Shown one piece after another: positions 1 to 64,000 of a DNA stretch of 64,000 bases. Position 1 is the stretch's first letter; each line of letters begins with the position of its first letter. This DNA comes from Rhodospirillales bacterium (lineage in GTDB: Bacteria; Pseudomonadota; Alphaproteobacteria; Rhodospirillales; UBA2165): the NCBI GenBank assembly GCA_012960465.1, contig DUBF01000088.1, forward strand, positions 26,943 to 90,942. The letters are read 5' to 3'. The notes beneath the pieces were generated by a model. That model was not told where the DNA came from, made no database searches, and saw only the letters and a program-made list of their open reading frames with translations. The translations under genes and the position numbers were made by a program.

Positions 1-151
1 GGGTGTCTTCACAGGCAATGATATCAACATTCCGTAAAATTTCAATTGCTCGTATACTCAAGTCCATTAGATTCCCAATTGGTGTAGCCACCAGATAAAG
101 CCCAGATGAAAGTGTTGAATTTAGATTATTAACATCTGGTTTACTTCTCAT
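1..151 (-). CDS. rsmI: 16S rRNA 2'-O-ribose C1402 methyltransferase, N-terminal part (cut by window edge)
   Basis: Only the first 50 codons lie in the window. They read [17 protein letters not shown] followed by [18 protein letters not shown] and a terminal ACEDT, which is the conserved start of the tetrapyrrole-methylase-fold enzyme RsmI (pattern [11 protein letters not shown]..., then AEDTR). The family 2'-O-methylates C1402 of 16S rRNA using SAM. The ATG is at 151-149, with a GGAGG at about 160-156 on the minus strand. It is divergent from the LpoA/LppC-type gene; this pairing is common in Proteobacteria. The C-terminal part is outside the window, so completeness cannot be judged. Confidence 0.88.
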
Positions 152-174
152 GAGGCCTCCTTTATTTATAGAAA

Positions 175-1662
175 ATGAATAATCAAAAGAATTATTTTTT
201 TCGAAAGTCTTTCATGTTGTTACTATCGCGTACTTTTTTTTTAATAACGGTTTTATTAATATTAACACCGAATATGGGTGTTTGTGGAACGCAATATTTG
301 AGCAATAGCTGGGGGTTGATTCAAGCAACTTCTTTCAATTCTGTTCAACTGACCCAATTGTTGCCCTCTTCGAAAGAGAAACTAGTTACACTGCCTAAAA
401 ACCTAGAATTTGAACGCGCTGCTAATATAGATCATGACAACAATAGGGATCTAAAACCATTTAATGAAAAACGCTTTTTGGTACCTCCGGCCCCCCCAGT
501 GGAACCGGGTGTGCCCAGGATTGCAATTTTGTTACCATTAACAGGCCAACATGCAAAATTAGGGCAGGCGATGTTAAATGCCGCCCAGCTAGCCCTGTTT
601 CATTTTGCGGACAAGCAGTTTGAATTATTACCACAAGATACGAGGGGAACGGAAAGCGGCGCTTTGGATGCGGCAGCTCTCGCAATTGGTGATGGTGCAT
701 CTCTAATATTGGGGCCGCTCTTTGCTGGTTCTGTCGCTGCTGTTGCCCCCGCTGCGCGAGCAGCGGGTATAAAAGTTATTGCCTTTTCAAATGATAGAAA
801 GGTTGCTGGTGACGGTGTTTTTATTATGGGATTCTTGCCGCAAGAGCAGGTTCGTAGGGTCGTGACGTATGCCATAAAACAAGGTGTTCGTCGATTTGCT
901 GTCTTGGCACCAGATAACGATTACGGTTTGACTATAGCCAGCGCGCTTAAACAAACCACTGATAAAAATGGTATTGAAATAATTAAACAAGCTTTCTACG
1001 ATCCACAGGTTACGGATTTTCACCCGGTTATCAAAAACCTCGCTAATTATGATGAGCGCCGCCGAATATTACTTGATGAGCGCCGTCTTTTGGCAGAACG
1101 AAATGATGAGGTCGCAAAGTTGGCTTTAAAGCGCTTAGAAAACTTGCAAACCATGGGGGACGTTTCTTTTGAGGCGTTACTAATAGCCGATGGGGGTAAA
1201 ACGTTAAAATCTATTGCCGCATTACTTCCTTACTATGATATTGACCCTAAGAAAATTAGAATGCTTGGAACGGGTTACTGGGATATAGCTGGCATTGGTT
1301 CTGAGCCAGCGTTAGTTGGTGGTTGGTTTGCGGCGCCGTCTCCAGAAGGGCGACGCGCCTTTATTGATCAATATGAATTAATTTATGGTGCCCGCCCGCC
1401 CCGGTTGGCGACACTTGCTTATGATGCTACCGCGTTGGCTGCAGTTTTTGCCCAAAGTGATGAAATGGCATTAGGGGAGCCAACAAGATCTTTATATAAA
1501 TTGTCAGAAATTACTGCGCCACAGGGCTTCCAGGGCCTAGATGGGATTTTTAGATTTGTGCCTGCAGGCTTTGTTGAGCGAGGACTTTCTGTGTTTCAAG
1601 TAGGCAGGCGCAACATTAAAATAATCAGTCAAGCACCGCTAATTTGGGGGGGGGGAAATTAA
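175..1662 (+). CDS. Penicillin-binding protein activator, LpoA/LppC-type periplasmic-binding fold protein
   Basis: 495 residues. The N-terminus has basic residues and a hydrophobic segment (about residues 14-33), then MGVCG. The Cys could be lipidated, but the residues before it are not a classical lipobox. From about residue 113 ([20 protein letters not shown]) to the end the protein has the type I periplasmic-binding fold of LpoA/LppC proteins, which in enterobacteria stimulate the PBP1A peptidoglycan synthase from the outer membrane. The location divergent from rsmI agrees. The enterobacterial N-terminal TPR domain is absent; residues 35-110 are low-complexity, so this is the short alphaproteobacterial form. 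The last codons contain a run of ten G (1646-1655) encoding WGGGN-stop. The stop lies 11 bases from the end of convergent hemW. Family call is firm; the PBP partner is inferred. Confidence 0.8.
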
Positions 1663-1673
1663 TTGAAATTAAA

Positions 1674-2819
1674 TTATGTTAGTAAATATGTAAGGACGGC
1701 GTTCAAGCGTTGTCTACCTGCAACGGTCGTTTTTAAAACTGTATTATTTAGCGTTAGATATCCTTGATCTGCAAGGGCGGTTATTCTATTTTTATCTATT
1801 ATTTTGGTTAAATGCTGATTTGTTAATGAATTAAAATGATCCAATGAAATGCCCTCAATTAAACGCAGTCCCATTAAAACCAATTCATTTCGACGCTCTT
1901 CTTTGCTGAGGGCGGCACGTTTTTGCTGTCCATATTTTTTTGTTATTGCTAAGTTTAACCATATTTCTGGTTCGCGATAATTATGCATCATTTCAGTTTT
2001 ATATGCGTGGGTTATTCTACCGTGTGCTCCCGGCCCAATGCCTAAATAGTCACCACCTCGCCAGTAAATCAAATTGTGACGGCTTTCCTGCCCCTTTTTT
2101 GCGTGATTTGAAATTTCGTAGGCAGGGAGGCCGGCGTTATCCATAATTTCCTGGGTTAATTCAAATAGCGCGGCACCGATATCTTCATTTGCCGCTTTAA
2201 TTCGTTTTTTATGAAATTCGGTGCCGGGTTCAATGGTTAATTGATATAGTGAAAGGTGTCCCTCTGCGATTTTAATGGCGCTGGCAAGCTCTTTTTTCCA
2301 AGTTATTGGAGTTTGTCCAGGGAGAGCATATATTAAATCAAAAGAAATTTTTGGAAATATTTTCGTTGCAGCTTTGATTGCCTTTCTAGCGTCATCTGCA
2401 TTATGTAGTCGCCCTAAAAACATTAGCGATTGATTGTTGAGGCTTTGAACACCTACTGAAAGTCGGTTGATACCTGCGCCCCGGAAATCCTTAAAAAGCT
2501 GGGTCTCTGAAGAGGAGGGATTGGCTTCTGCCGTGACTTCCATGTCTTTTGAACAATGCCACAGCGATTGGATTTCGTCCAATATTTTTTCTATTACAGA
2601 GGGTTTCATTAACGACGGCGTGCCACCCCCAAAAAAAACGCTGCTGATGACACGTTCAGATGTTTCACTAGCATAGTATCTAAGTTCATTTAGATAAGCT
2701 TTTAACCACTTTAAATGATTAATATTGTCCCGAACATGGCTATTAAAATCACAATAGGGGCATTTTTTTTCACAAAAAGGCCAATGGATATAGATCCCCA
2801 TTTCTAAATCTTTATTCAA
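1674..2819 (-). CDS. hemW: Radical SAM heme chaperone HemW (coproporphyrinogen oxidase-like)
   Basis: 381 residues from a TTG at 2819. The radical-SAM motif FCEKKCPYCDF (CX3CX2C, about residues 16-23) sits in the HemW-typical context IYIHWPFC. Further HemW landmarks are FFGGGTPSLM, EANPSS and RLSVGVQSL, with GPGAHGR and the HemW C-terminal domain following. The family resembles HemN but lacks its coproporphyrinogen oxidase activity and is thought to deliver heme. The TTG overlaps the rdgB stop as TTGA, suggesting coupling; an ATG at 2801 (residue 7, MGIYIHW) is an alternative start. It is last in the rph-rdgB-hemW run, a common alphaproteobacterial order. Confidence 0.92.
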   Translation of the reverse strand: MNKDLEMGIYIHWPFCEKKCPYCDFNSHVRDNINHLKWLKAYLNELRYYASETSERVISSVFFGGGTPSLMKPSVIEKILDEIQSLWHCSKDMEVTAEANPSSSETQLFKDFRGAGINRLSVGVQSLNNQSLMFLGRLHNADDARKAIKAATKIFPKISFDLIYALPGQTPITWKKELASAIKIAEGHLSLYQLTIEPGTEFHKKRIKAANEDIGAALFELTQEIMDNAGLPAYEISNHAKKGQESRHNLIYWRGGDYLGIGPGAHGRITHAYKTEMMHNYREPEIWLNLAITKKYGQQKRAALSKEERRNELVLMGLRLIEGISLDHFNSLTNQHLTKIIDKNRITALADQGYLTLNNTVLKTTVAGRQRLNAVLTYLLT

Positions 2820-3436
2820 TTAAAACAGAGTCCTATGAGTTTTTTAAAGGCCTGGGCGCGGTGACTTATTTGATGTTTTTCAATTGGATCCATTTCGCCA
2901 AAAGTTAATTGATGGTTTTCTGGAATAAAAATTGGATCATATCCGAAACCTTTGTTGCCCCTGGGTGGAAAGGTAAGTGAGCCGTGGACAAAACCCTCAA
3001 AACTAATAATAACTTCATCGGGCCAACAGAGACTTAAAGCACAAGCAAAAGATGCCTTCTGCCCCTCAGAAGTTGCTCCCATTTTTTCGATAGAGTGTTT
3101 AATTTTTTTAACTGCACTAGTAAAACTTCCACCCTTGCCGTTTGGATCTAATGCCCACCGAGCTGAATAGATTCCTGGGTCACCTCCTAGGATGGGGATT
3201 ACTAGACCAGAATCATCCGCAAGGGCCGGCAGACCTGATCCTTTTGCTGCGGCCAGCGCTTTTATTTCGGCATTTTCAATAAATGTCTGTCCATTTTCGT
3301 CAGGCTCTGCGAGACCAAGTTCTCTTGCGGAAATTGTAGTAATTCCAAGTGGAACAAGTAATTTACTAATTTCACGGACTTTCCCGAGATTGTGGCTCGC
3401 GATAACTGCACTGTTTTCAATAAATTTTCGTGTCAT
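2816..3436 (-). CDS. rdgB: dITP/XTP pyrophosphatase (non-canonical purine NTP pyrophosphatase)
   Basis: 206 residues, normal for the Ham1/RdgB family. The N-terminal nucleotide-binding motif reads ASHNLGKVREI (family SHNxGKxxEI). Then come the loop ALADDSGLVIPILGG, GIYSARWA and the C-terminal GFGYDPIFIPE and SHRAQAF signatures, so the whole fold is present. The enzyme hydrolyses dITP, XTP and ITP to monophosphates, keeping deaminated purines out of DNA. The start is ATG at 3436. The gene is 54 bases downstream of rph and overlaps hemW by four bases, so the three are probably co-transcribed. Confidence 0.95.
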   Translation of the reverse strand: MTRKFIENSAVIASHNLGKVREISKLLVPLGITTISARELGLAEPDENGQTFIENAEIKALAAAKGSGLPALADDSGLVIPILGGDPGIYSARWALDPNGKGGSFTSAVKKIKHSIEKMGATSEGQKASFACALSLCWPDEVIISFEGFVHGSLTFPPRGNKGFGYDPIFIPENHQLTFGEMDPIEKHQISHRAQAFKKLIGLCFN

Positions 3437-3490
3437 TCATAAACTTATATTTGAGGCTTTATATAACATAATATTATTTGCTGTAGATAC

Positions 3491-4210
3491 TTAGAGCTCA
3501 AGGGCTGCTTTTTGGATAAGGATTAACTCAGACACGCCTTTTTTAGCAAGTTCAAGCATGTCAATAAAATAGGCTTCCGAAAAAGGCCTCTGTTCTGCGG
3601 TTCCTTGAATTTCTGCGATATCGTGATTTTCGGTTAAGACGAAGTTACTATCTGCTTGAGCATTACTATCTTCTAAATAATCCAGATCTAAAACCGGCGT
3701 GTTTTCATAGATTCCGCAGGATATTGCTGCTATTTGTCCGCGCAAGGGTACCTTTTGTAACACCCCTAAATTTACCAGGTTTTGACAAGCGAGGTGCAAA
3801 GCCACAAAGCCACCTGTAATTGATGCTGTCCGGGTCCCGCCATCGGCTTGAATTACGTCACAATCAACCCTGATTTGTATTTCACCTAAATCATTGAGGT
3901 TGGTTATGGCTCGAAGAGAGCGTCCGATAAGTCGCTGTATTTCGTGTGTGCGCCCACCTTGGCCGCCACGTGCGGCTTCTCTATTGGAGCGAGAATTAGT
4001 TGACCTTGGTAACATACCATATTCAGCGGTAACCCAGCCATGCCCAGCATCTCGAAGCCATGGCGGAAGGCGTTCTTCAATGGATGCGGTGCAGATAACA
4101 TGAGTGTCACCAAATTTTATTAAACAGGAACCTTCTGCGTGCTTATTTACATTTGGAGTGATTGAAACATCTCGCATCTGATTTGGAATTCGACCGGATG
4201 GGCGCACCAT
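3491..4210 (-). CDS. rph: Ribonuclease PH
   Basis: 239 residues, the family's usual length. It begins [20 protein letters not shown] and continues with [38 protein letters not shown] and the phosphorolytic-site stretch [12 protein letters not shown], then [20 protein letters not shown]. RNase PH trims tRNA 3' ends by phosphorolysis. The E. coli K-12-type C-terminal frameshift is not seen; the frame is intact to a C-terminal [10 protein letters not shown]. The gene is divergent from hrcA with 175 bases between them, the common alphaproteobacterial arrangement, and leads the rph-rdgB-hemW unit. Confidence 0.96.
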
Positions 4211-4326
4211 GTTTATTTCCTTATTTTGTTATTTTTTCTTGATATAATAAATATTCAATCGCTGCAACGTATCTAAGCGCCTTGTTGCCCCTATAGTAAT
4301 AATTTTCTTTATTTGACTTGCTGCCG

Positions 4327-4355
4327 TTGACGCGGCGGATGAGCATACCTACATT
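4327..4355 (+). promoter_or_regulatory. Candidate vegetative promoter for hrcA-grpE
   Basis: TTGACG (4327-4332) and TACATT (4350-4355) are separated by 17 bases and lie 31 bases before the hrcA start. The -35 box matches five of six sigma-70 consensus bases and the -10 box four of six. No CIRCE dyad (the HrcA operator) is visible in the 175 bases between rph and hrcA. Assigned by eye only. Confidence 0.35.
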
Positions 4356-4385
4356 TCTGCTACCTTTTGTTTACTATAAGAAACT

Positions 4386-5450
4386 ATGGATACAAAACGA
4401 TCAATTATCTCTGAGCTAAGTGATCGCTCAAGAGAAATTTTTATGAAAATTGTCGAGTCTTATGTTGAGACCGGCGACCCCATCGGCTCGCGTTTATTGT
4501 CTGAGCAATTATCAGCCAATCTCTCCCCCGCGACGGTACGTAATGTCATGGCGGATCTTGAGAATTGTGGATTATTATTTGCGCCCCATATTTCAGCTGG
4601 CCGGATGCCAACGGAGTTAGGCCTTAAAATATTTGTCGACGGGCTGTTGGAAATTGGTAATTTATCTTCAGACGAACGCGACAATCTTGAAGGTAGGTTG
4701 GCGGGCACCGGTAAAAGCGTTGAAGGTATGTTGGAGGAAGCTGGGTCAACGTTATCCGGACTTTCGAACTGTGCTGGTCTAGTTTTGGCGCCAACAACAG
4801 AATCGCCACTTAAACATATTGAATTTATTAACCTTAGCCCTGGCCGAGCGCTGGTGGTTTTGGTTACAGCAGAGGGGATTGTTGAAAACCGTATACTTGA
4901 AGTCCCACGCGATATACCTGCATTTGTCTTCACGGAAGCCACGAATTATTTAAATGCGCGACTTGTGGGGCATACTTTAAATGAAGTGCGCGCATTGATT
5001 GTTTCTGAAATAGGGGAAAGCCGTGTTCGGCTAAACAAATTATCAGCCAAAGTTGTGGAAGCAGGACTTGCTACTTGGGCCGGTGAAAAAAGCTCTCATA
5101 CAACCCCGGGCACACTGATAATACGAGGCCAGGGGAATTTATTAGATGATGTCAACGCGATTGCCGATTTGGAATCTATTCGTAGGTTGTTTAGTGCTCT
5201 AGAAACTGATGAGACTATGCTGAGGTTGCTGGATCTTGCAGATCGTGCGGAGGGCGTTCAAATCTTCATTGGAGCAGACAACGAGCTGTTTGATCTATCT
5301 GGTTGTTCGTTTATTGTTGCACCATATCATTCGAGCTCAAGTCAGTTCATTGGTGCTATTGGTATTATTGGACCAACTCGAATGAATTATGCCCGCATTA
5401 TTCCTATGGTTGATTATACGGCTAAATTAATTGGCAAACTAATTGGCTAA
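4386..5450 (+). CDS. hrcA: Heat-inducible transcription repressor HrcA
   Basis: 354 residues. The N-terminal winged helix (about residues 8-75) contains ETGDPIGSRLLSEQL, LSPATVRNVMADLE and PHISAGRMPTELG, the HrcA signatures. The GAF-like middle and C-terminal dimerisation regions follow, ending with GAIGIIGPTRMNYARIIPMV. In alphaproteobacteria HrcA usually represses groESL through a CIRCE element and is itself stabilised by GroEL. Here it heads a block with grpE, dnaK and dnaJ, but no CIRCE dyad is apparent upstream of any gene of the block. Its operator is therefore probably outside the window. The ATG at 4386 gives a typical N-terminus. Confidence 0.95.
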   Translation: MDTKRSIISELSDRSREIFMKIVESYVETGDPIGSRLLSEQLSANLSPATVRNVMADLENCGLLFAPHISAGRMPTELGLKIFVDGLLEIGNLSSDERDNLEGRLAGTGKSVEGMLEEAGSTLSGLSNCAGLVLAPTTESPLKHIEFINLSPGRALVVLVTAEGIVENRILEVPRDIPAFVFTEATNYLNARLVGHTLNEVRALIVSEIGESRVRLNKLSAKVVEAGLATWAGEKSSHTTPGTLIIRGQGNLLDDVNAIADLESIRRLFSALETDETMLRLLDLADRAEGVQIFIGADNELFDLSGCSFIVAPYHSSSSQFIGAIGIIGPTRMNYARIIPMVDYTAKLIGKLIG

Positions 5451-5503
5451 TATGCAGGGTTAAGTGTGTTAGGCTAAAAAATAAAGAAGGAAAATTATTT
5501 ACT

Positions 5504-6322
5504 ATGAACATTGAGAATCAAGATCAAAAAAAAGGTTCGGATGAAGAAATTCTAAATAATGGCTCAGAAGAATTAAACGAAGATAATCTCCCGGATAATG
5601 AGATAACAGAAGACGTTGAGATTGATCCGTCAACTAGAGAAGAGGCTGAGGCTGACAGTTCCAACACTGAAGATGAAGACGAATCTGTTGATGAGGAAGC
5701 GCCGCCAACTTATGAGGAGCTTCAGTCAGAAGTTGCGGCTACTAAAGACCAGCTTTTAAGGTCATTGGCAGAAGGCGAAAATATTCGCCGCAGGACAGAG
5801 CGCGAAAAAGCAGATACATCCAAATATGCAATCACGAATTTTGCGCGCCAAATTATTTCTGTTGCCGATAATTTAACACGTGCTTTGAGTAGTGTTAGTG
5901 ATGACGCTAAAGCCAAAAATGAAGAGCTCAGCAACCTTTGTGTTGGTATAGAAATGACCGATAAGGAACTAATAAATACGTTTGAACAGTTTAACATTAA
6001 GTCAATTGAATCTGTAGGACAAAAGTTTGATCATAACATTCACCAGGCTATGTTTGAGGTGGACGATCCTGATCAGCCCGCTGGGATGGTGGTACAGGAA
6101 ATTCAGAAAGGTTATGTTTTGCACGATCGTTTGTTGCGCCCCGCGATGGTGGGTGTCTCAAAAGGGGCCCCAAAGCTTGAGGTGACGGAAGAAGCTTTAC
6201 AAATTGTTGAGTCGGCTAAAGAAAAGTCGGCTAACGATAGCTCGTCTGCCTATGAAAAACAGTCCGAGGCAGCAAATAAAGTCACCGAAGGAAAGAATGC
6301 CCAGCTTGATAAAGAGCTTTGA
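5504..6322 (+). CDS. grpE: Nucleotide exchange factor GrpE
   Basis: 272 residues, longer than E. coli GrpE (197) because both ends are extended. Residues 1-75 are highly acidic and low-complexity. A coiled coil follows (about residues 75-120, with LRSLAEGENIRRRTEREK). The beta-domain contains FDHNIHQAMFEV and GYVLHDRLLRPAMVGVSKG, close to the family signature (normally RPAMVxVS). The last 45 residues are a charged tail. GrpE drives ADP release from DnaK. It lies 53 bases after hrcA, probably in the same transcript, and 220 bases before dnaK. Confidence 0.95.
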   Translation: MNIENQDQKKGSDEEILNNGSEELNEDNLPDNEITEDVEIDPSTREEAEADSSNTEDEDESVDEEAPPTYEELQSEVAATKDQLLRSLAEGENIRRRTEREKADTSKYAITNFARQIISVADNLTRALSSVSDDAKAKNEELSNLCVGIEMTDKELINTFEQFNIKSIESVGQKFDHNIHQAMFEVDDPDQPAGMVVQEIQKGYVLHDRLLRPAMVGVSKGAPKLEVTEEALQIVESAKEKSANDSSSAYEKQSEAANKVTEGKNAQLDKEL

Positions 6323-6357
6323 TAATTATTTGGGTATTTTAAAAAATAATGCTAATG

Positions 6358-6397
6358 AGCGGTTGCGGCTCAATATGTGACGGCTTATATAACCGCT
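6358..6397 (+). promoter_or_regulatory. Inverted repeat flanking a possible heat-shock promoter upstream of dnaK
   Basis: Perfect 7-base arms AGCGGTT (6358-6364) and AACCGCT (6391-6397) bracket a possible sigma-32-like promoter: GTTGCG (6362-6367), 16 bases, CTTATAT (6384-6390). The -10 part resembles the alphaproteobacterial RpoH consensus; the -35 part is weaker. No T-run follows, so it is not a terminator. It lies 145 bases before the dnaK ATG, within the 220-base grpE-dnaK spacer. The assignment is inference from pattern and position. Confidence 0.3.
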
Positions 6398-6542
6398 ACG
6401 TAATGTATTTGATAAGCTAAGCGCTTAATTTTCAATAAATTAATCGAATTGAAGCAATAATTTAACCTACAGTACGGTTTGTTTGGTGCCGAAGTAAAAT
6501 AGGGTGATGAACGCTTGTTGTTAGCTTGAGAGGGAATAAAAT

Positions 6543-8531
6543 ATGAGCAAAGTAATTGGAATTGATTTAGGCACAACCAACTCTTGTATTGCATTGATGG
6601 AGGGGAAGGATGCCAAAGTAATTGAAAACTCTGAAGGTGCGCGCACAACGCCGTCTATGGTTGCTTTTGCAGACGACGGCGAGCGCCTAGTTGGACAGCC
6701 CGCTAAACGGCAAGGAGTTACCAACCCAGAAAACACGCTTTTTGCAATTAAGCGCTTGATCGGACGAAGGTTCGATGACCCGCTGACGGAAAAAGATAAA
6801 GAACTTGTACCTTACCACATTGTCTCCGGAGACAACGGTGATGCATGGGTTGAGGCTGAAGGTGAAAAATATAGTCCAAGTCAAATCAGCGCTTTTATTT
6901 TGCAAAAAATGAAAGAAACTGCCGAGAGCTTTCTCGGTGAAGATGTTTCTCAGGCTGTAATTACCGTGCCCGCCTACTTTAATGATTCTCAGCGTCAAGC
7001 AACTAAAGATGCTGGTAAAATAGCCGGTTTGGAGGTGCTTAGGATTATCAATGAACCAACAGCGGCTGCGCTGGCTTACGGTTTGGATAAGAATGAAAGT
7101 GGGACTATTGTTGTTTATGACTTAGGCGGTGGCACGTTTGATGTGTCTGTTCTAGAAATAGGCGATGGTGTTTTTGAAGTTAAGTCCACCAACGGTGACA
7201 CGTTTCTCGGTGGAGAAGATTTTGACCAATGTATCATCGACTATTTAGCTGATGAGTTTAAAAAAGAACAGGGGGTTGATCTTCGTGAAGATCGCCTGGC
7301 TTTGCAGCGGTTAAAGGAAGGTGCGGAGAAAGCTAAGGTTGAGCTTTCCAGCTCTGTTCAGACTGAGGTTAATCTGCCATTTATTACGGCAGATCAAACT
7401 GGCCCCAAACACTTGAATATTAAATTAACAAGAGCCAAGCTTGAGGCCCTTGTAGAAAAACTAATTGAGCGAACAATTAAACCATGTAAAGCGGCGTTAA
7501 AAGACGCGGGTATAACAGCGGGTGAACTTGATGAGGTGATTTTGGTTGGTGGCATGACACGCATGCCTAAAGTTCAAGAAATTGTCCAGGATTTTTTTGG
7601 CAAAGAACCAAATAAAGGTGTAAATCCAGATGAGGTTGTGGCGCTAGGGGCCGCTATTCAAGGCGGTGTTTTGCAGGGTGACGTTAAAGATGTTCTTTTG
7701 CTTGATGTAACGCCTTTGTCTTTAGGGATTGAAACTTTAGGTGGAGTGTTCACCCGACTTATTGATCGTAATACGACCATTCCTACTAGAAAGAGCCAGG
7801 TGTTTTCTACTGCTGAGGATAATCAGGGGTCTGTAACCATTAGGGTTTTTCAAGGGGAGCGTGAGATGGCGGCTGATAATAAGTTGCTCGGCCAATTTGA
7901 TTTGGTCGGTATTCCACCGAGCCCCCGTGGAATGCCTCAAATTGAGGTTACGTTTGATATTGATGCAAATGGAATTGTAAATGTATCAGCAAAAGATAAA
8001 GCCACTGGTAAAGAGCAGCAAATTCGTATTCAAGCTTCTGGCGGGCTGTCCGACTCAGATATAGAACAAATGGTTCAAGATGCTGAAGCACATGCAGACG
8101 ATGATAAAGAACGCAAAGAGTTAGTTGAGGTGCGCAATCAGGCTGATTCTTTAATTCATTCGACGGAAAAAAATCTTAGTGATTATGGTGACAAGGTCTC
8201 TGAAGATGAGCGAGGTAAAATTGAGTTAGCGGTTTCTTCCTTAAAAGAGATGCTTGCAAATGAAGAGGCTAAACCTGAAGAGATGAAAGAAAAATCCGAT
8301 GCTTTGATGGAGGTGTCTATGAAGCTCGGAGAGGCAATGTATAAGGCTAGCCAAGAGGCGACTGATGAGGTGCCGGAAGGATTTGATTCAACCAACAATA
8401 CAAGCGAGCAAACGCCCGATGGTTCAGATGAGATAATTGTTGATGCTGAATTTGAAGAGGTGGACTCAGAAACTAAAGATGGTGAAAAGAAAGATGGTGA
8501 AAAGAAAGATGGTGAAAAGAAAGATGGTTAG
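6543..8531 (+). CDS. dnaK: Chaperone protein DnaK (Hsp70)
   Basis: 662 residues. The ATPase domain starts [19 protein letters not shown] and holds the phosphate-binding motifs [14 protein letters not shown] and [14 protein letters not shown]. The substrate-binding domain follows ([16 protein letters not shown], then the helical lid). Near the C-terminus VDAEFEEVD corresponds to the conserved tail of proteobacterial DnaK, but here it is followed by SETK and a Lys/Glu/Asp tail made by a 15-base tandem repeat (8478-8528), so the usual terminus is displaced by about 18 residues. It works with the adjacent DnaJ and GrpE in folding and heat-shock control. The SD-like GAGAGGG is just before the ATG. 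Confidence 0.98.
8478..8528 (+). repeat. 15-base in-frame tandem repeat at the 3' end of dnaK
   Basis: Three exact copies of GATGGTGAAAAGAAA (8478-8492, 8493-8507, 8508-8522) are followed by GATGGT and the stop TAG. Each copy encodes Asp-Gly-Glu-Lys-Lys, so copy-number change would lengthen or shorten the DnaK tail by five residues without frameshift. Confidence 0.95.
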
Positions 8532-8637
8532 GTTGGGAGGCCAATAAAGGTCAAAAAAGGCTTGGAATTATATCAATGTAGCGAACATTCTATCGTTTAG
8601 TTTAGATACCCGCTATATTTCAACATAAGGTCGACCC

Positions 8638-9765
8638 ATGGCTAAAGAAGATTATTATAAAACGCTCGGCATTGATCAAAACGCGTCTCAAGACGATATA
8701 AAAAGAGCGTATAGAAAAATGGCGATGAAGTATCACCCTGATCAAAACGCCGACAATCCCGAAGCGGAAAAACGTTTTAAAGAAGTAAACGAGGCTAATG
8801 ACGTGCTATTCGATGAAGAAAAACGCGCGGCGTATGATCGTTTTGGCCATGCTGCTTTTGAGCAAGGCGGACAGAGTAGTGGTGGATTTGGTGGTGCAGG
8901 TTTCAGTGATATTTTTGAAGACATGTTTGGCGATTTTGTGGGTGGTGGAAGTAGAGGGGACAGACAAGGTTCTGGTCGTGGATCTGACCTTCGTTACAAC
9001 ATGGAAGTTAGCGTTACCAAAGCATTTACAGGTGACAAAACTAACATACGAGTGCCAACATCTATTGCGTGTCAAGATTGTAGCGGAATTGGTACCAAGG
9101 GTGGCACAGCACCTGATTCGTGTCCAACTTGCAATGGCCATGGTAAGGTGCGTGCACAGCAAGGTTTTTTTACAATTGAACGGGCGTGTTCGACTTGTAG
9201 AGGTGCCGGTAAGTTTATTAAAACCCCATGTTCTGGTTGTAGTGGATCTGGCCGAGTTCATCAGGAAAAAACTCTTTCAGTTACGATTCCGCCCGGGGTC
9301 GAAGATGGCACGCGCATCCGGCTTTCGGGTGAAGGTGAGGCTGGACTTAATGGCGCGCCAGCGGGCGATTTATATATTTTTATAACAGTATCTTCCCATC
9401 ATATTTTTCAACGAGACGGTGCCAACATTTATTGTGCTGTTCCTATTCCAATTACGACGGCAACTCTTGGGGGTCATATAGAGGTGCCAACTGTTGATGG
9501 TGCGCGTGCTCGGGTTACAATTCCCACAGGAACGCAATCTGGTTGTCAATTTAGACTTAAAGGTAAAGGTATGTCGATCCTTCGTTCAAAAGAACGCGGG
9601 GATATGTTTGTTCAGGCATCTGTTGAAACGCCAGTTAATTTAACAAAAAAGCAAAAAGAATTATTAAAACAATTTGAATCTGAAGGTGGTTCAGAACAGA
9701 ATAATCCAGAATCTGAGGGATTTTTTACAAAGGTTAAAGATCTATGGGAAGATTTAAAAGATTAG
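8638..9765 (+). CDS. dnaJ: Chaperone protein DnaJ (Hsp40)
   Basis: 375 residues, a full type I DnaJ. The J domain (residues 1-70) carries YHPDQ, whose HPD activates DnaK ATPase. A Gly/Phe-rich linker (about 76-110) precedes four zinc-binding CxxCxGxG repeats: [24 protein letters not shown] and CSGCSGSG. The C-terminal beta-sandwich substrate domains follow. It is the DnaK co-chaperone, located 106 bases downstream of dnaK. The start ATG at 8638 follows AAGG. Confidence 0.97.
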
Positions 9766-9789
9766 ATACCGTTTATCGGGGTATATAAA

Positions 9790-10599
9790 ATGAAAATCGG
9801 AATTGTTGGTTGTGCGGGCCGTATGGGCCAAATGCTGGTACAAGAGGTATCAAAAACTCGGGGGTGTGAGCTCGCTGGTGGGACGGAAGGGCCCAACAAT
9901 ACTGCGCTTGGTGCAGATGTTGCGGTTTTTTCCGGTTTACCTGAATGTGGATTGATAATATCTGAAGATGCAGAAAATTTATTTCGAGTGTCTGATGTGA
10001 TCATAGATTTTACCCTTCCAGCGGCAACCGCACAGCATCTTAAATTTGCGCAAAAATATAAGACGAGCTTTATATTGGGTACAACTGGCCATGATCAACA
10101 GGAGTACGCAGCGATAGAGATGGCGGCAAAAGGTGTGGCTATTGTTAAGGCCATGAATTTTTCTATTGGTGTTAATGCCTTAATTGCGCTGACGGAGCAA
10201 CTTTCAACCCTGCTTGATGATAATTTTGATATAGAAATCCTTGAGATGCACCATAAACACAAAGTTGATGCGCCATCTGGGACCGCTATTGCTTTTGGTG
10301 AAGCCGCTGCTAAAGGTAGATCTGTAGAATTGAATGATGTGTCGGTAAGGGGTCGTAATGGTAAAACCGGAGCACGGAAAAAAGGTGAGATAGGCTTTGC
10401 ATCATTGCGCGGTGGTGAGGTTGTCGGCAATCACAGTGTTATTTTTGCTAGTGACAGTGAGTGCATCGAGTTAAACCACAAGGCGGCTTCTCGCGGAATT
10501 TTTTCAAAAGGAGCAATTTATGCCGCTCTCTGGACTAAGGGACAATCACCGGGGTTTTATGATATGTTAGATGTGCTTGGATTTAAGAAGGGTTCTTGA
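9790..10599 (+). CDS. dapB: 4-hydroxy-tetrahydrodipicolinate reductase
   Basis: 269 residues, normal length. The N-terminal dinucleotide-binding motif is VGCAGRMGQ, and the catalytic/substrate signature is EMHHKHKVDAPSGTA. FILGTTGH lies between them. DapB reduces 4-hydroxy-tetrahydrodipicolinate in the lysine and meso-diaminopimelate pathway, supplying peptidoglycan precursor. It sits 24 bases after dnaJ, as often in alphaproteobacteria, and may be read from the dnaKJ transcript. C-terminal RGIFSKGAIYAALW is typical. Confidence 0.96.
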   Translation: MKIGIVGCAGRMGQMLVQEVSKTRGCELAGGTEGPNNTALGADVAVFSGLPECGLIISEDAENLFRVSDVIIDFTLPAATAQHLKFAQKYKTSFILGTTGHDQQEYAAIEMAAKGVAIVKAMNFSIGVNALIALTEQLSTLLDDNFDIEILEMHHKHKVDAPSGTAIAFGEAAAKGRSVELNDVSVRGRNGKTGARKKGEIGFASLRGGEVVGNHSVIFASDSECIELNHKAASRGIFSKGAIYAALWTKGQSPGFYDMLDVLGFKKGS

Positions 10600-10704
10600 A
10601 CTTGGTGGAAGTTGCTGTTGTAATGTGTAGCCTGTTATGAGTGTGGGTTTTAATGGCTTCGTTATAGATTATTGTATAAAAATTCAATCAGTAGATCGCT
10701 TCAT

Positions 10705-11346
10705 ATGAAAAAAAGCACAATCCATGCATTTTATTCAAATTTAAAAAAACAAAATCCTGATCCAAAAGGTGAGTTATATTATGTTAATGACTACACACTT
10801 TTAATCGCAGTAGTTTTATCGGCCCAAGCCACGGATATTGGAGTTAATAAGGCAACTCGTTCTTTGTTTAAAAAAACCCAGTCCCCCAAACAAATGATCG
10901 AACTTGGTGAGAAAGAACTTAGAAATTACATTAAAACCATCGGTTTGTTTAATAGTAAGGCAAAGAACATTATCAAACTTAGTCATCTGTTATTAGATGA
11001 ATATAATGGTTTGGTTCCAGAAGGGCGGGATGAACTACAAAGATTGCCTGGGGTTGGTCGGAAGACGGCAAATGTTGTGCTGAATATTGCATTTGGTCAC
11101 CCGACTATTGCAGTTGATACGCATTTGTTTCGGGTGGGAAATCGTACAGGAATTGCTCCAGGTAAAACGCCACTAGAGGTCGAAAAGAAATTTGAAAAAG
11201 TTACCCCGTCAGAGTTCATGTACCAAGCACATCATTGGTTAATTTTACTTGGGCGTTATGTATGTAAGGCCCGCAAGCCAGATTGTCCTAATTGTGTGGT
11301 TAATGAATTTTGCGGCTTTAAAGCAAAAACCACACTTGAATTTTAG
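10705..11346 (+). CDS. nth: Endonuclease III (DNA glycosylase/AP lyase)
   Basis: 213 residues from the ATG at 10705, matching E. coli Nth (211). A TTG at 10672 would add 11 residues without family support. The helix-hairpin-helix is LPGVGRKTANVVLN with its catalytic Lys, and the catalytic Asp is in VDTHLFRVGNRTG. The C-terminal [4Fe-4S] ligands CKARKPDCPNCVVNEFC follow the family spacing CX6CX2CX5C. It removes oxidised pyrimidines in base-excision repair. It is convergent with a small lipoprotein gene. Confidence 0.95.
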   Translation: MKKSTIHAFYSNLKKQNPDPKGELYYVNDYTLLIAVVLSAQATDIGVNKATRSLFKKTQSPKQMIELGEKELRNYIKTIGLFNSKAKNIIKLSHLLLDEYNGLVPEGRDELQRLPGVGRKTANVVLNIAFGHPTIAVDTHLFRVGNRTGIAPGKTPLEVEKKFEKVTPSEFMYQAHHWLILLGRYVCKARKPDCPNCVVNEFCGFKAKTTLEF

Positions 11347-11404
11347 TTGGGTTTTTATTCTTAATCGCTTGTTTTTACGAGCCACCAAACCTATTTATCG
11401 GACT

Positions 11405-11920
11405 TTATAGCGTTGAAATTCCCCCGGCGTACTCTGGATCTAAAAGACTAGCAAAACAAATTTTTTCACTAACATTTTTAACGTTCTTACTTCTAATTTC
11501 GACATGATCGACGACCATGTCTTTTTTGTGAGTATAAAAGAATATATCTACAAAACAAATAAAACTCTGGTATTGCCATATACTAGCAGGGTGCTCTGTC
11601 CTCTTGAATTTTGGGGTATCTAAAAGTTCTATAATTTCGAATTTGTTCAAGCCGATTAGATTATTTTTGAACTTTGAAAGATCAATCTCAATAATCGGGA
11701 GCTGCTGTTTTTTAATTGTGCTGTTAGCAATTTTATGTGGAAGGGCGTTTTTTAATTTATTTTTGATAGAAGTTGTTTTTTTTATATTTGAACTAATGCT
11801 GGTTTCCAAGGCCCGGGGTATTTTGACCATCGTTTTTGGCTCGTACGCGCACGCGCTTACGAACAAAAGCGTATGAAGACCAATTAAAATTAAGAGTGCA
11901 CGCTGTTTTATTTTAACCAA
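11405..11920 (-). CDS. Small outer-membrane-type lipoprotein, conserved alphaproteobacterial hypothetical
   Basis: The frame is open upstream to 12022, but that part overlaps bactofilin. A TTG at 11920 gives a classical lipoprotein signal: Lys/Arg N-region, hydrophobic ALLILIGLHTLLF and lipobox VSAC with Cys at residue 24. The 171-residue product has a variable linker and then a conserved module: LIGLNKFEIIELLDTPKFKR, WQYQSFICFVDIFFY and a final CFASLL. That layout resembles small SmpA/OmlA-like proteins of alphaproteobacteria, but I do not know a function. An ATG at 11980 would put 43 residues before the hydrophobic core. It begins 10 bases after bactofilin, so the two are probably one transcript. 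Confidence 0.65.
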   Translation of the reverse strand: MVKIKQRALLILIGLHTLLFVSACAYEPKTMVKIPRALETSISSNIKKTTSIKNKLKNALPHKIANSTIKKQQLPIIEIDLSKFKNNLIGLNKFEIIELLDTPKFKRTEHPASIWQYQSFICFVDIFFYTHKKDMVVDHVEIRSKNVKNVSEKICFASLLDPEYAGGISTL

Positions 11921-11930
11921 ATTTCCAACT

Positions 11931-12509
11931 TCAATCAGGCGCGCTTTTCTCGGGGTTCTCTGGCTCGTTTTTTTGGACATCGAGCGACGCCATATCTCCA
12001 GTAATTTCACCACCAGCCTCAATAATTATTCTACCGTAACGTATGGAGCCCTCTACGTGGCCTCCTTTCCGAATGGTTAATAAATCTTTAGCTACTAAGG
12101 TGCCTATGAATTTTCCACTGATAGAAGCTTCGTCGACATCCGCATTTCCTTTGAAACATCCACCTTGAGAAACTTCGATGATCCGGGCGTCATTTAATAT
12201 TGCTTCAACGTACCCTTCTACAATAAGTTTCTCGCAAGCTACAATTTCACCATTTAGGGAAATATTTTGTCCAACGGTCAATCTATTGGCATCAGTTTCC
12301 ATAGATCGCATATGATCTGATCGATTTGTTTGCCTAGGGATGTCCATAATGCGGCTGGGTATATTTGGATAAAATGGAGCCTTTCCTGTTTTAGTTAGGT
12401 TTTCGGCGTTGGTATTTGTAAAAGATTTTGGCCCGTTCGCAGAAGCGACCGTATGATCATCTGTTGTGTTGTTCTGCAAGTCAGTTTTTTTTACCACTTT
12501 AATTTCCAA
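11931..12509 (-). CDS. Bactofilin family polymer-forming cytoskeletal protein
   Basis: 192 residues. A disordered N-terminal region (about 1-75) precedes the right-handed beta-helix of DUF583/bactofilin, with repeats such as GEIVACEKLIVEGYVEA, GCFKGNADVDEASISG and RKGGHVEGSIRYGRIIIE. A charged tail follows. Bactofilins polymerise without nucleotide and scaffold envelope-growth enzymes, as in Caulobacter. The start is TTG at 12509 (GTG at residue 5 possible); the first ATG, at residue 55, is just before the conserved core, so the N-terminus is uncertain. It lies between an EI24-type membrane protein and a lipoprotein, all on the minus strand. Confidence 0.87.
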   Translation of the reverse strand: MEIKVVKKTDLQNNTTDDHTVASANGPKSFTNTNAENLTKTGKAPFYPNIPSRIMDIPRQTNRSDHMRSMETDANRLTVGQNISLNGEIVACEKLIVEGYVEAILNDARIIEVSQGGCFKGNADVDEASISGKFIGTLVAKDLLTIRKGGHVEGSIRYGRIIIEAGGEITGDMASLDVQKNEPENPEKSAPD

Positions 12510-12591
12510 TCAATTATCAAAGTAATATGCAATCAAGTTTAGTGGTAAATACTACCGTTTAAAAGCTAAACATAAAAGATTATAGTTTTGA

Positions 12592-13305
12592 TTAAGCATC
12601 GGCTGCATTCTTTCTATTTTTGCATCTTTGTATTAAATGTACCATTGTTGCTGCTAAAATTATTGGTGCGACCATATTTACTATTGGAATTGTCATTATA
12701 AAGGCACTAATTACGCCTGCTATGAATACTTGGACTTGAAAAGATTTATATAAAACGCCAGCTTTGTCTGGTTCCAACCGGCGATACGCTACGAGCTCAA
12801 AGTATTCCCGACCTAAAAGATATCCGTTTAGCGCGTAGAAGATAAGTAAATTCAGAGGTCCAAGAAAAAAGAAACCTATATAAAACGGTAAAACCAGTAT
12901 ATTTAAAATAATAGATAATAACGTAAATTTTAAAGTAATTATACCGATTTCTGTTATGCCCTGTCGGCGTGTTTCTTGTAGATTAGGATAGTGTTTTTTT
13001 TCAACTGCTTGGATTACGTTTTCGAGAAAAAAGGTAATAATTAGCGTTACCACGGACGGAAACAGGAACCAAGTTACAATAAAAATTATGGCACCGCCAA
13101 AAATATCGGTTATTTTTACAAAAACCCAATCAAATATTCCAAAAAACCTTCCAGGTGAAAACAATTCTATTTGTGACAACGTATGTCCGACCGCTAACCA
13201 AATAATTAAAAAGATAACAGCTGATCCAACAACACCAATCCAAAGTGTTTTCTGCAGTGATTTATCGAAGAGTTGAATTATGGCGAGAGAAAAAAAGGCT
13301 ATCAT
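12592..13305 (-). CDS. EI24/CysZ-type membrane protein
   Basis: 237 residues with about six hydrophobic segments. The stretch YALNGYLLGREYFELVAYRR is characteristic of the EI24 (etoposide-induced 2.4, Pfam EI24) family, which includes the sulfate transporter CysZ. Residues 60-90 (FGGAIIFIVTWFLFPSVVTL) form another membrane segment. Alphaproteobacterial members of this type are usually annotated only as EI24 domain proteins, and sulfate transport should not be assumed. The neighbouring genes are bactofilin and adenosine kinase, with no sulfur genes near it. It starts with ATG at 13305. Confidence 0.75.
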   Translation of the reverse strand: MIAFFSLAIIQLFDKSLQKTLWIGVVGSAVIFLIIWLAVGHTLSQIELFSPGRFFGIFDWVFVKITDIFGGAIIFIVTWFLFPSVVTLIITFFLENVIQAVEKKHYPNLQETRRQGITEIGIITLKFTLLSIILNILVLPFYIGFFFLGPLNLLIFYALNGYLLGREYFELVAYRRLEPDKAGVLYKSFQVQVFIAGVISAFIMTIPIVNMVAPIILAATMVHLIQRCKNRKNAADA

Positions 13306-13482
13306 TTATCTTCTATACCAAAATAGCTATAAATGTTTTTGTATTTGTTCTTTACATGGCTTTGTTCAATACTACAAGTGAACTGTCACAGGTAAACTTT
13401 GCACACCCATGAAACTCAGCGATGCTTGGCATACGCTACATTTATTTAAATTGAACAAACACTAATGAGAAGGTGAAATTGA

Positions 13483-14478
13483 ATGACGGTAATAAAATTT
13501 GATGTTGTTGGTATTGGGAATGCGATTGTTGATGTTTTGTCTCATTCAGAGGATAGTTTCTTAGACCAACACGATCTCATAAAAGGGTCCATGACGATCA
13601 TTGATAGTAAAACAGCGGAAAAACTCTATGGTTTTATGAAATCTAGTATTGAAATTTCCGGCGGTTCTGCAGCAAATACGATTGCATGTTTGGCGGCTAT
13701 AGGTGGTTCAGGCGCTTTTGTTGGTAAAGTTTGCCGGGATCAATTGGGAGATGTTTTTACTAATGACATCCGGCGCGCCGGTGTTTCTTATGAGACCGAG
13801 CCTGACGCTGATGGAGATCCTACAGCCCGCTGTTTGATTTATGTAACGCCAGATGCGGAGCGTACTATGCAGACATTTTTAGGTGCATGCACCGCGCTCA
13901 ACCCGAACGATATTGATGAACAAGTTATTATGTCATCAAAGGTAATTTATTTAGAGGGTTATTTGTATGATCCACCTAAAGCTAAAGCAGCCTTTATTAA
14001 AGCAGCTAAACTTGCCAAAAAAGCCAATAGAAAGGTGTCGCTGAGTCTGTCTGATCAGTTTTGTGTTGATCGTCATAGAGGGGCTTTTGTTGATTTTGTT
14101 TGTAATCACGTGGATATTTTATTTGCTAATGAAGATGAAATTAAATCATTATACCAAGTTGATACTTTTGATGAAGCCATACAAAAAGTTAGTGGAAATT
14201 GCGATATTGTTGCATTGACCCGCGGTTCGCAAGGGTCTGTGGTTATTAGTGGCGATGAAATGTATGTTTTGCCTGCAGAAAAGGTTCGAGATATAGTTGA
14301 CACGACCGGTGCTGGAGATTCATATGCGGCCGGTTTTCTGTACGGTTTAACCCAAGGTAAAAACCTTGAAATGTGTGGCCGTATTGGCGGGATTCTGGCG
14401 GCTGAAATTATTGGTAATTATGGAGCCCGGTTTGAAAATGATCTTAAGGCCGTGCTGAGTAAAAATTTACGTGGTTAA
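13483..14478 (+). CDS. PfkB-family sugar kinase, probable adenosine kinase
   Basis: 331 residues. The N-terminus GIGNAIVDVLSHSED and the glycine motif ISGGSAANTIACLAAIGG are PfkB signature 1. DTTGAGDSYAAGFLYG is signature 2 with its catalytic Asp. Its overall form (long N-terminus with GSMTIID, and PDAERTMQTFLGA) matches the adenosine kinase-like group common in alphaproteobacteria. Adenosine kinase would salvage adenosine to AMP, including adenosine from S-adenosylhomocysteine. Substrate cannot be proven from sequence, so no symbol is given. The gene stops two bases before the next, GTG-started heptosyltransferase gene. Confidence 0.82.
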   Translation: MTVIKFDVVGIGNAIVDVLSHSEDSFLDQHDLIKGSMTIIDSKTAEKLYGFMKSSIEISGGSAANTIACLAAIGGSGAFVGKVCRDQLGDVFTNDIRRAGVSYETEPDADGDPTARCLIYVTPDAERTMQTFLGACTALNPNDIDEQVIMSSKVIYLEGYLYDPPKAKAAFIKAAKLAKKANRKVSLSLSDQFCVDRHRGAFVDFVCNHVDILFANEDEIKSLYQVDTFDEAIQKVSGNCDIVALTRGSQGSVVISGDEMYVLPAEKVRDIVDTTGAGDSYAAGFLYGLTQGKNLEMCGRIGGILAAEIIGNYGARFENDLKAVLSKNLRG

Positions 14479-14480
14479 TT

Positions 14481-15725
14481 GTGATTTCAAGAGATTTAGA
14501 TAAAGCAGTATTAAAAAAGTTAACGGGTTATAAACTTGGCAAAAATGCGTTCTCCACTTCGCGGTTTTGGCGGATGTTTCCTGCCAGGATGAGGCGGCGC
14601 TGGTGGTTGTTTAGACTGTTTGATCTTATGGTGCGTTATTCACCGGTTTTCAAAAAAAACAAAGGTTTATTGATTGTTCGCATGGACGGAATTGGAGATA
14701 TGGTGCTGTTTCGTCGTGCTCTGGATGAGTATGCCGGTATTTTTAACATTGAAAAAGCTAATATAACAGTGCTCGGGTGTAAAAGTTGGGGGACGATTGG
14801 CAGTATAATCTTTGACGGTTATAAGTTACATGTCATTGATGAACACAAGTTTGCCCGTCGATTATTCTATAGGCTTAAGGTTGGCCTGATGGTGCGACAA
14901 ATTTCGCCTGTAGTAACAATATGTGATTCATATTTGCGGCGGGCTATGATGGCCGATAGTTTGGTTTGGATGGTTCGGGCGCCAAAATCAATATCGTCGT
15001 TGCCTTTTATAAATGAAACCACTCGCGCCGAATTTACTTATTATTTAAGTCAGGTAGATTACGTTGTTGATACTGGCCCCTACCCAACCCATGAAATACT
15101 GCGGCATTACCGATTTTTATCTGAGATATCCGGTAAGAAAATACAGCCTAAAACACCAAAAATAAATTGGCGTGACCAGTATCCACGTGTGTCACATGTC
15201 AAAAACAAAAGTTCACGATATGTCGTTCTAAATCCTGGAAGTAATGAATATGGTCGGCGTTGGCCATTTCAAAATTATCTAGATATAGCCAATCACTTAA
15301 TCGAGTTAGGTTTGAATGTCATAATTGTTGGTGGTCAAAATGAGAAGATTGCTAGTGTTCCAAATAGTTCTCATGATGAAAGGATTGTTGACCTTACTGG
15401 GAAAACTGAGCTCCCTGAATTACTAGATATACTTAATCACGCGGCTTGTGTGATCAGTAATGACACAGGCCCCGCCCATTTATCAATTGCGCTAAAAACA
15501 CCAACGGTGGTGATTGTAGGGGGTGGGCATTTTGGCAGTTTTGTTCCCTATCCAGAGGAGGTCTGCCCGCCCTACGCTAAATTTGCTTTTGAAGACATGC
15601 CTTGTTACCACTGTTTTTGGCGTTGCACCAAACGAGAAAGTAAGTTTGAAGCTTTTCCATGCGTTCGCGACGTTTCTGTGGACACCATATGGGGACATAC
15701 TAAAGAGCTCTTAAATACTGGGTAA
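14481..15725 (+). CDS. Glycosyltransferase family 9 (LPS heptosyltransferase-like)
   Basis: 414 residues from GTG at 14481. RMDGIGDMVLFRRALDE (about residues 67-83) is the GT9 N-terminal loop; the ADP-heptose-binding C-half contains LNPGSNEYGRRWP and NDTGPAHLSIALKTPTVVI. The C-terminal region has a cysteine group, PCYHCFWRCTKRESKFEAFPC (positions about 372-392). The family adds heptose or related sugars to the LPS inner core at the cytoplasmic membrane. The residues before 65 are basic. It forms an operon-like pair with the next GT9 gene. The exact acceptor is unknown. Confidence 0.82.
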   Translation: MISRDLDKAVLKKLTGYKLGKNAFSTSRFWRMFPARMRRRWWLFRLFDLMVRYSPVFKKNKGLLIVRMDGIGDMVLFRRALDEYAGIFNIEKANITVLGCKSWGTIGSIIFDGYKLHVIDEHKFARRLFYRLKVGLMVRQISPVVTICDSYLRRAMMADSLVWMVRAPKSISSLPFINETTRAEFTYYLSQVDYVVDTGPYPTHEILRHYRFLSEISGKKIQPKTPKINWRDQYPRVSHVKNKSSRYVVLNPGSNEYGRRWPFQNYLDIANHLIELGLNVIIVGGQNEKIASVPNSSHDERIVDLTGKTELPELLDILNHAACVISNDTGPAHLSIALKTPTVVIVGGGHFGSFVPYPEEVCPPYAKFAFEDMPCYHCFWRCTKRESKFEAFPCVRDVSVDTIWGHTKELLNTG

Positions 15726-15764
15726 TGCCTATTAGTTTTAATTCTACAGGATTGTTTTGATAGT

Positions 15765-16844
15765 ATGTTCTGGTTTTACAAAAAACGCCGTCCCAACCCT
15801 TCATCAGGGCTCTTGTTAGTATCTTCGGGCGGTCTGGGAGATACAATATTATTGTCTATAGTTATAGACCGTTTCACAAGAAGGGCCCAATTGGGCGAGC
15901 GTGTTACTCTGGTGTTACCTAAAGAATCCCTCAAGGCGGCATTTCTTTTTAATAAAAACATACAAATTCTATCGGTCGATTATAAAGCCTTTAGAAAAAG
16001 TTGGACTTATATGAATAAAATTGCCAGGCAGTTTTATTTAGCAAATTATCGTTGTGTTATCAGTACAGACTTTCTCAGACATCCTAAACTTGATGAGATG
16101 GTGATAAAATACTGCAACGCTAAAGAAGTTCTTGCGATGGAGCCGCGTTCGTGGCGGAAGCATGATCGCGCATTATCAAAAAATCGAGTTATTTATACGC
16201 GCCTTTTTAACAGTGGGCCCGCCCATATAGATAAAGTTTTACGTTGGTTAAAATTTGCGGATTGGCTCACTGGCACCAATCTACCACCACCACGGGTCCG
16301 TCTGCCGGATGGTTTCATAAAGGCGGTGGAAGGGTATTTTAGCCCCACCATTATACTAGTTCCATTTTCTGCCGTTAAAGAAAAGCAAAGTCCGCCGGAT
16401 GTATTTCTTAAAATTATGGATCATCTAAAAGGTGACTATGATTTTGTTATAGCTGGAGCTCCAAACGACATTGATATTAACCCCGAATATTTAGATCTAT
16501 TGAAAGTGACAAACACAACCGTCGATACTTCTACATTTGAGGACTTGGCGCCGAAGTTAATGAATGCTGATCTCGTTATATCTGTGGATACTGCAGCCAT
16601 GCATCTTGCCGTTGCACTTGGCGCCCCCACGGTTTGTTTGGCGAGCGCCGCCTATGTAAACGAAATTGTACCTTATTCTCGAGAGATTACTCCGGATAAT
16701 GTACGATTTATTTTTCAGTCAATGGAGTGCCAAGGATGTCTGGGGAGCTGCCATTTGCCACCAGAGAGCGGGCGTTTTCCATGCGTAGCTCGCATAAAAA
16801 TAAAATATATTTTAGACACAATTGATGAACTTTTAACCAAATGA
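15765..16844 (+). CDS. Glycosyltransferase family 9 (LPS heptosyltransferase-like), second copy
   Basis: 359 residues. The N-terminal loop SSGGLGDTILLSIVIDR and the C-terminal VSVDTAAMHLAVALGAPTVC place it in GT9. The cysteine group CQGCLGSCHLPPESGRFPC (about residues 325-343) mirrors that of its neighbour, though the two proteins are otherwise quite diverged. It lies 39 bases after the first GT9 gene, so both probably act in the same LPS or envelope glycan pathway. The function of the Cys group is unknown; a bound metal is possible. Confidence 0.8.
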   Translation: MFWFYKKRRPNPSSGLLLVSSGGLGDTILLSIVIDRFTRRAQLGERVTLVLPKESLKAAFLFNKNIQILSVDYKAFRKSWTYMNKIARQFYLANYRCVISTDFLRHPKLDEMVIKYCNAKEVLAMEPRSWRKHDRALSKNRVIYTRLFNSGPAHIDKVLRWLKFADWLTGTNLPPPRVRLPDGFIKAVEGYFSPTIILVPFSAVKEKQSPPDVFLKIMDHLKGDYDFVIAGAPNDIDINPEYLDLLKVTNTTVDTSTFEDLAPKLMNADLVISVDTAAMHLAVALGAPTVCLASAAYVNEIVPYSREITPDNVRFIFQSMECQGCLGSCHLPPESGRFPCVARIKIKYILDTIDELLTK

Positions 16845-17051
16845 CTAAAATGGAAAATTAAATTACTATATTTATGGTATTTTTAGTTTATGGCATGGAT
16901 AACATTTGCGTTAATGGTAGATAAGGAAAAAGCATACCATCCCAGAGGTTTGCCCGCCATTTTTTGAGCTTAGATCCACCGCTGATTGTTTTGATGTCAT
17001 ACATCTGTTAACTAAAAAAAAGCCTAGCGCGGTGCAATTTGAATAACCTGT

Positions 17052-18362
17052 TTAAACGGGAAGTCTGTTTTTGATTAAAAAAAGTAAAATTAGCGATGGT
17101 ATAACCATCATCGTTGTTAGAATAAAGAATAATGCCCAATCTCCATTCAACCAATCTACCATTGCCCCAGAAGAGGAGGCTAAAAGAGTTCTACCAGCTG
17201 TTCCCACGGATGCTAACAAAGCATACTGTGTAGCTGTATAATTACGGTCTATTAAAATGGAGATGAAGGCAACAAAAGTTACTGTTGCAAAGGCAGTTGC
17301 AAGGTCGTCCAAGAGCACTGCAAAAACAAATAGTAATTCTGATCGTTCGACCCACGCCATTAAAGAAAAAAATAAGTTGGTTGTTGCCATGGCAATTCCG
17401 GATAACACCAGCGCTTTAAAGATACCGGCTTTAATGGTAAACACCCCGCCTATCAGGGTGAATGCAATCGTTGTGATCCACCCTACGCCTTTTGAATAAA
17501 GGGCAATATCTGTTTTACTAAACCCAATTTCTTTATAGAAGATAATAGACATTCTACCCATAAAAGCCTCGCCAATCTTAAACAAAAATATGAAGCTTAT
17601 TAGGGCAAGAGCCAAACCCCAACCATTTTTTTTAAAGAAACTAAGAATAGGATCTAGAATACATTCAGATAACCATATTAGGTGGGAGTTGGCATCAACA
17701 TTTATAGTCTTTGACTCAGATTTTATTGGTTCATCTATCATTATTAGGCAGGAGCTACAGATAATTATTATTAGGCTTAGCAAAAGAAATGTTAATTGCC
17801 AATAGTTCTCAAAACCAGCGCGTTGAAATAGTTCAGCTGAGTATAAAGAGAGGATGCCCCCGACCTTGAAGCCGGTCCACCAACCAATCACAGCCATAGC
17901 AGCACCAGCTGCCATTGCGGCTTCTTCGGAGCGCTTAGCTTGTTCAATTCTGAAAGCATCAATTGCAATATCTTGAGTAGCAGAAGAGATGGCTATAAAC
18001 AGTCCAACAACTATTATGAAAAATAAGTTTTCAGTAGGAGTAATAAAGCTCCATGAAAAAAGCCCTAAAAAAATTATTATCTGACAAAGTAAAACCCAAG
18101 ATTTTCGATGGCCAAATGTTTTAGTAAAATAAGGTATTTTCAGTTTGTCAATTAATGGCGCCCAAAGAAAATTTAAGGCATAAACGCCAAAAATTAAACC
18201 AGCCCATCCAATAGTCGATCGACTTAAACCGTTTTCTTTAAGCCAAAGCGATAGACATGTCCCAATCAACACCCAGGGAAACCCGCTAATAACCCCGAAC
18301 AAAAATATTTTTGCCATACGATTTTCGCGGTAGACCGCCAACGTCTGCGCCCAAGGTTTCAC
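17052..18362 (-). CDS. ampG: AmpG-family muropeptide MFS permease
   Basis: 436 residues from a GTG at 18362. AmpG features are WAQTLAVYRENRMAKIFLFG followed by SGFPWVLIGTCLSLWLKENG, with GWAGLIFGVYALNFLWAPLIDKL after it. About twelve hydrophobic segments are visible. AmpG imports GlcNAc-anhydromuropeptides for cell-wall recycling. Within the window it fits with the glucosaminidase, deacetylase and dipeptidase genes near 30 kb, though it is not linked to them. The alternative ATG at residue 16 would cut the conserved N-terminus. Exact substrate is inferred from family only. Confidence 0.8.
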   Translation of the reverse strand: MKPWAQTLAVYRENRMAKIFLFGVISGFPWVLIGTCLSLWLKENGLSRSTIGWAGLIFGVYALNFLWAPLIDKLKIPYFTKTFGHRKSWVLLCQIIIFLGLFSWSFITPTENLFFIIVVGLFIAISSATQDIAIDAFRIEQAKRSEEAAMAAGAAMAVIGWWTGFKVGGILSLYSAELFQRAGFENYWQLTFLLLSLIIIICSSCLIMIDEPIKSESKTINVDANSHLIWLSECILDPILSFFKKNGWGLALALISFIFLFKIGEAFMGRMSIIFYKEIGFSKTDIALYSKGVGWITTIAFTLIGGVFTIKAGIFKALVLSGIAMATTNLFFSLMAWVERSELLFVFAVLLDDLATAFATVTFVAFISILIDRNYTATQYALLASVGTAGRTLLASSSGAMVDWLNGDWALFFILTTMMVIPSLILLFLIKNRLPV

Positions 18363-18628
18363 GCGGATTTCCTTAATTTTAGAAGCTATTTAAACTTATT
18401 CCCTACATCCTGCTTTTTTATTAGCTGTGAGCAAGAAAATATTTAATTTGGATGGGTTGATTATATGATACTTGATAGACTTAAAACTACTTGAGTACGA
18501 GGAAATTACATATCCCGAGCGATGAAGATTTTGTGAGAAATAAACTTATTGATTTTATTTTAATCACTATCTCCGTTGGAGGGTGTTTGTTGTTTCGGTT
18601 CTCCGTGGCAAAGAGTTGAAAAAAGGAA

Positions 18629-20152
18629 CTATAATTTTTGCAAAATAAAAAAAATTAACCCTGACAATATAGCTGCTGCTGGCACGGTAATTACCCATGC
18701 TGCTACTATTGTTATTAAATGACTACGTCGGATTAATTTTCTTTTTTGATTTTTCATCACCGCTTTATTGTATATGATTTTCGAGGACGTTTCTGATTCA
18801 GGTTCACGGATTTGTCCGTTTACTATTGCGCTGGAAGTTGTTTCGTGGGGGTTTTCTTTGCTAATTGAGGTGTTTCTATTTACTAATAATTCGCGCAAAA
18901 AACCAACGCCGAAGACCGCACCAACAGCTATATGTGTAGAGCTTACCGGTAGGCCTAACGTTGACGCAATAATTACTGTAATGGCTGCGGAAAGTGCAAT
19001 ACAGAATGCGCGCACGCGATTTAATTTTGTAATTTTTTCGCCAACAATCTCTATTACTTTGGGACCAAATAACAGCAGTCCAATTGAAATACCCACGGCG
19101 CCAATAATTAGGATCCAGATTGGTAAAGTTACTTTAGCAGCAATGGTTCCAATATTTATGGCGCTAGCAATAGCGGCAAGGGGGCCAATGGCATTTGCAA
19201 CATCATTTGCTCCGTGGGCAAAACTTAATAAAGCTGCCGCACAAATTAGAGGAATAGTAAATAAATCGCTGACAGATTTTCGTTTATTGGGCATGTTGGC
19301 TGCTGCATTAATGACAACAGGACGAACTGTAGCGTAGACAATTAGAAAAGCACCGGCGGCAATCATTGCGATTATTGCTGTGTCCGGCTGCCAAACTTTT
19401 TTTAGGCCTTTCATAACTAAATAAACTGAAAAAGCGCTGGCAAGAATACCCACCAAAACAGGGACCCATCGTTGAGCTGCTGCTAATTTATTTTCTTTGT
19501 AAAGAATAAAATATTTGGCAAAGGCTAAAAAACAAGCGGCGATAACACCGCCAAGAACTGGTGAAATAACCCAACTTGCAGCTATTTTTAGCATGACTGG
19601 CCAATTCACAGCTGTAACACCTGCGGCCGCAACACCAGCACCGAGAACACCACCGACAACGGCATGGGTAGTTGAAACAGGTGCCCCAATATAAGTAGCA
19701 ACATTTACCCAAACAGCTGCAGCCAAGAGAGCGGACATCATTGCCCAAATAAAAATCTCTTTGTCAGCGATTATCTTAGGGTCAATAATGTCTTTAGAAA
19801 TTGTTGTTACTACATCGCCACCGGCAATGATGGCCCCAGCAGATTCAAAAATTGCAGCAATTATAAGAGCCCCAAACAAGGTGATTGCTTTTGAGCCAAC
19901 CGCGGGCCCAACATTATTGGCAACATCATTGGCTCCAATATTGAGTGCCATATAGCCCCCAATGACGGCAGCAACAATTAATAATGTGTTATTTTCACTA
20001 CCATTATTTTGGAAAGTTGCAAAAATCACGACACCGATGAGAAATAATATACTTATAGCTAGATTTATATTATTTTTGCCAACTGTTGCCGTGGCCCGTT
20101 CGAGCTGTACAATCCGTTTTAAGTCTTTATCTAAGGAAGTTTTTTTTGTCAT
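18629..20152 (-). CDS. Inorganic phosphate transporter, Pit family
   Basis: 507 residues with about eleven hydrophobic segments. The duplicated Pit signature is present twice: LNIGANDVANNVGPAVGSKA (about residue 95) and SFAHGANDVANAIGPLAA (about residue 312). APVSTTHAVVGGVLGAG and LPVSSTHIAVGAVFGVG are the matching partner loops of the two halves. An N-terminal helix region of about 75 residues and a cytoplasmic loop (about 420-470) are additions. Pit proteins import metal-phosphate by proton symport. A Pho-box-like element on the same strand lies 42-70 bases upstream of the ATG (20152), so control by PhoB is likely. Confidence 0.93.
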   Translation of the reverse strand: MTKKTSLDKDLKRIVQLERATATVGKNNINLAISILFLIGVVIFATFQNNGSENNTLLIVAAVIGGYMALNIGANDVANNVGPAVGSKAITLFGALIIAAIFESAGAIIAGGDVVTTISKDIIDPKIIADKEIFIWAMMSALLAAAVWVNVATYIGAPVSTTHAVVGGVLGAGVAAAGVTAVNWPVMLKIAASWVISPVLGGVIAACFLAFAKYFILYKENKLAAAQRWVPVLVGILASAFSVYLVMKGLKKVWQPDTAIIAMIAAGAFLIVYATVRPVVINAAANMPNKRKSVSDLFTIPLICAAALLSFAHGANDVANAIGPLAAIASAINIGTIAAKVTLPIWILIIGAVGISIGLLLFGPKVIEIVGEKITKLNRVRAFCIALSAAITVIIASTLGLPVSSTHIAVGAVFGVGFLRELLVNRNTSISKENPHETTSSAIVNGQIREPESETSSKIIYNKAVMKNQKRKLIRRSHLITIVAAWVITVPAAAILSGLIFFILQKL

Positions 20153-20193
20153 ATGCGACCGTTAAATTAATTGGCGTTTTAAGCAATAATTTT

Positions 20194-20222
20194 ATTATAA
20201 TTTTATTACAGTTTTATGACAG
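20194..20222 (-). promoter_or_regulatory. Pho box upstream of the pit gene
   Basis: On the minus strand the sequence CTGTCAT-AAAA-CTGTAAT occupies 20222-20205, an almost exact match to the 18-base Pho box (two CTGTCA[T/C] repeats with 4-base AT spacer). A weaker third 11-base-phased repeat, TTATAAT, follows at 20200-20194 and contains a perfect TATAAT. The only departure in the two main repeats is A for C in the second. PhoB control is inferred; because the box sits so close to the TATAAT, activation or repression cannot be decided. Confidence 0.6.
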
Positions 20223-20319
20223 TTAGGTTGGTTTAGTACAACTGCACCAATTAAGCTACTGTCTAGGCGCGTTCGTGGTAAAATATTCACTACCGTTTTA
20301 AATCAGAAAAGACACTGTG

Positions 20320-23025
20320 ATGAACACCAAACAACAAAAATCAAGAGGGTTGGCCAAACTAAAAGAGGATCCCGCAAAATCCGTCACGCCAATGATGCAA
20401 CAATATTTAACGATTAAACGAGAGAATCCCGATGGTTTGTTATTTTATCGGATGGGTGATTTTTATGAATTATTTTTTAAAGATGCTGTCATTGCCGCGG
20501 CAGCGCTCAACATTACTTTAACAAAACGTGGCAAACATCTAGGCGAAGATATTGCTATGTGTGGGGTGCCAGTTCATAGCCATGAAAATTATTTGTCCCG
20601 TTTAATTAAACAAGGCCATAAGGTTGTAATTTGTGAACAGACAGAAAGCCCGGTAGAAGCAAAAAAGCGCGGGGCTAAATCAGTGGTTCGGCGCGAAGTT
20701 GTGCGAACTATTACCGCGGGCACCCTTACAGAAGAAACTCTTTTGGACCAAAAGCAGAATAATTATTTAGCAGCATTGACAGAAATACAATCAAAATATG
20801 CCTTGGCTTGGCTCGATGTGTCGACCGGAGATTTGCAAACCCAACCATTGTTTAAAAATTCCATTGCGGCAGCACTGGCCCGGGTCAGCCCAGGTGAATT
20901 GCTGATCTCGGATAAGTTATTAAATAATGGAGATATAGACAACATTTTAGAACCATGGAAAGAGTGTCTGTCAATTTTACCTGCTAGCAAATTTGATTCG
21001 GCTAATGGTAACCGGCGTTTGCAAGACTTATATAAAGTTAAAACATTAGATGCATACGGCACTTTTTCGCGGGCTGAATTATCGGCAGGCGGCGCGCTTA
21101 TTGATTATGTGGAGTTGACCCAGCGAGGACGATTGCCGCGGATTGCCGCACCAAAGCAAATTACCGAAGGAGCTGTGTTGGAAATTGATGCAGCTACACG
21201 TCGAAACCTTGAGCTCACACAAACGTTGACCGGTGAGAGGAAGGGAAGCTTATTGTCGTTAATTGACCAAACCCTGACTGGCGCAGGGGGACGCCTTTTT
21301 TTGAGGCAACTTTCGGCACCTTTGACTGAGGTTTTGTCTATCAATCGTCGCCTAGATATGGTCCAGTTTTTTTATGACAACCATAAAGCCTTGGTTGTAT
21401 TAAAAAATTATTTAATTCAGATCCCAGACATTGAACGAGCGCTTTCTAGAATTTCTTTGGCACGAGGCGGTCCGCGTGATTTAGCGGTGATACGAGATGG
21501 TCTTTCACTATCAGCTGAAATTCAAATGTGTTTTCAAATACACACCTTGCCCGAAGGTATCCAGAATGTGCTGGGTGATTTTGGTGAGCACGTTGACCTG
21601 GTGCAATTATTAACCGACGCACTAGAAATAGATTTACCAATTCATATTCGGGATGGTGGTTTTATTGCCAAGGGGTTTTCACAACCTTTTGACGATTTGC
21701 GGGAACTTCGCGATGAAAGCAGACACCTTATTGCCAGACTACAGGTTAACTATATAAATGTTTCAGGGGTGCAAAATCTAAAAATTAAACATAATAACGT
21801 TATTGGTTATTTTGTTGAGGTGTCTTTGCGCAACGAAAAACTTATGCTTGCTAGCCCGAACGGTATATTTATTCATCGCCAGACAATAAAAAATGCCGTC
21901 CGTTATACCACCGTTGAGCTAAGTGAATTAGAAGGAAAGATCGCAAGTGCTGCTGATAAGTTGTTAGCCAAGGAGTTAGAGCTTTATGATAGATTGGCGA
22001 ATAGCGTTTTAAGCCAAGCTGAAGAAATTGCTTTAGTGGCATCTGCTTTGGCGCGCTTAGATGTTACAGCGGCTCTTGCTAACCTAGCAATTGAACAAGG
22101 TTATAGCCGCCCACTGATAAATGAAGGCCTTGATTTTGAAATCTATAATGGGCGACACCCCATCGTTGAACGAGCGGTATTAGAAGAAAACGAGTCAGAT
22201 GCGGCTGCTAGCGCCGCCGTGAGTTTTGTGGCAAATGATTGCAGCCTTAGCGGTGCCAGCAAAATATGGTTGTTGACAGGCCCTAATATGGCGGGAAAAA
22301 GTACATTTTTAAGGCAAAATGCTTTGATTGTCGTGTTGGCACAAATGGGTTCTTATGTCCCTGCTGAAAGGGTTCAGCTTGGGGTGGTTGATAAATTATT
22401 TTCTAGAGTTGGTGCTGCTGATGATTTAGCGCGAGGGCGTTCGACCTTTATGGTTGAGATGGTTGAAACGGCTGCTATTCTCTCACAAGCAACTAAACGA
22501 AGTTTTGTAATACTAGATGAAATTGGTAGAGGCACGGCGACTTTTGATGGACTTTCGATTGCTTGGGCTGTAGTTGAGTATCTTTACGAAATCAATAAGT
22601 CTCGTGCTCTTTTTGCCACCCACTATCATGAGCTTACGCAGCTTGAGACTAAGTTAGATGGTTTAAGTTGTCATATGATGCGAGTAAAAGAATGGGATGG
22701 TAATGTTATTTTCTTGCATGAAGTTGCTCCTGGAGCGGCGGATCAGTCATATGGAATTCATGTGGGTAAGCTGGCAGGGCTTCCAGATAGTGTAGTCAGT
22801 CGCGCTAGGCAGGTTTTGACTTCTATGGGGGAGGGCAATAAAACCACAGACGTAGCATTTTTGACGACAGATTTACCACTTTTTCCTGTCGAATCAGACA
22901 TTAAACTCAAGGTCAAGTCAGAGAAATCAGCTGTCGAGTTAGAACTAGATAAGATTTTACCCGATGAGTTAAGTCCAAAAGAAGCGTTGGAGATAATTTA
23001 TAAATTAAAAGATATAAAAAAATAG
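20320..23025 (+). CDS. mutS: DNA mismatch repair protein MutS
   Basis: 901 residues from the ATG at 20320 (a GTG sits just before it, at 20317). The mismatch-binding domain has GDFYELFF near residue 49 with the conserved Phe-x-Glu wedge. The ATPase domain contains the Walker [15 protein letters not shown] and Walker B region [21 protein letters not shown], with [10 protein letters not shown] after it. The C-terminus ([19 protein letters not shown]) is the family tetramerisation end. MutS recognises base mismatches and recruits MutL. The next gene is glnD, a typical alphaproteobacterial neighbour. Confidence 0.97.
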
Positions 23026-23118
23026 GTAAAAAACTATATCATATAGATAGTTGGCTCGGATAAGTTAATTTAACAAGTTATATTGATATCTAAAAAGTGG
23101 TTTAAGAAATAGACTATA

Positions 23119-25911
23119 ATGAACCAAATTAATCGACAACGTGAAATCATTGATCGCCTTTCCATTGATGAGCAACTTCACTCTGTAATGGGTGATGACG
23201 CCTATAATTCTTCAAAGCGCCAGGAAATCTTGTCTGTTCTTAAATCGGCTTTGATGATGGGTAAAGCGGAGGTGCAAAATCGATTTGAAATTGGCGGAGC
23301 AAACACTTATTTTGGTGGCCAAGTAATGCGTGGTAATACTTTTTTAATTGATCAGTTAGTGCGTATTATATTTGATGTTGCGACCCGTAGAGCTTACCCG
23401 ATAGCCATTAAATCTACCTCTGAAAAACTTTGTATTGTCGCTGTTGGTGGATATGGAAGATGTGAGCTAGCCCCATTTTCTGATGTCGATTTGATGTTTC
23501 TAATCCCCTATAAAGAAACCCCATATAGTGAACAAATTATCGAGTTTATACTTTATATGTTGTGGGATTTGGGTCTAAAAGTTGGCCACTCAACCCGTTC
23601 GGTTGACGATGTGGTCCGTTTAGCCAAACGGGATCTTACTATTCGAACGTCGGTTTTGGATGCGAGATGGTTATGGGGTGATCAGACACTTTTTTTAGAG
23701 TTACAGAAGCGTTTTAAGTCCGAGGTTGTTGACGGTACCGGCGCCATTTTTGTTGAAGCCAAATTAAAGGAGCGAGATGAACGTCACGATCGAATGGGTG
23801 ATACTCGTTATGTGGTTGAGCCTAATTTAAAAGAGGGAAAAGGCGGCTTGCGGGATCTGCAAACGCTTTTTTGGTTGACACGATACTTATATGGAGTTGG
23901 TGAAGTAGAAGAACTTATTTCTCTAAAGGTTTTTACTCGACAAGACGTCAAGCGCTATCGGAAAGCCCTGGATTTTTTATCTACAGTTCGTTGTCATATT
24001 CATTATCTAACCAACAGGGCTGAGGAGCGTATATCTTTTGATGTACAAAAAGCAGTTGGCGAGCGCATGGCTTATAATGATCGCGCAGGATCTTCTGGAG
24101 TTGAAAGGTTTATGAAGCACTATTTTTTGATTGCAAAAGATGTTGGTGATTTGACCCGTGTGCTCTGTGCCGTGCTTGAAGAGCAGCAAAAAAAACGTCC
24201 GTTTTTTCGGTTTTCAAATGGATTTTCTGTGTTGCGTCGCCGCACTAAGATTGATGGATTTTTGGATGATCGGGGGCGGATTACAGTTAAGGATAAAAAT
24301 GCCTTTAAAGAAGATCCACTAAAATTAATAAGGATTTTCTTTGAAGCTCAAAAACATGGTTTGGATGTCCATCCAGAGGCATTGCGTTTGATTTCGCGTA
24401 ATCTTAAATTAATCAATAATAACGTACGCAAAAATTCTGAGGCTAACCGTCTATTTATTAAGATGCTGATTGCAAAGAAAAACCCTGAAATCACTCTACG
24501 TCGGATGAACGAGGCGGATGTGTTTGGTAAATTTATTCCGGATTTTGGCAGGGTTGTTGCACAGATGCAATACGACATGTATCACACCTATACAGTTGAT
24601 GAACACACAATCCGCGCCATAGGTCTTTTATCCCAATTAGAAAATGGTGGTCTTTTGGACCAGCTTCCAAATGCAACACAAGTGGTGTCTGAAATCCAAT
24701 CTCGACGTGCTTTATATGTTGCTGTCTTGCTACACGATATAGCAAAAGGAAGAGGGGGTGATCATTCGGAAATTGGTAGTGAGGTTGCCAAGGAACTATG
24801 CCCACGATTTGGTCTTAGTGAAGAGGAAACAGAAACAGTTGCGTGGTTGGTCCTAAATCACTTGATAATGAGCGATACGGCTTTCAAACGCGATTTTGAT
24901 GATCCTAAAACGATTAATGACTTTATTGAAATTGTAAAATCTGTTGAACGTCTCCGTTTACTGTTGGTTTTGACAATTGTTGATATCAAAGCCGTAGGGC
25001 CTAAAACGTGGAATTCATGGAAGTCTGGTTTATTGCACGGACTTTTTCATCGCACGCTTGAGGCAATATCTGGTGATATGATAACGGATAATCGCCAAGC
25101 TCGAATTGTGCATGCACAAGAAAGTTTGCGGGAGGCTTTAAAACACTGGAAATCGCAGCAGGCTGAAGATTTTATTGCAACGGGATACCCATCATATTGG
25201 CTAACTTACGGCAGCGATGTGCATGTCCGCCATGCTAATGTTGTCCGGTTAGCAAAGCTGAACGCTGAAAGTTTATATATTGATATTAGGGTTGATGAGG
25301 AGTTTGAATTTTCTGAAATTACTATTTATACGCCTGATCACCCGGGGCTTTTTTCTCAAATTGCAGGTGCTGTTGCTTTGTTGGGTGCAACCATTATGGA
25401 TGCAAAGATTGTTACCATGTCAGATGGTATGGTAATAGATAGTTTTTCGATTTTAGATGTTAATAATCAAGCTTACAATCAGCCGCGCAAACTTGAACGT
25501 TTACGGGTGTGCATTTCAGAGAGCCTGTCTGGTAAAGTCTATTTGAAAAGGGAATTGGCTAAATTATCAAAAAACCGCATGATCCGCAAAGAAGAAGTAT
25601 TTAGTGTAGCTCCGCGTATTATTTTTGATAACAAGGCAAGTGCGACGGATACAGTGATTGAGGTTAATGGACGTGACCGTGTTGGCTTCTTATATGACGT
25701 TACATCGGTGATCAATTCACTAGGGCTTAAAATTAGCTCGGCCCATATTACGACCTACGGTGAACATGTTGTTGATACATTTTATGTTAAAGATATATTT
25801 GGTCTCAAAATTGATCATGAGGCTAAAATTGATCATATACGAGCAGAGCTTACTAAGGCGGTTAAACCTACAGGCAAAAAAACAAAGGTTACGGTGAATA
25901 GCCCATCGTAA
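23119..25911 (+). CDS. glnD: Bifunctional uridylyltransferase/uridylyl-removing enzyme (PII modification)
   Basis: 930 residues. The nucleotidyltransferase domain contains VGGYGRCELAPFSDVDLMFL (about residues 113-132). A GlnD-type linker with EPNLKEGKGGLRDLQTL follows. The HD domain has LLHDIAKGRGGDHSEIG, and two C-terminal ACT domains start around residues 733 and 845 (ITIYTPDHPGLFSQIAGA and VIEVNGRDRVGFLYDVTS). GlnD uridylylates PII proteins under nitrogen limitation and removes UMP under glutamine excess. It follows mutS by 93 bases. All domains are intact. Confidence 0.96.
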   Translation: MNQINRQREIIDRLSIDEQLHSVMGDDAYNSSKRQEILSVLKSALMMGKAEVQNRFEIGGANTYFGGQVMRGNTFLIDQLVRIIFDVATRRAYPIAIKSTSEKLCIVAVGGYGRCELAPFSDVDLMFLIPYKETPYSEQIIEFILYMLWDLGLKVGHSTRSVDDVVRLAKRDLTIRTSVLDARWLWGDQTLFLELQKRFKSEVVDGTGAIFVEAKLKERDERHDRMGDTRYVVEPNLKEGKGGLRDLQTLFWLTRYLYGVGEVEELISLKVFTRQDVKRYRKALDFLSTVRCHIHYLTNRAEERISFDVQKAVGERMAYNDRAGSSGVERFMKHYFLIAKDVGDLTRVLCAVLEEQQKKRPFFRFSNGFSVLRRRTKIDGFLDDRGRITVKDKNAFKEDPLKLIRIFFEAQKHGLDVHPEALRLISRNLKLINNNVRKNSEANRLFIKMLIAKKNPEITLRRMNEADVFGKFIPDFGRVVAQMQYDMYHTYTVDEHTIRAIGLLSQLENGGLLDQLPNATQVVSEIQSRRALYVAVLLHDIAKGRGGDHSEIGSEVAKELCPRFGLSEEETETVAWLVLNHLIMSDTAFKRDFDDPKTINDFIEIVKSVERLRLLLVLTIVDIKAVGPKTWNSWKSGLLHGLFHRTLEAISGDMITDNRQARIVHAQESLREALKHWKSQQAEDFIATGYPSYWLTYGSDVHVRHANVVRLAKLNAESLYIDIRVDEEFEFSEITIYTPDHPGLFSQIAGAVALLGATIMDAKIVTMSDGMVIDSFSILDVNNQAYNQPRKLERLRVCISESLSGKVYLKRELAKLSKNRMIRKEEVFSVAPRIIFDNKASATDTVIEVNGRDRVGFLYDVTSVINSLGLKISSAHITTYGEHVVDTFYVKDIFGLKIDHEAKIDHIRAELTKAVKPTGKKTKVTVNSPS

Positions 25912-26092
25912 TTCTGTCAAGTTTATGTTAATAAATTTCCCCGTGGGCTAACGTTGGATTTGTTGACGATTTAAATCGAGTTGCTAGTAAAGTCCTTTTG
26001 TTATTAATTCCAATAAATTAGTTATTGTTTAGTAATAACGTGTTTCAATATTTATTTTACAGGGCTCTAACCTTTGTTGGTATAGATTTTTG

Positions 26093-27643
26093 ATGGTACT
26101 TGTACGTTCAATAGTTACGGTGAGTAGTTTTACTATGGTCAGCAGGATCTTGGGATTCTGTCGCGATATACTAATTGCGGCTTTTCTAGGTACCGGGGTT
26201 CTTGCTGATGTGTTTTTTGTAGCTTTTAAGATCCCAAATCTTTTTCGAAGGCTTTTTGCAGAGGGTGCTTTTAATGCAGCCTTTGTACCCCAATTTTCTG
26301 GTATTTTAGAGCATGAAGGGAAAATAAATGCCAAGGTGTTTGCTGAGCAAGCTTTAGCGGTACTTTTGTGGTCAATGCTAATTTTTGTTGTTTTTTTTCA
26401 GATTATGATGCCGTATTTAATGGTAGGGTTTGCGCCGGGTTTTAAGAATAATACGGAGCAATTTGATCTTGCTATTCTTTTAACTCGAATTACATTCCCT
26501 TATTTACTATTTATTTCCTTAGCGTCTTTGATGTCTGGAGTATTAAATTCGCTCGGTAAATTTGCCGCAGCCGCAGCTACGCCGATTTTACTGAATATTT
26601 GCTTAATAAGTTCCTTAGTAATACTTTCTAAACATACGGAGACACCGGCTCACGCCTTGGCTTGGGGTGTGTCCGTTGCAGGTATTTTACAGCTTGTTTG
26701 GTTGTTGCTTAATTGCGGCTGGGCAGGTTTTTGGTTGCGCTTAATAAGGCCGCGCTTTACGGACAATATCCGAAAAATGTTTCGCCGAATTTTGCCAGTG
26801 GCAATTGGTGCAGGCGTTTATCAAGCTAGTCTGCTGATTGATACTATCATAGCATCTCTATTACCATCTGGTTCGATCTCTTTTTTGTTTTTTGCTGACC
26901 GAGTTAACCAGCTGCCGCTTGGTGTTGTTGGTGTTGCGGTTGGTACAGCTTTATTACCATTAATGTCCCGCCAGTTGGGTGCTGCAGATTATAAGGGCGC
27001 ACTCGAGAGCCAGAACCGTGCAGTTGAATTTTCCCTTTTTCTAACACTTCCAGCAACCGTCGCCTTAGTAGTACTTGCTCAACCTATTATTTCAGTGTTA
27101 TTCGAACGTGGGGCATTTGACACGGCATCAGTTAAAGCTACCGGAGATACGCTTGCGATGTATGCCCTCGGTTTGCCCGCATATGTTATGGTTAAGGCTC
27201 TGGTGCCTGGTTTTTTTGCTCGAGAAGATACAGTTACACCAGTTAAAATTGCAGCTTTTGCATTATTAATAAATCTAGTTTTAAACCTTATTTTAATGGG
27301 CCCATTTATGCATCTAGGAATTGCAATTGCGACGGCGATCTCGGCATGGTGCAATGTACTGGCCTTAGCCTTTATATTGAAGCGGCGAGGATATTTTACT
27401 TTAGATTCAAGAAATCTCGTTCGTTTACCGCGGATGGTAGTGGCAAGCTTCATAATGGGGGCTGTGATTTTTTTTAGCGTGCTATTTTTTAACAATTTTT
27501 TAACTTATGGAATATCGGTTAAATTTATTTCTGTGGCTATTCTTGTCTTTGGTGGTCTAATAATCTATTGCTCCCTTGTTTTTTTATTTGGTGCGGTTAA
27601 GTGGAATGAGCTCAAGCAAATATATCAACGTAAAGCCACTTGA
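26093..27643 (+). CDS. murJ: Lipid II flippase MurJ
   Basis: 516 residues from the ATG at 26093 (TTG just before, at 26090). The start SIVTVSSFTMVSRILGFCRD and the motif FVAFKIPNLFRRLFAEGAFN are MurJ/MviN hallmarks, with AFVPQF following. About fourteen hydrophobic segments can be counted. MurJ flips lipid-linked peptidoglycan precursor across the inner membrane. It lies between glnD and trpS, the usual alphaproteobacterial order (glnD-murJ-trpS). The 180-base spacer before it contains TTGACG at about 25965 but no convincing -10 box. Confidence 0.94.
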   Translation: MVLVRSIVTVSSFTMVSRILGFCRDILIAAFLGTGVLADVFFVAFKIPNLFRRLFAEGAFNAAFVPQFSGILEHEGKINAKVFAEQALAVLLWSMLIFVVFFQIMMPYLMVGFAPGFKNNTEQFDLAILLTRITFPYLLFISLASLMSGVLNSLGKFAAAAATPILLNICLISSLVILSKHTETPAHALAWGVSVAGILQLVWLLLNCGWAGFWLRLIRPRFTDNIRKMFRRILPVAIGAGVYQASLLIDTIIASLLPSGSISFLFFADRVNQLPLGVVGVAVGTALLPLMSRQLGAADYKGALESQNRAVEFSLFLTLPATVALVVLAQPIISVLFERGAFDTASVKATGDTLAMYALGLPAYVMVKALVPGFFAREDTVTPVKIAAFALLINLVLNLILMGPFMHLGIAIATAISAWCNVLALAFILKRRGYFTLDSRNLVRLPRMVVASFIMGAVIFFSVLFFNNFLTYGISVKFISVAILVFGGLIIYCSLVFLFGAVKWNELKQIYQRKAT

Positions 27644-27724
27644 CCTCTTTTGGCCGGAACGCCATAACGCCCAAATTTATAAAACTTAACTACTAACTTT
27701 TGAAGTTATATTGGGATAAAAAAT

Positions 27725-28723
27725 ATGAGCCGTATTTTTTCAGGCATTCAGCCCACAGGGGATCTCCATTTGGGTAATTACCTTGGTGCACTACGTAACT
27801 GGGTGGCTCTTCAAAAAGAACATGAATGTATTTATTGTATAGTTGATTTGCACGCAATAACCGTATGGCAAGACCCTAAAGGCTTGGCGTTGAACACTCG
27901 CGAAGTGACGGCCGGATTGATAGCATCTGGTCTAGACCCAAAGAAAAATATAATTTTTAATCAAAGCGCGGTCAGTGCCCATGCCGAACTAGCTTGGGTT
28001 TTTAACTGTATCGCGCGCCTGGGTTGGCTCAACCGTATGACTCAGTTTAAAGAAAAAGCAGGTGAACAAAAAGAAAATGCCTCAGTGGGACTTTATATAT
28101 ATCCAAACCTAATGGCGGCTGATATTTTGCTTTATAAGGCAAATTATGTGCCCGTTGGAGAAGATCAAAAACAACACATAGAGTTGGCACGTGATATTGC
28201 CCAAAAATTTAATAATAATTATAAAACTGAGTTGTTTCCAATGCCTGAGCCAATGATCCTTGGTGAGGCCACCCGAGTTATGTCGCTTAAAGACGGTTCA
28301 AATAAAATGAGTAAATCAGATCCATCTGAGAACTCACGCATAAATATGACTGATGGTCCAGATGAAATTTCCCGTAAAATAAAAAAGGCAACCTCGGATA
28401 GTGAGCTTTTACCAGGCGATCCTAAAGATTTATTAAGTCGTCCAGAGGCCAGGAACCTTTGTGCAATATATGCTGCGTTATCAAATAAAAATATTTCTGC
28501 GGTTTGCATCGAATTTGAAGGGAAACAATTTTCTGTTTTTAAGAGCGCTCTTACAGAGTTAGCGGTTTCTGTCATGGGACCAATTGGGGTCGAAATGGCA
28601 CGTCTAGTTTCGGATCAAGGTTATTTAGATAGTGTTTTAAAAGATGGTGCGGAACGGTCACGTGTGATTTCTAATAAGGTGTTATCGGAAGTCTACGATG
28701 TAGTAGGTTTTTTAAAAACATAA
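27725..28723 (+). CDS. trpS: Tryptophanyl-tRNA synthetase
   Basis: 332 residues, usual length. The class I signature is [20 protein letters not shown], whose HLGN is the HIGH motif, and the KMSKS motif reads [29 protein letters not shown] is also diagnostic. It charges tRNA-Trp. The start ATG at 27725 has a purine-rich GGGATAAA before it. It is the last of the mutS-glnD-murJ-trpS run and is followed by a 315-base gene-poor stretch. Confidence 0.97.
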
Positions 28724-29038
28724 CATTAACCATCACAATACAGATTGTTAATTAACATGATTCGCTTTGAATTTTTGCTAACTCTATATGTTTAGATAAA
28801 TTTATTTTAATCCAAAAAGTAGCTATTAGGAGTAACTGCTTGTCTCTGAAGTATTATTTTTTAGGTTTAAGTAAAAATATAATTACAGCTGGTATTAAAC
28901 TGTTATTTAAAGGTAGACTCTACAATACACCATATTACAAAGTTGTAATAAATACTCGTAGGCGCATTTATTTCATAATCAGTAAAAAGCCCCTTTGTTT
29001 GAATTTCTATAGGAATTATTTAGGGAGTTACTCTCGAC
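28724..29038. other. Gene-poor spacer between trpS and the glucosaminidase gene
   Basis: I see no convincing gene here. A TTG-started open frame (28840-29052, 70 codons) overlaps the next CDS and shows no recognisable family features. Two sequence features are clear: a 12-base palindrome TGTTAATTAACA (28746-28757) and an 18-base dyad at 28933-28950. A Shine-Dalgarno-like AGGGAG (29022-29027) serves the next gene. Confidence 0.6.
28933..28950. promoter_or_regulatory. Perfect 18-base dyad (candidate operator)
   Basis: TATTACAA-AG-TTGTAATA has 8-base arms that are exact inverted copies, with a 2-base centre. It lies 89 bases before the start of the glucosaminidase-like gene. Short arms with a 2-base centre fit a dimeric regulator's site better than an RNA hairpin. 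No regulator can be named. Confidence 0.35.
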
Positions 29039-30028
29039 GTGAAGCGTTTTGAAAAAACAATCATAGCTTTTTTTGGTGTTTGCGGCATATCTTTATTGAT
29101 TGTTGCGACTAATATATCTCACAGTACGATATATAAATCGCCAAAAGCAAATTTTGCCAAAGCGGCTATAGGGACTGATACTGCTTTGAGCAATATTTTT
29201 AGCTCTTTAAAAAGCAACAACACAAATACCCATAAATATCTAACTGTTAGCGCCTTATCTGAAAAATTCACCATTTTGGACTATGACTTTGGAAATATTC
29301 TTGATGCAGGTGCAACGGTTCCGCGAATTTTAGTTATCAATATGCCTCGCGATATTTGGAAAATAAAAACTCCAGCAGATCGAAAGCTTGTTTTTTTTAA
29401 AACAATTTTGCCATTGGTCCTTGAAGCAAATAAATATATTTTACAAGATCGTGCGCGTCTTTTGCGAATAAAAAATGAGAAATCAAAAACCGGCAAAGTT
29501 TCTGTGACAGACAGGTTGTGGCTGGCAGGTTTGTTTGAAAGTTATGAGGTGGAACGAGATAATATTTCTGAATTACTCAGCCGCGTAGATATTATACCCC
29601 CATCGATAGCGTTAGCTCAAGCAGCTGAAGAAAGCGGTTGGGGAACTTCGCGGTTTGTTCTTGAAGGTAACGCGCTGTTTGGCCAGCATACGTCTGGAAC
29701 TAAATACTCATTGGTGCCTAAGGATCGTGAAAAAGGAAAGCGCCATAACATCCGTGCGTTTGCCACCTTATTGGATGCGGTTCGATCCTATGCTAGAAAT
29801 TTGAACATCCACAGAGCTTATCAAACGTTTCGAAATACACGCCAATTATTTCGTAAAAATGGTTATGAGATAATCGGCGAAAAATTAGTTTCAAAGCTTA
29901 CTAGTTATTCCGAACGGGGTGAGAAGTATGTGCGTACGATTCGGTCAATTATAAACCTAAACCGGCTTAAAAATTTAGATAAAGCGAAAATACAGGCAGA
30001 TTTTGTTATTAAAAAACCAACACAGTAG
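29039..30028 (+). CDS. Bax-like glucosaminidase domain protein
   Basis: 329 residues from GTG at 29039, with AGGGAG 11 bases upstream. Residues 8-27 are a single hydrophobic segment, likely a signal anchor. The core PPSIALAQAAEESGWGTSRF (about residues 183-202) is the signature of E. coli Bax and related glucosaminidase-domain proteins, with the Glu presumed catalytic. NALFGQ and the RAFATLLDAVRSYARNLN region follow. The family cleaves glycan strands or modifies peptidoglycan outside the membrane. The next two genes, on the other strand, are also cell-wall enzymes. The substrate is unproven. Confidence 0.8.
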   Translation: MKRFEKTIIAFFGVCGISLLIVATNISHSTIYKSPKANFAKAAIGTDTALSNIFSSLKSNNTNTHKYLTVSALSEKFTILDYDFGNILDAGATVPRILVINMPRDIWKIKTPADRKLVFFKTILPLVLEANKYILQDRARLLRIKNEKSKTGKVSVTDRLWLAGLFESYEVERDNISELLSRVDIIPPSIALAQAAEESGWGTSRFVLEGNALFGQHTSGTKYSLVPKDREKGKRHNIRAFATLLDAVRSYARNLNIHRAYQTFRNTRQLFRKNGYEIIGEKLVSKLTSYSERGEKYVRTIRSIINLNRLKNLDKAKIQADFVIKKPTQ

Positions 30029-30077
30029 ATTGAACCTTAATTTAGCCGCTAACTTATAATTATTTTGCTACTTTAAA

Positions 30078-31112
30078 TTAAGGTACCACGAAAAGGCGAC
30101 CAAGCCAGCGCCACCTTTTGTTTGGGCCCGGTAACGTGCAGTTAATTCGTGTACGCCCTTTTGGAAAAGGTTTGATCATTCTAATCTCAATCCGATGATC
30201 TATGCGCTCGATACGAAGGCGCCCTTCATTTGTAGAAAAACAAGATAGCCGATTAAGATTTTTAATAGATAAACTTACCGTAAAACCAAAATCAGGCGGA
30301 TTGTGTGTTTTAATCATGGGATCTGCAGGAGTGATATCTTTAACTGGTAACGGCAAGGCATTCAAAATTAACCGCAAACGCTCTAGACCGCCATAGTTTT
30401 CATTTAGAGAGAATCTTGGGATATATTTAAAATCTGTTGATGGATTTACAACCCCGGAATGTTGGCCAAACGCCATTTTATAGCCAGCTTTAATAACTTG
30501 TTTTTGGATATTTGTGCTAGCCTCGCCAAACGGGTAAGCAAATAAATATGGAACGTGACCAATTTCTTTGAATATACGAGAGTTCGAGTTCAAAAGTTCA
30601 AACTGGTTACGCTTATTTTCAGAAGTTGGCATGTGATTATGTGAAGTTGTGTGTGCGCCGATCTCTACACCACCTTTTTTTAGAGCTCTAATTTGATCCC
30701 AGCTCATATAATTGGCGGAACCACGGTCAATTGGAGCTGTTGCAATAAACACTGTAAAGGGTAAACCAGCTTTTTTAAACTTTGGCCACGCGTGGGTGTA
30801 AACGGATAGGTATCCATCATCAACGGTGATGCCAATAGTTCGATCGGGCAAATTTTTACCTCCTTGTATTGCATTGATAATATTTTTGACTGGTAGGACA
30901 TTGTAGTCTTTGCTTGAAAGCTCAGAGATATGTTTATCAAGTTGCTTTAGAGTAATGCTTGTTGATGGATAGTTTGCTTCACCGAAACGATGATACATAA
31001 GAATTGTAGCTGAACTATCAGCTTCAGCATTAGTAGAAAAAAAAACTAAGGCGTTTACGACTAAATTAATTAGTAATAAAATATTTAAAAACTTTATCTG
31101 TATATAATTCAT
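30078..31112 (-). CDS. Polysaccharide deacetylase (CE4/NodB) family protein
   Basis: 344 residues. A hydrophobic N-terminal signal (about 8-26) precedes the catalytic domain. Motif 1 is GITVDDGY (D98, D99; family TFDDG) and motif 2 is HTTSHNHM (H154, H158), which bind the metal. FAYPFGE is motif 3. The C-terminal 100 residues form a separate domain with TRINCTLPG and a conserved RWRWLGRLF end, seen in related alphaproteobacterial proteins. It removes N-acetyl groups from an exported polysaccharide or peptidoglycan; the substrate is not known. It ends near the Bax-like gene (convergent) and begins 4 bases after the dipeptidase gene stop, so they share a transcript. Confidence 0.85.
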   Translation of the reverse strand: MNYIQIKFLNILLLINLVVNALVFFSTNAEADSSATILMYHRFGEANYPSTSITLKQLDKHISELSSKDYNVLPVKNIINAIQGGKNLPDRTIGITVDDGYLSVYTHAWPKFKKAGLPFTVFIATAPIDRGSANYMSWDQIRALKKGGVEIGAHTTSHNHMPTSENKRNQFELLNSNSRIFKEIGHVPYLFAYPFGEASTNIQKQVIKAGYKMAFGQHSGVVNPSTDFKYIPRFSLNENYGGLERLRLILNALPLPVKDITPADPMIKTHNPPDFGFTVSLSIKNLNRLSCFSTNEGRLRIERIDHRIEIRMIKPFPKGRTRINCTLPGPNKRWRWLGRLFVVP

Positions 31113-31116
31113 AGAA

Positions 31117-31686
31117 TTAAATCTGGTCTATCCTGCTCATCATAGGTGTGTCTAAGATCGAATCATTCAATAAAGGTAGCCTCCGTGAATTAAAAAGTTG
31201 GTAGTGCCACCACTCATTTCTATAAAAATCCCATCCAGCTGTTGTCATTATTCCCATAAGAAGTGTCCGATTGCGTTGAGCCTCGGCGCTAATTTGCATA
31301 TTTCCATGGTGTGAGCGAGTTGTAAATGCATCGAATGTAGTTCCCATTTCTAAGGCCTCACCATTTAAATTTACGAGTGTTAAGTCAATTGCTGCACCTC
31401 GAGAATGGGGGGAACCACGATGCGGATCAGCAAGAAAATTAGGATCAGGTGTATGTTTCCATAAAACCCACTGTGCTTCAGAAGGCCGGAAAGCATCAAA
31501 AATTCTTAACTTTAAAGAGAATGTGGCCGCAAGTTTAATGGCTTTACACAATAAATTTTCAGCGTCAGGGTGGAGATAACAACCGGCTCTACGATACACA
31601 GGCTTGCCTGTAAAATTATTAGCTGTTGCGTATTTAATTAAAATTTCAACGCTATGGGTTTCTGGTAAAATTTCTATCAATATCAT
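31117..31686 (-). CDS. D-alanyl-D-alanine dipeptidase, VanX/DdpX family
   Basis: 189 residues, close to VanX (202). The zinc site is complete: SPHSRGAAIDLTL gives H94 and D101, and EWWHY gives E158 and H161. DAFRPSEAQ supplies the conserved Arg (R67). The enzyme splits D-Ala-D-Ala, in glycopeptide resistance (VanX) or in cell-wall recycling (DdpX). No vanH, vanA or regulator lies here, so recycling is the more economical reading. No signal peptide is seen, so it should act in the cytoplasm. The gene leads a two-gene unit with the deacetylase. Confidence 0.88.
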   Translation of the reverse strand: MILIEILPETHSVEILIKYATANNFTGKPVYRRAGCYLHPDAENLLCKAIKLAATFSLKLRIFDAFRPSEAQWVLWKHTPDPNFLADPHRGSPHSRGAAIDLTLVNLNGEALEMGTTFDAFTTRSHHGNMQISAEAQRNRTLLMGIMTTAGWDFYRNEWWHYQLFNSRRLPLLNDSILDTPMMSRIDQI

Positions 31687-31814
31687 TTTATGACTTTAAT
31701 CCGGACCAGTTAATTCGGCTCTGTATTTTTTGTTATTGATACTATAGGACATAACTTTAAAGTATAATTAAATGGGGATTGCTACAATGGGTATGAACAA
31801 ATGAAGGATTTAGA

Positions 31815-32510
31815 ATGTCGTTGAAGGTGTTGGCATTTGATACTGCGACATCTTCTTGCGCTATAACAATTTGGCAAAATCATCAAATTTTAGCTGAGAA
31901 GCAACAATTTATCGACCGCGGTCACGCTGAAATTTTAGTTCCTTTGATTGAAGCTGTGTTGTTTGAAGCCAATTTAAGTTATCAGGAACTTGACTTACTA
32001 GCAGTTACAACTGGCCCCGGCGCGTTCACTGGTATACGGATTGGTTTGGCAACTGCTCGTAGCTTGGCAATTGTATGTAATTTACCTTTGATTGGCATCA
32101 CAAATTTTGAAGCTTTAGTTAATGCAACACCAAAACCTGAGAGGCTAGGTTGTAAGATCCTTGTCGTTTTAGAAACAAAGCGATCAGATTTCTATATTTG
32201 TATGTATGATGAAAACCTGTCTGTTGTGGTAGAGCCCAAAACTGTTGACGGACCTGGGTTAGGGTCATTAGTGCAGAAAGGCACCCTTTTGTTGACAGGC
32301 GATGCAATTGAGCGTGCACTGCCGTTCTTGCGGGTGCCGGGCCTTCGAGTTGTCAAATCAACGTCTGAATATTATGTTAATCCAGGAATTGTTGCAGAGT
32401 TGGCCGCGGGTATAATGGGTTCGGGTTTAGTGTTGGAAAAGCCCCTGCCATTTTATCTTAAACCTCCGGACGTAAACTTACCCAGCACGCTAAAAATTTT
32501 TAGAGCTTAA
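31815..32510 (+). CDS. tsaB: tRNA threonylcarbamoyladenosine biosynthesis protein TsaB
   Basis: 231 residues. The N-terminus SLKVLAFDTATSSCAITIW and the motif VTTGPGAFTGIRIGLATAR are characteristic of TsaB (YeaZ). TsaB is the scaffold that pairs with TsaD and TsaE to make t6A37 in ANN-decoding tRNAs. A second nucleotide-binding half ends in FYLKPPDV. It is followed by rimI 19 bases later, the usual tsaB-rimI order. The start ATG at 31815 is preceded by GGATTTAGA. Confidence 0.93.
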   Translation: MSLKVLAFDTATSSCAITIWQNHQILAEKQQFIDRGHAEILVPLIEAVLFEANLSYQELDLLAVTTGPGAFTGIRIGLATARSLAIVCNLPLIGITNFEALVNATPKPERLGCKILVVLETKRSDFYICMYDENLSVVVEPKTVDGPGLGSLVQKGTLLLTGDAIERALPFLRVPGLRVVKSTSEYYVNPGIVAELAAGIMGSGLVLEKPLPFYLKPPDVNLPSTLKIFRA

Positions 32511-32529
32511 AAAAAATAGATGCAGTAAA

Positions 32530-33132
32530 ATGGATAATTTAACTAACTCTTGTGTTGAGTTTTTCGAAATTTCAACCCTTTATGCGGAGACCCTGGCTGT
32601 AGCTCATGCTAGATGTTTTGAGATCTCTTGGTCGTCTAAAGATTTTTATGAGCTTCTGAATTTGCCAACAGTTTTTGGATTTATTGCTCACATAGTGAAA
32701 AAAAATTCAAATATGTCTGATATTTTTTTGAGAACGAAGACCAATAAAAACAGCCGGGTTGTTGGGGGTTTCGTTCTTTGCTCAGTGGCTCGAGATCAAT
32801 GTGAGATCCTTACAATTTGCGTCTCGCCAGAATGGCGTCGCAGAGGGCTAGCTATTAATTTGATGAAAAATGTGATAACACGAGCAAAAAATATTGGTGT
32901 AAGGGAGATTTTTTTGGAAGTTGCAGAAAACAATAAAATCGCTTGTAACTTATACATTAATCAAGGTTTTAAAGAGTTCGGAAGGCGGAACCGATATTAT
33001 CGACAAAAAAAAGCGGGTCGATGCAATCCAGCTATCCAAAATTATATGTTGCTAAATTTATTAAAAAATAGCTATTTTACTGGGCTTTTTCAGTTGAATA
33101 ATTCAATTAAATATTACTACAATGGTAGGTAA
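32530..33132 (+). CDS. rimI: Ribosomal-protein-alanine N-acetyltransferase, RimI-like GNAT
   Basis: 200 residues. The GNAT core is present: VLCS-type beta strand GGFVLCSVARDQCEILTICV, then the acetyl-CoA loop SPEWRRRGLAINLMKNV, and LEVAENNKIACNLYINQGF, with a typical RRNRYYR end. RimI acetylates the N-terminus of S18, and in some bacteria other proteins. The gene has an insertion around residues 56-75 (KKNSNMSDIFLRTKTNKNSR) and an extra 25-30 residue tail, so it is longer than the usual 150-165. It follows tsaB directly. RimI is assigned by context and similarity; another GNAT specificity cannot be excluded. Confidence 0.82.
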   Translation: MDNLTNSCVEFFEISTLYAETLAVAHARCFEISWSSKDFYELLNLPTVFGFIAHIVKKNSNMSDIFLRTKTNKNSRVVGGFVLCSVARDQCEILTICVSPEWRRRGLAINLMKNVITRAKNIGVREIFLEVAENNKIACNLYINQGFKEFGRRNRYYRQKKAGRCNPAIQNYMLLNLLKNSYFTGLFQLNNSIKYYYNGR

Positions 33133-33281
33133 AAGTTTAAATCGAGCGTTCGTTTGGTGTTAATTAACCAACAGTTGCAGCACTCACTTATTTTGATGAA
33201 GGCTTGATAGACCTTGATTCAGTGATATCATTTACAGGGGTTTAATTTTTTATAATAATTAGGGAAGAATTATACACATTG

Positions 33282-33728
33282 ATGGGTCAGGAAAATACTA
33301 CGAAATTAGAGCAGCTTTGCATTGAACGCGGTATGAAGATGACAGAACAAAGGCGTATTATTGCGCGGGTATTGTCAGATGCAGATGACCATCCAGATGT
33401 TGAGGATCTCTATCAGCGTTCTGTTAAACTTGATCCAAAAATTAGTATAGCAACGGTTTATCGAACTGTACGTCTTTTTGAAGAAGCAGGGTTGTTAGAT
33501 AGGCATGATTTTGGTGATGGCCGATCACGTTATGAACAAGCGAGCGATGACCACCACGACCATTTGGTTGATGTCCAGTCAGGTGCAATCATTGAGTTTC
33601 ATGATGAGGAAGTTGAAGAATTGCAGCGCCAGATTGCGGCGCGTTTAGGCTACAGTCTTATTGGGCATCGGATGGAGTTATATGGTGTGGAATTAAAAGA
33701 TGTTTTAAAAAAACCGGGATCTAAATGA
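33282..33728 (+). CDS. Fur-family metalloregulator (Fur/Mur type)
   Basis: 148 residues from ATG 33282 (a TTG just before, at 33279). The winged helix has MTEQRRIIARVLSDADDHPD and SIATVYRTVRLFEEAGLL. The regulatory part reads DDHHDHLVDVQSGAIIEFHDEEVEELQ: the His-rich site is kept but the CxxC that binds structural zinc in E. coli Fur is missing (LVDVQSG instead of a Cys pair). This is normal for alphaproteobacterial Fur, which in many species senses manganese and is called Mur. Irr (54177-54596) is a second Fur-family gene. It precedes miaB, a common alphaproteobacterial order. Confidence 0.88.
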   Translation: MGQENTTKLEQLCIERGMKMTEQRRIIARVLSDADDHPDVEDLYQRSVKLDPKISIATVYRTVRLFEEAGLLDRHDFGDGRSRYEQASDDHHDHLVDVQSGAIIEFHDEEVEELQRQIAARLGYSLIGHRMELYGVELKDVLKKPGSK

Positions 33729-33779
33729 ATAAAATGATCTATAGCTCATGTATATCCGACACGGCTGTAAAGTTGTCGC

Positions 33780-35195
33780 TTGACTAAAAAGGTCCATATT
33801 AAAACATTTGGCTGTCAAATGAATGTTTACGATTCGGATCGGATGGCAGATGTCTTAGCCCCTATTGGCTACGTTGTTACTGATAAACCTGATAATGCGG
33901 ATATGATTATTATAAACACATGTCATATACGAGAGCAGGCTTCGGAAAAGCTTTTTTCTGAGTTGGGTCGGTTACAAAACATCAAGTCAAAACGTTGTGA
34001 TACCGGCAAGGCAACTGTTATTGCGGTTGCTGGTTGTGTTGCCCAGGCAGCGGGTGCTGAGATTTTAAAACGAGCTCCGTACGTCGATATTGTATTGGGA
34101 CCGCAGACGTACCATAGGCTGCCAAAAATGGTAGCGTATGCAACGCGACTAGGTGAAAAAAAAATAAATAAAAGTTTGTTAGATATTGAATTTCCGGAAA
34201 AAACTAAATTTGACTTTTTACCAAATGTTACTGCTAAAGGTTCATCTGCTTTTTTATCAATCCAGGAAGGGTGTGATAAATTTTGTGCTTTTTGCGTAGT
34301 GCCATATACACGAGGAGCAGAATACTCCCGATCAGTTGATGATATTATTTTTGAAGCAAAGAGCTTGGCAAGTGAAGGCGTCAAAGAGCTTACTCTTTTA
34401 GGGCAAAATGTTAATGCTTATCATGGTAAAAAAACTAAAGGTCATACTGGTAATGAAGTTGGTCTGGGCTACCTAATTCGTTCTCTTTCAGGAGTTGATG
34501 GCATTGAACGGCTGCGCTACATGACATCTCATCCCCTTGACATGGATGATGATTTGATTTCTGCTCATGGAGAAGTTGCATCTCTTATGCCGTTTTTACA
34601 TTTACCAGTTCAATCGGGTTCTGACCGTATTTTAAACAGGATGAATCGCCGCCACAAGGTAGCCGATTATCACCGTATTATTGATAAACTTTTGATGCAA
34701 CGCCCTGAGCTTAAATTTTCGTCTGATTTTATTGTTGGGTTTCCAGGGGAAAATGATCAAGATTTTGAAAATACGTTGAAACTGGTTCGTGAGATTAAAT
34801 TTCTTCAATCTTATTCATTTAAATATAGCTCGCGCCCCGGAACCCCGGGGGCATTGATGGATAAGCAAGTCCCCGAACATATTAAAGGCGAACGTTTGTC
34901 TGTTTTGCAGGATTTATTAACGCAACACCAGACTGCTTTTAACCAAGAGAGTGTTGGGGAAATAATGCCTATTTTATTTGATCGTAGAGGCCGCAAGACG
35001 AATCAAATCGTTGGGCGCTCCCCGTTTATGCAGCCCGTTCACGTGAAAGCTTCAAACGAATATTTTGGCCAAATTGTTGATGTTAGCTTGCTTACCGCAA
35101 CCTCTAACAGTTTAAGTGGTGAAATTTTTTTAAACGACAAATTGTCGCAAAATTTAGACAATCTTTCTTTTAATGCTGAAAGAAATTGTGTGTGA
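33780..35195 (+). CDS. miaB: tRNA-2-methylthio-N6-dimethylallyladenosine synthase
   Basis: 471 residues from TTG at 33780; a stop codon lies just upstream in frame, and no ATG fits. The UPF0004 domain (residues 1-130) has FGCQMNVYDSDRM and INTCHIREQA with the auxiliary cluster cysteines. The radical SAM motif GCDKFCAFCVVPYTRG (CX3CX2C) and LGQNVNAYHG, FLHLPVQSGSD follow, with a C-terminal TRAM domain. MiaB converts i6A37 to ms2i6A37 in tRNA. The stop overlaps the phoH start as GTGA, implying coupled translation. Confidence 0.95.
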   Translation: MTKKVHIKTFGCQMNVYDSDRMADVLAPIGYVVTDKPDNADMIIINTCHIREQASEKLFSELGRLQNIKSKRCDTGKATVIAVAGCVAQAAGAEILKRAPYVDIVLGPQTYHRLPKMVAYATRLGEKKINKSLLDIEFPEKTKFDFLPNVTAKGSSAFLSIQEGCDKFCAFCVVPYTRGAEYSRSVDDIIFEAKSLASEGVKELTLLGQNVNAYHGKKTKGHTGNEVGLGYLIRSLSGVDGIERLRYMTSHPLDMDDDLISAHGEVASLMPFLHLPVQSGSDRILNRMNRRHKVADYHRIIDKLLMQRPELKFSSDFIVGFPGENDQDFENTLKLVREIKFLQSYSFKYSSRPGTPGALMDKQVPEHIKGERLSVLQDLLTQHQTAFNQESVGEIMPILFDRRGRKTNQIVGRSPFMQPVHVKASNEYFGQIVDVSLLTATSNSLSGEIFLNDKLSQNLDNLSFNAERNCV

Positions 35196-36256
35196 GCTCA
35201 AGTTATTCGAAAATAACAAAGGCTAAAAAAACGCTTAAAGAGAAAACCCTTAAGGGACAATTTTTGAGCCTTAAAATACAAGATACAAAGCTTCCAATGG
35301 AATTTGACGATAATACATTGTTGCCATTATTGTTTGGTGAACACAACATTCATTTGGTTAGTGTCGAAAACAAACTTGACGTTGTTCTGCATACTAGAGG
35401 TAATACGCTAGTAATTTTAGGTTCTAAAGACCAGGTTAAGGTTGCTCACAAAGTTATAACTAATCTTTATGCTCAGGCTAAAAACGGGCGGAAGATAGAT
35501 TCTGCAGATGTAGATGGGGTATTGAGGATGGCGAGCTTAAATATCAATAGTAAGGTGTTAGAGAATATAAATACCGCTACTATCAAAACACAGAAGCGCA
35601 ATATTAGTCCTCGTTCGTCCCAGCAAGCGGCCTATCTTGATGCAATTAGTGAATATGATTTGGTTTTTGGATTAGGACCAGCTGGAACAGGTAAAACATA
35701 CTTGGCTGTTGCTAAGGGAGTTGAAGCTTTGATCACAGGGAAAGTGGATCGTATTATATTGTCTCGTCCAGCAGTGGAGGCCGGCGAGCATTTAGGTTTT
35801 TTACCCGGTGACATGCGGGAAAAAGTTGATCCTTATTTACGCCCTCTCTATGATGCCCTCTTTGACATGTTACCAGAAAACCAGGTTGCCAAGAAATTAG
35901 AAAATGGAGAAATTGAAATCGCCCCACTCGCTTTCATGAGAGGGCGAACTCTATCTGATGCATTCGTGATTTTAGATGAGGCACAAAATACCACGTCTGT
36001 TCAAATGAAAATGTTTCTAACCCGACTTGGTGAAAATGCTTCAATGGTAATTACTGGAGATCTTAGCCAAGTTGATTTGCCCTCTGGGACGCGGTCTGGC
36101 TTGCGTGATGCCGTCGAGACTTTGGGCGATGTTAGGGGGGTATCTTTTGTCCATTATACAGAGTTAGATGTTGTTCGGCACCCCCTTGTGTCTAGGATTA
36201 TTAAAGCTTATGAGAAAAACACTTCTGGAAATCAATATGTTAAGCCTCGGGGTTGA
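35192..36256 (+). CDS. phoH: PhoH-family ATPase
   Basis: 354 residues from GTG at 35192, whose GTGA overlaps the miaB stop; a TTG at 35186 would add two residues. A KH-like N-terminal region (about 40-120) precedes the P-loop ATPase with Walker A GLGPAGTGKTYLAVA (about 168-182) and the Walker B region FVILDEAQNTTSVQMKMF. TGDLSQVDLPSG and RHPLVSRII are PhoH hallmarks. The family is linked to RNA metabolism; the exact role is unsettled. It is followed by ybeY and corC in the order miaB-phoH-ybeY-corC-lnt, well known in Proteobacteria. Confidence 0.93.
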   Translation: MSSSYSKITKAKKTLKEKTLKGQFLSLKIQDTKLPMEFDDNTLLPLLFGEHNIHLVSVENKLDVVLHTRGNTLVILGSKDQVKVAHKVITNLYAQAKNGRKIDSADVDGVLRMASLNINSKVLENINTATIKTQKRNISPRSSQQAAYLDAISEYDLVFGLGPAGTGKTYLAVAKGVEALITGKVDRIILSRPAVEAGEHLGFLPGDMREKVDPYLRPLYDALFDMLPENQVAKKLENGEIEIAPLAFMRGRTLSDAFVILDEAQNTTSVQMKMFLTRLGENASMVITGDLSQVDLPSGTRSGLRDAVETLGDVRGVSFVHYTELDVVRHPLVSRIIKAYEKNTSGNQYVKPRG

Positions 36257-36280
36257 TTGAGAAATAGTATTGTGAAAACT

Positions 36281-36778
36281 ATGTCCACCAATGTGATTAC
36301 CAACGTTCAGTTAAAAAGTGTACAATGGAAAGTGCGGTTAGTTGATGTGGAAAGCCTTTGCCAAGTAGCGGCTTCAGCTGTTTGGCAAGCAGCCTTTGAA
36401 TCTGATAAAATATTTGAAGTAACTATAGCGCTTGCTGATAATGTCATGGTCCAAGAACTCAATCTTAAATATCGCAATCAAAATAAACCAACGAATGTTT
36501 TGTCTTTTCCTTCTGATTTCGATGAGGGAACTGTGTATGGAGACATACCTACTTTAGGCGATGTTGTCGTCGCTTTTGAGACGGCGAAAGCCGAGGCCCC
36601 TCAGCATTTGTCTGACCATTTAAGTCATCTCGTAGTTCATGGCTGTCTCCATTTGCTGGGCTATAATCATGACGATGACGAAGGGGCAAATGAAATGGAG
36701 ATCCTGGAAATTAAAATTTTAGCAGGCTTAGGAATTAAAAACCCTTATGGTTCGGAATATCTTTTTTTGATGAATTAA
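36281..36778 (+). CDS. ybeY: Endoribonuclease/rRNA maturation factor YbeY
   Basis: 165 residues from ATG 36281; an in-frame TTG at 36257 and a GTG at 36272 are alternatives but the family start fits the ATG. The metal motif is HGCLHLLGYNHDDD (HGxLHLxGYxH), with the usual Asp before His replaced by Asn. NKPTNVLSFPSDFDEG and LGDVVVAFETA are also typical. YbeY is a zinc-dependent enzyme needed for 16S rRNA 3' end maturation and ribosome quality control. It sits between phoH and corC. It starts 25 bases after phoH. Confidence 0.92.
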   Translation: MSTNVITNVQLKSVQWKVRLVDVESLCQVAASAVWQAAFESDKIFEVTIALADNVMVQELNLKYRNQNKPTNVLSFPSDFDEGTVYGDIPTLGDVVVAFETAKAEAPQHLSDHLSHLVVHGCLHLLGYNHDDDEGANEMEILEIKILAGLGIKNPYGSEYLFLMN

Positions 36779-36854
36779 GTTTGTAAAACTATAAATTAGT
36801 TGGGTGTCTGAAGTTAGTCAAAATATAAACCTTTAAGGTGTTGTTGAGAACTGA

Positions 36855-37850
36855 ATGATTAAAAATAATAGTGGTTCAATATTCATAAAAACATTGATCC
36901 AAAGTTGGCGCAAAATAGTATTGGAAATTTTTGAACCACTGAAAAGCCGGTGGTTAAGATTTACAAGACCGCTTAATATTGAAGACCCTGTGCGTGAAGC
37001 TATTGAAGATTTGATTGAAGACAGTGAAAGTAATGCAACTCTTCTTGAAATTGAAGAGCGCAATTTATTGTCTAATATTTTGAGACTTAAAGATAAGGCT
37101 GTCTCAGATGTTATGGTGCCTCGAGCTGATATTTCAGCTTTGGATGTTGATGCGTCTTTTGTCGATTTAATAGAACTGATTAATAATGAGTCTCATTCTA
37201 GAGTGCCAATTTTTCAAGAAGCCTTAGATGATGCAATTGGTATGGTGCATATTAAAGACGTTATGGCTGCTCATTCATTATTTAAGGTTGCTGATCAGAA
37301 AAATGACACCGAGAATTTGCATTTACGTAATATTATGCGGGATATCCTATTTGTTTCCCCATCAATGCAAGTGCTAGAGCTTTTGCTTGAAATGCGGGTT
37401 AAACGGATTCACATGGCTTTAGTTGTTGATGAGTTTGGTGGCGTTGATGGTTTGGTTACAATTGAGGATTTGGTTGAAGAAATTGTCGGCGAAATTGAAG
37501 ATGAGCATGATCAAGATGAGGACCCACAGTTGTTTTTAAAGCCTGACGGTTCTATTGAAGCTGATGCCCGTGTTTTGATTAAAAGTTTTGAGGAAACAGT
37601 CGGCAAGGTGGTCACTGAAGATGAGCGGATAGAGTTTGATACACTCGGTGGTTTAGTTTTTTCGCTTGCTGGCCGGGTGCCAATCCGGGGTGAGCTTGTG
37701 CGGCATTCCTGTGGTATGGAAATTGAAATTGTTGATGCCGATCCTAGGCGCATAAAAAGTATTCGCATACGTGGTTTGGAATTTGACTTACTTTCAAACA
37801 CAAAGGATAACGCAGAAAAAAATAGTAGTGATCTGTCCGTGACCCCGTGA
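36855..37850 (+). CDS. CorC/HlyC-type CBS domain protein
   Basis: 331 residues with no membrane segment. Residues 60-90 are acidic. Two CBS domains span about 88-225, with MVPRADISALDVD and KRIHMALVVDEFGGVDGLVTIEDLVEEIVGEIEDE. The C-terminal transporter-associated domain contains EFDTLGGLVFSLAGRVPIRGE. In enterobacteria CorC is linked to magnesium/cobalt efflux; as the DUF21 membrane part is absent this is the CorC-type soluble form. It precedes lnt, overlapping it by four bases (GTGA). Confidence 0.88.
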   Translation: MIKNNSGSIFIKTLIQSWRKIVLEIFEPLKSRWLRFTRPLNIEDPVREAIEDLIEDSESNATLLEIEERNLLSNILRLKDKAVSDVMVPRADISALDVDASFVDLIELINNESHSRVPIFQEALDDAIGMVHIKDVMAAHSLFKVADQKNDTENLHLRNIMRDILFVSPSMQVLELLLEMRVKRIHMALVVDEFGGVDGLVTIEDLVEEIVGEIEDEHDQDEDPQLFLKPDGSIEADARVLIKSFEETVGKVVTEDERIEFDTLGGLVFSLAGRVPIRGELVRHSCGMEIEIVDADPRRIKSIRIRGLEFDLLSNTKDNAEKNSSDLSVTP

Positions 37851-39481
37851 TTATGATTTCTGTATTTGAAAATTGGCGTAATCGCGCATTATTAGTCCGA
37901 GGATGGCGCCGTGTTATCCTTTTATTTTTATTGGGCGCATTTAGTGTGTTTGCCTTGCCTCCCGTTCATTTTATTTTGGCCCTAGCCCCTGCTTTTGTTG
38001 GCTTGATTTGGCTGCTTGATGGATCTACTAGAGAGGGTACAGAAAATTGGGGTTATTATTTGAAGCAATTTTCTTGTAATAGTGCATTTGCAACTGGTTG
38101 GTGGTTTGGGCTCGGTTTTTTTGCTGCCGGACTTTATTGGATTTCTTTTTCTTTTTTGGTTGATGCTCAAAAGTTTGGGTGGATGATACCAATTGTAATT
38201 TTTGTATTATCTGCTTTTTTTGCTGTTTATATAGGGCTGGTCACCTTCCTATCATATAATTTATCCCAACCTGGACTACGCCGTGTGCTTTATATCGTTG
38301 TTTTTTGGGTTATTTTTGAGTGGGTGCGGAGTTGGTTGTTCACGGGGTTTCCGTGGAATCTCCTGGGTTCTGTCTGGACCTTTAATGAGGCAATTATGCA
38401 GTTTGCTTCTGTATTTGGTGTATTAGGGCTGAGTTTGGTAACTGTTGGGGTGGCATCAGCTTTTTCTTTTTTAGGCTATACTGATAAATCTATTCGATTT
38501 AAAATTATGGGTTTGAGTCTACCTTTGATATTATTAGCTATTATTTGGGCTGGTGGTTCTTGGCGTTTGCTGGGGGTCGAAACTAAGTTTGTAGATGATG
38601 TTTTACTCCGCCTTGTGCAACCTAATATATTACAAAAGGATAAATGGAAGGCGCAATTAAGGGGCAAACATTTAGATAATCTTCTCGCATTAAGTTCGGC
38701 TCCGATGAAGTATGGCAAGTCTGAGCGACCTACACATATTATTTGGCCAGAGACAGCGACCCCATTTGTACTGGATAGGAATAATTCAGCGTTGAGGGTT
38801 ATTGCACAAATTATACCCCCAAAGGGAGCCTTGCTGACAGGTTCCCCGCGCAGAACTAGTATAAATAAAACTACGACTAAACTATGGAATAGTCTGCATA
38901 TAGTCGGGCCTGATGCAAAAATTTTAGCAACATATGATAAATTTCACTTAGTGCCATTTGGCGAATATGTTCCTTTCCGTAAATATTTAAATAATTTTTT
39001 ACCTCTTATAAAATTGACAGAAGGTCGTGTCGATTTTTCTAGCGGTCCGGGACAACGGACTATAACTGTGCCGGGGGCACCGCGGGTAAGTCCTTTAATT
39101 TGTTACGAAGTAATATTTTCTGGGGCTGTAACATCATCAGATAAAAGGGATATGCCCCAACCTGAATGGCTTTTAAATATTACTAACGATGCATGGTTTG
39201 GAGTGTCGAGTGGGCCTTATCAACATCTAGCCGCAGCTCAACTTCGCGCAGTTGAAGAGGGTTTGCCTCTCGTCCGTGTGGCTAATACAGGAATTTCCGC
39301 AGTTATTGATGGGTATGGTAGAATTCAAAAGGCATCTAATTTAAATGAGCGTACTTACATTGATGCCCCCTTGCCAATGCCACTAAAAACCCCAACTTTT
39401 TTTTCAAAAACCAAGGCGGCTGGTGTTTTGCTACTTGTTTTTTCCCTAATTATTTTTTCGCGGTTTAGATGGTTTACATAA
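37847..39481 (+). CDS. lnt: Apolipoprotein N-acyltransferase
   Basis: 544 residues from GTG at 37847 (ATG at 37853 is an alternative). Six to seven hydrophobic segments fill the first 230 residues, ending in the periplasmic nitrilase domain. The catalytic triad is recognisable: Glu in IIWPETATPFVLD, Lys in YDKFHLVPFGEYVPF and Cys in LICYEVIFSG. Lnt adds the third acyl chain to the N-terminal Cys of lipoproteins. GTGA overlap with corC suggests coupled translation. A hydrophobic C-terminal helix (about 523-540) ends it. It is followed by a 336-base spacer before metK. Confidence 0.95.
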   Translation: MIMISVFENWRNRALLVRGWRRVILLFLLGAFSVFALPPVHFILALAPAFVGLIWLLDGSTREGTENWGYYLKQFSCNSAFATGWWFGLGFFAAGLYWISFSFLVDAQKFGWMIPIVIFVLSAFFAVYIGLVTFLSYNLSQPGLRRVLYIVVFWVIFEWVRSWLFTGFPWNLLGSVWTFNEAIMQFASVFGVLGLSLVTVGVASAFSFLGYTDKSIRFKIMGLSLPLILLAIIWAGGSWRLLGVETKFVDDVLLRLVQPNILQKDKWKAQLRGKHLDNLLALSSAPMKYGKSERPTHIIWPETATPFVLDRNNSALRVIAQIIPPKGALLTGSPRRTSINKTTTKLWNSLHIVGPDAKILATYDKFHLVPFGEYVPFRKYLNNFLPLIKLTEGRVDFSSGPGQRTITVPGAPRVSPLICYEVIFSGAVTSSDKRDMPQPEWLLNITNDAWFGVSSGPYQHLAAAQLRAVEEGLPLVRVANTGISAVIDGYGRIQKASNLNERTYIDAPLPMPLKTPTFFSKTKAAGVLLLVFSLIIFSRFRWFT

Positions 39482-39651
39482 ATATTTTTATCTATGTTTC
39501 TATTTACACCTTTTAAAGTTTTAGGTGAGCAGGCTTTTTGTAGTGGGACTATCATGATTACTTGGTGTATTAGAATAGATAAACCCTCGTAAAATAGTTG
39601 TTTCTTTTAATGCCACACCGAAGGCCGGATTGTTGATGATAATATAATTTT

Positions 39652-39668
39652 TTGGGGATAAATCCCAA
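39652..39668. promoter_or_regulatory. Short inverted repeat in the metK leader region
   Basis: TTGGG (39652-39656) and CCCAA (39664-39668) are exact inverted arms around GATAAAT. It lies 149 bases before metK. Either a protein operator or a small RNA hairpin is possible; no name can be given. Confidence 0.3.
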
Positions 39669-39786
39669 TGATTGCGGAGTTTTTCAATTAAATTTTAGTT
39701 TTATATTGTATTGTTGATTGTGCTTGACGCTATCTGCAAACATTGCGACAAACTTATTTAAAATTTAGTTCTGTCCATTAGTTTTA

Positions 39787-39808
39787 TTTCGGACCAGTTG
39801 GGCCGAAA
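39787..39808 (+). promoter_or_regulatory. Hairpin at the metK ribosome-binding region
   Basis: TTTCGG-A-CC (39787-39795) pairs with GG-CCGAAA (39801-39808): eight base pairs with one bulged A and a five-base loop AGTTG. It ends one base before the AGGGAG-like ribosome-binding region and 9 bases before the ATG. A GTCC at 39773-39776 could pair with GGAC inside the 5' arm (39791-39794), so two exclusive folds are possible. A SAM-responsive or other translational control is a hypothesis only. Confidence 0.4.
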
Positions 39809-39817
39809 AGGGAGATA

Positions 39818-40990
39818 ATGTCCGTGTCTAAAGTAAATTATCTTTTCACCAGTGAATCGGTTTCTGAAGGTCATCCGGATAAAGTCAGTGACAGGGTTTC
39901 TGATGCAATTGTTGATACTTTTTTAGCAGCAGACCCTTTTTCACGTGTCGCGGTTGAAACACTTTGCACAACAAATCGTATTGTTCTTGCTGGTGAAGTC
40001 CGCGGACCGGATAGTGTAACCCATAAAGTAATGGAAGAGGCTGCCAGAGAAGCCGTTAAAGATATTGGTTATGAACAAAGCGGTTTCCACTGGGCTGAAA
40101 TGGATGTTGCGGTTCATGTTCATGCACAATCTACAGATATTGCTCGGGGTGTTGATGCGGTAGGCAACAAGGATGAAGGAGCCGGTGATCAGGGGATCAT
40201 GTTTGGATATGCATGTCGGGAAACCGACGTATTAATGCCAGCCCCAATTCATTATTCTCACGCAATTTTGGAAGTTCTTGCTAAAGCTAGGCACTTAGGG
40301 GAAATTTCGGGGTTAGGCCCCGATTCTAAGAGCCAAATTACTTTGAAGTATGAAAATGGTAAACCGGTTGGTGCGACGTCTGTGGTTGTATCGACGCAAC
40401 ATGACGGTGACTTGGATCAAGCTGCCGTAAAGGAGATTGTAAGACCTTACGTTGAGGAGGTTTTGCCTGATGGTTGGATGTGTCCGGAAGAAGAGTTTTA
40501 CGTAAATCCAACAGGTCTATTTGTAATTGGTGGGCCTGATGGTGATGCGGGGTTAACGGGTCGAAAAATAATTGTTGACACTTACGGTGGGGCTGCACCC
40601 CATGGCGGCGGTGCATTTTCAGGAAAAGATCCTACAAAGGTTGATCGCTCTGCTGCTTACGCGGCAAGATACTTGGCAAAAAATGTTGTTGCAGCTAAAT
40701 TGGCTGAAAAATGCACTATACAGCTGGCCTATGCCATTGGAGTTTCAAAACCACTCTCTCTTTATGTTGATACTGCTGGAACGGGTTTGATTGATGAAGA
40801 AAAGTTGGCTAAAGCTCTTCAAGAAGTTATGGACTTGAGCCCTCGTGGAATTCGTGAACACCTGCAATTAAGTCGCCCAATTTACGCCCGCACGTCGGCT
40901 TACGGTCATTTTGGGCGTCAACCAGATACAGATGGGGGTTTTTCATGGGAAAAAGAAGATCTCGTTGAGCCTCTAAAAGCTGTTTTATAA
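39818..40990 (+). CDS. metK: S-adenosylmethionine synthetase
   Basis: 390 residues, normal length. [19 protein letters not shown] holds the ATP-binding His, [12 protein letters not shown] is the family signature 1 and [19 protein letters not shown] is signature 2. MetK makes SAM from methionine and ATP. It starts with ATG at 39818. It is followed by trmB 22 bases later and then the nusA operon, a conserved alphaproteobacterial arrangement that pairs the SAM maker with a SAM-using tRNA methylase. Confidence 0.97.
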
Positions 40991-41012
40991 GGAACCAGTA
41001 ATTATTTGAGCT

Positions 41013-41720
41013 ATGATAAAAGATAAAAGCTCTTTCTCAAATAAACATCAATTTTATGGAAGACGAAAGGGATATTCATTAAGTCTACTACGAAAAAATT
41101 TATTGAATGAACTGCTTCCAAAATTATTAATTGATACAGAAAGTTCTAGTTTAATTATACCCTCCCTGTATTTTAAAAAAAATAATGAGATTTGGTTAGA
41201 AATTGGTTTTGGTGCTGGCGAACATTTGGCAGCCCAGGCGGCAAGGTATCCTGATGTTGGTTTTATCGGATGTGAACCATATGTTAATGGTGTTGCTAAA
41301 CTGCTCTCTGAAATAAAAAAAAAGTCGTTAAACAACATTCGTCTACACAATGATGATGCAAGACTTCTGTTGGAAAAATTAGCGCCCGCTTCGATTAATA
41401 AAGTTTTTGTTTTGTTTTCTGATCCATGGCCAAAAAAACGACATAATCGTCGAAGATTTATTAATTATGAGAATTTAAATGCACTTTCGAGAGTTATGAA
41501 GAACTTTGCAAATCTGAGATTTGCTACCGACGATATGGGTTTTGCCCGATGGGCGTTAAGCATGTTTTATCAACACCCAGATTTTCATTGGTTAGTGGAT
41601 GGTCCAGAGGATTGGCGCAATCGTTATGTTGATGCTCTTTCGACGCGTTATGAAAAGAAAGCTATAAAACGAGGCCAAAAATGTGTTTATTTAACCTTTC
41701 AACGTTGTGCTCGCAATTAA
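41013..41720 (+). CDS. trmB: tRNA (guanine-N7-)-methyltransferase
   Basis: 235 residues. The SAM-binding motif I is LEIGFGAGEHLAAQA, then CEPYVNGVAKLL, and the diagnostic FSDPWPKKRHNRRRFIN with its catalytic region. It methylates G46 in the variable loop of tRNA using SAM. The N-terminus FYGRRKGYSLS (about residues 11-21) matches the family RxRxRxLT-type start. It follows metK closely and is ahead of a terminator-like hairpin (41821-41844). Confidence 0.95.
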   Translation: MIKDKSSFSNKHQFYGRRKGYSLSLLRKNLLNELLPKLLIDTESSSLIIPSLYFKKNNEIWLEIGFGAGEHLAAQAARYPDVGFIGCEPYVNGVAKLLSEIKKKSLNNIRLHNDDARLLLEKLAPASINKVFVLFSDPWPKKRHNRRRFINYENLNALSRVMKNFANLRFATDDMGFARWALSMFYQHPDFHWLVDGPEDWRNRYVDALSTRYEKKAIKRGQKCVYLTFQRCARN

Positions 41721-41820
41721 TGGTGACCTTTGGAATTAAGAAAAAGCTTGTATTTTTTGGTTTTAGGAGTGATATTTGATTACATTCTTGAATGATTCTG
41801 GATATATAGAAATTCTAGGG

Positions 41821-41844
41821 GTGGGCTCGCGGGCCCACTTTTTT
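41821..41844 (+). terminator. Intrinsic terminator, likely attenuator before rimP-nusA
   Basis: GTGGGC (41821-41826) and GCCCAC (41833-41838) form a perfect 6-bp stem around TCGCGG, followed directly by six T (41839-41844). Only 27 to 66 bases separate it from the rimP start, too few for a full separate promoter plus leader, so it is either a premature terminator in the rimP leader or an end-point for trmB with read-through. A terminator hairpin before rimP has been noted in other Proteobacteria. Confidence 0.7.
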
Positions 41845-41910
41845 GCATTTTAGGGCTTTGTTTCGGAGTGTTTGTTATTAATGCGTGGCCAGATAGGTAA
41901 ATGTAAGTTA

Positions 41911-42393
41911 ATGAACGAAGACCTTAAAATTAAACAGTTGATTGTTCCTATAATAAACAGTCTTGGATATGATCTCGTTCGGATTCAAATTTGCGATGAA
42001 AAGACCAAAACGGTGCAAATTATGGTTGAACGGCTAGACGAAGCAGATTTAACTGTAGAAGATTGCTCTATAATCTCTAAAGAGATTTCGGTAATCTTAG
42101 ATATTAATGATCCTATAAGTGGGAATTATTTGTTAGAAGTGAGTTCGCCGGGGATTGATCGTCCTTTGTTGCGACTTAAAGATTTTGAGAAATATGCCGG
42201 ATTTCATGCCCGTGTTGACATGAATATTATGTTTGAAGGCCGTAAAAAATTTAGGGGAAAGTTAGCTGGAATTGAAGGTAAAAATATTAGAATAAGAGTA
42301 AAAGAAGAAACATATGTGTTGCCGTTTGATGAAATTCAAAAGGCAAAGTTATTGTTGACCCAAGAGCTGCTAAATGCAGCGACACAGAACTAA
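41911..42393 (+). CDS. rimP: Ribosome maturation factor RimP
   Basis: 160 residues from ATG at 41911, which aligns with the family start (MNEDLKIKQLIVPIINSLGY). ATG at 41881 and TTG at 41872 are longer alternatives. RimP markers are LGYDLVRIQI, VEDCSIISKEIS and YLLEVSSPGIDRPL, then a C-terminal SH3-like half (KFRGKLAGIEGKNIRIRV). RimP assists 30S assembly, near S19/S12. It heads the rimP-nusA-ylxR-infB-rbfA-truB-rpsO-pnp operon after the attenuator. Confidence 0.92.
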   Translation: MNEDLKIKQLIVPIINSLGYDLVRIQICDEKTKTVQIMVERLDEADLTVEDCSIISKEISVILDINDPISGNYLLEVSSPGIDRPLLRLKDFEKYAGFHARVDMNIMFEGRKKFRGKLAGIEGKNIRIRVKEETYVLPFDEIQKAKLLLTQELLNAATQN

Positions 42394-42423
42394 TTAGGTT
42401 TCAAAGCTATAGGTTAAAGAATT

Positions 42424-44031
42424 ATGGATACGAATACAGAATCAAAAATGATATATACGCACCCTGAGCTTCTTTTGGTGGCGGATACAGTGGCTCGAGA
42501 AAAGGGAATTGAAAAGGAGGAGGTCCTAGAGGCTATGGAGCAGGCAATTCAAAAAGCTGGTCGTTCCAAATACGGTCATGAGCACGATATTCGTGCTGAA
42601 ATTGACCGTAGCTCTGGAGAAATTAAATTAGCACGTTATGTTGAGGTAGTCGAAGAAGTTGAAAATGAAGTAACGCAAATTACTTTGAAATTGGCTCAAG
42701 GAACAAACGTTGACGCTACAATTGGTGAGTTTATTGTTGATCCTTTGCCTCCAATTGATTTTGGTCGTATTGCAGCTCAGACAGCTAAACAGGTTATTGT
42801 GCAAAAAGTTAGGGAGGCTGAACGTAAGCGCCAGTTTGCAGAATTCAAAGATCGTATTAGCGAAATTGTTAACGGGGTAGTTAAACGTGTTGAATTTGGT
42901 AACGTTATTGTTGATTTGGGTAATCGCGCAGAAGGTATAATCCGCCGTGACGAGTGTATTCCGCGTGAGCATTTTAATAACGGTGATCGGGTGCGATCTT
43001 ATATCTTTGACGTGAGAGAAGAACAGCGTGGCCCTCAAATTTTCTTGTCTAGAAGCCACCCACAATTTATGGCTAAATTATTTACCCAAGAGGTACCAGA
43101 AATTTATGATGGTGTGATTGAAATAAAGTCAGTTGCTCGCGATCCAGGAAGTCGCGCTAAAATAGCCGTTATATCTTCAGATAGCAGTATCGACCCAGTA
43201 GGTGCTTGTGTTGGGATGCGAGGTTCGCGGGTACAGGCGGTGGTTGCCGAATTGCAAGGTGAAAAAATTGATATTATTTCTTGGTCTGATCAGCCGGCAA
43301 ATTTTATCGTTAATGGATTAGCGCCCGCTGAGGTGACTAAAGTAGTATTGGACGAAGAACAAAATCGCATTGAAGTTGTCGTGCCTGACGAGCAGTTGAG
43401 CCTAGCAATTGGTCGTCGCGGCCAGAATGTGCGCCTAGCCTCTCAGTTGACGGGTTGGGATATTGATATACTTACAGAAGCTGAAGAATCTGATCGCCGA
43501 AATGAAGAATTTAAAACGCGTTCACAATTATTTACTGATAGTTTAGATGTTGATGAAGTGATAGCTCAATTGTTAGTGACTGAAGGATTCTCAACAATAG
43601 AAGAAGTTGCTTTTGTTCCGATTGAAGAATTATCAACAATTGAGGGGTTTGATGAGACTTTGGCATCTGAATTACATAATCGTGGTCGACAATTTTTAGA
43701 ACAGAAAGAAGTTGAACTAACAGAAGTGCGTAAAAAAGCCGGTGTAAGTGATGAAATTGCTGATATTCCCGGGTTGAGCGGTGAAATGCTTGTTGCTCTA
43801 GGTGAAAATGATATTAAATCCCTTGATGATTTAGCTGATCTCGCTAACGATGAGTTGATAGAATTTGTGGGCAAGGTTAATTTAACTGAAGAATGTGCTA
43901 ATGAAATTATTATGTTAGCGAGGGCTCACTGGTTTGAAGACGAAGTAAATTCTGATGAACCGCTTGCCGAGACGGAGGTTGTCAAGGAAATGAATTCTGA
44001 TGGTATAGAAGTGGAAAAACCAACGACATGA
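42424..44031 (+). CDS. nusA: Transcription termination/antitermination protein NusA
   Basis: 535 residues. The N-terminal RNA polymerase-binding domain (1-125) precedes S1 ([18 protein letters not shown]), KH1 ([13 protein letters not shown] and [21 protein letters not shown]) and KH2 ([21 protein letters not shown]). Two C-terminal helix-hairpin-helix AR-type modules follow (about residues 375-430 and 440-510). NusA controls pausing, termination and antitermination. It starts 31 bases after rimP. The frame after its stop is also the ylxR frame, and no usual start codon lies between. Confidence 0.97.
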
Positions 44032-44070
44032 GTTACTGGTTGTTTAAAGGTCATTAAAAGAGAGGTAAAC

Positions 44071-44667
44071 ATTATTAAGATAAATTCCCCAGATCGCAAG
44101 TGTATTTTTACGGGAGAGGAACAGCGTAAGTCTAAACTTGTGCGGTTTGTTGTGGGACCTGATAAGGTTGTTGTTCCAGATATACTAGAACGTTTGCCCG
44201 GTAGGGGTTTTTGGTTGAAAGCAAGTCGACATATTGTCTTTAATGCGTGTAAAGAAAATGTATTTTCGCGATCTGCTCGTACCTCTGTAACCGTTCCAGA
44301 AGATTTAATTGAGCTCGTTGAGAGGTTGTTGAGGCAGCACTGCCTAGATATTTTTGGTCTCGCCTGCAGAGCTGGACAAATGGTTGGAGGGTATGAAAAG
44401 GTTAGGTCAGTTTTATTGGCTGAGAATTCGGGAGTTTTGGTTTTTGCTAGTGATGGTGCAGAGGATGGGAAAAATAAAATCAGCAGACTATTACCTGACA
44501 ATCCAATTATCAATTGTTTTTCTGGTAGTGAGTTGGGTGCTGCTATTGGTATGGGAAGACTGGTTCATGCGGTTATAGCACCCGGGGGTTTTGCTGAAAA
44601 ATTATTGGGTGAAACATCAAGGTTGTTAGGATTTCAGGAAAACGATCCAATCTATAAACTAAAATAA
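44071..44667 (+). CDS. YlxR-type RNA-binding protein (DUF448 + L7Ae-like), apparent ATT start
   Basis: 198 residues if started at ATT 44071. From the nusA stop (44031) to 44139 this frame holds no ATG, GTG or TTG. The first usual start, GTG 44140, would discard the conserved DRKCIFTGEEQRKSKLVRFV, which carries the RxC...TGE motif of YlxR. AGAGAGG (44059-44065) sits five bases before ATT 44071, where a start codon is expected; ATT 44074 is next. Further markers are LPGRGFWL and an L7Ae-like half (ACRAGQMVGGYEKV). YlxR proteins bind RNA (P-domain of RNase P in Bacillus is one reported partner). Genes around it (nusA, infB) are the conserved setting. Confidence 0.85.
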   Translation: MIKINSPDRKCIFTGEEQRKSKLVRFVVGPDKVVVPDILERLPGRGFWLKASRHIVFNACKENVFSRSARTSVTVPEDLIELVERLLRQHCLDIFGLACRAGQMVGGYEKVRSVLLAENSGVLVFASDGAEDGKNKISRLLPDNPIINCFSGSELGAAIGMGRLVHAVIAPGGFAEKLLGETSRLLGFQENDPIYKLK

Positions 44668-44731
44668 GTAATTTTAAAATTGCCAAATAATTGGCCTAAT
44701 AACTATTATAAAAATAAGTAGATGGTTAGAC

Positions 44732-47221
44732 ATGACGGATAGTATAAAAAGCAAAGAACAGACGTTGAAAAAGAAGCTCAGCCTTTCGCGGCCGGGTAAA
44801 CTTGAACTTAAAAAAACAGTTGGGGGCGGTCAGGTCCGCCAGAACTTTTCTCATGGCCGTTCAAAAGTTGTTACGGTTGAGGTTAAAAAGAAGAGAACGT
44901 TTGCACCTGGGTCATCAGGAGGTATGACTGAAGTTGTCCCAGAAGCGGCGGATAAAGCGCCCGCCGGGGTCAATGAAGTTCGACCCAAAGAAAGTGTTGT
45001 TGAAGAAAAAATTGCTGCGCCAATAGCCTCCCATAATTTAACTGATCGTGAACGGGCTACCCGGGCTCATGCCCTTCACGAGGCCCATAAAGGCGTGGAC
45101 CAGCACGATAATCAGCCAATATTAGAAGAGCCGCCTAAAATAAAAGAAAAGCCCAAACAAAAAGACATTTCAGAATTTGAACAATCTCGGCAAGCAGCTA
45201 TTGATCTGGAAGCGGCGGAGGCAGCGGCGGCAAAATCTAATCAGGACAAGGTTATTATCAAAGATGATGATGATGGAGAGAAAAAGAAAACAACAGCCCC
45301 AAAACGACCATCTCCTTCGCCTCGGCAGGGTCAGCGACGTAGTCAGGGAAAGCTGACAATTGCTGCGGCTTTAGATGATTCTGAGCGCCAACGTTCTCTG
45401 GCGTCCGTTAAACGGCAACGCGCCCGCCAGAAGCGTAAAGAAGGGCCGATTGAGCACGTTAAAATTGTTCGTGAAGTTACTATACCTGAGACAATTTCTG
45501 TCCAAGAACTCTCTAATCGTATGGCTGCGAGGGGCGTGGATGTTATTAAAACGCTAATGAAGATTGGCGTCATAGCAAATATGAGTGAGATAATTGATGC
45601 TGATACAGCAGAGCTTGTCGTTGAAGAATTTGGTCACACAGTTAATCGGGTTAGTGATTCTGACATTGAAATTGGGTTGGGAGGGCAAGCAGATAGAGAA
45701 GAGGATCTTTTTCCAAGGTCTCCAGTTGTAACAGTTATGGGTCATGTTGACCATGGCAAAACTTCTTTATTGGATGTGATGCGTAAGACTAATATTGTTT
45801 CGCGAGAAGCCGGCGGTATTACACAACATATTGGAGCGTATCAAACAATAACGGATGGTGGTGAAAAGATCACATTTATTGATACACCTGGACATGAGGC
45901 TTTTACTGCTATGCGCGCTCGAGGTGCAGGGGTGACGGACATCATTATACTCGTTGTTGCTGCCGATGATGGAATTATGCCGCAAACTGTTGAAGCCATC
46001 AATCACGCAAAATCTTCTGGAGCACCAATAATTGTTGCTATTAATAAAATTGATAAACCTGATGCTGATCCAAATCGGGTGCGCACTCAACTATTGGAGC
46101 ATGAATTGGTTATGGAAGTCATGGGTGGTGATGTATTAGATGTTGAAGTGTCCGCAATCGAAGGTACAAATATAGATAAGCTGGAAGAAGCGATCGGTCT
46201 TCAGGCGGAACTTCTTGACTTAAAATCTAACCCAAACCGTGCCGCGGAGGGTGTGGTTATTGAGTCGCGTATTGAGCAAGGGCGAGGTGTGGTAGCGACT
46301 GTTCTTGTGCAGCGCGGCACTTTAGAAATTGGCGATATTTTCGTCGCTGGTTCTGAATCGGGGCGGGTACGCGTTCTGATAAATGATCAGGGAGAAAATA
46401 TAACTAAGGCGGGTCCGTCTGTTCCTGCTGAGGTGGTTGGTTTTGCTGGTGCTCCCGGCGCTGGCGATAAATTCTTTGTTGTTGAAAGTGAGGCGCGCGC
46501 GCGCGAGGTTGCAGAATTTCGAAGTAATAAAAATAGGGGTGCAAAATCAATTGCTGGAAAGCGGGGCACTCTAGAAGAAATGTTTGAATCTATCAAAGCT
46601 GGTGAAATTAAAGAATTACCAGTTGTCATAAAAGCGGACGCTCAAGGTTCAGTTGAGGCCATCATTGGTATGTTTGAAAACCTACCGCAAGATGAGGTTC
46701 AGGTGCAGGTTCTGCACAAAGGTGTTGGAGGTATAAACGAATCTGATATTACCCTTGCGGGAGCGTCTAGCGCGGCAGTTTTTGGTTTTAATGTAAGAGC
46801 TAACCCTCAGGCAAGAGATTTAGCTCGTCAAGATGGAGTTGATATAAGATATTATTCTGTAATTTATGATGTCATTGATGATATCAAAAAACTTCTTGTT
46901 GGGATGATGGCTCCAATTGTCCGGGAAACTTTCTTAGGTAATGCCGAAGTTCGCGATGTTTTTAATGTATCTAAAATTGGCAAGGTTGCTGGTTGTTTTA
47001 TCACCGCTGGTGAAGTAAGACGAGGGGCTGGTGTACGTCTGTTGAGAGATGATGTTGTGATTCATCAAGGGAGCTTATCAACTCTAAAACGTTTTAAGGA
47101 TGATGTTAACGAAGTAAAAGAAGCACACGAGTGTGGTATGTCTTTTGAAAATTATAACGATCTCAAAGTTGGTGATGTTATTGAGTGTTTTGATATAGTA
47201 GAGGAAATCCCAGAAATATAG
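44732..47221 (+). CDS. infB: Translation initiation factor IF-2
   Basis: 829 residues. The N-terminal 290 residues are charged, low-complexity, with a leading IF2 subdomain ([20 protein letters not shown]) and a later IF2-N fold ([20 protein letters not shown]). The G domain has [12 protein letters not shown] (G1), [10 protein letters not shown] (G2), [15 protein letters not shown] (G3) and [10 protein letters not shown] (G4). C-terminal domains II-IV follow, with [20 protein letters not shown] near the end. IF-2 brings initiator tRNA to the 30S subunit. It follows the YlxR gene by 64 bases. Confidence 0.97.
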
Positions 47222-47245
47222 TATATGCTATAACTGGATGGTCAT

Positions 47246-47674
47246 ATGAGCCGAAATTCTTTCCTAACGTCAAAAAAGCCTACTAGTCAGCGACAATTGC
47301 GGGTTGGTGAGGAGCTACGTCATGTTTTAGCACAAATTATTCTGCATGGTGAATTGCGCGATCCAGATTTGGAAGGCCTCCCAATTACTATTTCTGAAGT
47401 TCGCATATCGCCAGATCTGAGTAATGCGACTGTGTTTGTATCCCAGCTCGGTGGTGGAAGTTCCGATAAAATCGTTCAAGCATTGAATCGAGCAACGCCG
47501 TTTTTGCGCCATCAAATAGCAGGGCGCGTTCATTTGCGTCGAATGCCTAACCTAAGTTTTGAGTATGACACTTCCTTTGATTATGCCGAACGTATTGGAA
47601 ATATTTTGCAAGATGTTAATCAAGAAAAATTATTAAAAGCAACAGATGCAGACCAGTCTGGGGATCAAGACTGA
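47246..47674 (+). CDS. rbfA: Ribosome-binding factor A
   Basis: 142 residues. The KH-like fold is recognisable from RQLRVGEELRHVLAQIILHG, EVRISPDLSNATVFVSQLGG, FLRHQIAGRVHLRRMPNLSF and the C-terminal FDYAERIGNIL. It binds 30S subunits and helps mature the 5' end of 16S rRNA. It lies 24 bases after infB and three bases before truB, in the conserved infB-rbfA-truB order. ATG at 47246. Confidence 0.95.
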   Translation: MSRNSFLTSKKPTSQRQLRVGEELRHVLAQIILHGELRDPDLEGLPITISEVRISPDLSNATVFVSQLGGGSSDKIVQALNRATPFLRHQIAGRVHLRRMPNLSFEYDTSFDYAERIGNILQDVNQEKLLKATDADQSGDQD

Positions 47675-47677
47675 ACG

Positions 47678-48604
47678 ATGGTGCGTAAAAATCGTGGCAA
47701 TCCAGTACATGGATGGCTGGTGATTGATAAAGGTCTAAATATTACCTCAGCTAAGGTCGTCGGCCGAGCTAGAAAGATTCTGAATGCTGCTAAGGTTGGC
47801 CATAGTGGTACCCTTGACCCTTTGGCGACTGGCGTGCTTCCTCTAGCTTTTGGCGAAGCAACAAAAACTGTTTCATATATGATGGCGGGTAAAAAGAAGT
47901 ATAACTTCACTATTTGCTGGGGGTCATCTACTGATACAGATGATGCTCAAGGTGTTGTAATTAAGACCAGTCGTGTCAGGCCTGATAAAGTAAAAATCGA
48001 ATCTACTTTGCCCCAATTTATAGGAGAGATCCAACAAATTCCACCAATTTATTCTGCAGTTAAAGTCGATGGCAAGCGGGCTTATACACTTGCGCGGGAA
48101 GAAAAAACTGTTGAATTGAAACCAAGATCTGTTTTTATTGAGGAATTTAAGCTTGCCGATATGATTGATGCAGACCACACTTCTTTTGAGGTAACATCTG
48201 GCAAAGGTGTTTACATTCGTGGTTTAGCCCGAGATATTGCGGTTTACATGGGGACTGTGGGGCATGTTTCGCAACTTCGGCGGACTAGTGTTGGCCCATT
48301 TTCAGAAAAAGATGCGATTTCGCTGGATCAATTAGAAGAATTAGGGCATAAAGGCGCCGCTGTAGATATACTACGGCCCGTTGAGTCTGCGCTGGACGAC
48401 ATCCCGGCGTTGGATCTGACTGCGGACGAAGCCCGTCGCCTTAGATGCGGACAACCTATTTCTGCATTTGAAGTGGCTAAGCGAACACCCCTAAACGGAA
48501 TTGATCCAGGAGCAATCGTTTGTGCCATGGCAGGTGGGAAGGTGGTGGCGTTAGCCAAATTTCAAGGGGGTGAGATTTGTCCGTTCCGTGTTTTAAACTT
48601 TTGA
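47678..48604 (+). CDS. truB: tRNA pseudouridine-55 synthase
   Basis: 308 residues. The catalytic motif VGHSGTLDPLATGVLPLAFGEATK contains the active-site Asp, and IQQIPPIYSAVKVDGKRAYTLAR is the diagnostic second motif. The N-terminus GWLVIDKGLNITSAKVV and the C-terminal PUA-like region (GAIVCAMAGGKVVALAKFQG) fit. TruB makes Psi55 in tRNA T-loops. The ATG at 47678 lies three bases after the rbfA stop, so translation is probably coupled. Next gene is rpsO, as in most bacteria. Confidence 0.96.
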   Translation: MVRKNRGNPVHGWLVIDKGLNITSAKVVGRARKILNAAKVGHSGTLDPLATGVLPLAFGEATKTVSYMMAGKKKYNFTICWGSSTDTDDAQGVVIKTSRVRPDKVKIESTLPQFIGEIQQIPPIYSAVKVDGKRAYTLAREEKTVELKPRSVFIEEFKLADMIDADHTSFEVTSGKGVYIRGLARDIAVYMGTVGHVSQLRRTSVGPFSEKDAISLDQLEELGHKGAAVDILRPVESALDDIPALDLTADEARRLRCGQPISAFEVAKRTPLNGIDPGAIVCAMAGGKVVALAKFQGGEICPFRVLNF

Positions 48605-48621
48605 CAAGATTGGAGTAGATG

Positions 48622-48891
48622 ATGTCGATTACAGCAGAACGAAAGCAAGAGCTCATTTCTGAGTATGCTACAAAAAGCGGAGACACCGGATCCCCTGAGG
48701 TACAGGTTGCAATCTTAAGTGAACGCATAAATAATCTTACGGATCATCTTAAAACCCACAACAAAGACCATCACTCTCGTCGTGGATTGTTAATTATGGT
48801 TGGGCAGCGGCGCCGTCTTTTGGATTACTTAAATGCGAAGAAAGCTGGGCGGTACCAAAATTTAATCAAACGGCTCGATCTACGTCGTTAA
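48622..48891 (+). CDS. rpsO: 30S ribosomal protein S15
   Basis: 89 residues from ATG 48622, exactly the family length; another ATG sits directly in front at 48619. It reads [18 protein letters not shown], with [19 protein letters not shown] and [21 protein letters not shown]15 binds the central domain of 16S rRNA. It lies between truB and pnp as in E. coli, with a strong terminator-like hairpin after it (48931-48962). Confidence 0.98.
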
Positions 48892-48930
48892 TTTAATTAA
48901 GCAAATAAAATTAAAACAAGTTGAAGAAAG

Positions 48931-48962
48931 GTGCTGGTTAAAAGTTCCAACCAGTACTTTTT
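48931..48962 (+). terminator. Intrinsic terminator between rpsO and pnp
   Basis: GTGCTGGTT (48931-48939) pairs with AACCAGTAC (48949-48957) over nine pairs, one of them G-U, around a 9-base loop, with TTTTT at 48958-48962. It lies 39 bases after the rpsO stop. In E. coli an rpsO terminator also lies here and partly lets pnp be read. Confidence 0.75.
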
Positions 48963-49110
48963 GTAGTTTACTGTATTGCCCATAGTTGGGATAAATCCAG
49001 TTAAAATGATTAATTGGTTGAATGGGTCCTCGATAAAGATTTATGTAATTTAAGGATCTATTTGTACGTATGTCGGATATGTATTTTTGTATGTAGGAAG
49101 GAAGATAAAA

Positions 49111-51219
49111 ATGTTTACTGAATTTATGAAAGAAATAAACCTAGGCGGCCGGAAGCTAACTTTTGAGACTGGTAAAATTGCCCGGCAAGCGGACGGCGCT
49201 GTCATGGTTACCTATGGTGAGACTAAAGTGTTGTGTACAGCTGTTGGTGCAAAAACGCCTCGTACAGATTTAGACTTTTTCCCTCTCACTGTAAATTATC
49301 AAGAAAAAACATTTGCTGCTGGTAAAATTCCTGGAGGCTTTTTTAAGCGTGAAGCGCGGCCTTCAGAGAAAGAAACTCTTACGTCGCGTTTGATTGATCG
49401 GCCAATACGCCCATTATTTCATCCGAATTATAAATGTGAAACCCAACTGATTTGTACCGTTCTTGCACATGATTTGGAAAATGATCCCGATATTACAGCG
49501 TTAATTGGCACGTCGGCTGCGTTAACAATTTCAGGTATTCCATTTATGGGGCCCATTGGAGCTTCCCGGGTTGGTTATATTGACGGTGAGTATGTGTTGA
49601 ACCCACCAGTTGATGATATGCCAAATTCGCAGTTAAATCTTGTTGTCGCGGGTACAAGTGAAGGCGTTTTGATGGTCGAGTCTGAAGCCAATGAGTTGTC
49701 TGAAGACGTGATGTTGGGTGCTGTAATGTTTGGCCATAAAGCTAATCAAGAGGTAATACAAGCAATAATCGAGCTTGCTCAGGCATGTGCTAAAGAGCCT
49801 CGTGAGGTGCCAGAAACGCCCGCAATCGTGGATGATGTGCAAGCGCAAGTCAAAGAACTGGCGGAATCCGGGCTACGGGAAGCTTATGCAATTTCCGAAA
49901 AATCCGCGCGTCAAGAGAGCATTGCTGTTGTTAAATCTAATGTAAGCGGAGCTTTTGCCGAGAATGACGAGGCAACCGATATGATTGTTAGCAATGCTTT
50001 TAAATCCGTTGAAAAAAGTATTGTCCGAAAAGATCTTATCAAAACCGGTCGGCGCATTGATGGTCGTGATACTAAGACTGTGCGACCTATAGTTTCTGAG
50101 GTTGGCACTCTACCACGAGCCCATGGCAGTGCTCTTTTCACCCGAGGCGAAACCCAGGCAATGGTTGTTGCGACGTTGGGTACCGGCCAAGATGAGCAAA
50201 TAATTGATGGCCTAGATGGAGATTATAGAGAACATTTCTTATTGCATTATAATTTTCCACCTTACTCGGTTGGTGAAGCTGGTCGAATGATGGGCCCGGG
50301 CCGACGTGAAATTGGTCATGGTAAATTAGCGTGGAGAGCAATACGACCCGTAATGCCGTCAAAAGAGGACTTTCCTTACACTATTCGAATTGTTTCTGAA
50401 ATTACTGAGTCTAACGGCTCGTCTTCAATGGCAACAGTTTGTGGAACATCTCTCTCGATGATGGACGCTGGTGTGCCATTGGTACGGCCGGTTGCAGGAA
50501 TTGCGATGGGTTTAATTAAAGAAGATGATGGCGTTGTCATCCTATCCGATATCTTAGGTGATGAGGATCATCTGGGTGATATGGACTTTAAAGTAGCGGG
50601 CACCGAATCGGGAATTACTGCGCTTCAGATGGACATTAAGATCACGTCGATCACTGAAGATATTATGCGTGACGCTGTAGCCCAAGCACGTGATGGTCGG
50701 TTGCATATATTAGGTGAAATGGCAAAAGCACTTACCACGGCGCGTGATGGTGTGAGTGATAGTGCTCCGCGTATTACTGTTATGTCTGTTCCAACTGATA
50801 AAATTCGTGAAATCATTGGGCCAGGCGGTAAAATGATCCGTGAAATTTGTGAGACAACAGGCGCCAAGATTGATATTGATGATGATGGCACGGTTAAAGT
50901 GGCGGCGGTTGATGAGAAGGCGTCTCAGGCAGCGATTGATATGATAAAAAATATTACTGCTGAGCCAGAGGTTGGTGTTATCTATACAGGTAAAGTTGTT
51001 AAGACTGTTGATTTTGGTGCATTTGTTAATTTCATGGGCGCGCGAGATGGTTTGGTTCATATTAGCGAACTACGTCCAGAGCGAGTAGAGAAAACCACAG
51101 ATATTGTGAACGTTGGCGATGAAGTAAAAGTAAAACTGATTGGTGTAGATGATCGTGGTAAAGTAAAGCTTTCGATGAAATCAGTTAATCAGGAAACAGG
51201 TGAAGAAATTACTATTTAA
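49111..51219 (+). CDS. pnp: Polyribonucleotide nucleotidyltransferase (PNPase)
   Basis: 702 residues from ATG 49111, after AGGAAGGAAG (49095-49104); a TTG at 49087 would add eight non-conserved residues. Two RNase PH-like domains are present ([21 protein letters not shown] start; [19 protein letters not shown] start of the second), with [14 protein letters not shown]. The C-terminal KH ([25 protein letters not shown]) and S1 ([20 protein letters not shown]) domains end it. It degrades RNA 3' to 5' by phosphorolysis and joins the degradosome. It ends the nusA-infB-rpsO block. Confidence 0.97.
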
Positions 51220-51227
51220 TAAGGCAA

Positions 51228-51254
51228 AAAATTACGCTCGTTTGATGTAATTTT
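51228..51254 (+). terminator. Possible weak terminator after pnp
   Basis: AAAATTAC (51228-51235) and GTAATTTT (51247-51254) are perfect inverted arms around an 11-base loop, beginning nine bases after the pnp stop. The stem is AT-rich and therefore weak, and there is only a short T tract, so termination is uncertain. Confidence 0.35.
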
Positions 51255-51320
51255 GATGTTTACTGGGTGAATATTGAAATAATTTTATTTATTTAGCCCA
51301 ATGAGTCGTCTTTTATAAAT

Positions 51321-51349
51321 TTGCTACATATATACTCTATTAATAAAAT
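51321..51349 (+). promoter_or_regulatory. Candidate promoter for fabA-fabB-fabI
   Basis: TTGCTA (51321-51326) and TAAAAT (51344-51349) are separated by 17 bases; -35 fits four and -10 five of six sigma-70 positions. It lies 108 bases before the fabA ATG. The region also contains TATAAT at about 51387 with no -35 at the right distance. Judged by eye. Confidence 0.35.
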
Positions 51350-51456
51350 TTTTTAGTAAGATTCTCATGTTTTGCATTAATCGATTATAATCTAATGGGA
51401 TGTTAATTAAAGAATAGAAGGGATTGAACCATACACCTCAGATTTTCTGATGTAGC

Positions 51457-52005
51457 ATGCGTTCAGTAGCAGAAAATATGGCTGAAAGGCAACTATTTGA
51501 ACAAAAGAGCAGTTATTCCTACGACGATATAATTTCCTGTGGGAAGGGTAAATTATTTGGTGCCGGTAATGCCCGGCTTCCCCTTCCCCCGATGCTAATG
51601 TTTGATCGCATTATTTCGATTACTTCCGATGGTGGTGCTTATGGTAAAGGGGAGGTGGTTGCGGAATTTGATATTAAGTCAGATCTATGGTTTTTTCACT
51701 GTCACTTTGAAGGTGATCCGGTGATGCCGGGCTGCCTAGGTCTGGATGCGTTATGGCAATTGGCTGGCTTTTATTTAGGCTGGACTGGTGCAACAGGACG
51801 GGGCCGTGCGTTTGGTGCTGGTGAGGTAAAATTTACTGGTATGGTCACACCTAAAGCAAAGCTAGTAACCTATCACATTGATATCAAGCGAGTGATTAAT
51901 CGCCAAGTTGCTATTGCATTTGCGGATGGACAAATGGAAGTTGATGGTGAAACTTGTTATCAAACAAAGGGACTTCGCGTTGGAACCGTCCCTGCGGAGG
52001 TCTAA
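51457..52005 (+). CDS. fabA: 3-hydroxydecanoyl-ACP dehydratase/isomerase
   Basis: 182 residues from ATG 51457; an ATG at 51478 gives 175, nearer to the family size. [20 protein letters not shown] leads to the active site: His in [25 protein letters not shown] and the catalytic Asp just after. FabA dehydrates 3-hydroxyacyl-ACP and isomerises trans-2 to cis-3-decenoyl-ACP, opening unsaturated fatty-acid synthesis. It is followed by fabB and fabI, so the three form one pathway operon. No strong ribosome-binding site precedes either start. Confidence 0.95.
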
Positions 52006-52043
52006 ATAGTTTTAATGAATATACATAGAGTTATGAGGGCGTT

Positions 52044-53270
52044 ATGAGAAGAGCAGTGATTACCGGACTAGGTATTGTTTCCTGCATTGGCAACAATAAA
52101 GAAGAGGTTGTCAAATCCCTGAGAGAAGCAAAATCCGGTATTTCCTTCTCAGACGAATTTGCTGAGATGGGATTTCGCAGCCAAGTTTGGGGCAAGCCTA
52201 ATATTGATGTGACTGAGCATGTTGATAGACGGGAAAGACGTTTTATGGGTGAGGGGGCTGCTTATAACTATATCGCGATGCAGCAAGCTATTGAAGACTC
52301 TGGGCTCGGTGAAAACGAGGTTTCGAATGAAGGTACGGGCTTGATTATGGGTTCAGGTGGTCCTTCAGTAATAAATTTAATTGATACTGCTGACACTGCG
52401 CGTAAACGAGGGCCTAAAAAGGTTAGTCCGTTTATGGTGCCTAGGACCATGTCTTCTACAAATTCGGCAACTCTGGCGACACCTTTTAAAATCAAGGGCG
52501 TCAATTATTCAATTACTTCGGCCTGCTCAACATCTGCCCATTGTATTGGCAATGCTGCTGAAATGATCCAATGGGGTAAACAAGATATTGTGTTTGCTGG
52601 TGGCGGAGAAGAGCTTGGCTGGGGTATGTCTGTGATGTTTGATGCAATGCCAGCACTTTCTTCCAGCTATAATGATACACCTGCTACAGCGTCTCGAGCC
52701 TTTGATGCAACACGGGATGGTTTTGTTATAGCGGGTGGTGGTGGTGTGGTCGTTGTTGAAGAATATGAGCACGCAAAGGTTCGCGGTGCAAAAATGTATG
52801 CTGAAGTGGCAGGTTATGGTGCGACATCGGATGGATATGATATGGTTCAGCCTTCAGGCGAGGGTGCTATTCGTTGTATGCAACAAGCAATGGCAACTGT
52901 TAATCTGTCCGTCGATTATATCAACACACACGGAACCTCAACGCCGGTTGGGGACGTGAAAGAGCTCGGTGCTATACGGGAAGTGTTCCATGAGCATAAT
53001 CGTATTCCTTATTTCAATTCGACTAAATCTCTAACCGGCCATTCGCTTGGTGCAACTGGCGTTCAAGAAGCGATTTATTCGTTGCTGATGATGGATAATA
53101 AATTTATTTGTGCTTCGGCTAATATTGAAGAGTTGGAACCAGAAGTTGGTGATATGCCGATTGTTCGCGAGTGCATGGATAACGTTGATATAAGTTGCGC
53201 GATGTCAAACAGTTTTGGTTTCGGCGGTACCAACGCGTGTCTTGTTTTTACCGATCCTGAGGCAGCATAG
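52044..53270 (+). CDS. fabB: 3-oxoacyl-ACP synthase I (beta-ketoacyl-ACP synthase)
   Basis: 408 residues. The Cys-His-His catalytic triad is seen: [27 protein letters not shown] and [14 protein letters not shown]. It starts [16 protein letters not shown], the typical KAS I start. FabB elongates the unsaturated acyl chain opened by FabA. It lies 38 bases downstream of fabA and six bases before fabI. The family call to FabB rather than FabF rests mainly on its fabA neighbour. Confidence 0.95.
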
Positions 53271-53276
53271 TTATTT

Positions 53277-54077
53277 ATGTCAGATAGTAATGGTATCATG
53301 TCTGGTAAGCGGGGCCTTATTATGGGTGTCGCTAATGAACGTTCAATTGCCTGGGGCATTGCGAAAGCTCTAGCGAATGCTGGCGCAGAGCTTGCCTTTA
53401 CATATCAAGGCGGTGCTTTTGAGAAGCGTCTTAGACCTTTGGCTGAGGGTGTTGGTGCAAATATTGTTTTACCCTGTGATGTCGAGGAAGATGGTAGTTT
53501 GAAAACAATCTTTAATCAATTGGCCAAAGATTGGAGCTCGGTCGATTTCATTGTTCACTCTATTGCTTATTCCGACAAGGAAGAACTAAATGGCCGCTAC
53601 GTTGATACGACGGTCGACAACTTTCTCCGGACAATGAGTATCTCTTGTTTTTCATTTACCTCTGTTGCAAAAGCGGCCTATCCTTTGATGAAGGAGAACG
53701 GTGGCAGTCTGATTACGCTGACTTATTATGGCGCAGAACGTGTCTTGCCTAATTATAATGTCATGGGTGTTGCAAAAGCAGCTTTGGAAGCAAGCGTCAG
53801 GTATCTCGCTGCAGATCTTGGTCCAGATGGTATCCGTGTCAACGCTTTATCAGCCGGCCCGATGCGGACTCTGGCTGGTAGTGCCATCGGTAGCGCACGT
53901 AAAATTTATAACATCACCGAGGCTAATGCACCGCTGCGTCAATCTATTACTTTAGAGCAACTGGGCAGCGCGGCGCTTTATTTGCTCAGTAATATGGGAA
54001 GTGGTGTTACAGGTGAAACGCATCACGTTGATGCAGGTTACAACATTGTAGGTATGCCTTATTTGATGAATGACTAA
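53277..54077 (+). CDS. fabI: Enoyl-ACP reductase (NADH), FabI type
   Basis: 266 residues from ATG 53277 (alternative ATG 53298). The nucleotide loop is GLIMGVANERSIAWGIAKAL and the active site is YYGAERVLPNYNVMGVAKAAL with the Tyr-X6-Lys of FabI. FabI reduces enoyl-ACP, the last step of each elongation cycle, and is the classical triclosan/isoniazid-class target of this enzyme group. It follows fabB by six bases, so translation is probably linked. It is followed, 99 bases on, by irr. Confidence 0.96.
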   Translation: MSDSNGIMSGKRGLIMGVANERSIAWGIAKALANAGAELAFTYQGGAFEKRLRPLAEGVGANIVLPCDVEEDGSLKTIFNQLAKDWSSVDFIVHSIAYSDKEELNGRYVDTTVDNFLRTMSISCFSFTSVAKAAYPLMKENGGSLITLTYYGAERVLPNYNVMGVAKAALEASVRYLAADLGPDGIRVNALSAGPMRTLAGSAIGSARKIYNITEANAPLRQSITLEQLGSAALYLLSNMGSGVTGETHHVDAGYNIVGMPYLMND

Positions 54078-54176
54078 GTCTCAATATAAAAAAAGTAATA
54101 TTTATATCAATATAAACCTAGATTTATTTTCTATAATTCTTTATCAATTAAGTAAACGCTAAAGAGGTTATAATTT

Positions 54177-54596
54177 ATGAAAAAATTACGCCCGTATAGT
54201 CAAGTAATTGATTTTTTGCGAGGTAGTGGTTTGAGGCCGACACGCCAAAGGCTAGCTTTAGCAAAATTGCTATTCGATGGAGATCATCGTCATGTGACAG
54301 CTGAGATACTTCATGCTGAAGCATTGGAGGCAGGTGTTCCAGTTTCTTTAGCAACAGTGTATAATGCATTACACCAATTTAATAAAGCAGGGTTGTTGCG
54401 TGAGATAGTTGTTGAGGTAGGTCGTAGTTATTTTGATACTAATAATTCTTATCATCACCATATTTTTAACGAAGATAGCCGTGAATTAACAGATATTGAG
54501 GCAGGTCAAATCAATTTAACAGGATTGCCGGAGATTGCAGAAGGACAGAAAGTTAGTCGTGTTGATGTGATATTACGCGTTAAAAATAATAACTAA
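54177..54596 (+). CDS. irr: Iron response regulator Irr (Fur superfamily)
   Basis: 139 residues. The winged helix has LRGSGLRPTRQRLALAKLL and VSLATVYNALHQFNKAGLL; the metal/heme domain carries SYHHHIFNEDSRELTDIE. The three successive His residues match the heme-binding HxH region of Irr; the N-terminal heme regulatory motif GCPWHD of Bradyrhizobium Irr is absent. Irr represses or activates iron-uptake, heme and iron-storage genes when iron is low. It lies downstream of fabI and upstream of rubrerythrin, whose leader has an Irr-box-like site (54627-54643). It is oriented with fab rather than divergent, unlike many relatives. Confidence 0.88.
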   Translation: MKKLRPYSQVIDFLRGSGLRPTRQRLALAKLLFDGDHRHVTAEILHAEALEAGVPVSLATVYNALHQFNKAGLLREIVVEVGRSYFDTNNSYHHHIFNEDSRELTDIEAGQINLTGLPEIAEGQKVSRVDVILRVKNNN

Positions 54597-54626
54597 ATCA
54601 TTTAATAACAATAAGTTACATAACTT

Positions 54627-54643
54627 TCTAGAATTATTAAAAT
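54627..54643. promoter_or_regulatory. Irr-box (ICE)-like site before rubrerythrin
   Basis: TCTAGAATTATTAAAAT fits the Irr/ICE consensus TTTAGAATNATTCTAAA at 13 of 17 positions (counting N as a match), with the centre GAATTATT kept and the right arm degenerate. It lies 118 bases before the rubrerythrin ATG and 31 bases after the irr stop. The irr and rubrerythrin neighbours favour function, but an AT-rich genome makes chance hits common. Confidence 0.4.
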
Positions 54644-54760
54644 ACATTGACTAAGTTTAATTTATCGGCATAATTACAAAGAATCCATTTAGTTCTTACT
54701 TTTGTGTTTAGCAATTGAAGTTGCAAAATTATTTTAACTGAAAAAGGAGGGAAGGGTATA

Positions 54761-55180
54761 ATGCCTTCACTTAAAGGATCTGATACAGAACAAAATTTAA
54801 AAGATGCGTTTGCTGGTGAATCACAAGCAAACCGCAGGTATTTATACTTTGCACAAAAAGCGGATGTTGAAGGATATAATGATGTTTCAACTGTTTTTCG
54901 CTCAACTGCTGAAGGTGAAACTGGTCATGCTCATGGTCATTTAGAATATCTAGAAGAAACCGGTGATCCGGCAACAGGTTTGCCTATTGGATCAACGGCT
55001 GAAAATTTGGGTGCGGCTGTAGCTGGTGAAACCCATGAATACACTGATATGTATCCGGGTATGGCCAAAACCGCGCGAGAAGAAGGTTTTGACGAAATCG
55101 CGGATTGGTTTGAAACACTTGCAAAGGCTGAGAAGTCTCATGCAGGCCGTTTCCAAAAAGCTTTAGACACGCTCGACTAA
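54761..55180 (+). CDS. Rubrerythrin-family diiron protein without rubredoxin domain
   Basis: 139 residues, against about 190 for a classical rubrerythrin with its C-terminal rubredoxin. The diiron ligands are E20 ([11 protein letters not shown]), E53 and H56 ([10 protein letters not shown]), E90 and E93 (GETHEY) and E124 with H127 (KAEKSHAGR), close to the numbering of Desulfovibrio rubrerythrin. The fold reduces peroxide using electrons normally delivered by rubredoxin. A strong SD (AAGGAGGGAAG) precedes the ATG, suggesting high translation. It is followed by a terminator, then an Fe-S protein gene and a DUF3501 gene, a recurring trio in Proteobacteria. Irr control is likely. Confidence 0.9.
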
Positions 55181-55212
55181 TTTGAACGTGAGCTTAGGCT
55201 CGGTCATATAGA

Positions 55213-55246
55213 AAAATGGGGGATCTTTGTCTGGGTCCCCCATTTT
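55213..55246 (+). terminator. Strong intrinsic terminator after rubrerythrin
   Basis: AAAATGGGGGA (55213-55223) and TCCCCCATTTT (55236-55246) form a perfect 11-bp stem around a 12-base loop, with the T run at the 3' arm end. It is 33 bases after the rubrerythrin stop and only 44 bases before the next ATG, so read-through may supply the downstream pair. Confidence 0.85.
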
Positions 55247-55290
55247 GTTAATTTAAGTTAAAGAAATTTTGTTTATGTACGGATTTTAAG

Positions 55291-56619
55291 ATGTCTGAAG
55301 GTAGTTTAGAAGCCCCAACCCGCCACACAATTCCGTGGCAAGAAGCTGAGTTTACAGACCCAGAAAAAATTGATGCTGAACTGCGGCGAGTTTTTGACGT
55401 TTGTCACGGGTGTCGACGTTGTTTTAATTTGTGTGATAGTTTTCCACGTTTATTTGATCTTATTGATGAGTCGGAGAGTGGTGAGCTCGATACGGTTGCT
55501 AGTAAAGATTTTAAACCAGCAATTGATGCCTGTACGCTTTGCGACATGTGCTTTATGACGAAATGCCCTTATGTACCGCCCCATGAATTTAATATAGATT
55601 TTCCCCATTTAATGCTCCGTTACCGGGCAATGGAATTTGGCGAGGGTAAGGTTAGTTTTGCCCATCGTCAAATGACTAAAACGGACCGTAATGGCAAACT
55701 TGCTACCCCGGTTGCTGGGCTCGCAAACTGGGTGATCAAGCGGGGAAATGGACTAACCCGCCCACTCATGGAAGCCACGACAGGTATTCATGAAGATGCA
55801 CATTTGCCGCCTTTTACCAATAAACCTTTCCAAAAACGAACGGCATCCCTTGTCCAAGGAAAAAATGCTCGCAAAGTGGTACTCTATGCAACCTGTTTTG
55901 TGAATCATAATAATCCACAAATTGGTGAGGCGGCTCAAGCAATATTGGCTAAAAATGGTGTAGAGACGAAAGTTGTTTATCCGTCTTGCTGCGGTATGCC
56001 CCAATTGGAGCAAGGTGATATTGCTCAAGTTGCTAAAAATGCCGAAAGGGTATCCTCTGAACTCGTAAACTGGATAGATAAAGGTTTTGACGTAGTTGCC
56101 CTTGTGCCATCATGTGCTCTGATGTTGAAATTTGAATGGCCATTAATTTTACCAAATAATAAAAATGTAATCCGCTTAAGTGAAACGACCTACGATGTAG
56201 CTGAATATGTGGTTGATATTGCAAAAAAAGAGGGTCTTGTTGAGGGCCTAAGTAAACTCGATGGTTCAGTCAGTTTGCATATGGCGTGTCATGCTAGAGC
56301 ACAGAATATGGGTCAAAAAGCTGCGGAGATGTTGCGTCTGATTCCAGACGTAAAGGTTGATGTTGTTGACCGCTGTTCTGGCCATGGCGGATCTTGGGGT
56401 ATAATGAATGCTAACTTTGAAACGGCTATAAAAATAGGCCGTCCAGCCGCGCGAAAAGCTCTTGAAACTAATGCTAAATATATAGTCTCAGAATGCCCAC
56501 TTGCCCGAGAACATATAATTCAGGGAATTGAAAAAATAGGTGATCCAAGTAAGGTGAGTATAACGGAGGTTGCACAACATCCAATTCAAATCTTAGCCCA
56601 AGCTTATGGAATTAAATAA
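55291..56619 (+). CDS. Heterodisulfide reductase-like Fe-S protein with two CCG domains
   Basis: 442 residues. Two [4Fe-4S] groups lie at C38-C41-C44-C48 (CHGCRRCFNLC, CX2CX2CX3C) and C81-C84-C87-C92 (CTLCDMCFMTKCP, CX2CX2CX4C), with Asp in place of Pro after the first. The first CCG domain has ATCFVNH (C202), SCCGMPQLEQGD (C233-C234) and SCA (C275). The second has HMACHARAQN (C333), CSGHGG (C362) and C402; its second CCG Cys is Ser. Such proteins pass electrons in GlpC and HdrB/D-type complexes. No glpA, glpB or hdrA lies nearby. It overlaps the DUF3501 gene by one base (TAATG) and follows rubrerythrin. Electron supply to rubrerythrin is inferred. Confidence 0.82.
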   Translation: MSEGSLEAPTRHTIPWQEAEFTDPEKIDAELRRVFDVCHGCRRCFNLCDSFPRLFDLIDESESGELDTVASKDFKPAIDACTLCDMCFMTKCPYVPPHEFNIDFPHLMLRYRAMEFGEGKVSFAHRQMTKTDRNGKLATPVAGLANWVIKRGNGLTRPLMEATTGIHEDAHLPPFTNKPFQKRTASLVQGKNARKVVLYATCFVNHNNPQIGEAAQAILAKNGVETKVVYPSCCGMPQLEQGDIAQVAKNAERVSSELVNWIDKGFDVVALVPSCALMLKFEWPLILPNNKNVIRLSETTYDVAEYVVDIAKKEGLVEGLSKLDGSVSLHMACHARAQNMGQKAAEMLRLIPDVKVDVVDRCSGHGGSWGIMNANFETAIKIGRPAARKALETNAKYIVSECPLAREHIIQGIEKIGDPSKVSITEVAQHPIQILAQAYGIK

Positions 56620-57209
56620 TGAATGCTAAAACAGAACTTACTGTTAAAGATATTCTTGGTGTGGAATCGTATATGAAGGTTCGCCAAGAACGTCGGGTGA
56701 AAATATTAAATAAAAAGAAGCTACGCAGAGCAGCAGTTGGTCCTTATGCCACATTTTATTTCGAGTCTTATGACACAATGTGGTACCAGGTTCAAGAAAT
56801 GCTACGAATCGAAAAGGGGGGTGAAGACCAGCTTAGAGATGAACTCGAAGCTTATAATCCTTTGATACCAAAAGGTCGGGAACTTGTAGCGACAGTCATG
56901 TTTGAGATTGATAACGCTAATATTCGAACCGCTTTTTTGTTGGGTCTTGGCGGTGTTGAAAACCACATTATTATGCGACTAGACGACGTTCACATTATGG
57001 CTATAGCAGAGCAAGATTTAGATCGCACTAATGCTGATGGTAAAGCCTCTTCTGTTCAATTTGTTCACTTCAGCCTCACTAATTCTCAAATCGCAAAATT
57101 TAAGGACATTAATACTAACGTAACTGTTGGTATAAATCATCCTAAGTATGGCCACATGGCAGTTTTATCTGATGAGACGCAGCGTGAGCTGTCAACAGAT
57201 TTTCTTTAG
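56619..57209 (+). CDS. DUF3501 family protein
   Basis: 196 residues from ATG at 56619, which shares its A with the previous stop (TAATG). MKVRQERRVKILNKKKLRR (about residues 18-36) and GPYATFYFESYDTMWYQVQE are recognisable in DUF3501 proteins, with NPLIPKGRELVATVMFEI after. It has no signal peptide or cysteine-rich motif, so it is probably soluble and does not bind a cluster by Cys. The tight coupling to the Fe-S protein says they act together. No function is known to me. Confidence 0.8.
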   Translation: MNAKTELTVKDILGVESYMKVRQERRVKILNKKKLRRAAVGPYATFYFESYDTMWYQVQEMLRIEKGGEDQLRDELEAYNPLIPKGRELVATVMFEIDNANIRTAFLLGLGGVENHIIMRLDDVHIMAIAEQDLDRTNADGKASSVQFVHFSLTNSQIAKFKDINTNVTVGINHPKYGHMAVLSDETQRELSTDFL

Positions 57210-57357
57210 ATATCCGTATTTTTATACAAAGTTGCCGAGTATTTTTGTTAGCTTATTTGTCTAAAAATCTTGTTGTTAGCGAGGTTCTGTTCTCGTAAAT
57301 GGTGTCTAAACAGTTATCTCGTAAAGGAGTTCATCAAACTTTAGCGATAAATTGTCC

Positions 57358-57373
57358 ACTGGTAATCACCAGT
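57358..57373. terminator. Short inverted repeat between convergent genes
   Basis: ACTGGT-AATC-ACCAGT is a perfect six-base stem with a four-base loop, lying between the ends of the convergent DUF3501 and SH3b genes. No long T run follows on either side, so a bidirectional terminator is only a possibility. Confidence 0.25.
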
Positions 57374-57426
57374 TAGCTTTGTTTGGGCTAGGGGTGATAT
57401 GAGATTTTATTAAAATAAATAAATTT

Positions 57427-57972
57427 TTATTTTATAGTTTCCTTGGCATATACTCCCCAAAAATCAACACGTCGAAGCCAACCCTTATGCCCACCAACAG
57501 AGACCTTACACCAACCGGACGAAGTCGGACATCGTTTTAGCTCGCCAATGACATTGGTTTCTAATTTTGCGATCGCCGGAGATTTACTTTCGTCATTTCT
57601 TCGCAACGTTTTCATTTGGCCGATAATTACAAACATTCGACGGTTGCTCAGCATGCTCTGATGGATCCAGCCCTGAGTGCCTTCTACATCCCGAACCTTG
57701 CGCCAATTTTTAAATTCGGCAATAATTTCAACAGGTAAATATTTACTTTCATAGACCCAGTCCACGGGATATCTTACCCCTGGACCTCTACGTAAATTCA
57801 CTACGTTGGCTCTAAGCGAACCAAACCTTGGTAGGGACTTCCCGGTTGACGCTGGTAGTATTTGTTTTTCTTTTAAAATTTTAGATTCAGTTATATTAAC
57901 AACAGAGTTACCCATTATTGATATAAAACCAACGGTTATTGTGGAGATAATTCTTTTTTTTAATTTATACAA
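57427..57972 (-). CDS. Bacterial SH3-domain protein, probably periplasmic
   Basis: 181 residues from TTG at 57972. A short basic start and hydrophobic stretch (about 8-22, IISTITVGFISIMGNSVVN) could be a signal peptide. Two SH3b modules are seen: one near 45-110 with NVVNLRRGPGVRYPVDWVY and VEIIAEFKNWRKVRDVEGTQGWIH, the second from about 115 with LRRNDESKSPAIAKLE and KRCPTSSGWCKVSVGGHKGWLRR. Such domains often bind the cell wall. It is divergent from the dehydrogenase gene; this pairing is frequent in alphaproteobacteria. No ATG near the start was found. Confidence 0.75.
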   Translation of the reverse strand: MYKLKKRIISTITVGFISIMGNSVVNITESKILKEKQILPASTGKSLPRFGSLRANVVNLRRGPGVRYPVDWVYESKYLPVEIIAEFKNWRKVRDVEGTQGWIHQSMLSNRRMFVIIGQMKTLRRNDESKSPAIAKLETNVIGELKRCPTSSGWCKVSVGGHKGWLRRVDFWGVYAKETIK

Positions 57973-58191
57973 GTAACCACGTCGCCTACTTTTAAGTCAC
58001 GACCAAATATTAACGAATTATAGATGAATATTATTAACACCGCCTTAAGTAGTTTGAGGTCTGTAACTAATTTAAGCATCTGAGGCGTTCTATTAATATT
58101 ATTAATGAAAACAGCCGTCGTATTACAGGTATGGACAAAACTAATTCTGATTGGTATCCCCAAGGGTAATAAAATAGTGGGAATTAAACAC

Positions 58192-59208
58192 GTGGTAAAA
58201 AAGCAGCCTCAAGAAAAATCTAAAACCAGAAGCAAACCTAAAATCGTGGTAACACGAAAGTTGCCCGATCCTGTTGAAACTCGAATGATGGAGCTTTTTG
58301 ATACTCGGCTAAATCTGGATGATGTTCCGCTGACCCATGATGAGTTAATTATGGCAGTACAATCTGCTGAGATTTTAGTTCCCACAGTAACGGATAAAAT
58401 TGATTCCGAGATTATAAAATCCGCTGGAGATCAGTTACGGATGATAGCCAACTTTGGAGCTGGCGTAGATCATATTGATCTTACGTCCGCTGCATCGAAA
58501 GGTATAGTTGTTACAAACACGCCAGACGTTTTAACCGAAGATACGGCCGATCTTACTATGGCATTAATATTGATGGCACCCAGACGAATGGGTGAGGGCG
58601 AACGGATAGTTAGAGGTAATAAGTGGACGGGATGGACTCCAACTTATTTAATGGGTCACCGAATCAACGGAAAGCGGCTCGGCATTATCGGTATGGGACG
58701 GATTGGCACGGCAGTTGCGGAGCGGGCTCGAGGATTTGGGCTTGCGGTGCACTATCACAACCGTAACCGGGTATTAGATGAACTTGAGATTAATTTAGAG
58801 GCTACCTATTGGGAAAGCCTTGACCAGATGCTTGCGCATATGGACATAATTGTTGTCACGTGTCCATCGACACCTGCGACCTTTCATTTGCTGTCTGAAC
58901 GCCGGCTGCAACTTTTGCAATCTAATTGTTATGTGATTAATACCTCTCGAGGAAACATTATTGACGAAAAAGCACTTTTACGATTACTTGAAGCAGGAGC
59001 TATAGCTGGAGCCGGTCTGGATGTTTTTGAAGATGAGCCCATCATTGATCCTAAGTTTTTAAAAATGGAAAACGTAGTTATATTGCCTCACATAGGATCG
59101 GCAACAATCGAGGGTCGGATTGCGATGGGTGAGCGGGTAATTGTGAATGCGAAGAGTTTTGTAGACGGCCATAAAGCACCCAATCGGGTACTTGCCACAC
59201 TGCTATAA
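58192..59208 (+). CDS. D-isomer specific 2-hydroxyacid dehydrogenase (D-glycerate/glyoxylate-type)
   Basis: 338 residues from GTG 58192. An ATG at 58105 adds 29 non-conserved residues and has no ribosome-binding site nearby; KIVVTRKLPDPVETRMMELF aligns with the family start. The NAD(P) loop is LGIIGMGRIGTAVAERARGFG, and the catalytic residues are Arg in INTSRGNIIDE, Glu in VFEDEP and His in LPHIGSA. NFGAGVDHIDL, seen before it, is the substrate-domain marker. The group reduces glyoxylate or hydroxypyruvate. It is divergent from the SH3b gene. Exact substrate unknown, so no symbol is given. Confidence 0.85.
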   Translation: MVKKQPQEKSKTRSKPKIVVTRKLPDPVETRMMELFDTRLNLDDVPLTHDELIMAVQSAEILVPTVTDKIDSEIIKSAGDQLRMIANFGAGVDHIDLTSAASKGIVVTNTPDVLTEDTADLTMALILMAPRRMGEGERIVRGNKWTGWTPTYLMGHRINGKRLGIIGMGRIGTAVAERARGFGLAVHYHNRNRVLDELEINLEATYWESLDQMLAHMDIIVVTCPSTPATFHLLSERRLQLLQSNCYVINTSRGNIIDEKALLRLLEAGAIAGAGLDVFEDEPIIDPKFLKMENVVILPHIGSATIEGRIAMGERVIVNAKSFVDGHKAPNRVLATLL

Positions 59209-59221
59209 AAAAATTAGTTTT

Positions 59222-60022
59222 TTAGATTAAATGCGCGGACAGATCTTTAATAGTGGCTTTTGCGCTGCATAGTGAACATTTTGGATCAGGTTTAACTTTG
59301 ATCTTGCGGAAGTCGGTGCGTAACCCATCATAAATAATTAACGACCCTGCCAGGCTGTCTCCGTATCCTGTAATCTCTTTTAAAATTTCTCCTGCTTGAA
59401 GAGAACCGATTATTCCACAAAGCGCTCCAAGTACACCGACTTCTGCGCAGGTCGGGATAGCTTTAGGCGGCGGTGCTTTGGGAAAAAGACAACGATAGCA
59501 TGGATAGCTATCTTCTTTATTTTTATATGCTTTGAATACGCTAAGCTGGCCATCAAAACGCTGAATTGCACCTGATACCAAAGTCTTTTTTTCAAGGTGA
59601 CATGTATCCATAACTAAAAATCGGGTTGCAAAATTATCACAGCCATCTGATATAATATCGTAATTTGCAATTAATCCTTGGGCGTTATGTTGAAGTAGAC
59701 GTTCTTGATGTTCGACGACCGCCACTTCTGGGTTAATCTGTTTGATAGCTGCTTTGGCGCTTGCAACTTTCGATAAACCAATTCGTGGGGTTGCATGAAT
59801 AACTTGTCGTTGGAGATTGCTAAGATCAACAATATCGTCATCAACAATACCGATAGTGCCAACTCCAGCAGCAGCGAGATATTGAATGACTGGTGTACCA
59901 AGCCCCCCGGCGCCAATGACTAGCACTTTTGCATTTTGAATTTTAGCCTGGCCGGCTCCACCTATCTCTGGCAATAGTATATGGCGGGCATAACGTTCAA
60001 GCTGCGTGTCAGTTAAAGACAT
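59222..60022 (-). CDS. MoeB/ThiF/HesA-family E1-like adenylyltransferase
   Basis: 266 residues. The ATP-binding loop is VIGAGGLGTPVIQYLAAAGV with IVDDDIVDLSNLQRQVIH following. Two CxxC pairs that bind zinc are CYRCLF and CSLCSAK, and the family Cys is in PTCAEVGVLGALCG. The fold adenylates the C-terminus of small sulfur carriers such as MoaD or ThiS. No moaD/thiS-like or moaE gene is near, so its partner is unknown. There is no C-terminal rhodanese domain. It follows cysK by seven bases in the same direction. Confidence 0.88.
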   Translation of the reverse strand: MSLTDTQLERYARHILLPEIGGAGQAKIQNAKVLVIGAGGLGTPVIQYLAAAGVGTIGIVDDDIVDLSNLQRQVIHATPRIGLSKVASAKAAIKQINPEVAVVEHQERLLQHNAQGLIANYDIISDGCDNFATRFLVMDTCHLEKKTLVSGAIQRFDGQLSVFKAYKNKEDSYPCYRCLFPKAPPPKAIPTCAEVGVLGALCGIIGSLQAGEILKEITGYGDSLAGSLIIYDGLRTDFRKIKVKPDPKCSLCSAKATIKDLSAHLI

Positions 60023-60029
60023 TTATAAA

Positions 60030-60995
60030 TCAATCGTCATCAAGTCCGTCAAATAGGGCGGTTGATAAGTAACGCTCAGCAAATGATGGTAAGATAGCTA
60101 CAATCATTTTCCCCTTCATTTCTGGGCGTGTTCCAACTTCAAGTGCTGCTGCAATGGCAGCACCTGAGGAAATGCCTATTGGTAGGCCTTCTGTTTTTGC
60201 CGCTCGTCTTGCCATTGCGAATGCGGTCTCATTGCCAATTTGAAGTACTTCATCAATAATATCTAGATTTACGTTATCTGGAATAAAACCAGCTCCAATC
60301 CCCTGAATTTTGTGTGGTCCTGGAATACCACCTGATAAAACTGGGCTATCCTCTGGTTCAACAGCGATCATTTTGAATTCAGGTTTACGCGCTTTTAAGG
60401 CCTCGGCTGTTCCGGTAAGTGTGCCACCTGTGCCGACACCAGATATTACAATATCGACTTTACCGTTTGTGTCTTTCCATATTTCTTCTGCTGTTGTGTT
60501 CCTGTGAACTTCTGGGTTAGCCTCATTACTAAACTGCTGTGGCATAAAAGCGTCAGGATTTTCTTTTAAAATCTCTTCTGCTCTAGCGATAGCGCCTGGC
60601 ATACCTTTGGCCGCAGGAGTTAGTTCAATTGAGGCACCTAAAAGATAGAGCATTTTGCGGCGCTCTATAGACATGCTTTCAGGCATTGTGAGAATTAGTC
60701 GGTAGCCTTTTGCGGCGGCAACAAATGCCAGCGCAATACCAGTGTTACCTGATGTTGGTTCAACTATAATTGAGTTTGGCTTGAGTTTCCCATCTGCCTC
60801 AGCAGCGCTGATCATGGCACTGCCAATACGATCTTTAACTGATGCTAGTGGATTAAAGAACTCACATTTTCCCAGTACTATAGCCTTGCACCCTTCTTCT
60901 TCTGGTAAACGATTAAGTCGTACCAGCGGCGTCGCCCCAATTGTATCAATTATACTGTCGTATATTTTACCCCTAAATTCATTACTCTTATTCAT
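60030..60995 (-). CDS. cysK: Cysteine synthase A (O-acetylserine sulfhydrylase)
   Basis: 321 residues from ATG 60995, preceded by GGAGAG; the frame is open further upstream to 61097 but that part overlaps the Rrf2 gene. The PLP-lysine motif is [13 protein letters not shown], the phosphate motif [11 protein letters not shown] and the C-terminal loop includes [30 protein letters not shown] is the family start. It makes cysteine from O-acetylserine and sulfide. It lies between the Rrf2 regulator (28 bases upstream) and the MoeB-like gene (7 bases downstream), suggesting joint control. Confidence 0.94.
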
Positions 60996-61023
60996 TTTGC
61001 TCTCCGCATCCCTTGAATATAAT

Positions 61024-61479
61024 TTATATAGTAAAATCCAGGCTTTGTCGCCCTTCACTGGCGACACCATTTTTCTGAGCTTGTTGACACAGGGCATTAA
61101 TTGAGATTTTGTTTAATCGGATCATCATTTCTGTTTCAACGTTTTGCCAAAGAGGTCTGATAACAGTTTGGGTTAATGATGATCCCATATTGTTCTCGAT
61201 GGGGTCATCCATTTTATTGATGTTGTTCATTACTTGGACGATGTCACCAATAGAAATTCGTCGACGTTCACGTGCTAAATTATAACCACCCTTAGGTCCT
61301 CTTACTCCGGTTAAAACCTTAGCTCGCACCAATTGCTGTAATGTCTGTTCGAGATATCGCCGCGGTATACCTTGGCGTCGAGTAATATCTTGACTTTGAA
61401 CTGGTTGGCTCCCTGCATGGTAAGCAATATCAACGACCGCCTCTATAGCAAACAACATCTTTTTTGGAAGTTTTAACAC
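61024..61479 (-). CDS. Rrf2-family transcriptional regulator lacking Fe-S cysteines
   Basis: 151 residues. The winged-helix part reads YAxEAVVDIA-type [33 protein letters not shown] and [22 protein letters not shown], classical Rrf2 features. The three cysteines that bind the cluster in IscR/RirA/NsrR are missing; the loop (about 84-108) has no Cys, and the only Cys is at 131. This resembles CymR-type regulators, which in Bacillus sense cysteine status through CysK. The gene precedes cysK. A CymR-like sulfur regulator is therefore the first guess, not proven. Confidence 0.87.
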
Positions 61480-61482
61480 TTT

Positions 61483-61971
61483 TTATTTTTCTCCCAATTG
61501 GTGATTTATTTTAATTTTTTCTGTCCCAGTAGAACCAAAGCCGCTCGTCCCACGATTAGTTTCTGGCAATATTTCTACTTCTTCCCAGTTAATTCCAACA
61601 ACCGGGTTGATCACCATTTGGGCAATCCGCATACCACGTTCAATTATAAAATCTGTCTTGCTAAGATTGATTAAGATGACACCAATTTCGCCCCGGTAAT
61701 CAGCATCAATTGTACCGGGGCTATTAAGAACGGTAATACCGCTCTTAATAGCCAAACCAGAACGCGGTCGAATTTGAGCCTCAAACCCTATCGGTAAAGC
61801 GACAGCTAATCCTGTGGGTATAATTTTGCGTTCGCTCGGTCTAAGGATAACTGGATCTTTTATAGCTGCTGATAAATCAACCCCGGCGGAGAGGTTTGTT
61901 TGTATTTTGGGTAATGCCAGACCCTTGCTGTGGTCGAGGCGTTTTACAGAGATCTGGATTTTATTTAGCAT
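61483..61971 (-). CDS. dut: dUTP diphosphatase
   Basis: 162 residues from ATG 61971, which overlaps the coaBC stop (61965-61967). The frame extends to 62046 but that part lies inside coaBC. The five trimeric dUTPase motifs are visible: [42 protein letters not shown] and [10 protein letters not shown]. It removes dUTP and makes dUMP. In alphaproteobacteria coaBC-dut are regularly coupled. It is followed three bases later by the Rrf2 gene. Confidence 0.96.
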
Positions 61972-63212
61972 GATAAATTGTCTAAAAACGTTGCAATTCG
62001 AGTTGTGAGTTTTTGACCGATAATATCTTTGGTTAGCGTGGGCCACGCTTCAACTCCATCTTTAGAAACAATGTGGACCCTATTTTTTTCGCTTCCAAAA
62101 GTTCCCGCTTCTGGAGAGACATCATTAGCGACAATCCAGTCACATCCTTTTTTTGAGAGTTTAGTTTGAGCGTTAGTAATTAAATCCTTAGTTTCAGCGG
62201 CAAAGCCTATAACGAGATGCGGACGATCCTTACCATGTTGACTGATTTGTTGTAAAATATCTGTATTTTCTACCAACTCTAACGTTGGTGGGGCACCATT
62301 TTTTTTAATTTTATCTAAATTTGGATTTGCAACACGCCAGTCAGCAACAGCGGCAACACAGATAACTATATCAGCTGGCAAAGATTCTTCACACGCGGAC
62401 AGCATTTCTACAGCTGATTTTATGTGTTTGACCGTGATCCCTTCTGGATCCGGTAGGTGGGTTGGGCCAGAAACCAATATTGTTTCGGCCCCCTGCTCCG
62501 ATAGTGCCTTTGCGATAGCGTGGCCTTGTCGCCCCGATGAATAATTTGTGAAATAGCGGACTGGATCAATTTCTTCGATAGTTGGCCCACTTGTAACAAT
62601 AGCTTTGCGGCCAACTAATTTTTTTAGGTTGTTTGTAATAATTGATTGGTTTGCTGAAGTATCACTATTGTTTTGAAGTAATTCATTTATTATTTGAGCA
62701 ATAGAAGAAGGTTCTGACATTCGCCCCATACCATGTTCGCCACAGGCCATATCACCTATTTCTGGGCCTATAACGTGAATGCCGCGTTTTTTTAACTCTA
62801 CCATATTTGATTGGGTTGACGCATGTTCCCACATACGCACATTCATTGATGGCGCAATAAGCACAGGCTTGTCAGTTGCAATTAATGCAGTTGTTGCAAG
62901 GTCATCAGTAATGCCCGCCCGCATTTTAGCTATAATATTGGCGGTCGCTGGAGCTATAACCACAAGGTCAGCATCTCTAGAAAGCTCAATATGCCCCATC
63001 TCATTTTCATCTGTCAGCGAAAATAAATCTCGATAGACCTTATCTCCGGTCAAAGCTTCTGCTGAAAGTGGAGTTACAAATTGGCTACCTGCCTCCGTTA
63101 AAATACAGCGCACGTTAATATCGTGGAGCTTTAATTCGCGGATGAGTTCAAGACTTTTATAGGCAGCTATACCGCCAGATATAATCAGTAAAACTCTTTC
63201 CCCGTCAGACAT
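61965..63212 (-). CDS. coaBC: Phosphopantothenoylcysteine decarboxylase / phosphopantothenate-cysteine ligase
   Basis: 415 residues, the usual length. The flavoprotein decarboxylase half has [35 protein letters not shown] and [10 protein letters not shown] (PxMNxxMW), with the active region CGEHGMGRM. The ligase half begins [25 protein letters not shown]. It makes 4'-phosphopantetheine from phosphopantothenate and cysteine, using cysteine made by the cysK product of the same run. It overlaps dut by seven bases. ubiB lies 137 bases upstream. Confidence 0.96.
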
Positions 63213-63349
63213 TTGGAAAACCCATAAATTTACTTATTGTTGGTGTAGTTATTACCACTGAATAGACCTCTACGTATTCATTGGCAAGAAATTTACAAAT
63301 AATTCCTGTAGAAAAATTATGCGTCTTTAGTTACCAAAACAGCGACTGT

Positions 63350-64000
63350 TTAGTTAAAAATCAAAAGTCCAAGTAGGATTATAATTAATGCAATATAAAA
63401 TCGGCTTGAGAGCGGTTTGTTGGTCTTCTGTGTTCCTGACATGGTTCGTACCGTATCAGGATTGAGTTTGAGCCCACTTTTTGTTATTGCGGCAACGTTT
63501 TTTTCCATATTTGAGACAATCATTGGCAGACGTCTCAGGCCATCTGCCACCTCCCCAACTGCATTTAAAACAATTGTCTCCGGTCCCAAATTTTTACCAA
63601 CCCAATCTCTGATCAAGGGCTGGGCAAGAAACCACATATTGGCATCTGGACTGAGAGTTCGGCCAACGCCTTCAGCCGTGAGCATGGTTTTTTGTAACAA
63701 GAGTAATTGTGGCTGGGTTTCCATCTCAAAAGTCTCGGTTACTTGAAACAGATGGGCAAGTAATCGTGCGATAGATATTTCGTTCTGGGGTTTATCAAGT
63801 ATGGGTTCTGCTATAGACCGGCACGCTTGAGTAAATGCTTGTACTGATTTATTATAAGGTACGTATCCGGCTTCAAAATGTAATTCTGCTACCCTTGGAT
63901 AATCCCGCTCGAGAAAGCTTTCTAACATTTCACCAAGATAGTGGCGAGTTGGTTTATCGAGCCTTCCCATAATGCCAAAATCTACCGCAATAATTTCTCC
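63350..64000 (-). CDS. ubiB: Ubiquinone biosynthesis kinase-like protein UbiB, C-terminal part (cut by window edge)
   Basis: The C-terminal 216 residues are present; the start is beyond base 64000. The right edge reads GEIIAVDFGIMGRLDKPTR, containing the UbiB motif VDFGIMGRL (DFG of the ABC1/ADCK kinase-like fold). The C-terminus has a hydrophobic anchor (SRFYIALIIILLGLLIFN), as in other UbiB proteins. It is required for ubiquinone production, with ATPase activity. ubiB-coaBC-dut is the usual alphaproteobacterial order, usually after ubiE. Confidence 0.9.
   Translation of the reverse strand, partial: GEIIAVDFGIMGRLDKPTRHYLGEMLESFLERDYPRVAELHFEAGYVPYNKSVQAFTQACRSIAEPILDKPQNEISIARLLAHLFQVTETFEMETQPQLLLLQKTMLTAEGVGRTLSPDANMWFLAQPLIRDWVGKNLGPETIVLNAVGEVADGLRRLPMIVSNMEKNVAAITKSGLKLNPDTVRTMSGTQKTNKPLSSRFYIALIIILLGLLIFN

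Follow-up and report, generated by a model that had tools for sequence, protein, structure and literature searches.

A predicted near-cognate start codon of ylxR, conserved in one alphaproteobacterial genus and recurring in other lineages

Where does the translation of ylxR begin when its reading frame offers no ATG, GTG or TTG ahead of the conserved N-terminus? The question is raised by the window, a stretch of 64,000 nucleotides from a marine Rhodospirillales bacterium (contig DUBF01000088.1, positions 26,943 to 90,942), in which a ylxR-ylxQ fusion gene lies in the operon position between nusA and infB (Table 1). To our knowledge, conserved non-canonical starts have been described for only a handful of bacterial genes. 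Almost every annotation pipeline we know of presumes ATG, GTG or TTG, and in these genomes ylxR has therefore probably been called too short or overlooked. The best reading of the data, to which a probability of about 0.75 is given, is that the YlxR-YlxQ fusion is translated from a near-cognate non-AUG codon placed by a Shine-Dalgarno (SD) sequence, through weak initiation discriminated by IF3.

Table 1. Features around the ylxR start, in coordinates of the window.
Feature	Coordinates	Strand	Remarks
nusA	42424..44031	+	535 aa; TIGR01953 NusA, 432.7 bits
Nine-codon ORF, ATG AGT TAC ... TAA	44028..44057	+	Overlaps nusA stop (ATGA); outside the ylxR frame
AGAGAGG, likely Shine-Dalgarno	44059..44065	+	5 nt upstream of ATT 44071; duplex -9.2 kcal/mol; GAGG(T) kept in congeners
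ATT, most likely ylxR start codon	44071..44073	+	Gap-free alignment with CTG of congeners L002 and L004
ylxR-ylxQ fusion gene, PRK09190 type	44071..44667	+	198 codons plus stop; NF006622 and PF04296 matches
Second ATT, alternative start	44074..44076	+	GAGG-to-codon distance 8 nt, equal to the congener GAGG-CTG spacing
GTG, first canonical start codon of the ylxR frame	44140..44142	+	Internal Val of LVRF motif; rejected as start
infB (IF-2), control gene	44732..47221	+	ATG start; TIGR00487, 768.5 bits

The start region in the window species and the encoded protein

In the window, nusA and ylxR share one frame, and the nusA stop codon (TGA, 44029-44031) bounds the ylxR frame on its upstream side. 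From 44032 this frame reads VTGCLKVIKREVNIIKINSPDRKCIFTGEEQRKSKL and, as the preliminary description had stated, contains no ATG, GTG or TTG up to 44139. The placement it gave for AGAGAGG relative to the first ATT was also borne out. The predicted SD duplex is much stronger upstream of 44071 than upstream of the GTG (-9.2 versus -3.3 kcal/mol), both energies assuming the standard anti-SD sequence because the genome of the window species yielded no 16S rRNA gene. Since 5.5% of random 22-mers pair as well as the SD of 44071, the motif by itself is modest evidence. ATT is the likely start codon in this species, and of the two adjacent ATT triplets the one at 44071 is favoured over that at 44074 by its ungapped alignment to the congener CTG. 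Folding of the RNA over 44015-44115 was no better than that of shuffled sequences (z 0.37), and masking of the start by RNA structure in this segment was rejected. The nine-codon ORF on the nusA stop, ATGAGTTACTGGTTGTTTAAAGGTCATTAA, is not conserved in the congeners.

The product carries an N-terminal YlxR/RnpM domain and a C-terminal L7Ae-like (YlxQ) domain, and its residues 6-192 matched the fusion family NF006622 (PRK09190) with 202.6 bits, above the cut-off of 184. With a start at ATT 44071, the YlxR domain (PF04296) is complete, with 66.1 bits over model positions 1-74 of 75 from protein residue 9, whereas a start at GTG 44140 gave 42.9 bits over positions 16-74, with the first 15 model positions lost. 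The warning that a call at this GTG would delete the YlxR motif was therefore justified. That N-terminal motif, RKCIFSGE, is conserved throughout the class; the Pfam model covers it, and it also occurs in a relative of known structure (1g2r). The score with the RnpM model NF047356 was 45.5 bits against a cut-off of 80; the fusion is a different equivalog from stand-alone RnpM, and RNase P modulation is attributed to it here by analogy and not by membership.

Start codons in the genus and across the Alphaproteobacteria

The ylxR gene was recovered from seven of the nine genomes of the genus. None of the closest congeners, represented by four separate assemblies (L002-L005, 65-68% identical), has a canonical ylxR start. 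Their leader reads TTGAGGT followed by CTG ACG CGA AA, with 8 nt from GAGG to CTG, and between the CTG and the core there is a single indel, of 12 nt and in phase. Counting back from PDRKC, the CTG of L002 and L004 lands on ATT 44071 with zero gaps. An ATG at this position in relatives, together with ATG in the raw reads here, had been named as an outcome that would speak against a non-canonical start; of this check, the sequence half gave CTG instead in the four closest congeners. This CTG is invariant in L002-L005; at identical residues, synonymous codons agree only 54-69% pairwise. Among 19 conserved Leu columns, 12 contain TTG or TTA at least once and six are codon-invariant, the start CTG being one of the latter. 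The invariance is supportive of a functional start, but not decisive by itself. A canonical start is only one base step (ATG or TTG) away from CTG. The distance from the nusA stop to the start is 39 nt in the window and 36, 38, 27 and 28 nt in L002-L005, and its phase is not kept.

A near-cognate start with its SD thus appears to be conserved as CTG plus GAGG in the four congeners, while in clade B (L026, L028) the start is ambiguous, since an ATG immediately before RKC accompanies AGAGAGG-5nt-CTG. In a tree of NusA and YlxR, the genus was monophyletic (support 0.995) with the window species beside L026/L028 (0.99), and L006, with a TTG-started ylxR, fell outside. From this placement, the weak start would have switched codon inside the genus (CTG, ATT), with no clear canonical reversion except possibly in L026/L028. 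Therefore, of the ATT start first proposed, the non-canonical character held and extends to four congeners, but ATT itself appears to be specific to the window species, the near-cognate weak start being the trait that is probably conserved.

A census of ortholog pairs compared parts of the window genome and of two congener genomes, after removal of antisense shadow ORFs. Among the 75, 71 and 139 pairs compared, only infC and ylxR lacked a canonical start in both species, and this in every comparison. As positive control of the method, infC begins with ATC in every one of the eight genus genomes (L035-L042), and the 15 loci from other genera with a readable N-terminus have ATA or ATC, in keeping with the non-canonical infC starts documented elsewhere (PMC5472188). 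Since infC of the same genomes begins with ATC, the likeness to infC suggested in the preliminary description is apt. In these eight genomes, callers limited to ATG, GTG and TTG would truncate infC.

In the wider survey, the 5' ends of ylxR were compared at 148 distinct loci of the order and the class, ten further loci having been left out because they failed the core motif. An ATG was found at 106 loci and only GTG or TTG at 25, while 17 had no canonical start, defined as none within 35 codons of the ylxR core; one of these 17 (L235), as well as L225, has an ATG 44 codons upstream, which in L225 lies within nusA in another frame. Among loci with enough flank, the start was missing in 13 of 77 for ylxR and in none of 74 for infB, with a Fisher p of 1.4e-4 that is only indicative because related species are not independent. 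All these counts describe a sample, taken without placing the lineages on a complete species tree.

Outside the genus, a plausible near-cognate ylxR start is present in three lineages, in each case overlapping the nusA stop. In genus g60, four members (L108, L129, L133, L150) have a GGAGG followed by an ATA that runs into the stop as ATAG or ATAA, and other members (L140, L146) have an ATG start. The infC gene of g60 is likewise ATA-started. In genus g216, CTG overlaps the nusA TGA as CTGA in three of three genomes (L191, L195, L197), a GTG being present farther inside the gene in L197, and in the single genome L225 the CTG overlaps the stop as CTGAATAA. The recurrence of different near-cognate codons in ylxR argues for selection on initiation strength and not on sequence.

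Several loci (L009/L106, L023, L189 and L213) have neither a canonical start nor a clear near-cognate solution, so not every case is explained, and some of these may be assembly errors (Ns near L023) or frameshifts. In L009 and L106, both of genus g43, AGAGGAATG follows directly on the nusA stop in a frame other than that of ylxR, suggestive of a frameshift or an unusual start. In L023 (G023), whose siblings have a ylxR ATG, the equivalent frame carries a stop with Ns nearby, possibly an assembly error or a broken gene.

Alternative readings and possible mechanism

A sequencing or assembly error could mimic a missing start, either by altering an ATG or by a false frameshift that conceals one, and in a single draft genome of 245 contigs a one-base change from ATG to ATT is conceivable. 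This is very improbable here, since the four closest congeners also lack ATG, GTG and TTG and share another codon, CTG, at the aligned site, three of them being present in both collections under different record names, and since independent lineages likewise have no canonical ylxR start. The GTG at 44140 would be the true start if the upstream similarity were a mere relic, and L002-L005 do have GTG at the equivalent site; however, this agreement is expected because the Val belongs to the conserved LVRF motif. The absence of an SD, the loss of 23 bits and of YlxR model positions 1-15, and the class-wide conservation of RKCIFSGE upstream make this start improbable, and it was rejected. A conserved programmed frameshift leading from ATG 44028 into the ylxR frame could make use of the nine-codon ORF opened on the nusA stop, and AGGAATG stands out of frame ahead of ylxR in L009/L106. 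Nevertheless, the mini-ORF has no counterpart in the congeners and inspection by eye revealed no slippery sequence, so the proposal is hardly credible and was discarded.

More weight is given to two readings in which the identity of the codon matters little. Translation of ylxR might have no independent start and depend on nusA, through read-through or through coupled termination and reinitiation, as the common frame of both genes in the window, L002 and L004 would permit. Read-through is rejected because in L003 and L005 the nusA stop, 38 and 28 nt ahead of the start, is in a frame other than that of ylxR, so that no fusion is possible. Coupling finds its best ground outside the genus, where starts placed on the nusA stop (ATAG, ATAA, CTGA and the L225 overlap) have the classic re-initiation geometry, but within the genus there is a gap of 27-39 nt and a separate SD, and infB, in the same operon, retains ATG in 74 of 74 loci. 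As a full account, dependence on nusA is therefore doubtful; coupling and a weak start can coexist. Alternatively, ylxR may be required in such small amounts that the quality of its start is weakly selected and drifts, with no regulation involved. The variation of the codon among species (ATT, CTG, ATA) and the canonical starts of relatives (L140 and L146 in g60, TTG in L006) fit this idea, which is rather unlikely yet deserves serious consideration. Against it, CTG was kept in four diverged species although ATG or TTG is a single base away, good SDs were kept, and the recurrence in ylxR, shared with no other compared ortholog but infC, suggests gene-specific selection. On this evidence, selection for low output and selection for a response to IF3 cannot be told apart.

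The preferred reading remains a weak near-cognate start. Initiation would take place at AUU 44071, with 44074 as second choice, and at CUG in the closest congeners, the ribosome being placed by the upstream GAGG(U). We infer that the near-cognate codon is used with fMet-tRNA. The resulting 30S initiation complex would be unstable and rejected by IF3, so that the level of YlxR-YlxQ would stay far below that of its operon partners NusA and IF2; whenever IF3 became scarce relative to ribosomes, synthesis would rise, as for infC. Natural AUU and AUA starts of Staphylococcus aureus (cvfC1, ccpN, citZ) give about 10% of the AUG yield in poor medium (PMC13009471), in Escherichia coli CUG supports less stable initiation complexes than AUG, GUG and UUG do (PMC11497404), and the GTC-started sigR is repressed by IF3 (PMC5472188). 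Based on these precedents, low expression of ylxR relative to NusA and IF2, sensitive to IF3, is to be expected. Discrimination by IF3 against codons of this kind is well established in other bacteria; for ylxR, the predicted sensitivity might act as a switch, as the preliminary description hinted, or accompany a constantly low output. The missing canonical start, its conservation in the genus, the SD and the recurrence in other lineages, all of them visible in the sequences, suggest that the output is held low or tied to IF3. In lineages whose ylxR start lies on the nusA stop, a contribution of translational coupling is probable, and there coupling, not IF3, may be the main determinant.

By homology, the protein is predicted to bind RNA and to modulate RNase P, with an L7Ae-like domain attached, and a low level of YlxR may be useful through such modulation. 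A wider proposal, which is tentative and at present unlikely, would make ylxR a second target of IF3 discrimination, evolved repeatedly in Alphaproteobacteria as CUG, AUU or AUA replaced its canonical start. Synthesis of YlxR-YlxQ would then follow the ratio of IF3 to ribosomes and link initiation capacity with RNA processing from the nusA-infB operon.

Significance and comparison with known systems

From the sequence comparisons, ylxR appears to have a conserved near-cognate start in the genus and to have evolved such starts recurrently in several other alphaproteobacterial lineages, and it would thereby join infC, pcnB, sigR and ccpN in the small group of genes that keep a non-canonical start. 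If confirmed, it would add to infC a second gene with a conserved non-AUG start in these genomes, located within the NusA/IF2 operon, and IF3 control of a non-self gene in Alphaproteobacteria would become testable. No report of a non-AUG ylxR start was found in the literature searched, an incomplete search on the ylxR start codon and on non-canonical starts in Alphaproteobacteria.

The closest parallel is infC, which has a near-cognate start (AUU, AUC or AUA) with an SD, present as ATC in the same genomes, in a gene of the translation apparatus with predicted IF3 discrimination. In contrast to infC, which autoregulates, ylxR would be a downstream target. In E. coli, according to the citation of Binns and Masters 2002 in PMC13009471, pcnB also acts in RNA metabolism and has its expression limited by a weak AUU start, but it encodes poly(A) polymerase I, an unrelated protein, in another operon, and its start was tested experimentally while that of ylxR is deduced from sequence. 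Streptomyces sigR resembles ylxR in its non-canonical start (GTC), which sets the stoichiometry relative to a neighbour gene and is usually misannotated; the codon and the gene are different, and its repression by IF3 was shown with infC mutants and overexpression (PMC5472188). The S. aureus genes cvfC1 (AUU) and ccpN (AUA) likewise are regulator genes with conserved non-canonical starts and SDs (PMC13009471), but with extended SDs and Ribo-Ret data, compared with a moderate GAGGU and sequence evidence for ylxR. Finally, YlxR/RnpM of Bacillus subtilis, a protein that binds the RNA of RNase P and modulates its activity (PMC11898665), shares the domain family and the operon place downstream of nusA, whereas the alphaproteobacterial protein is fused to a YlxQ/L7Ae-like domain (PRK09190), probably has a non-AUG start and is assigned its function by analogy.
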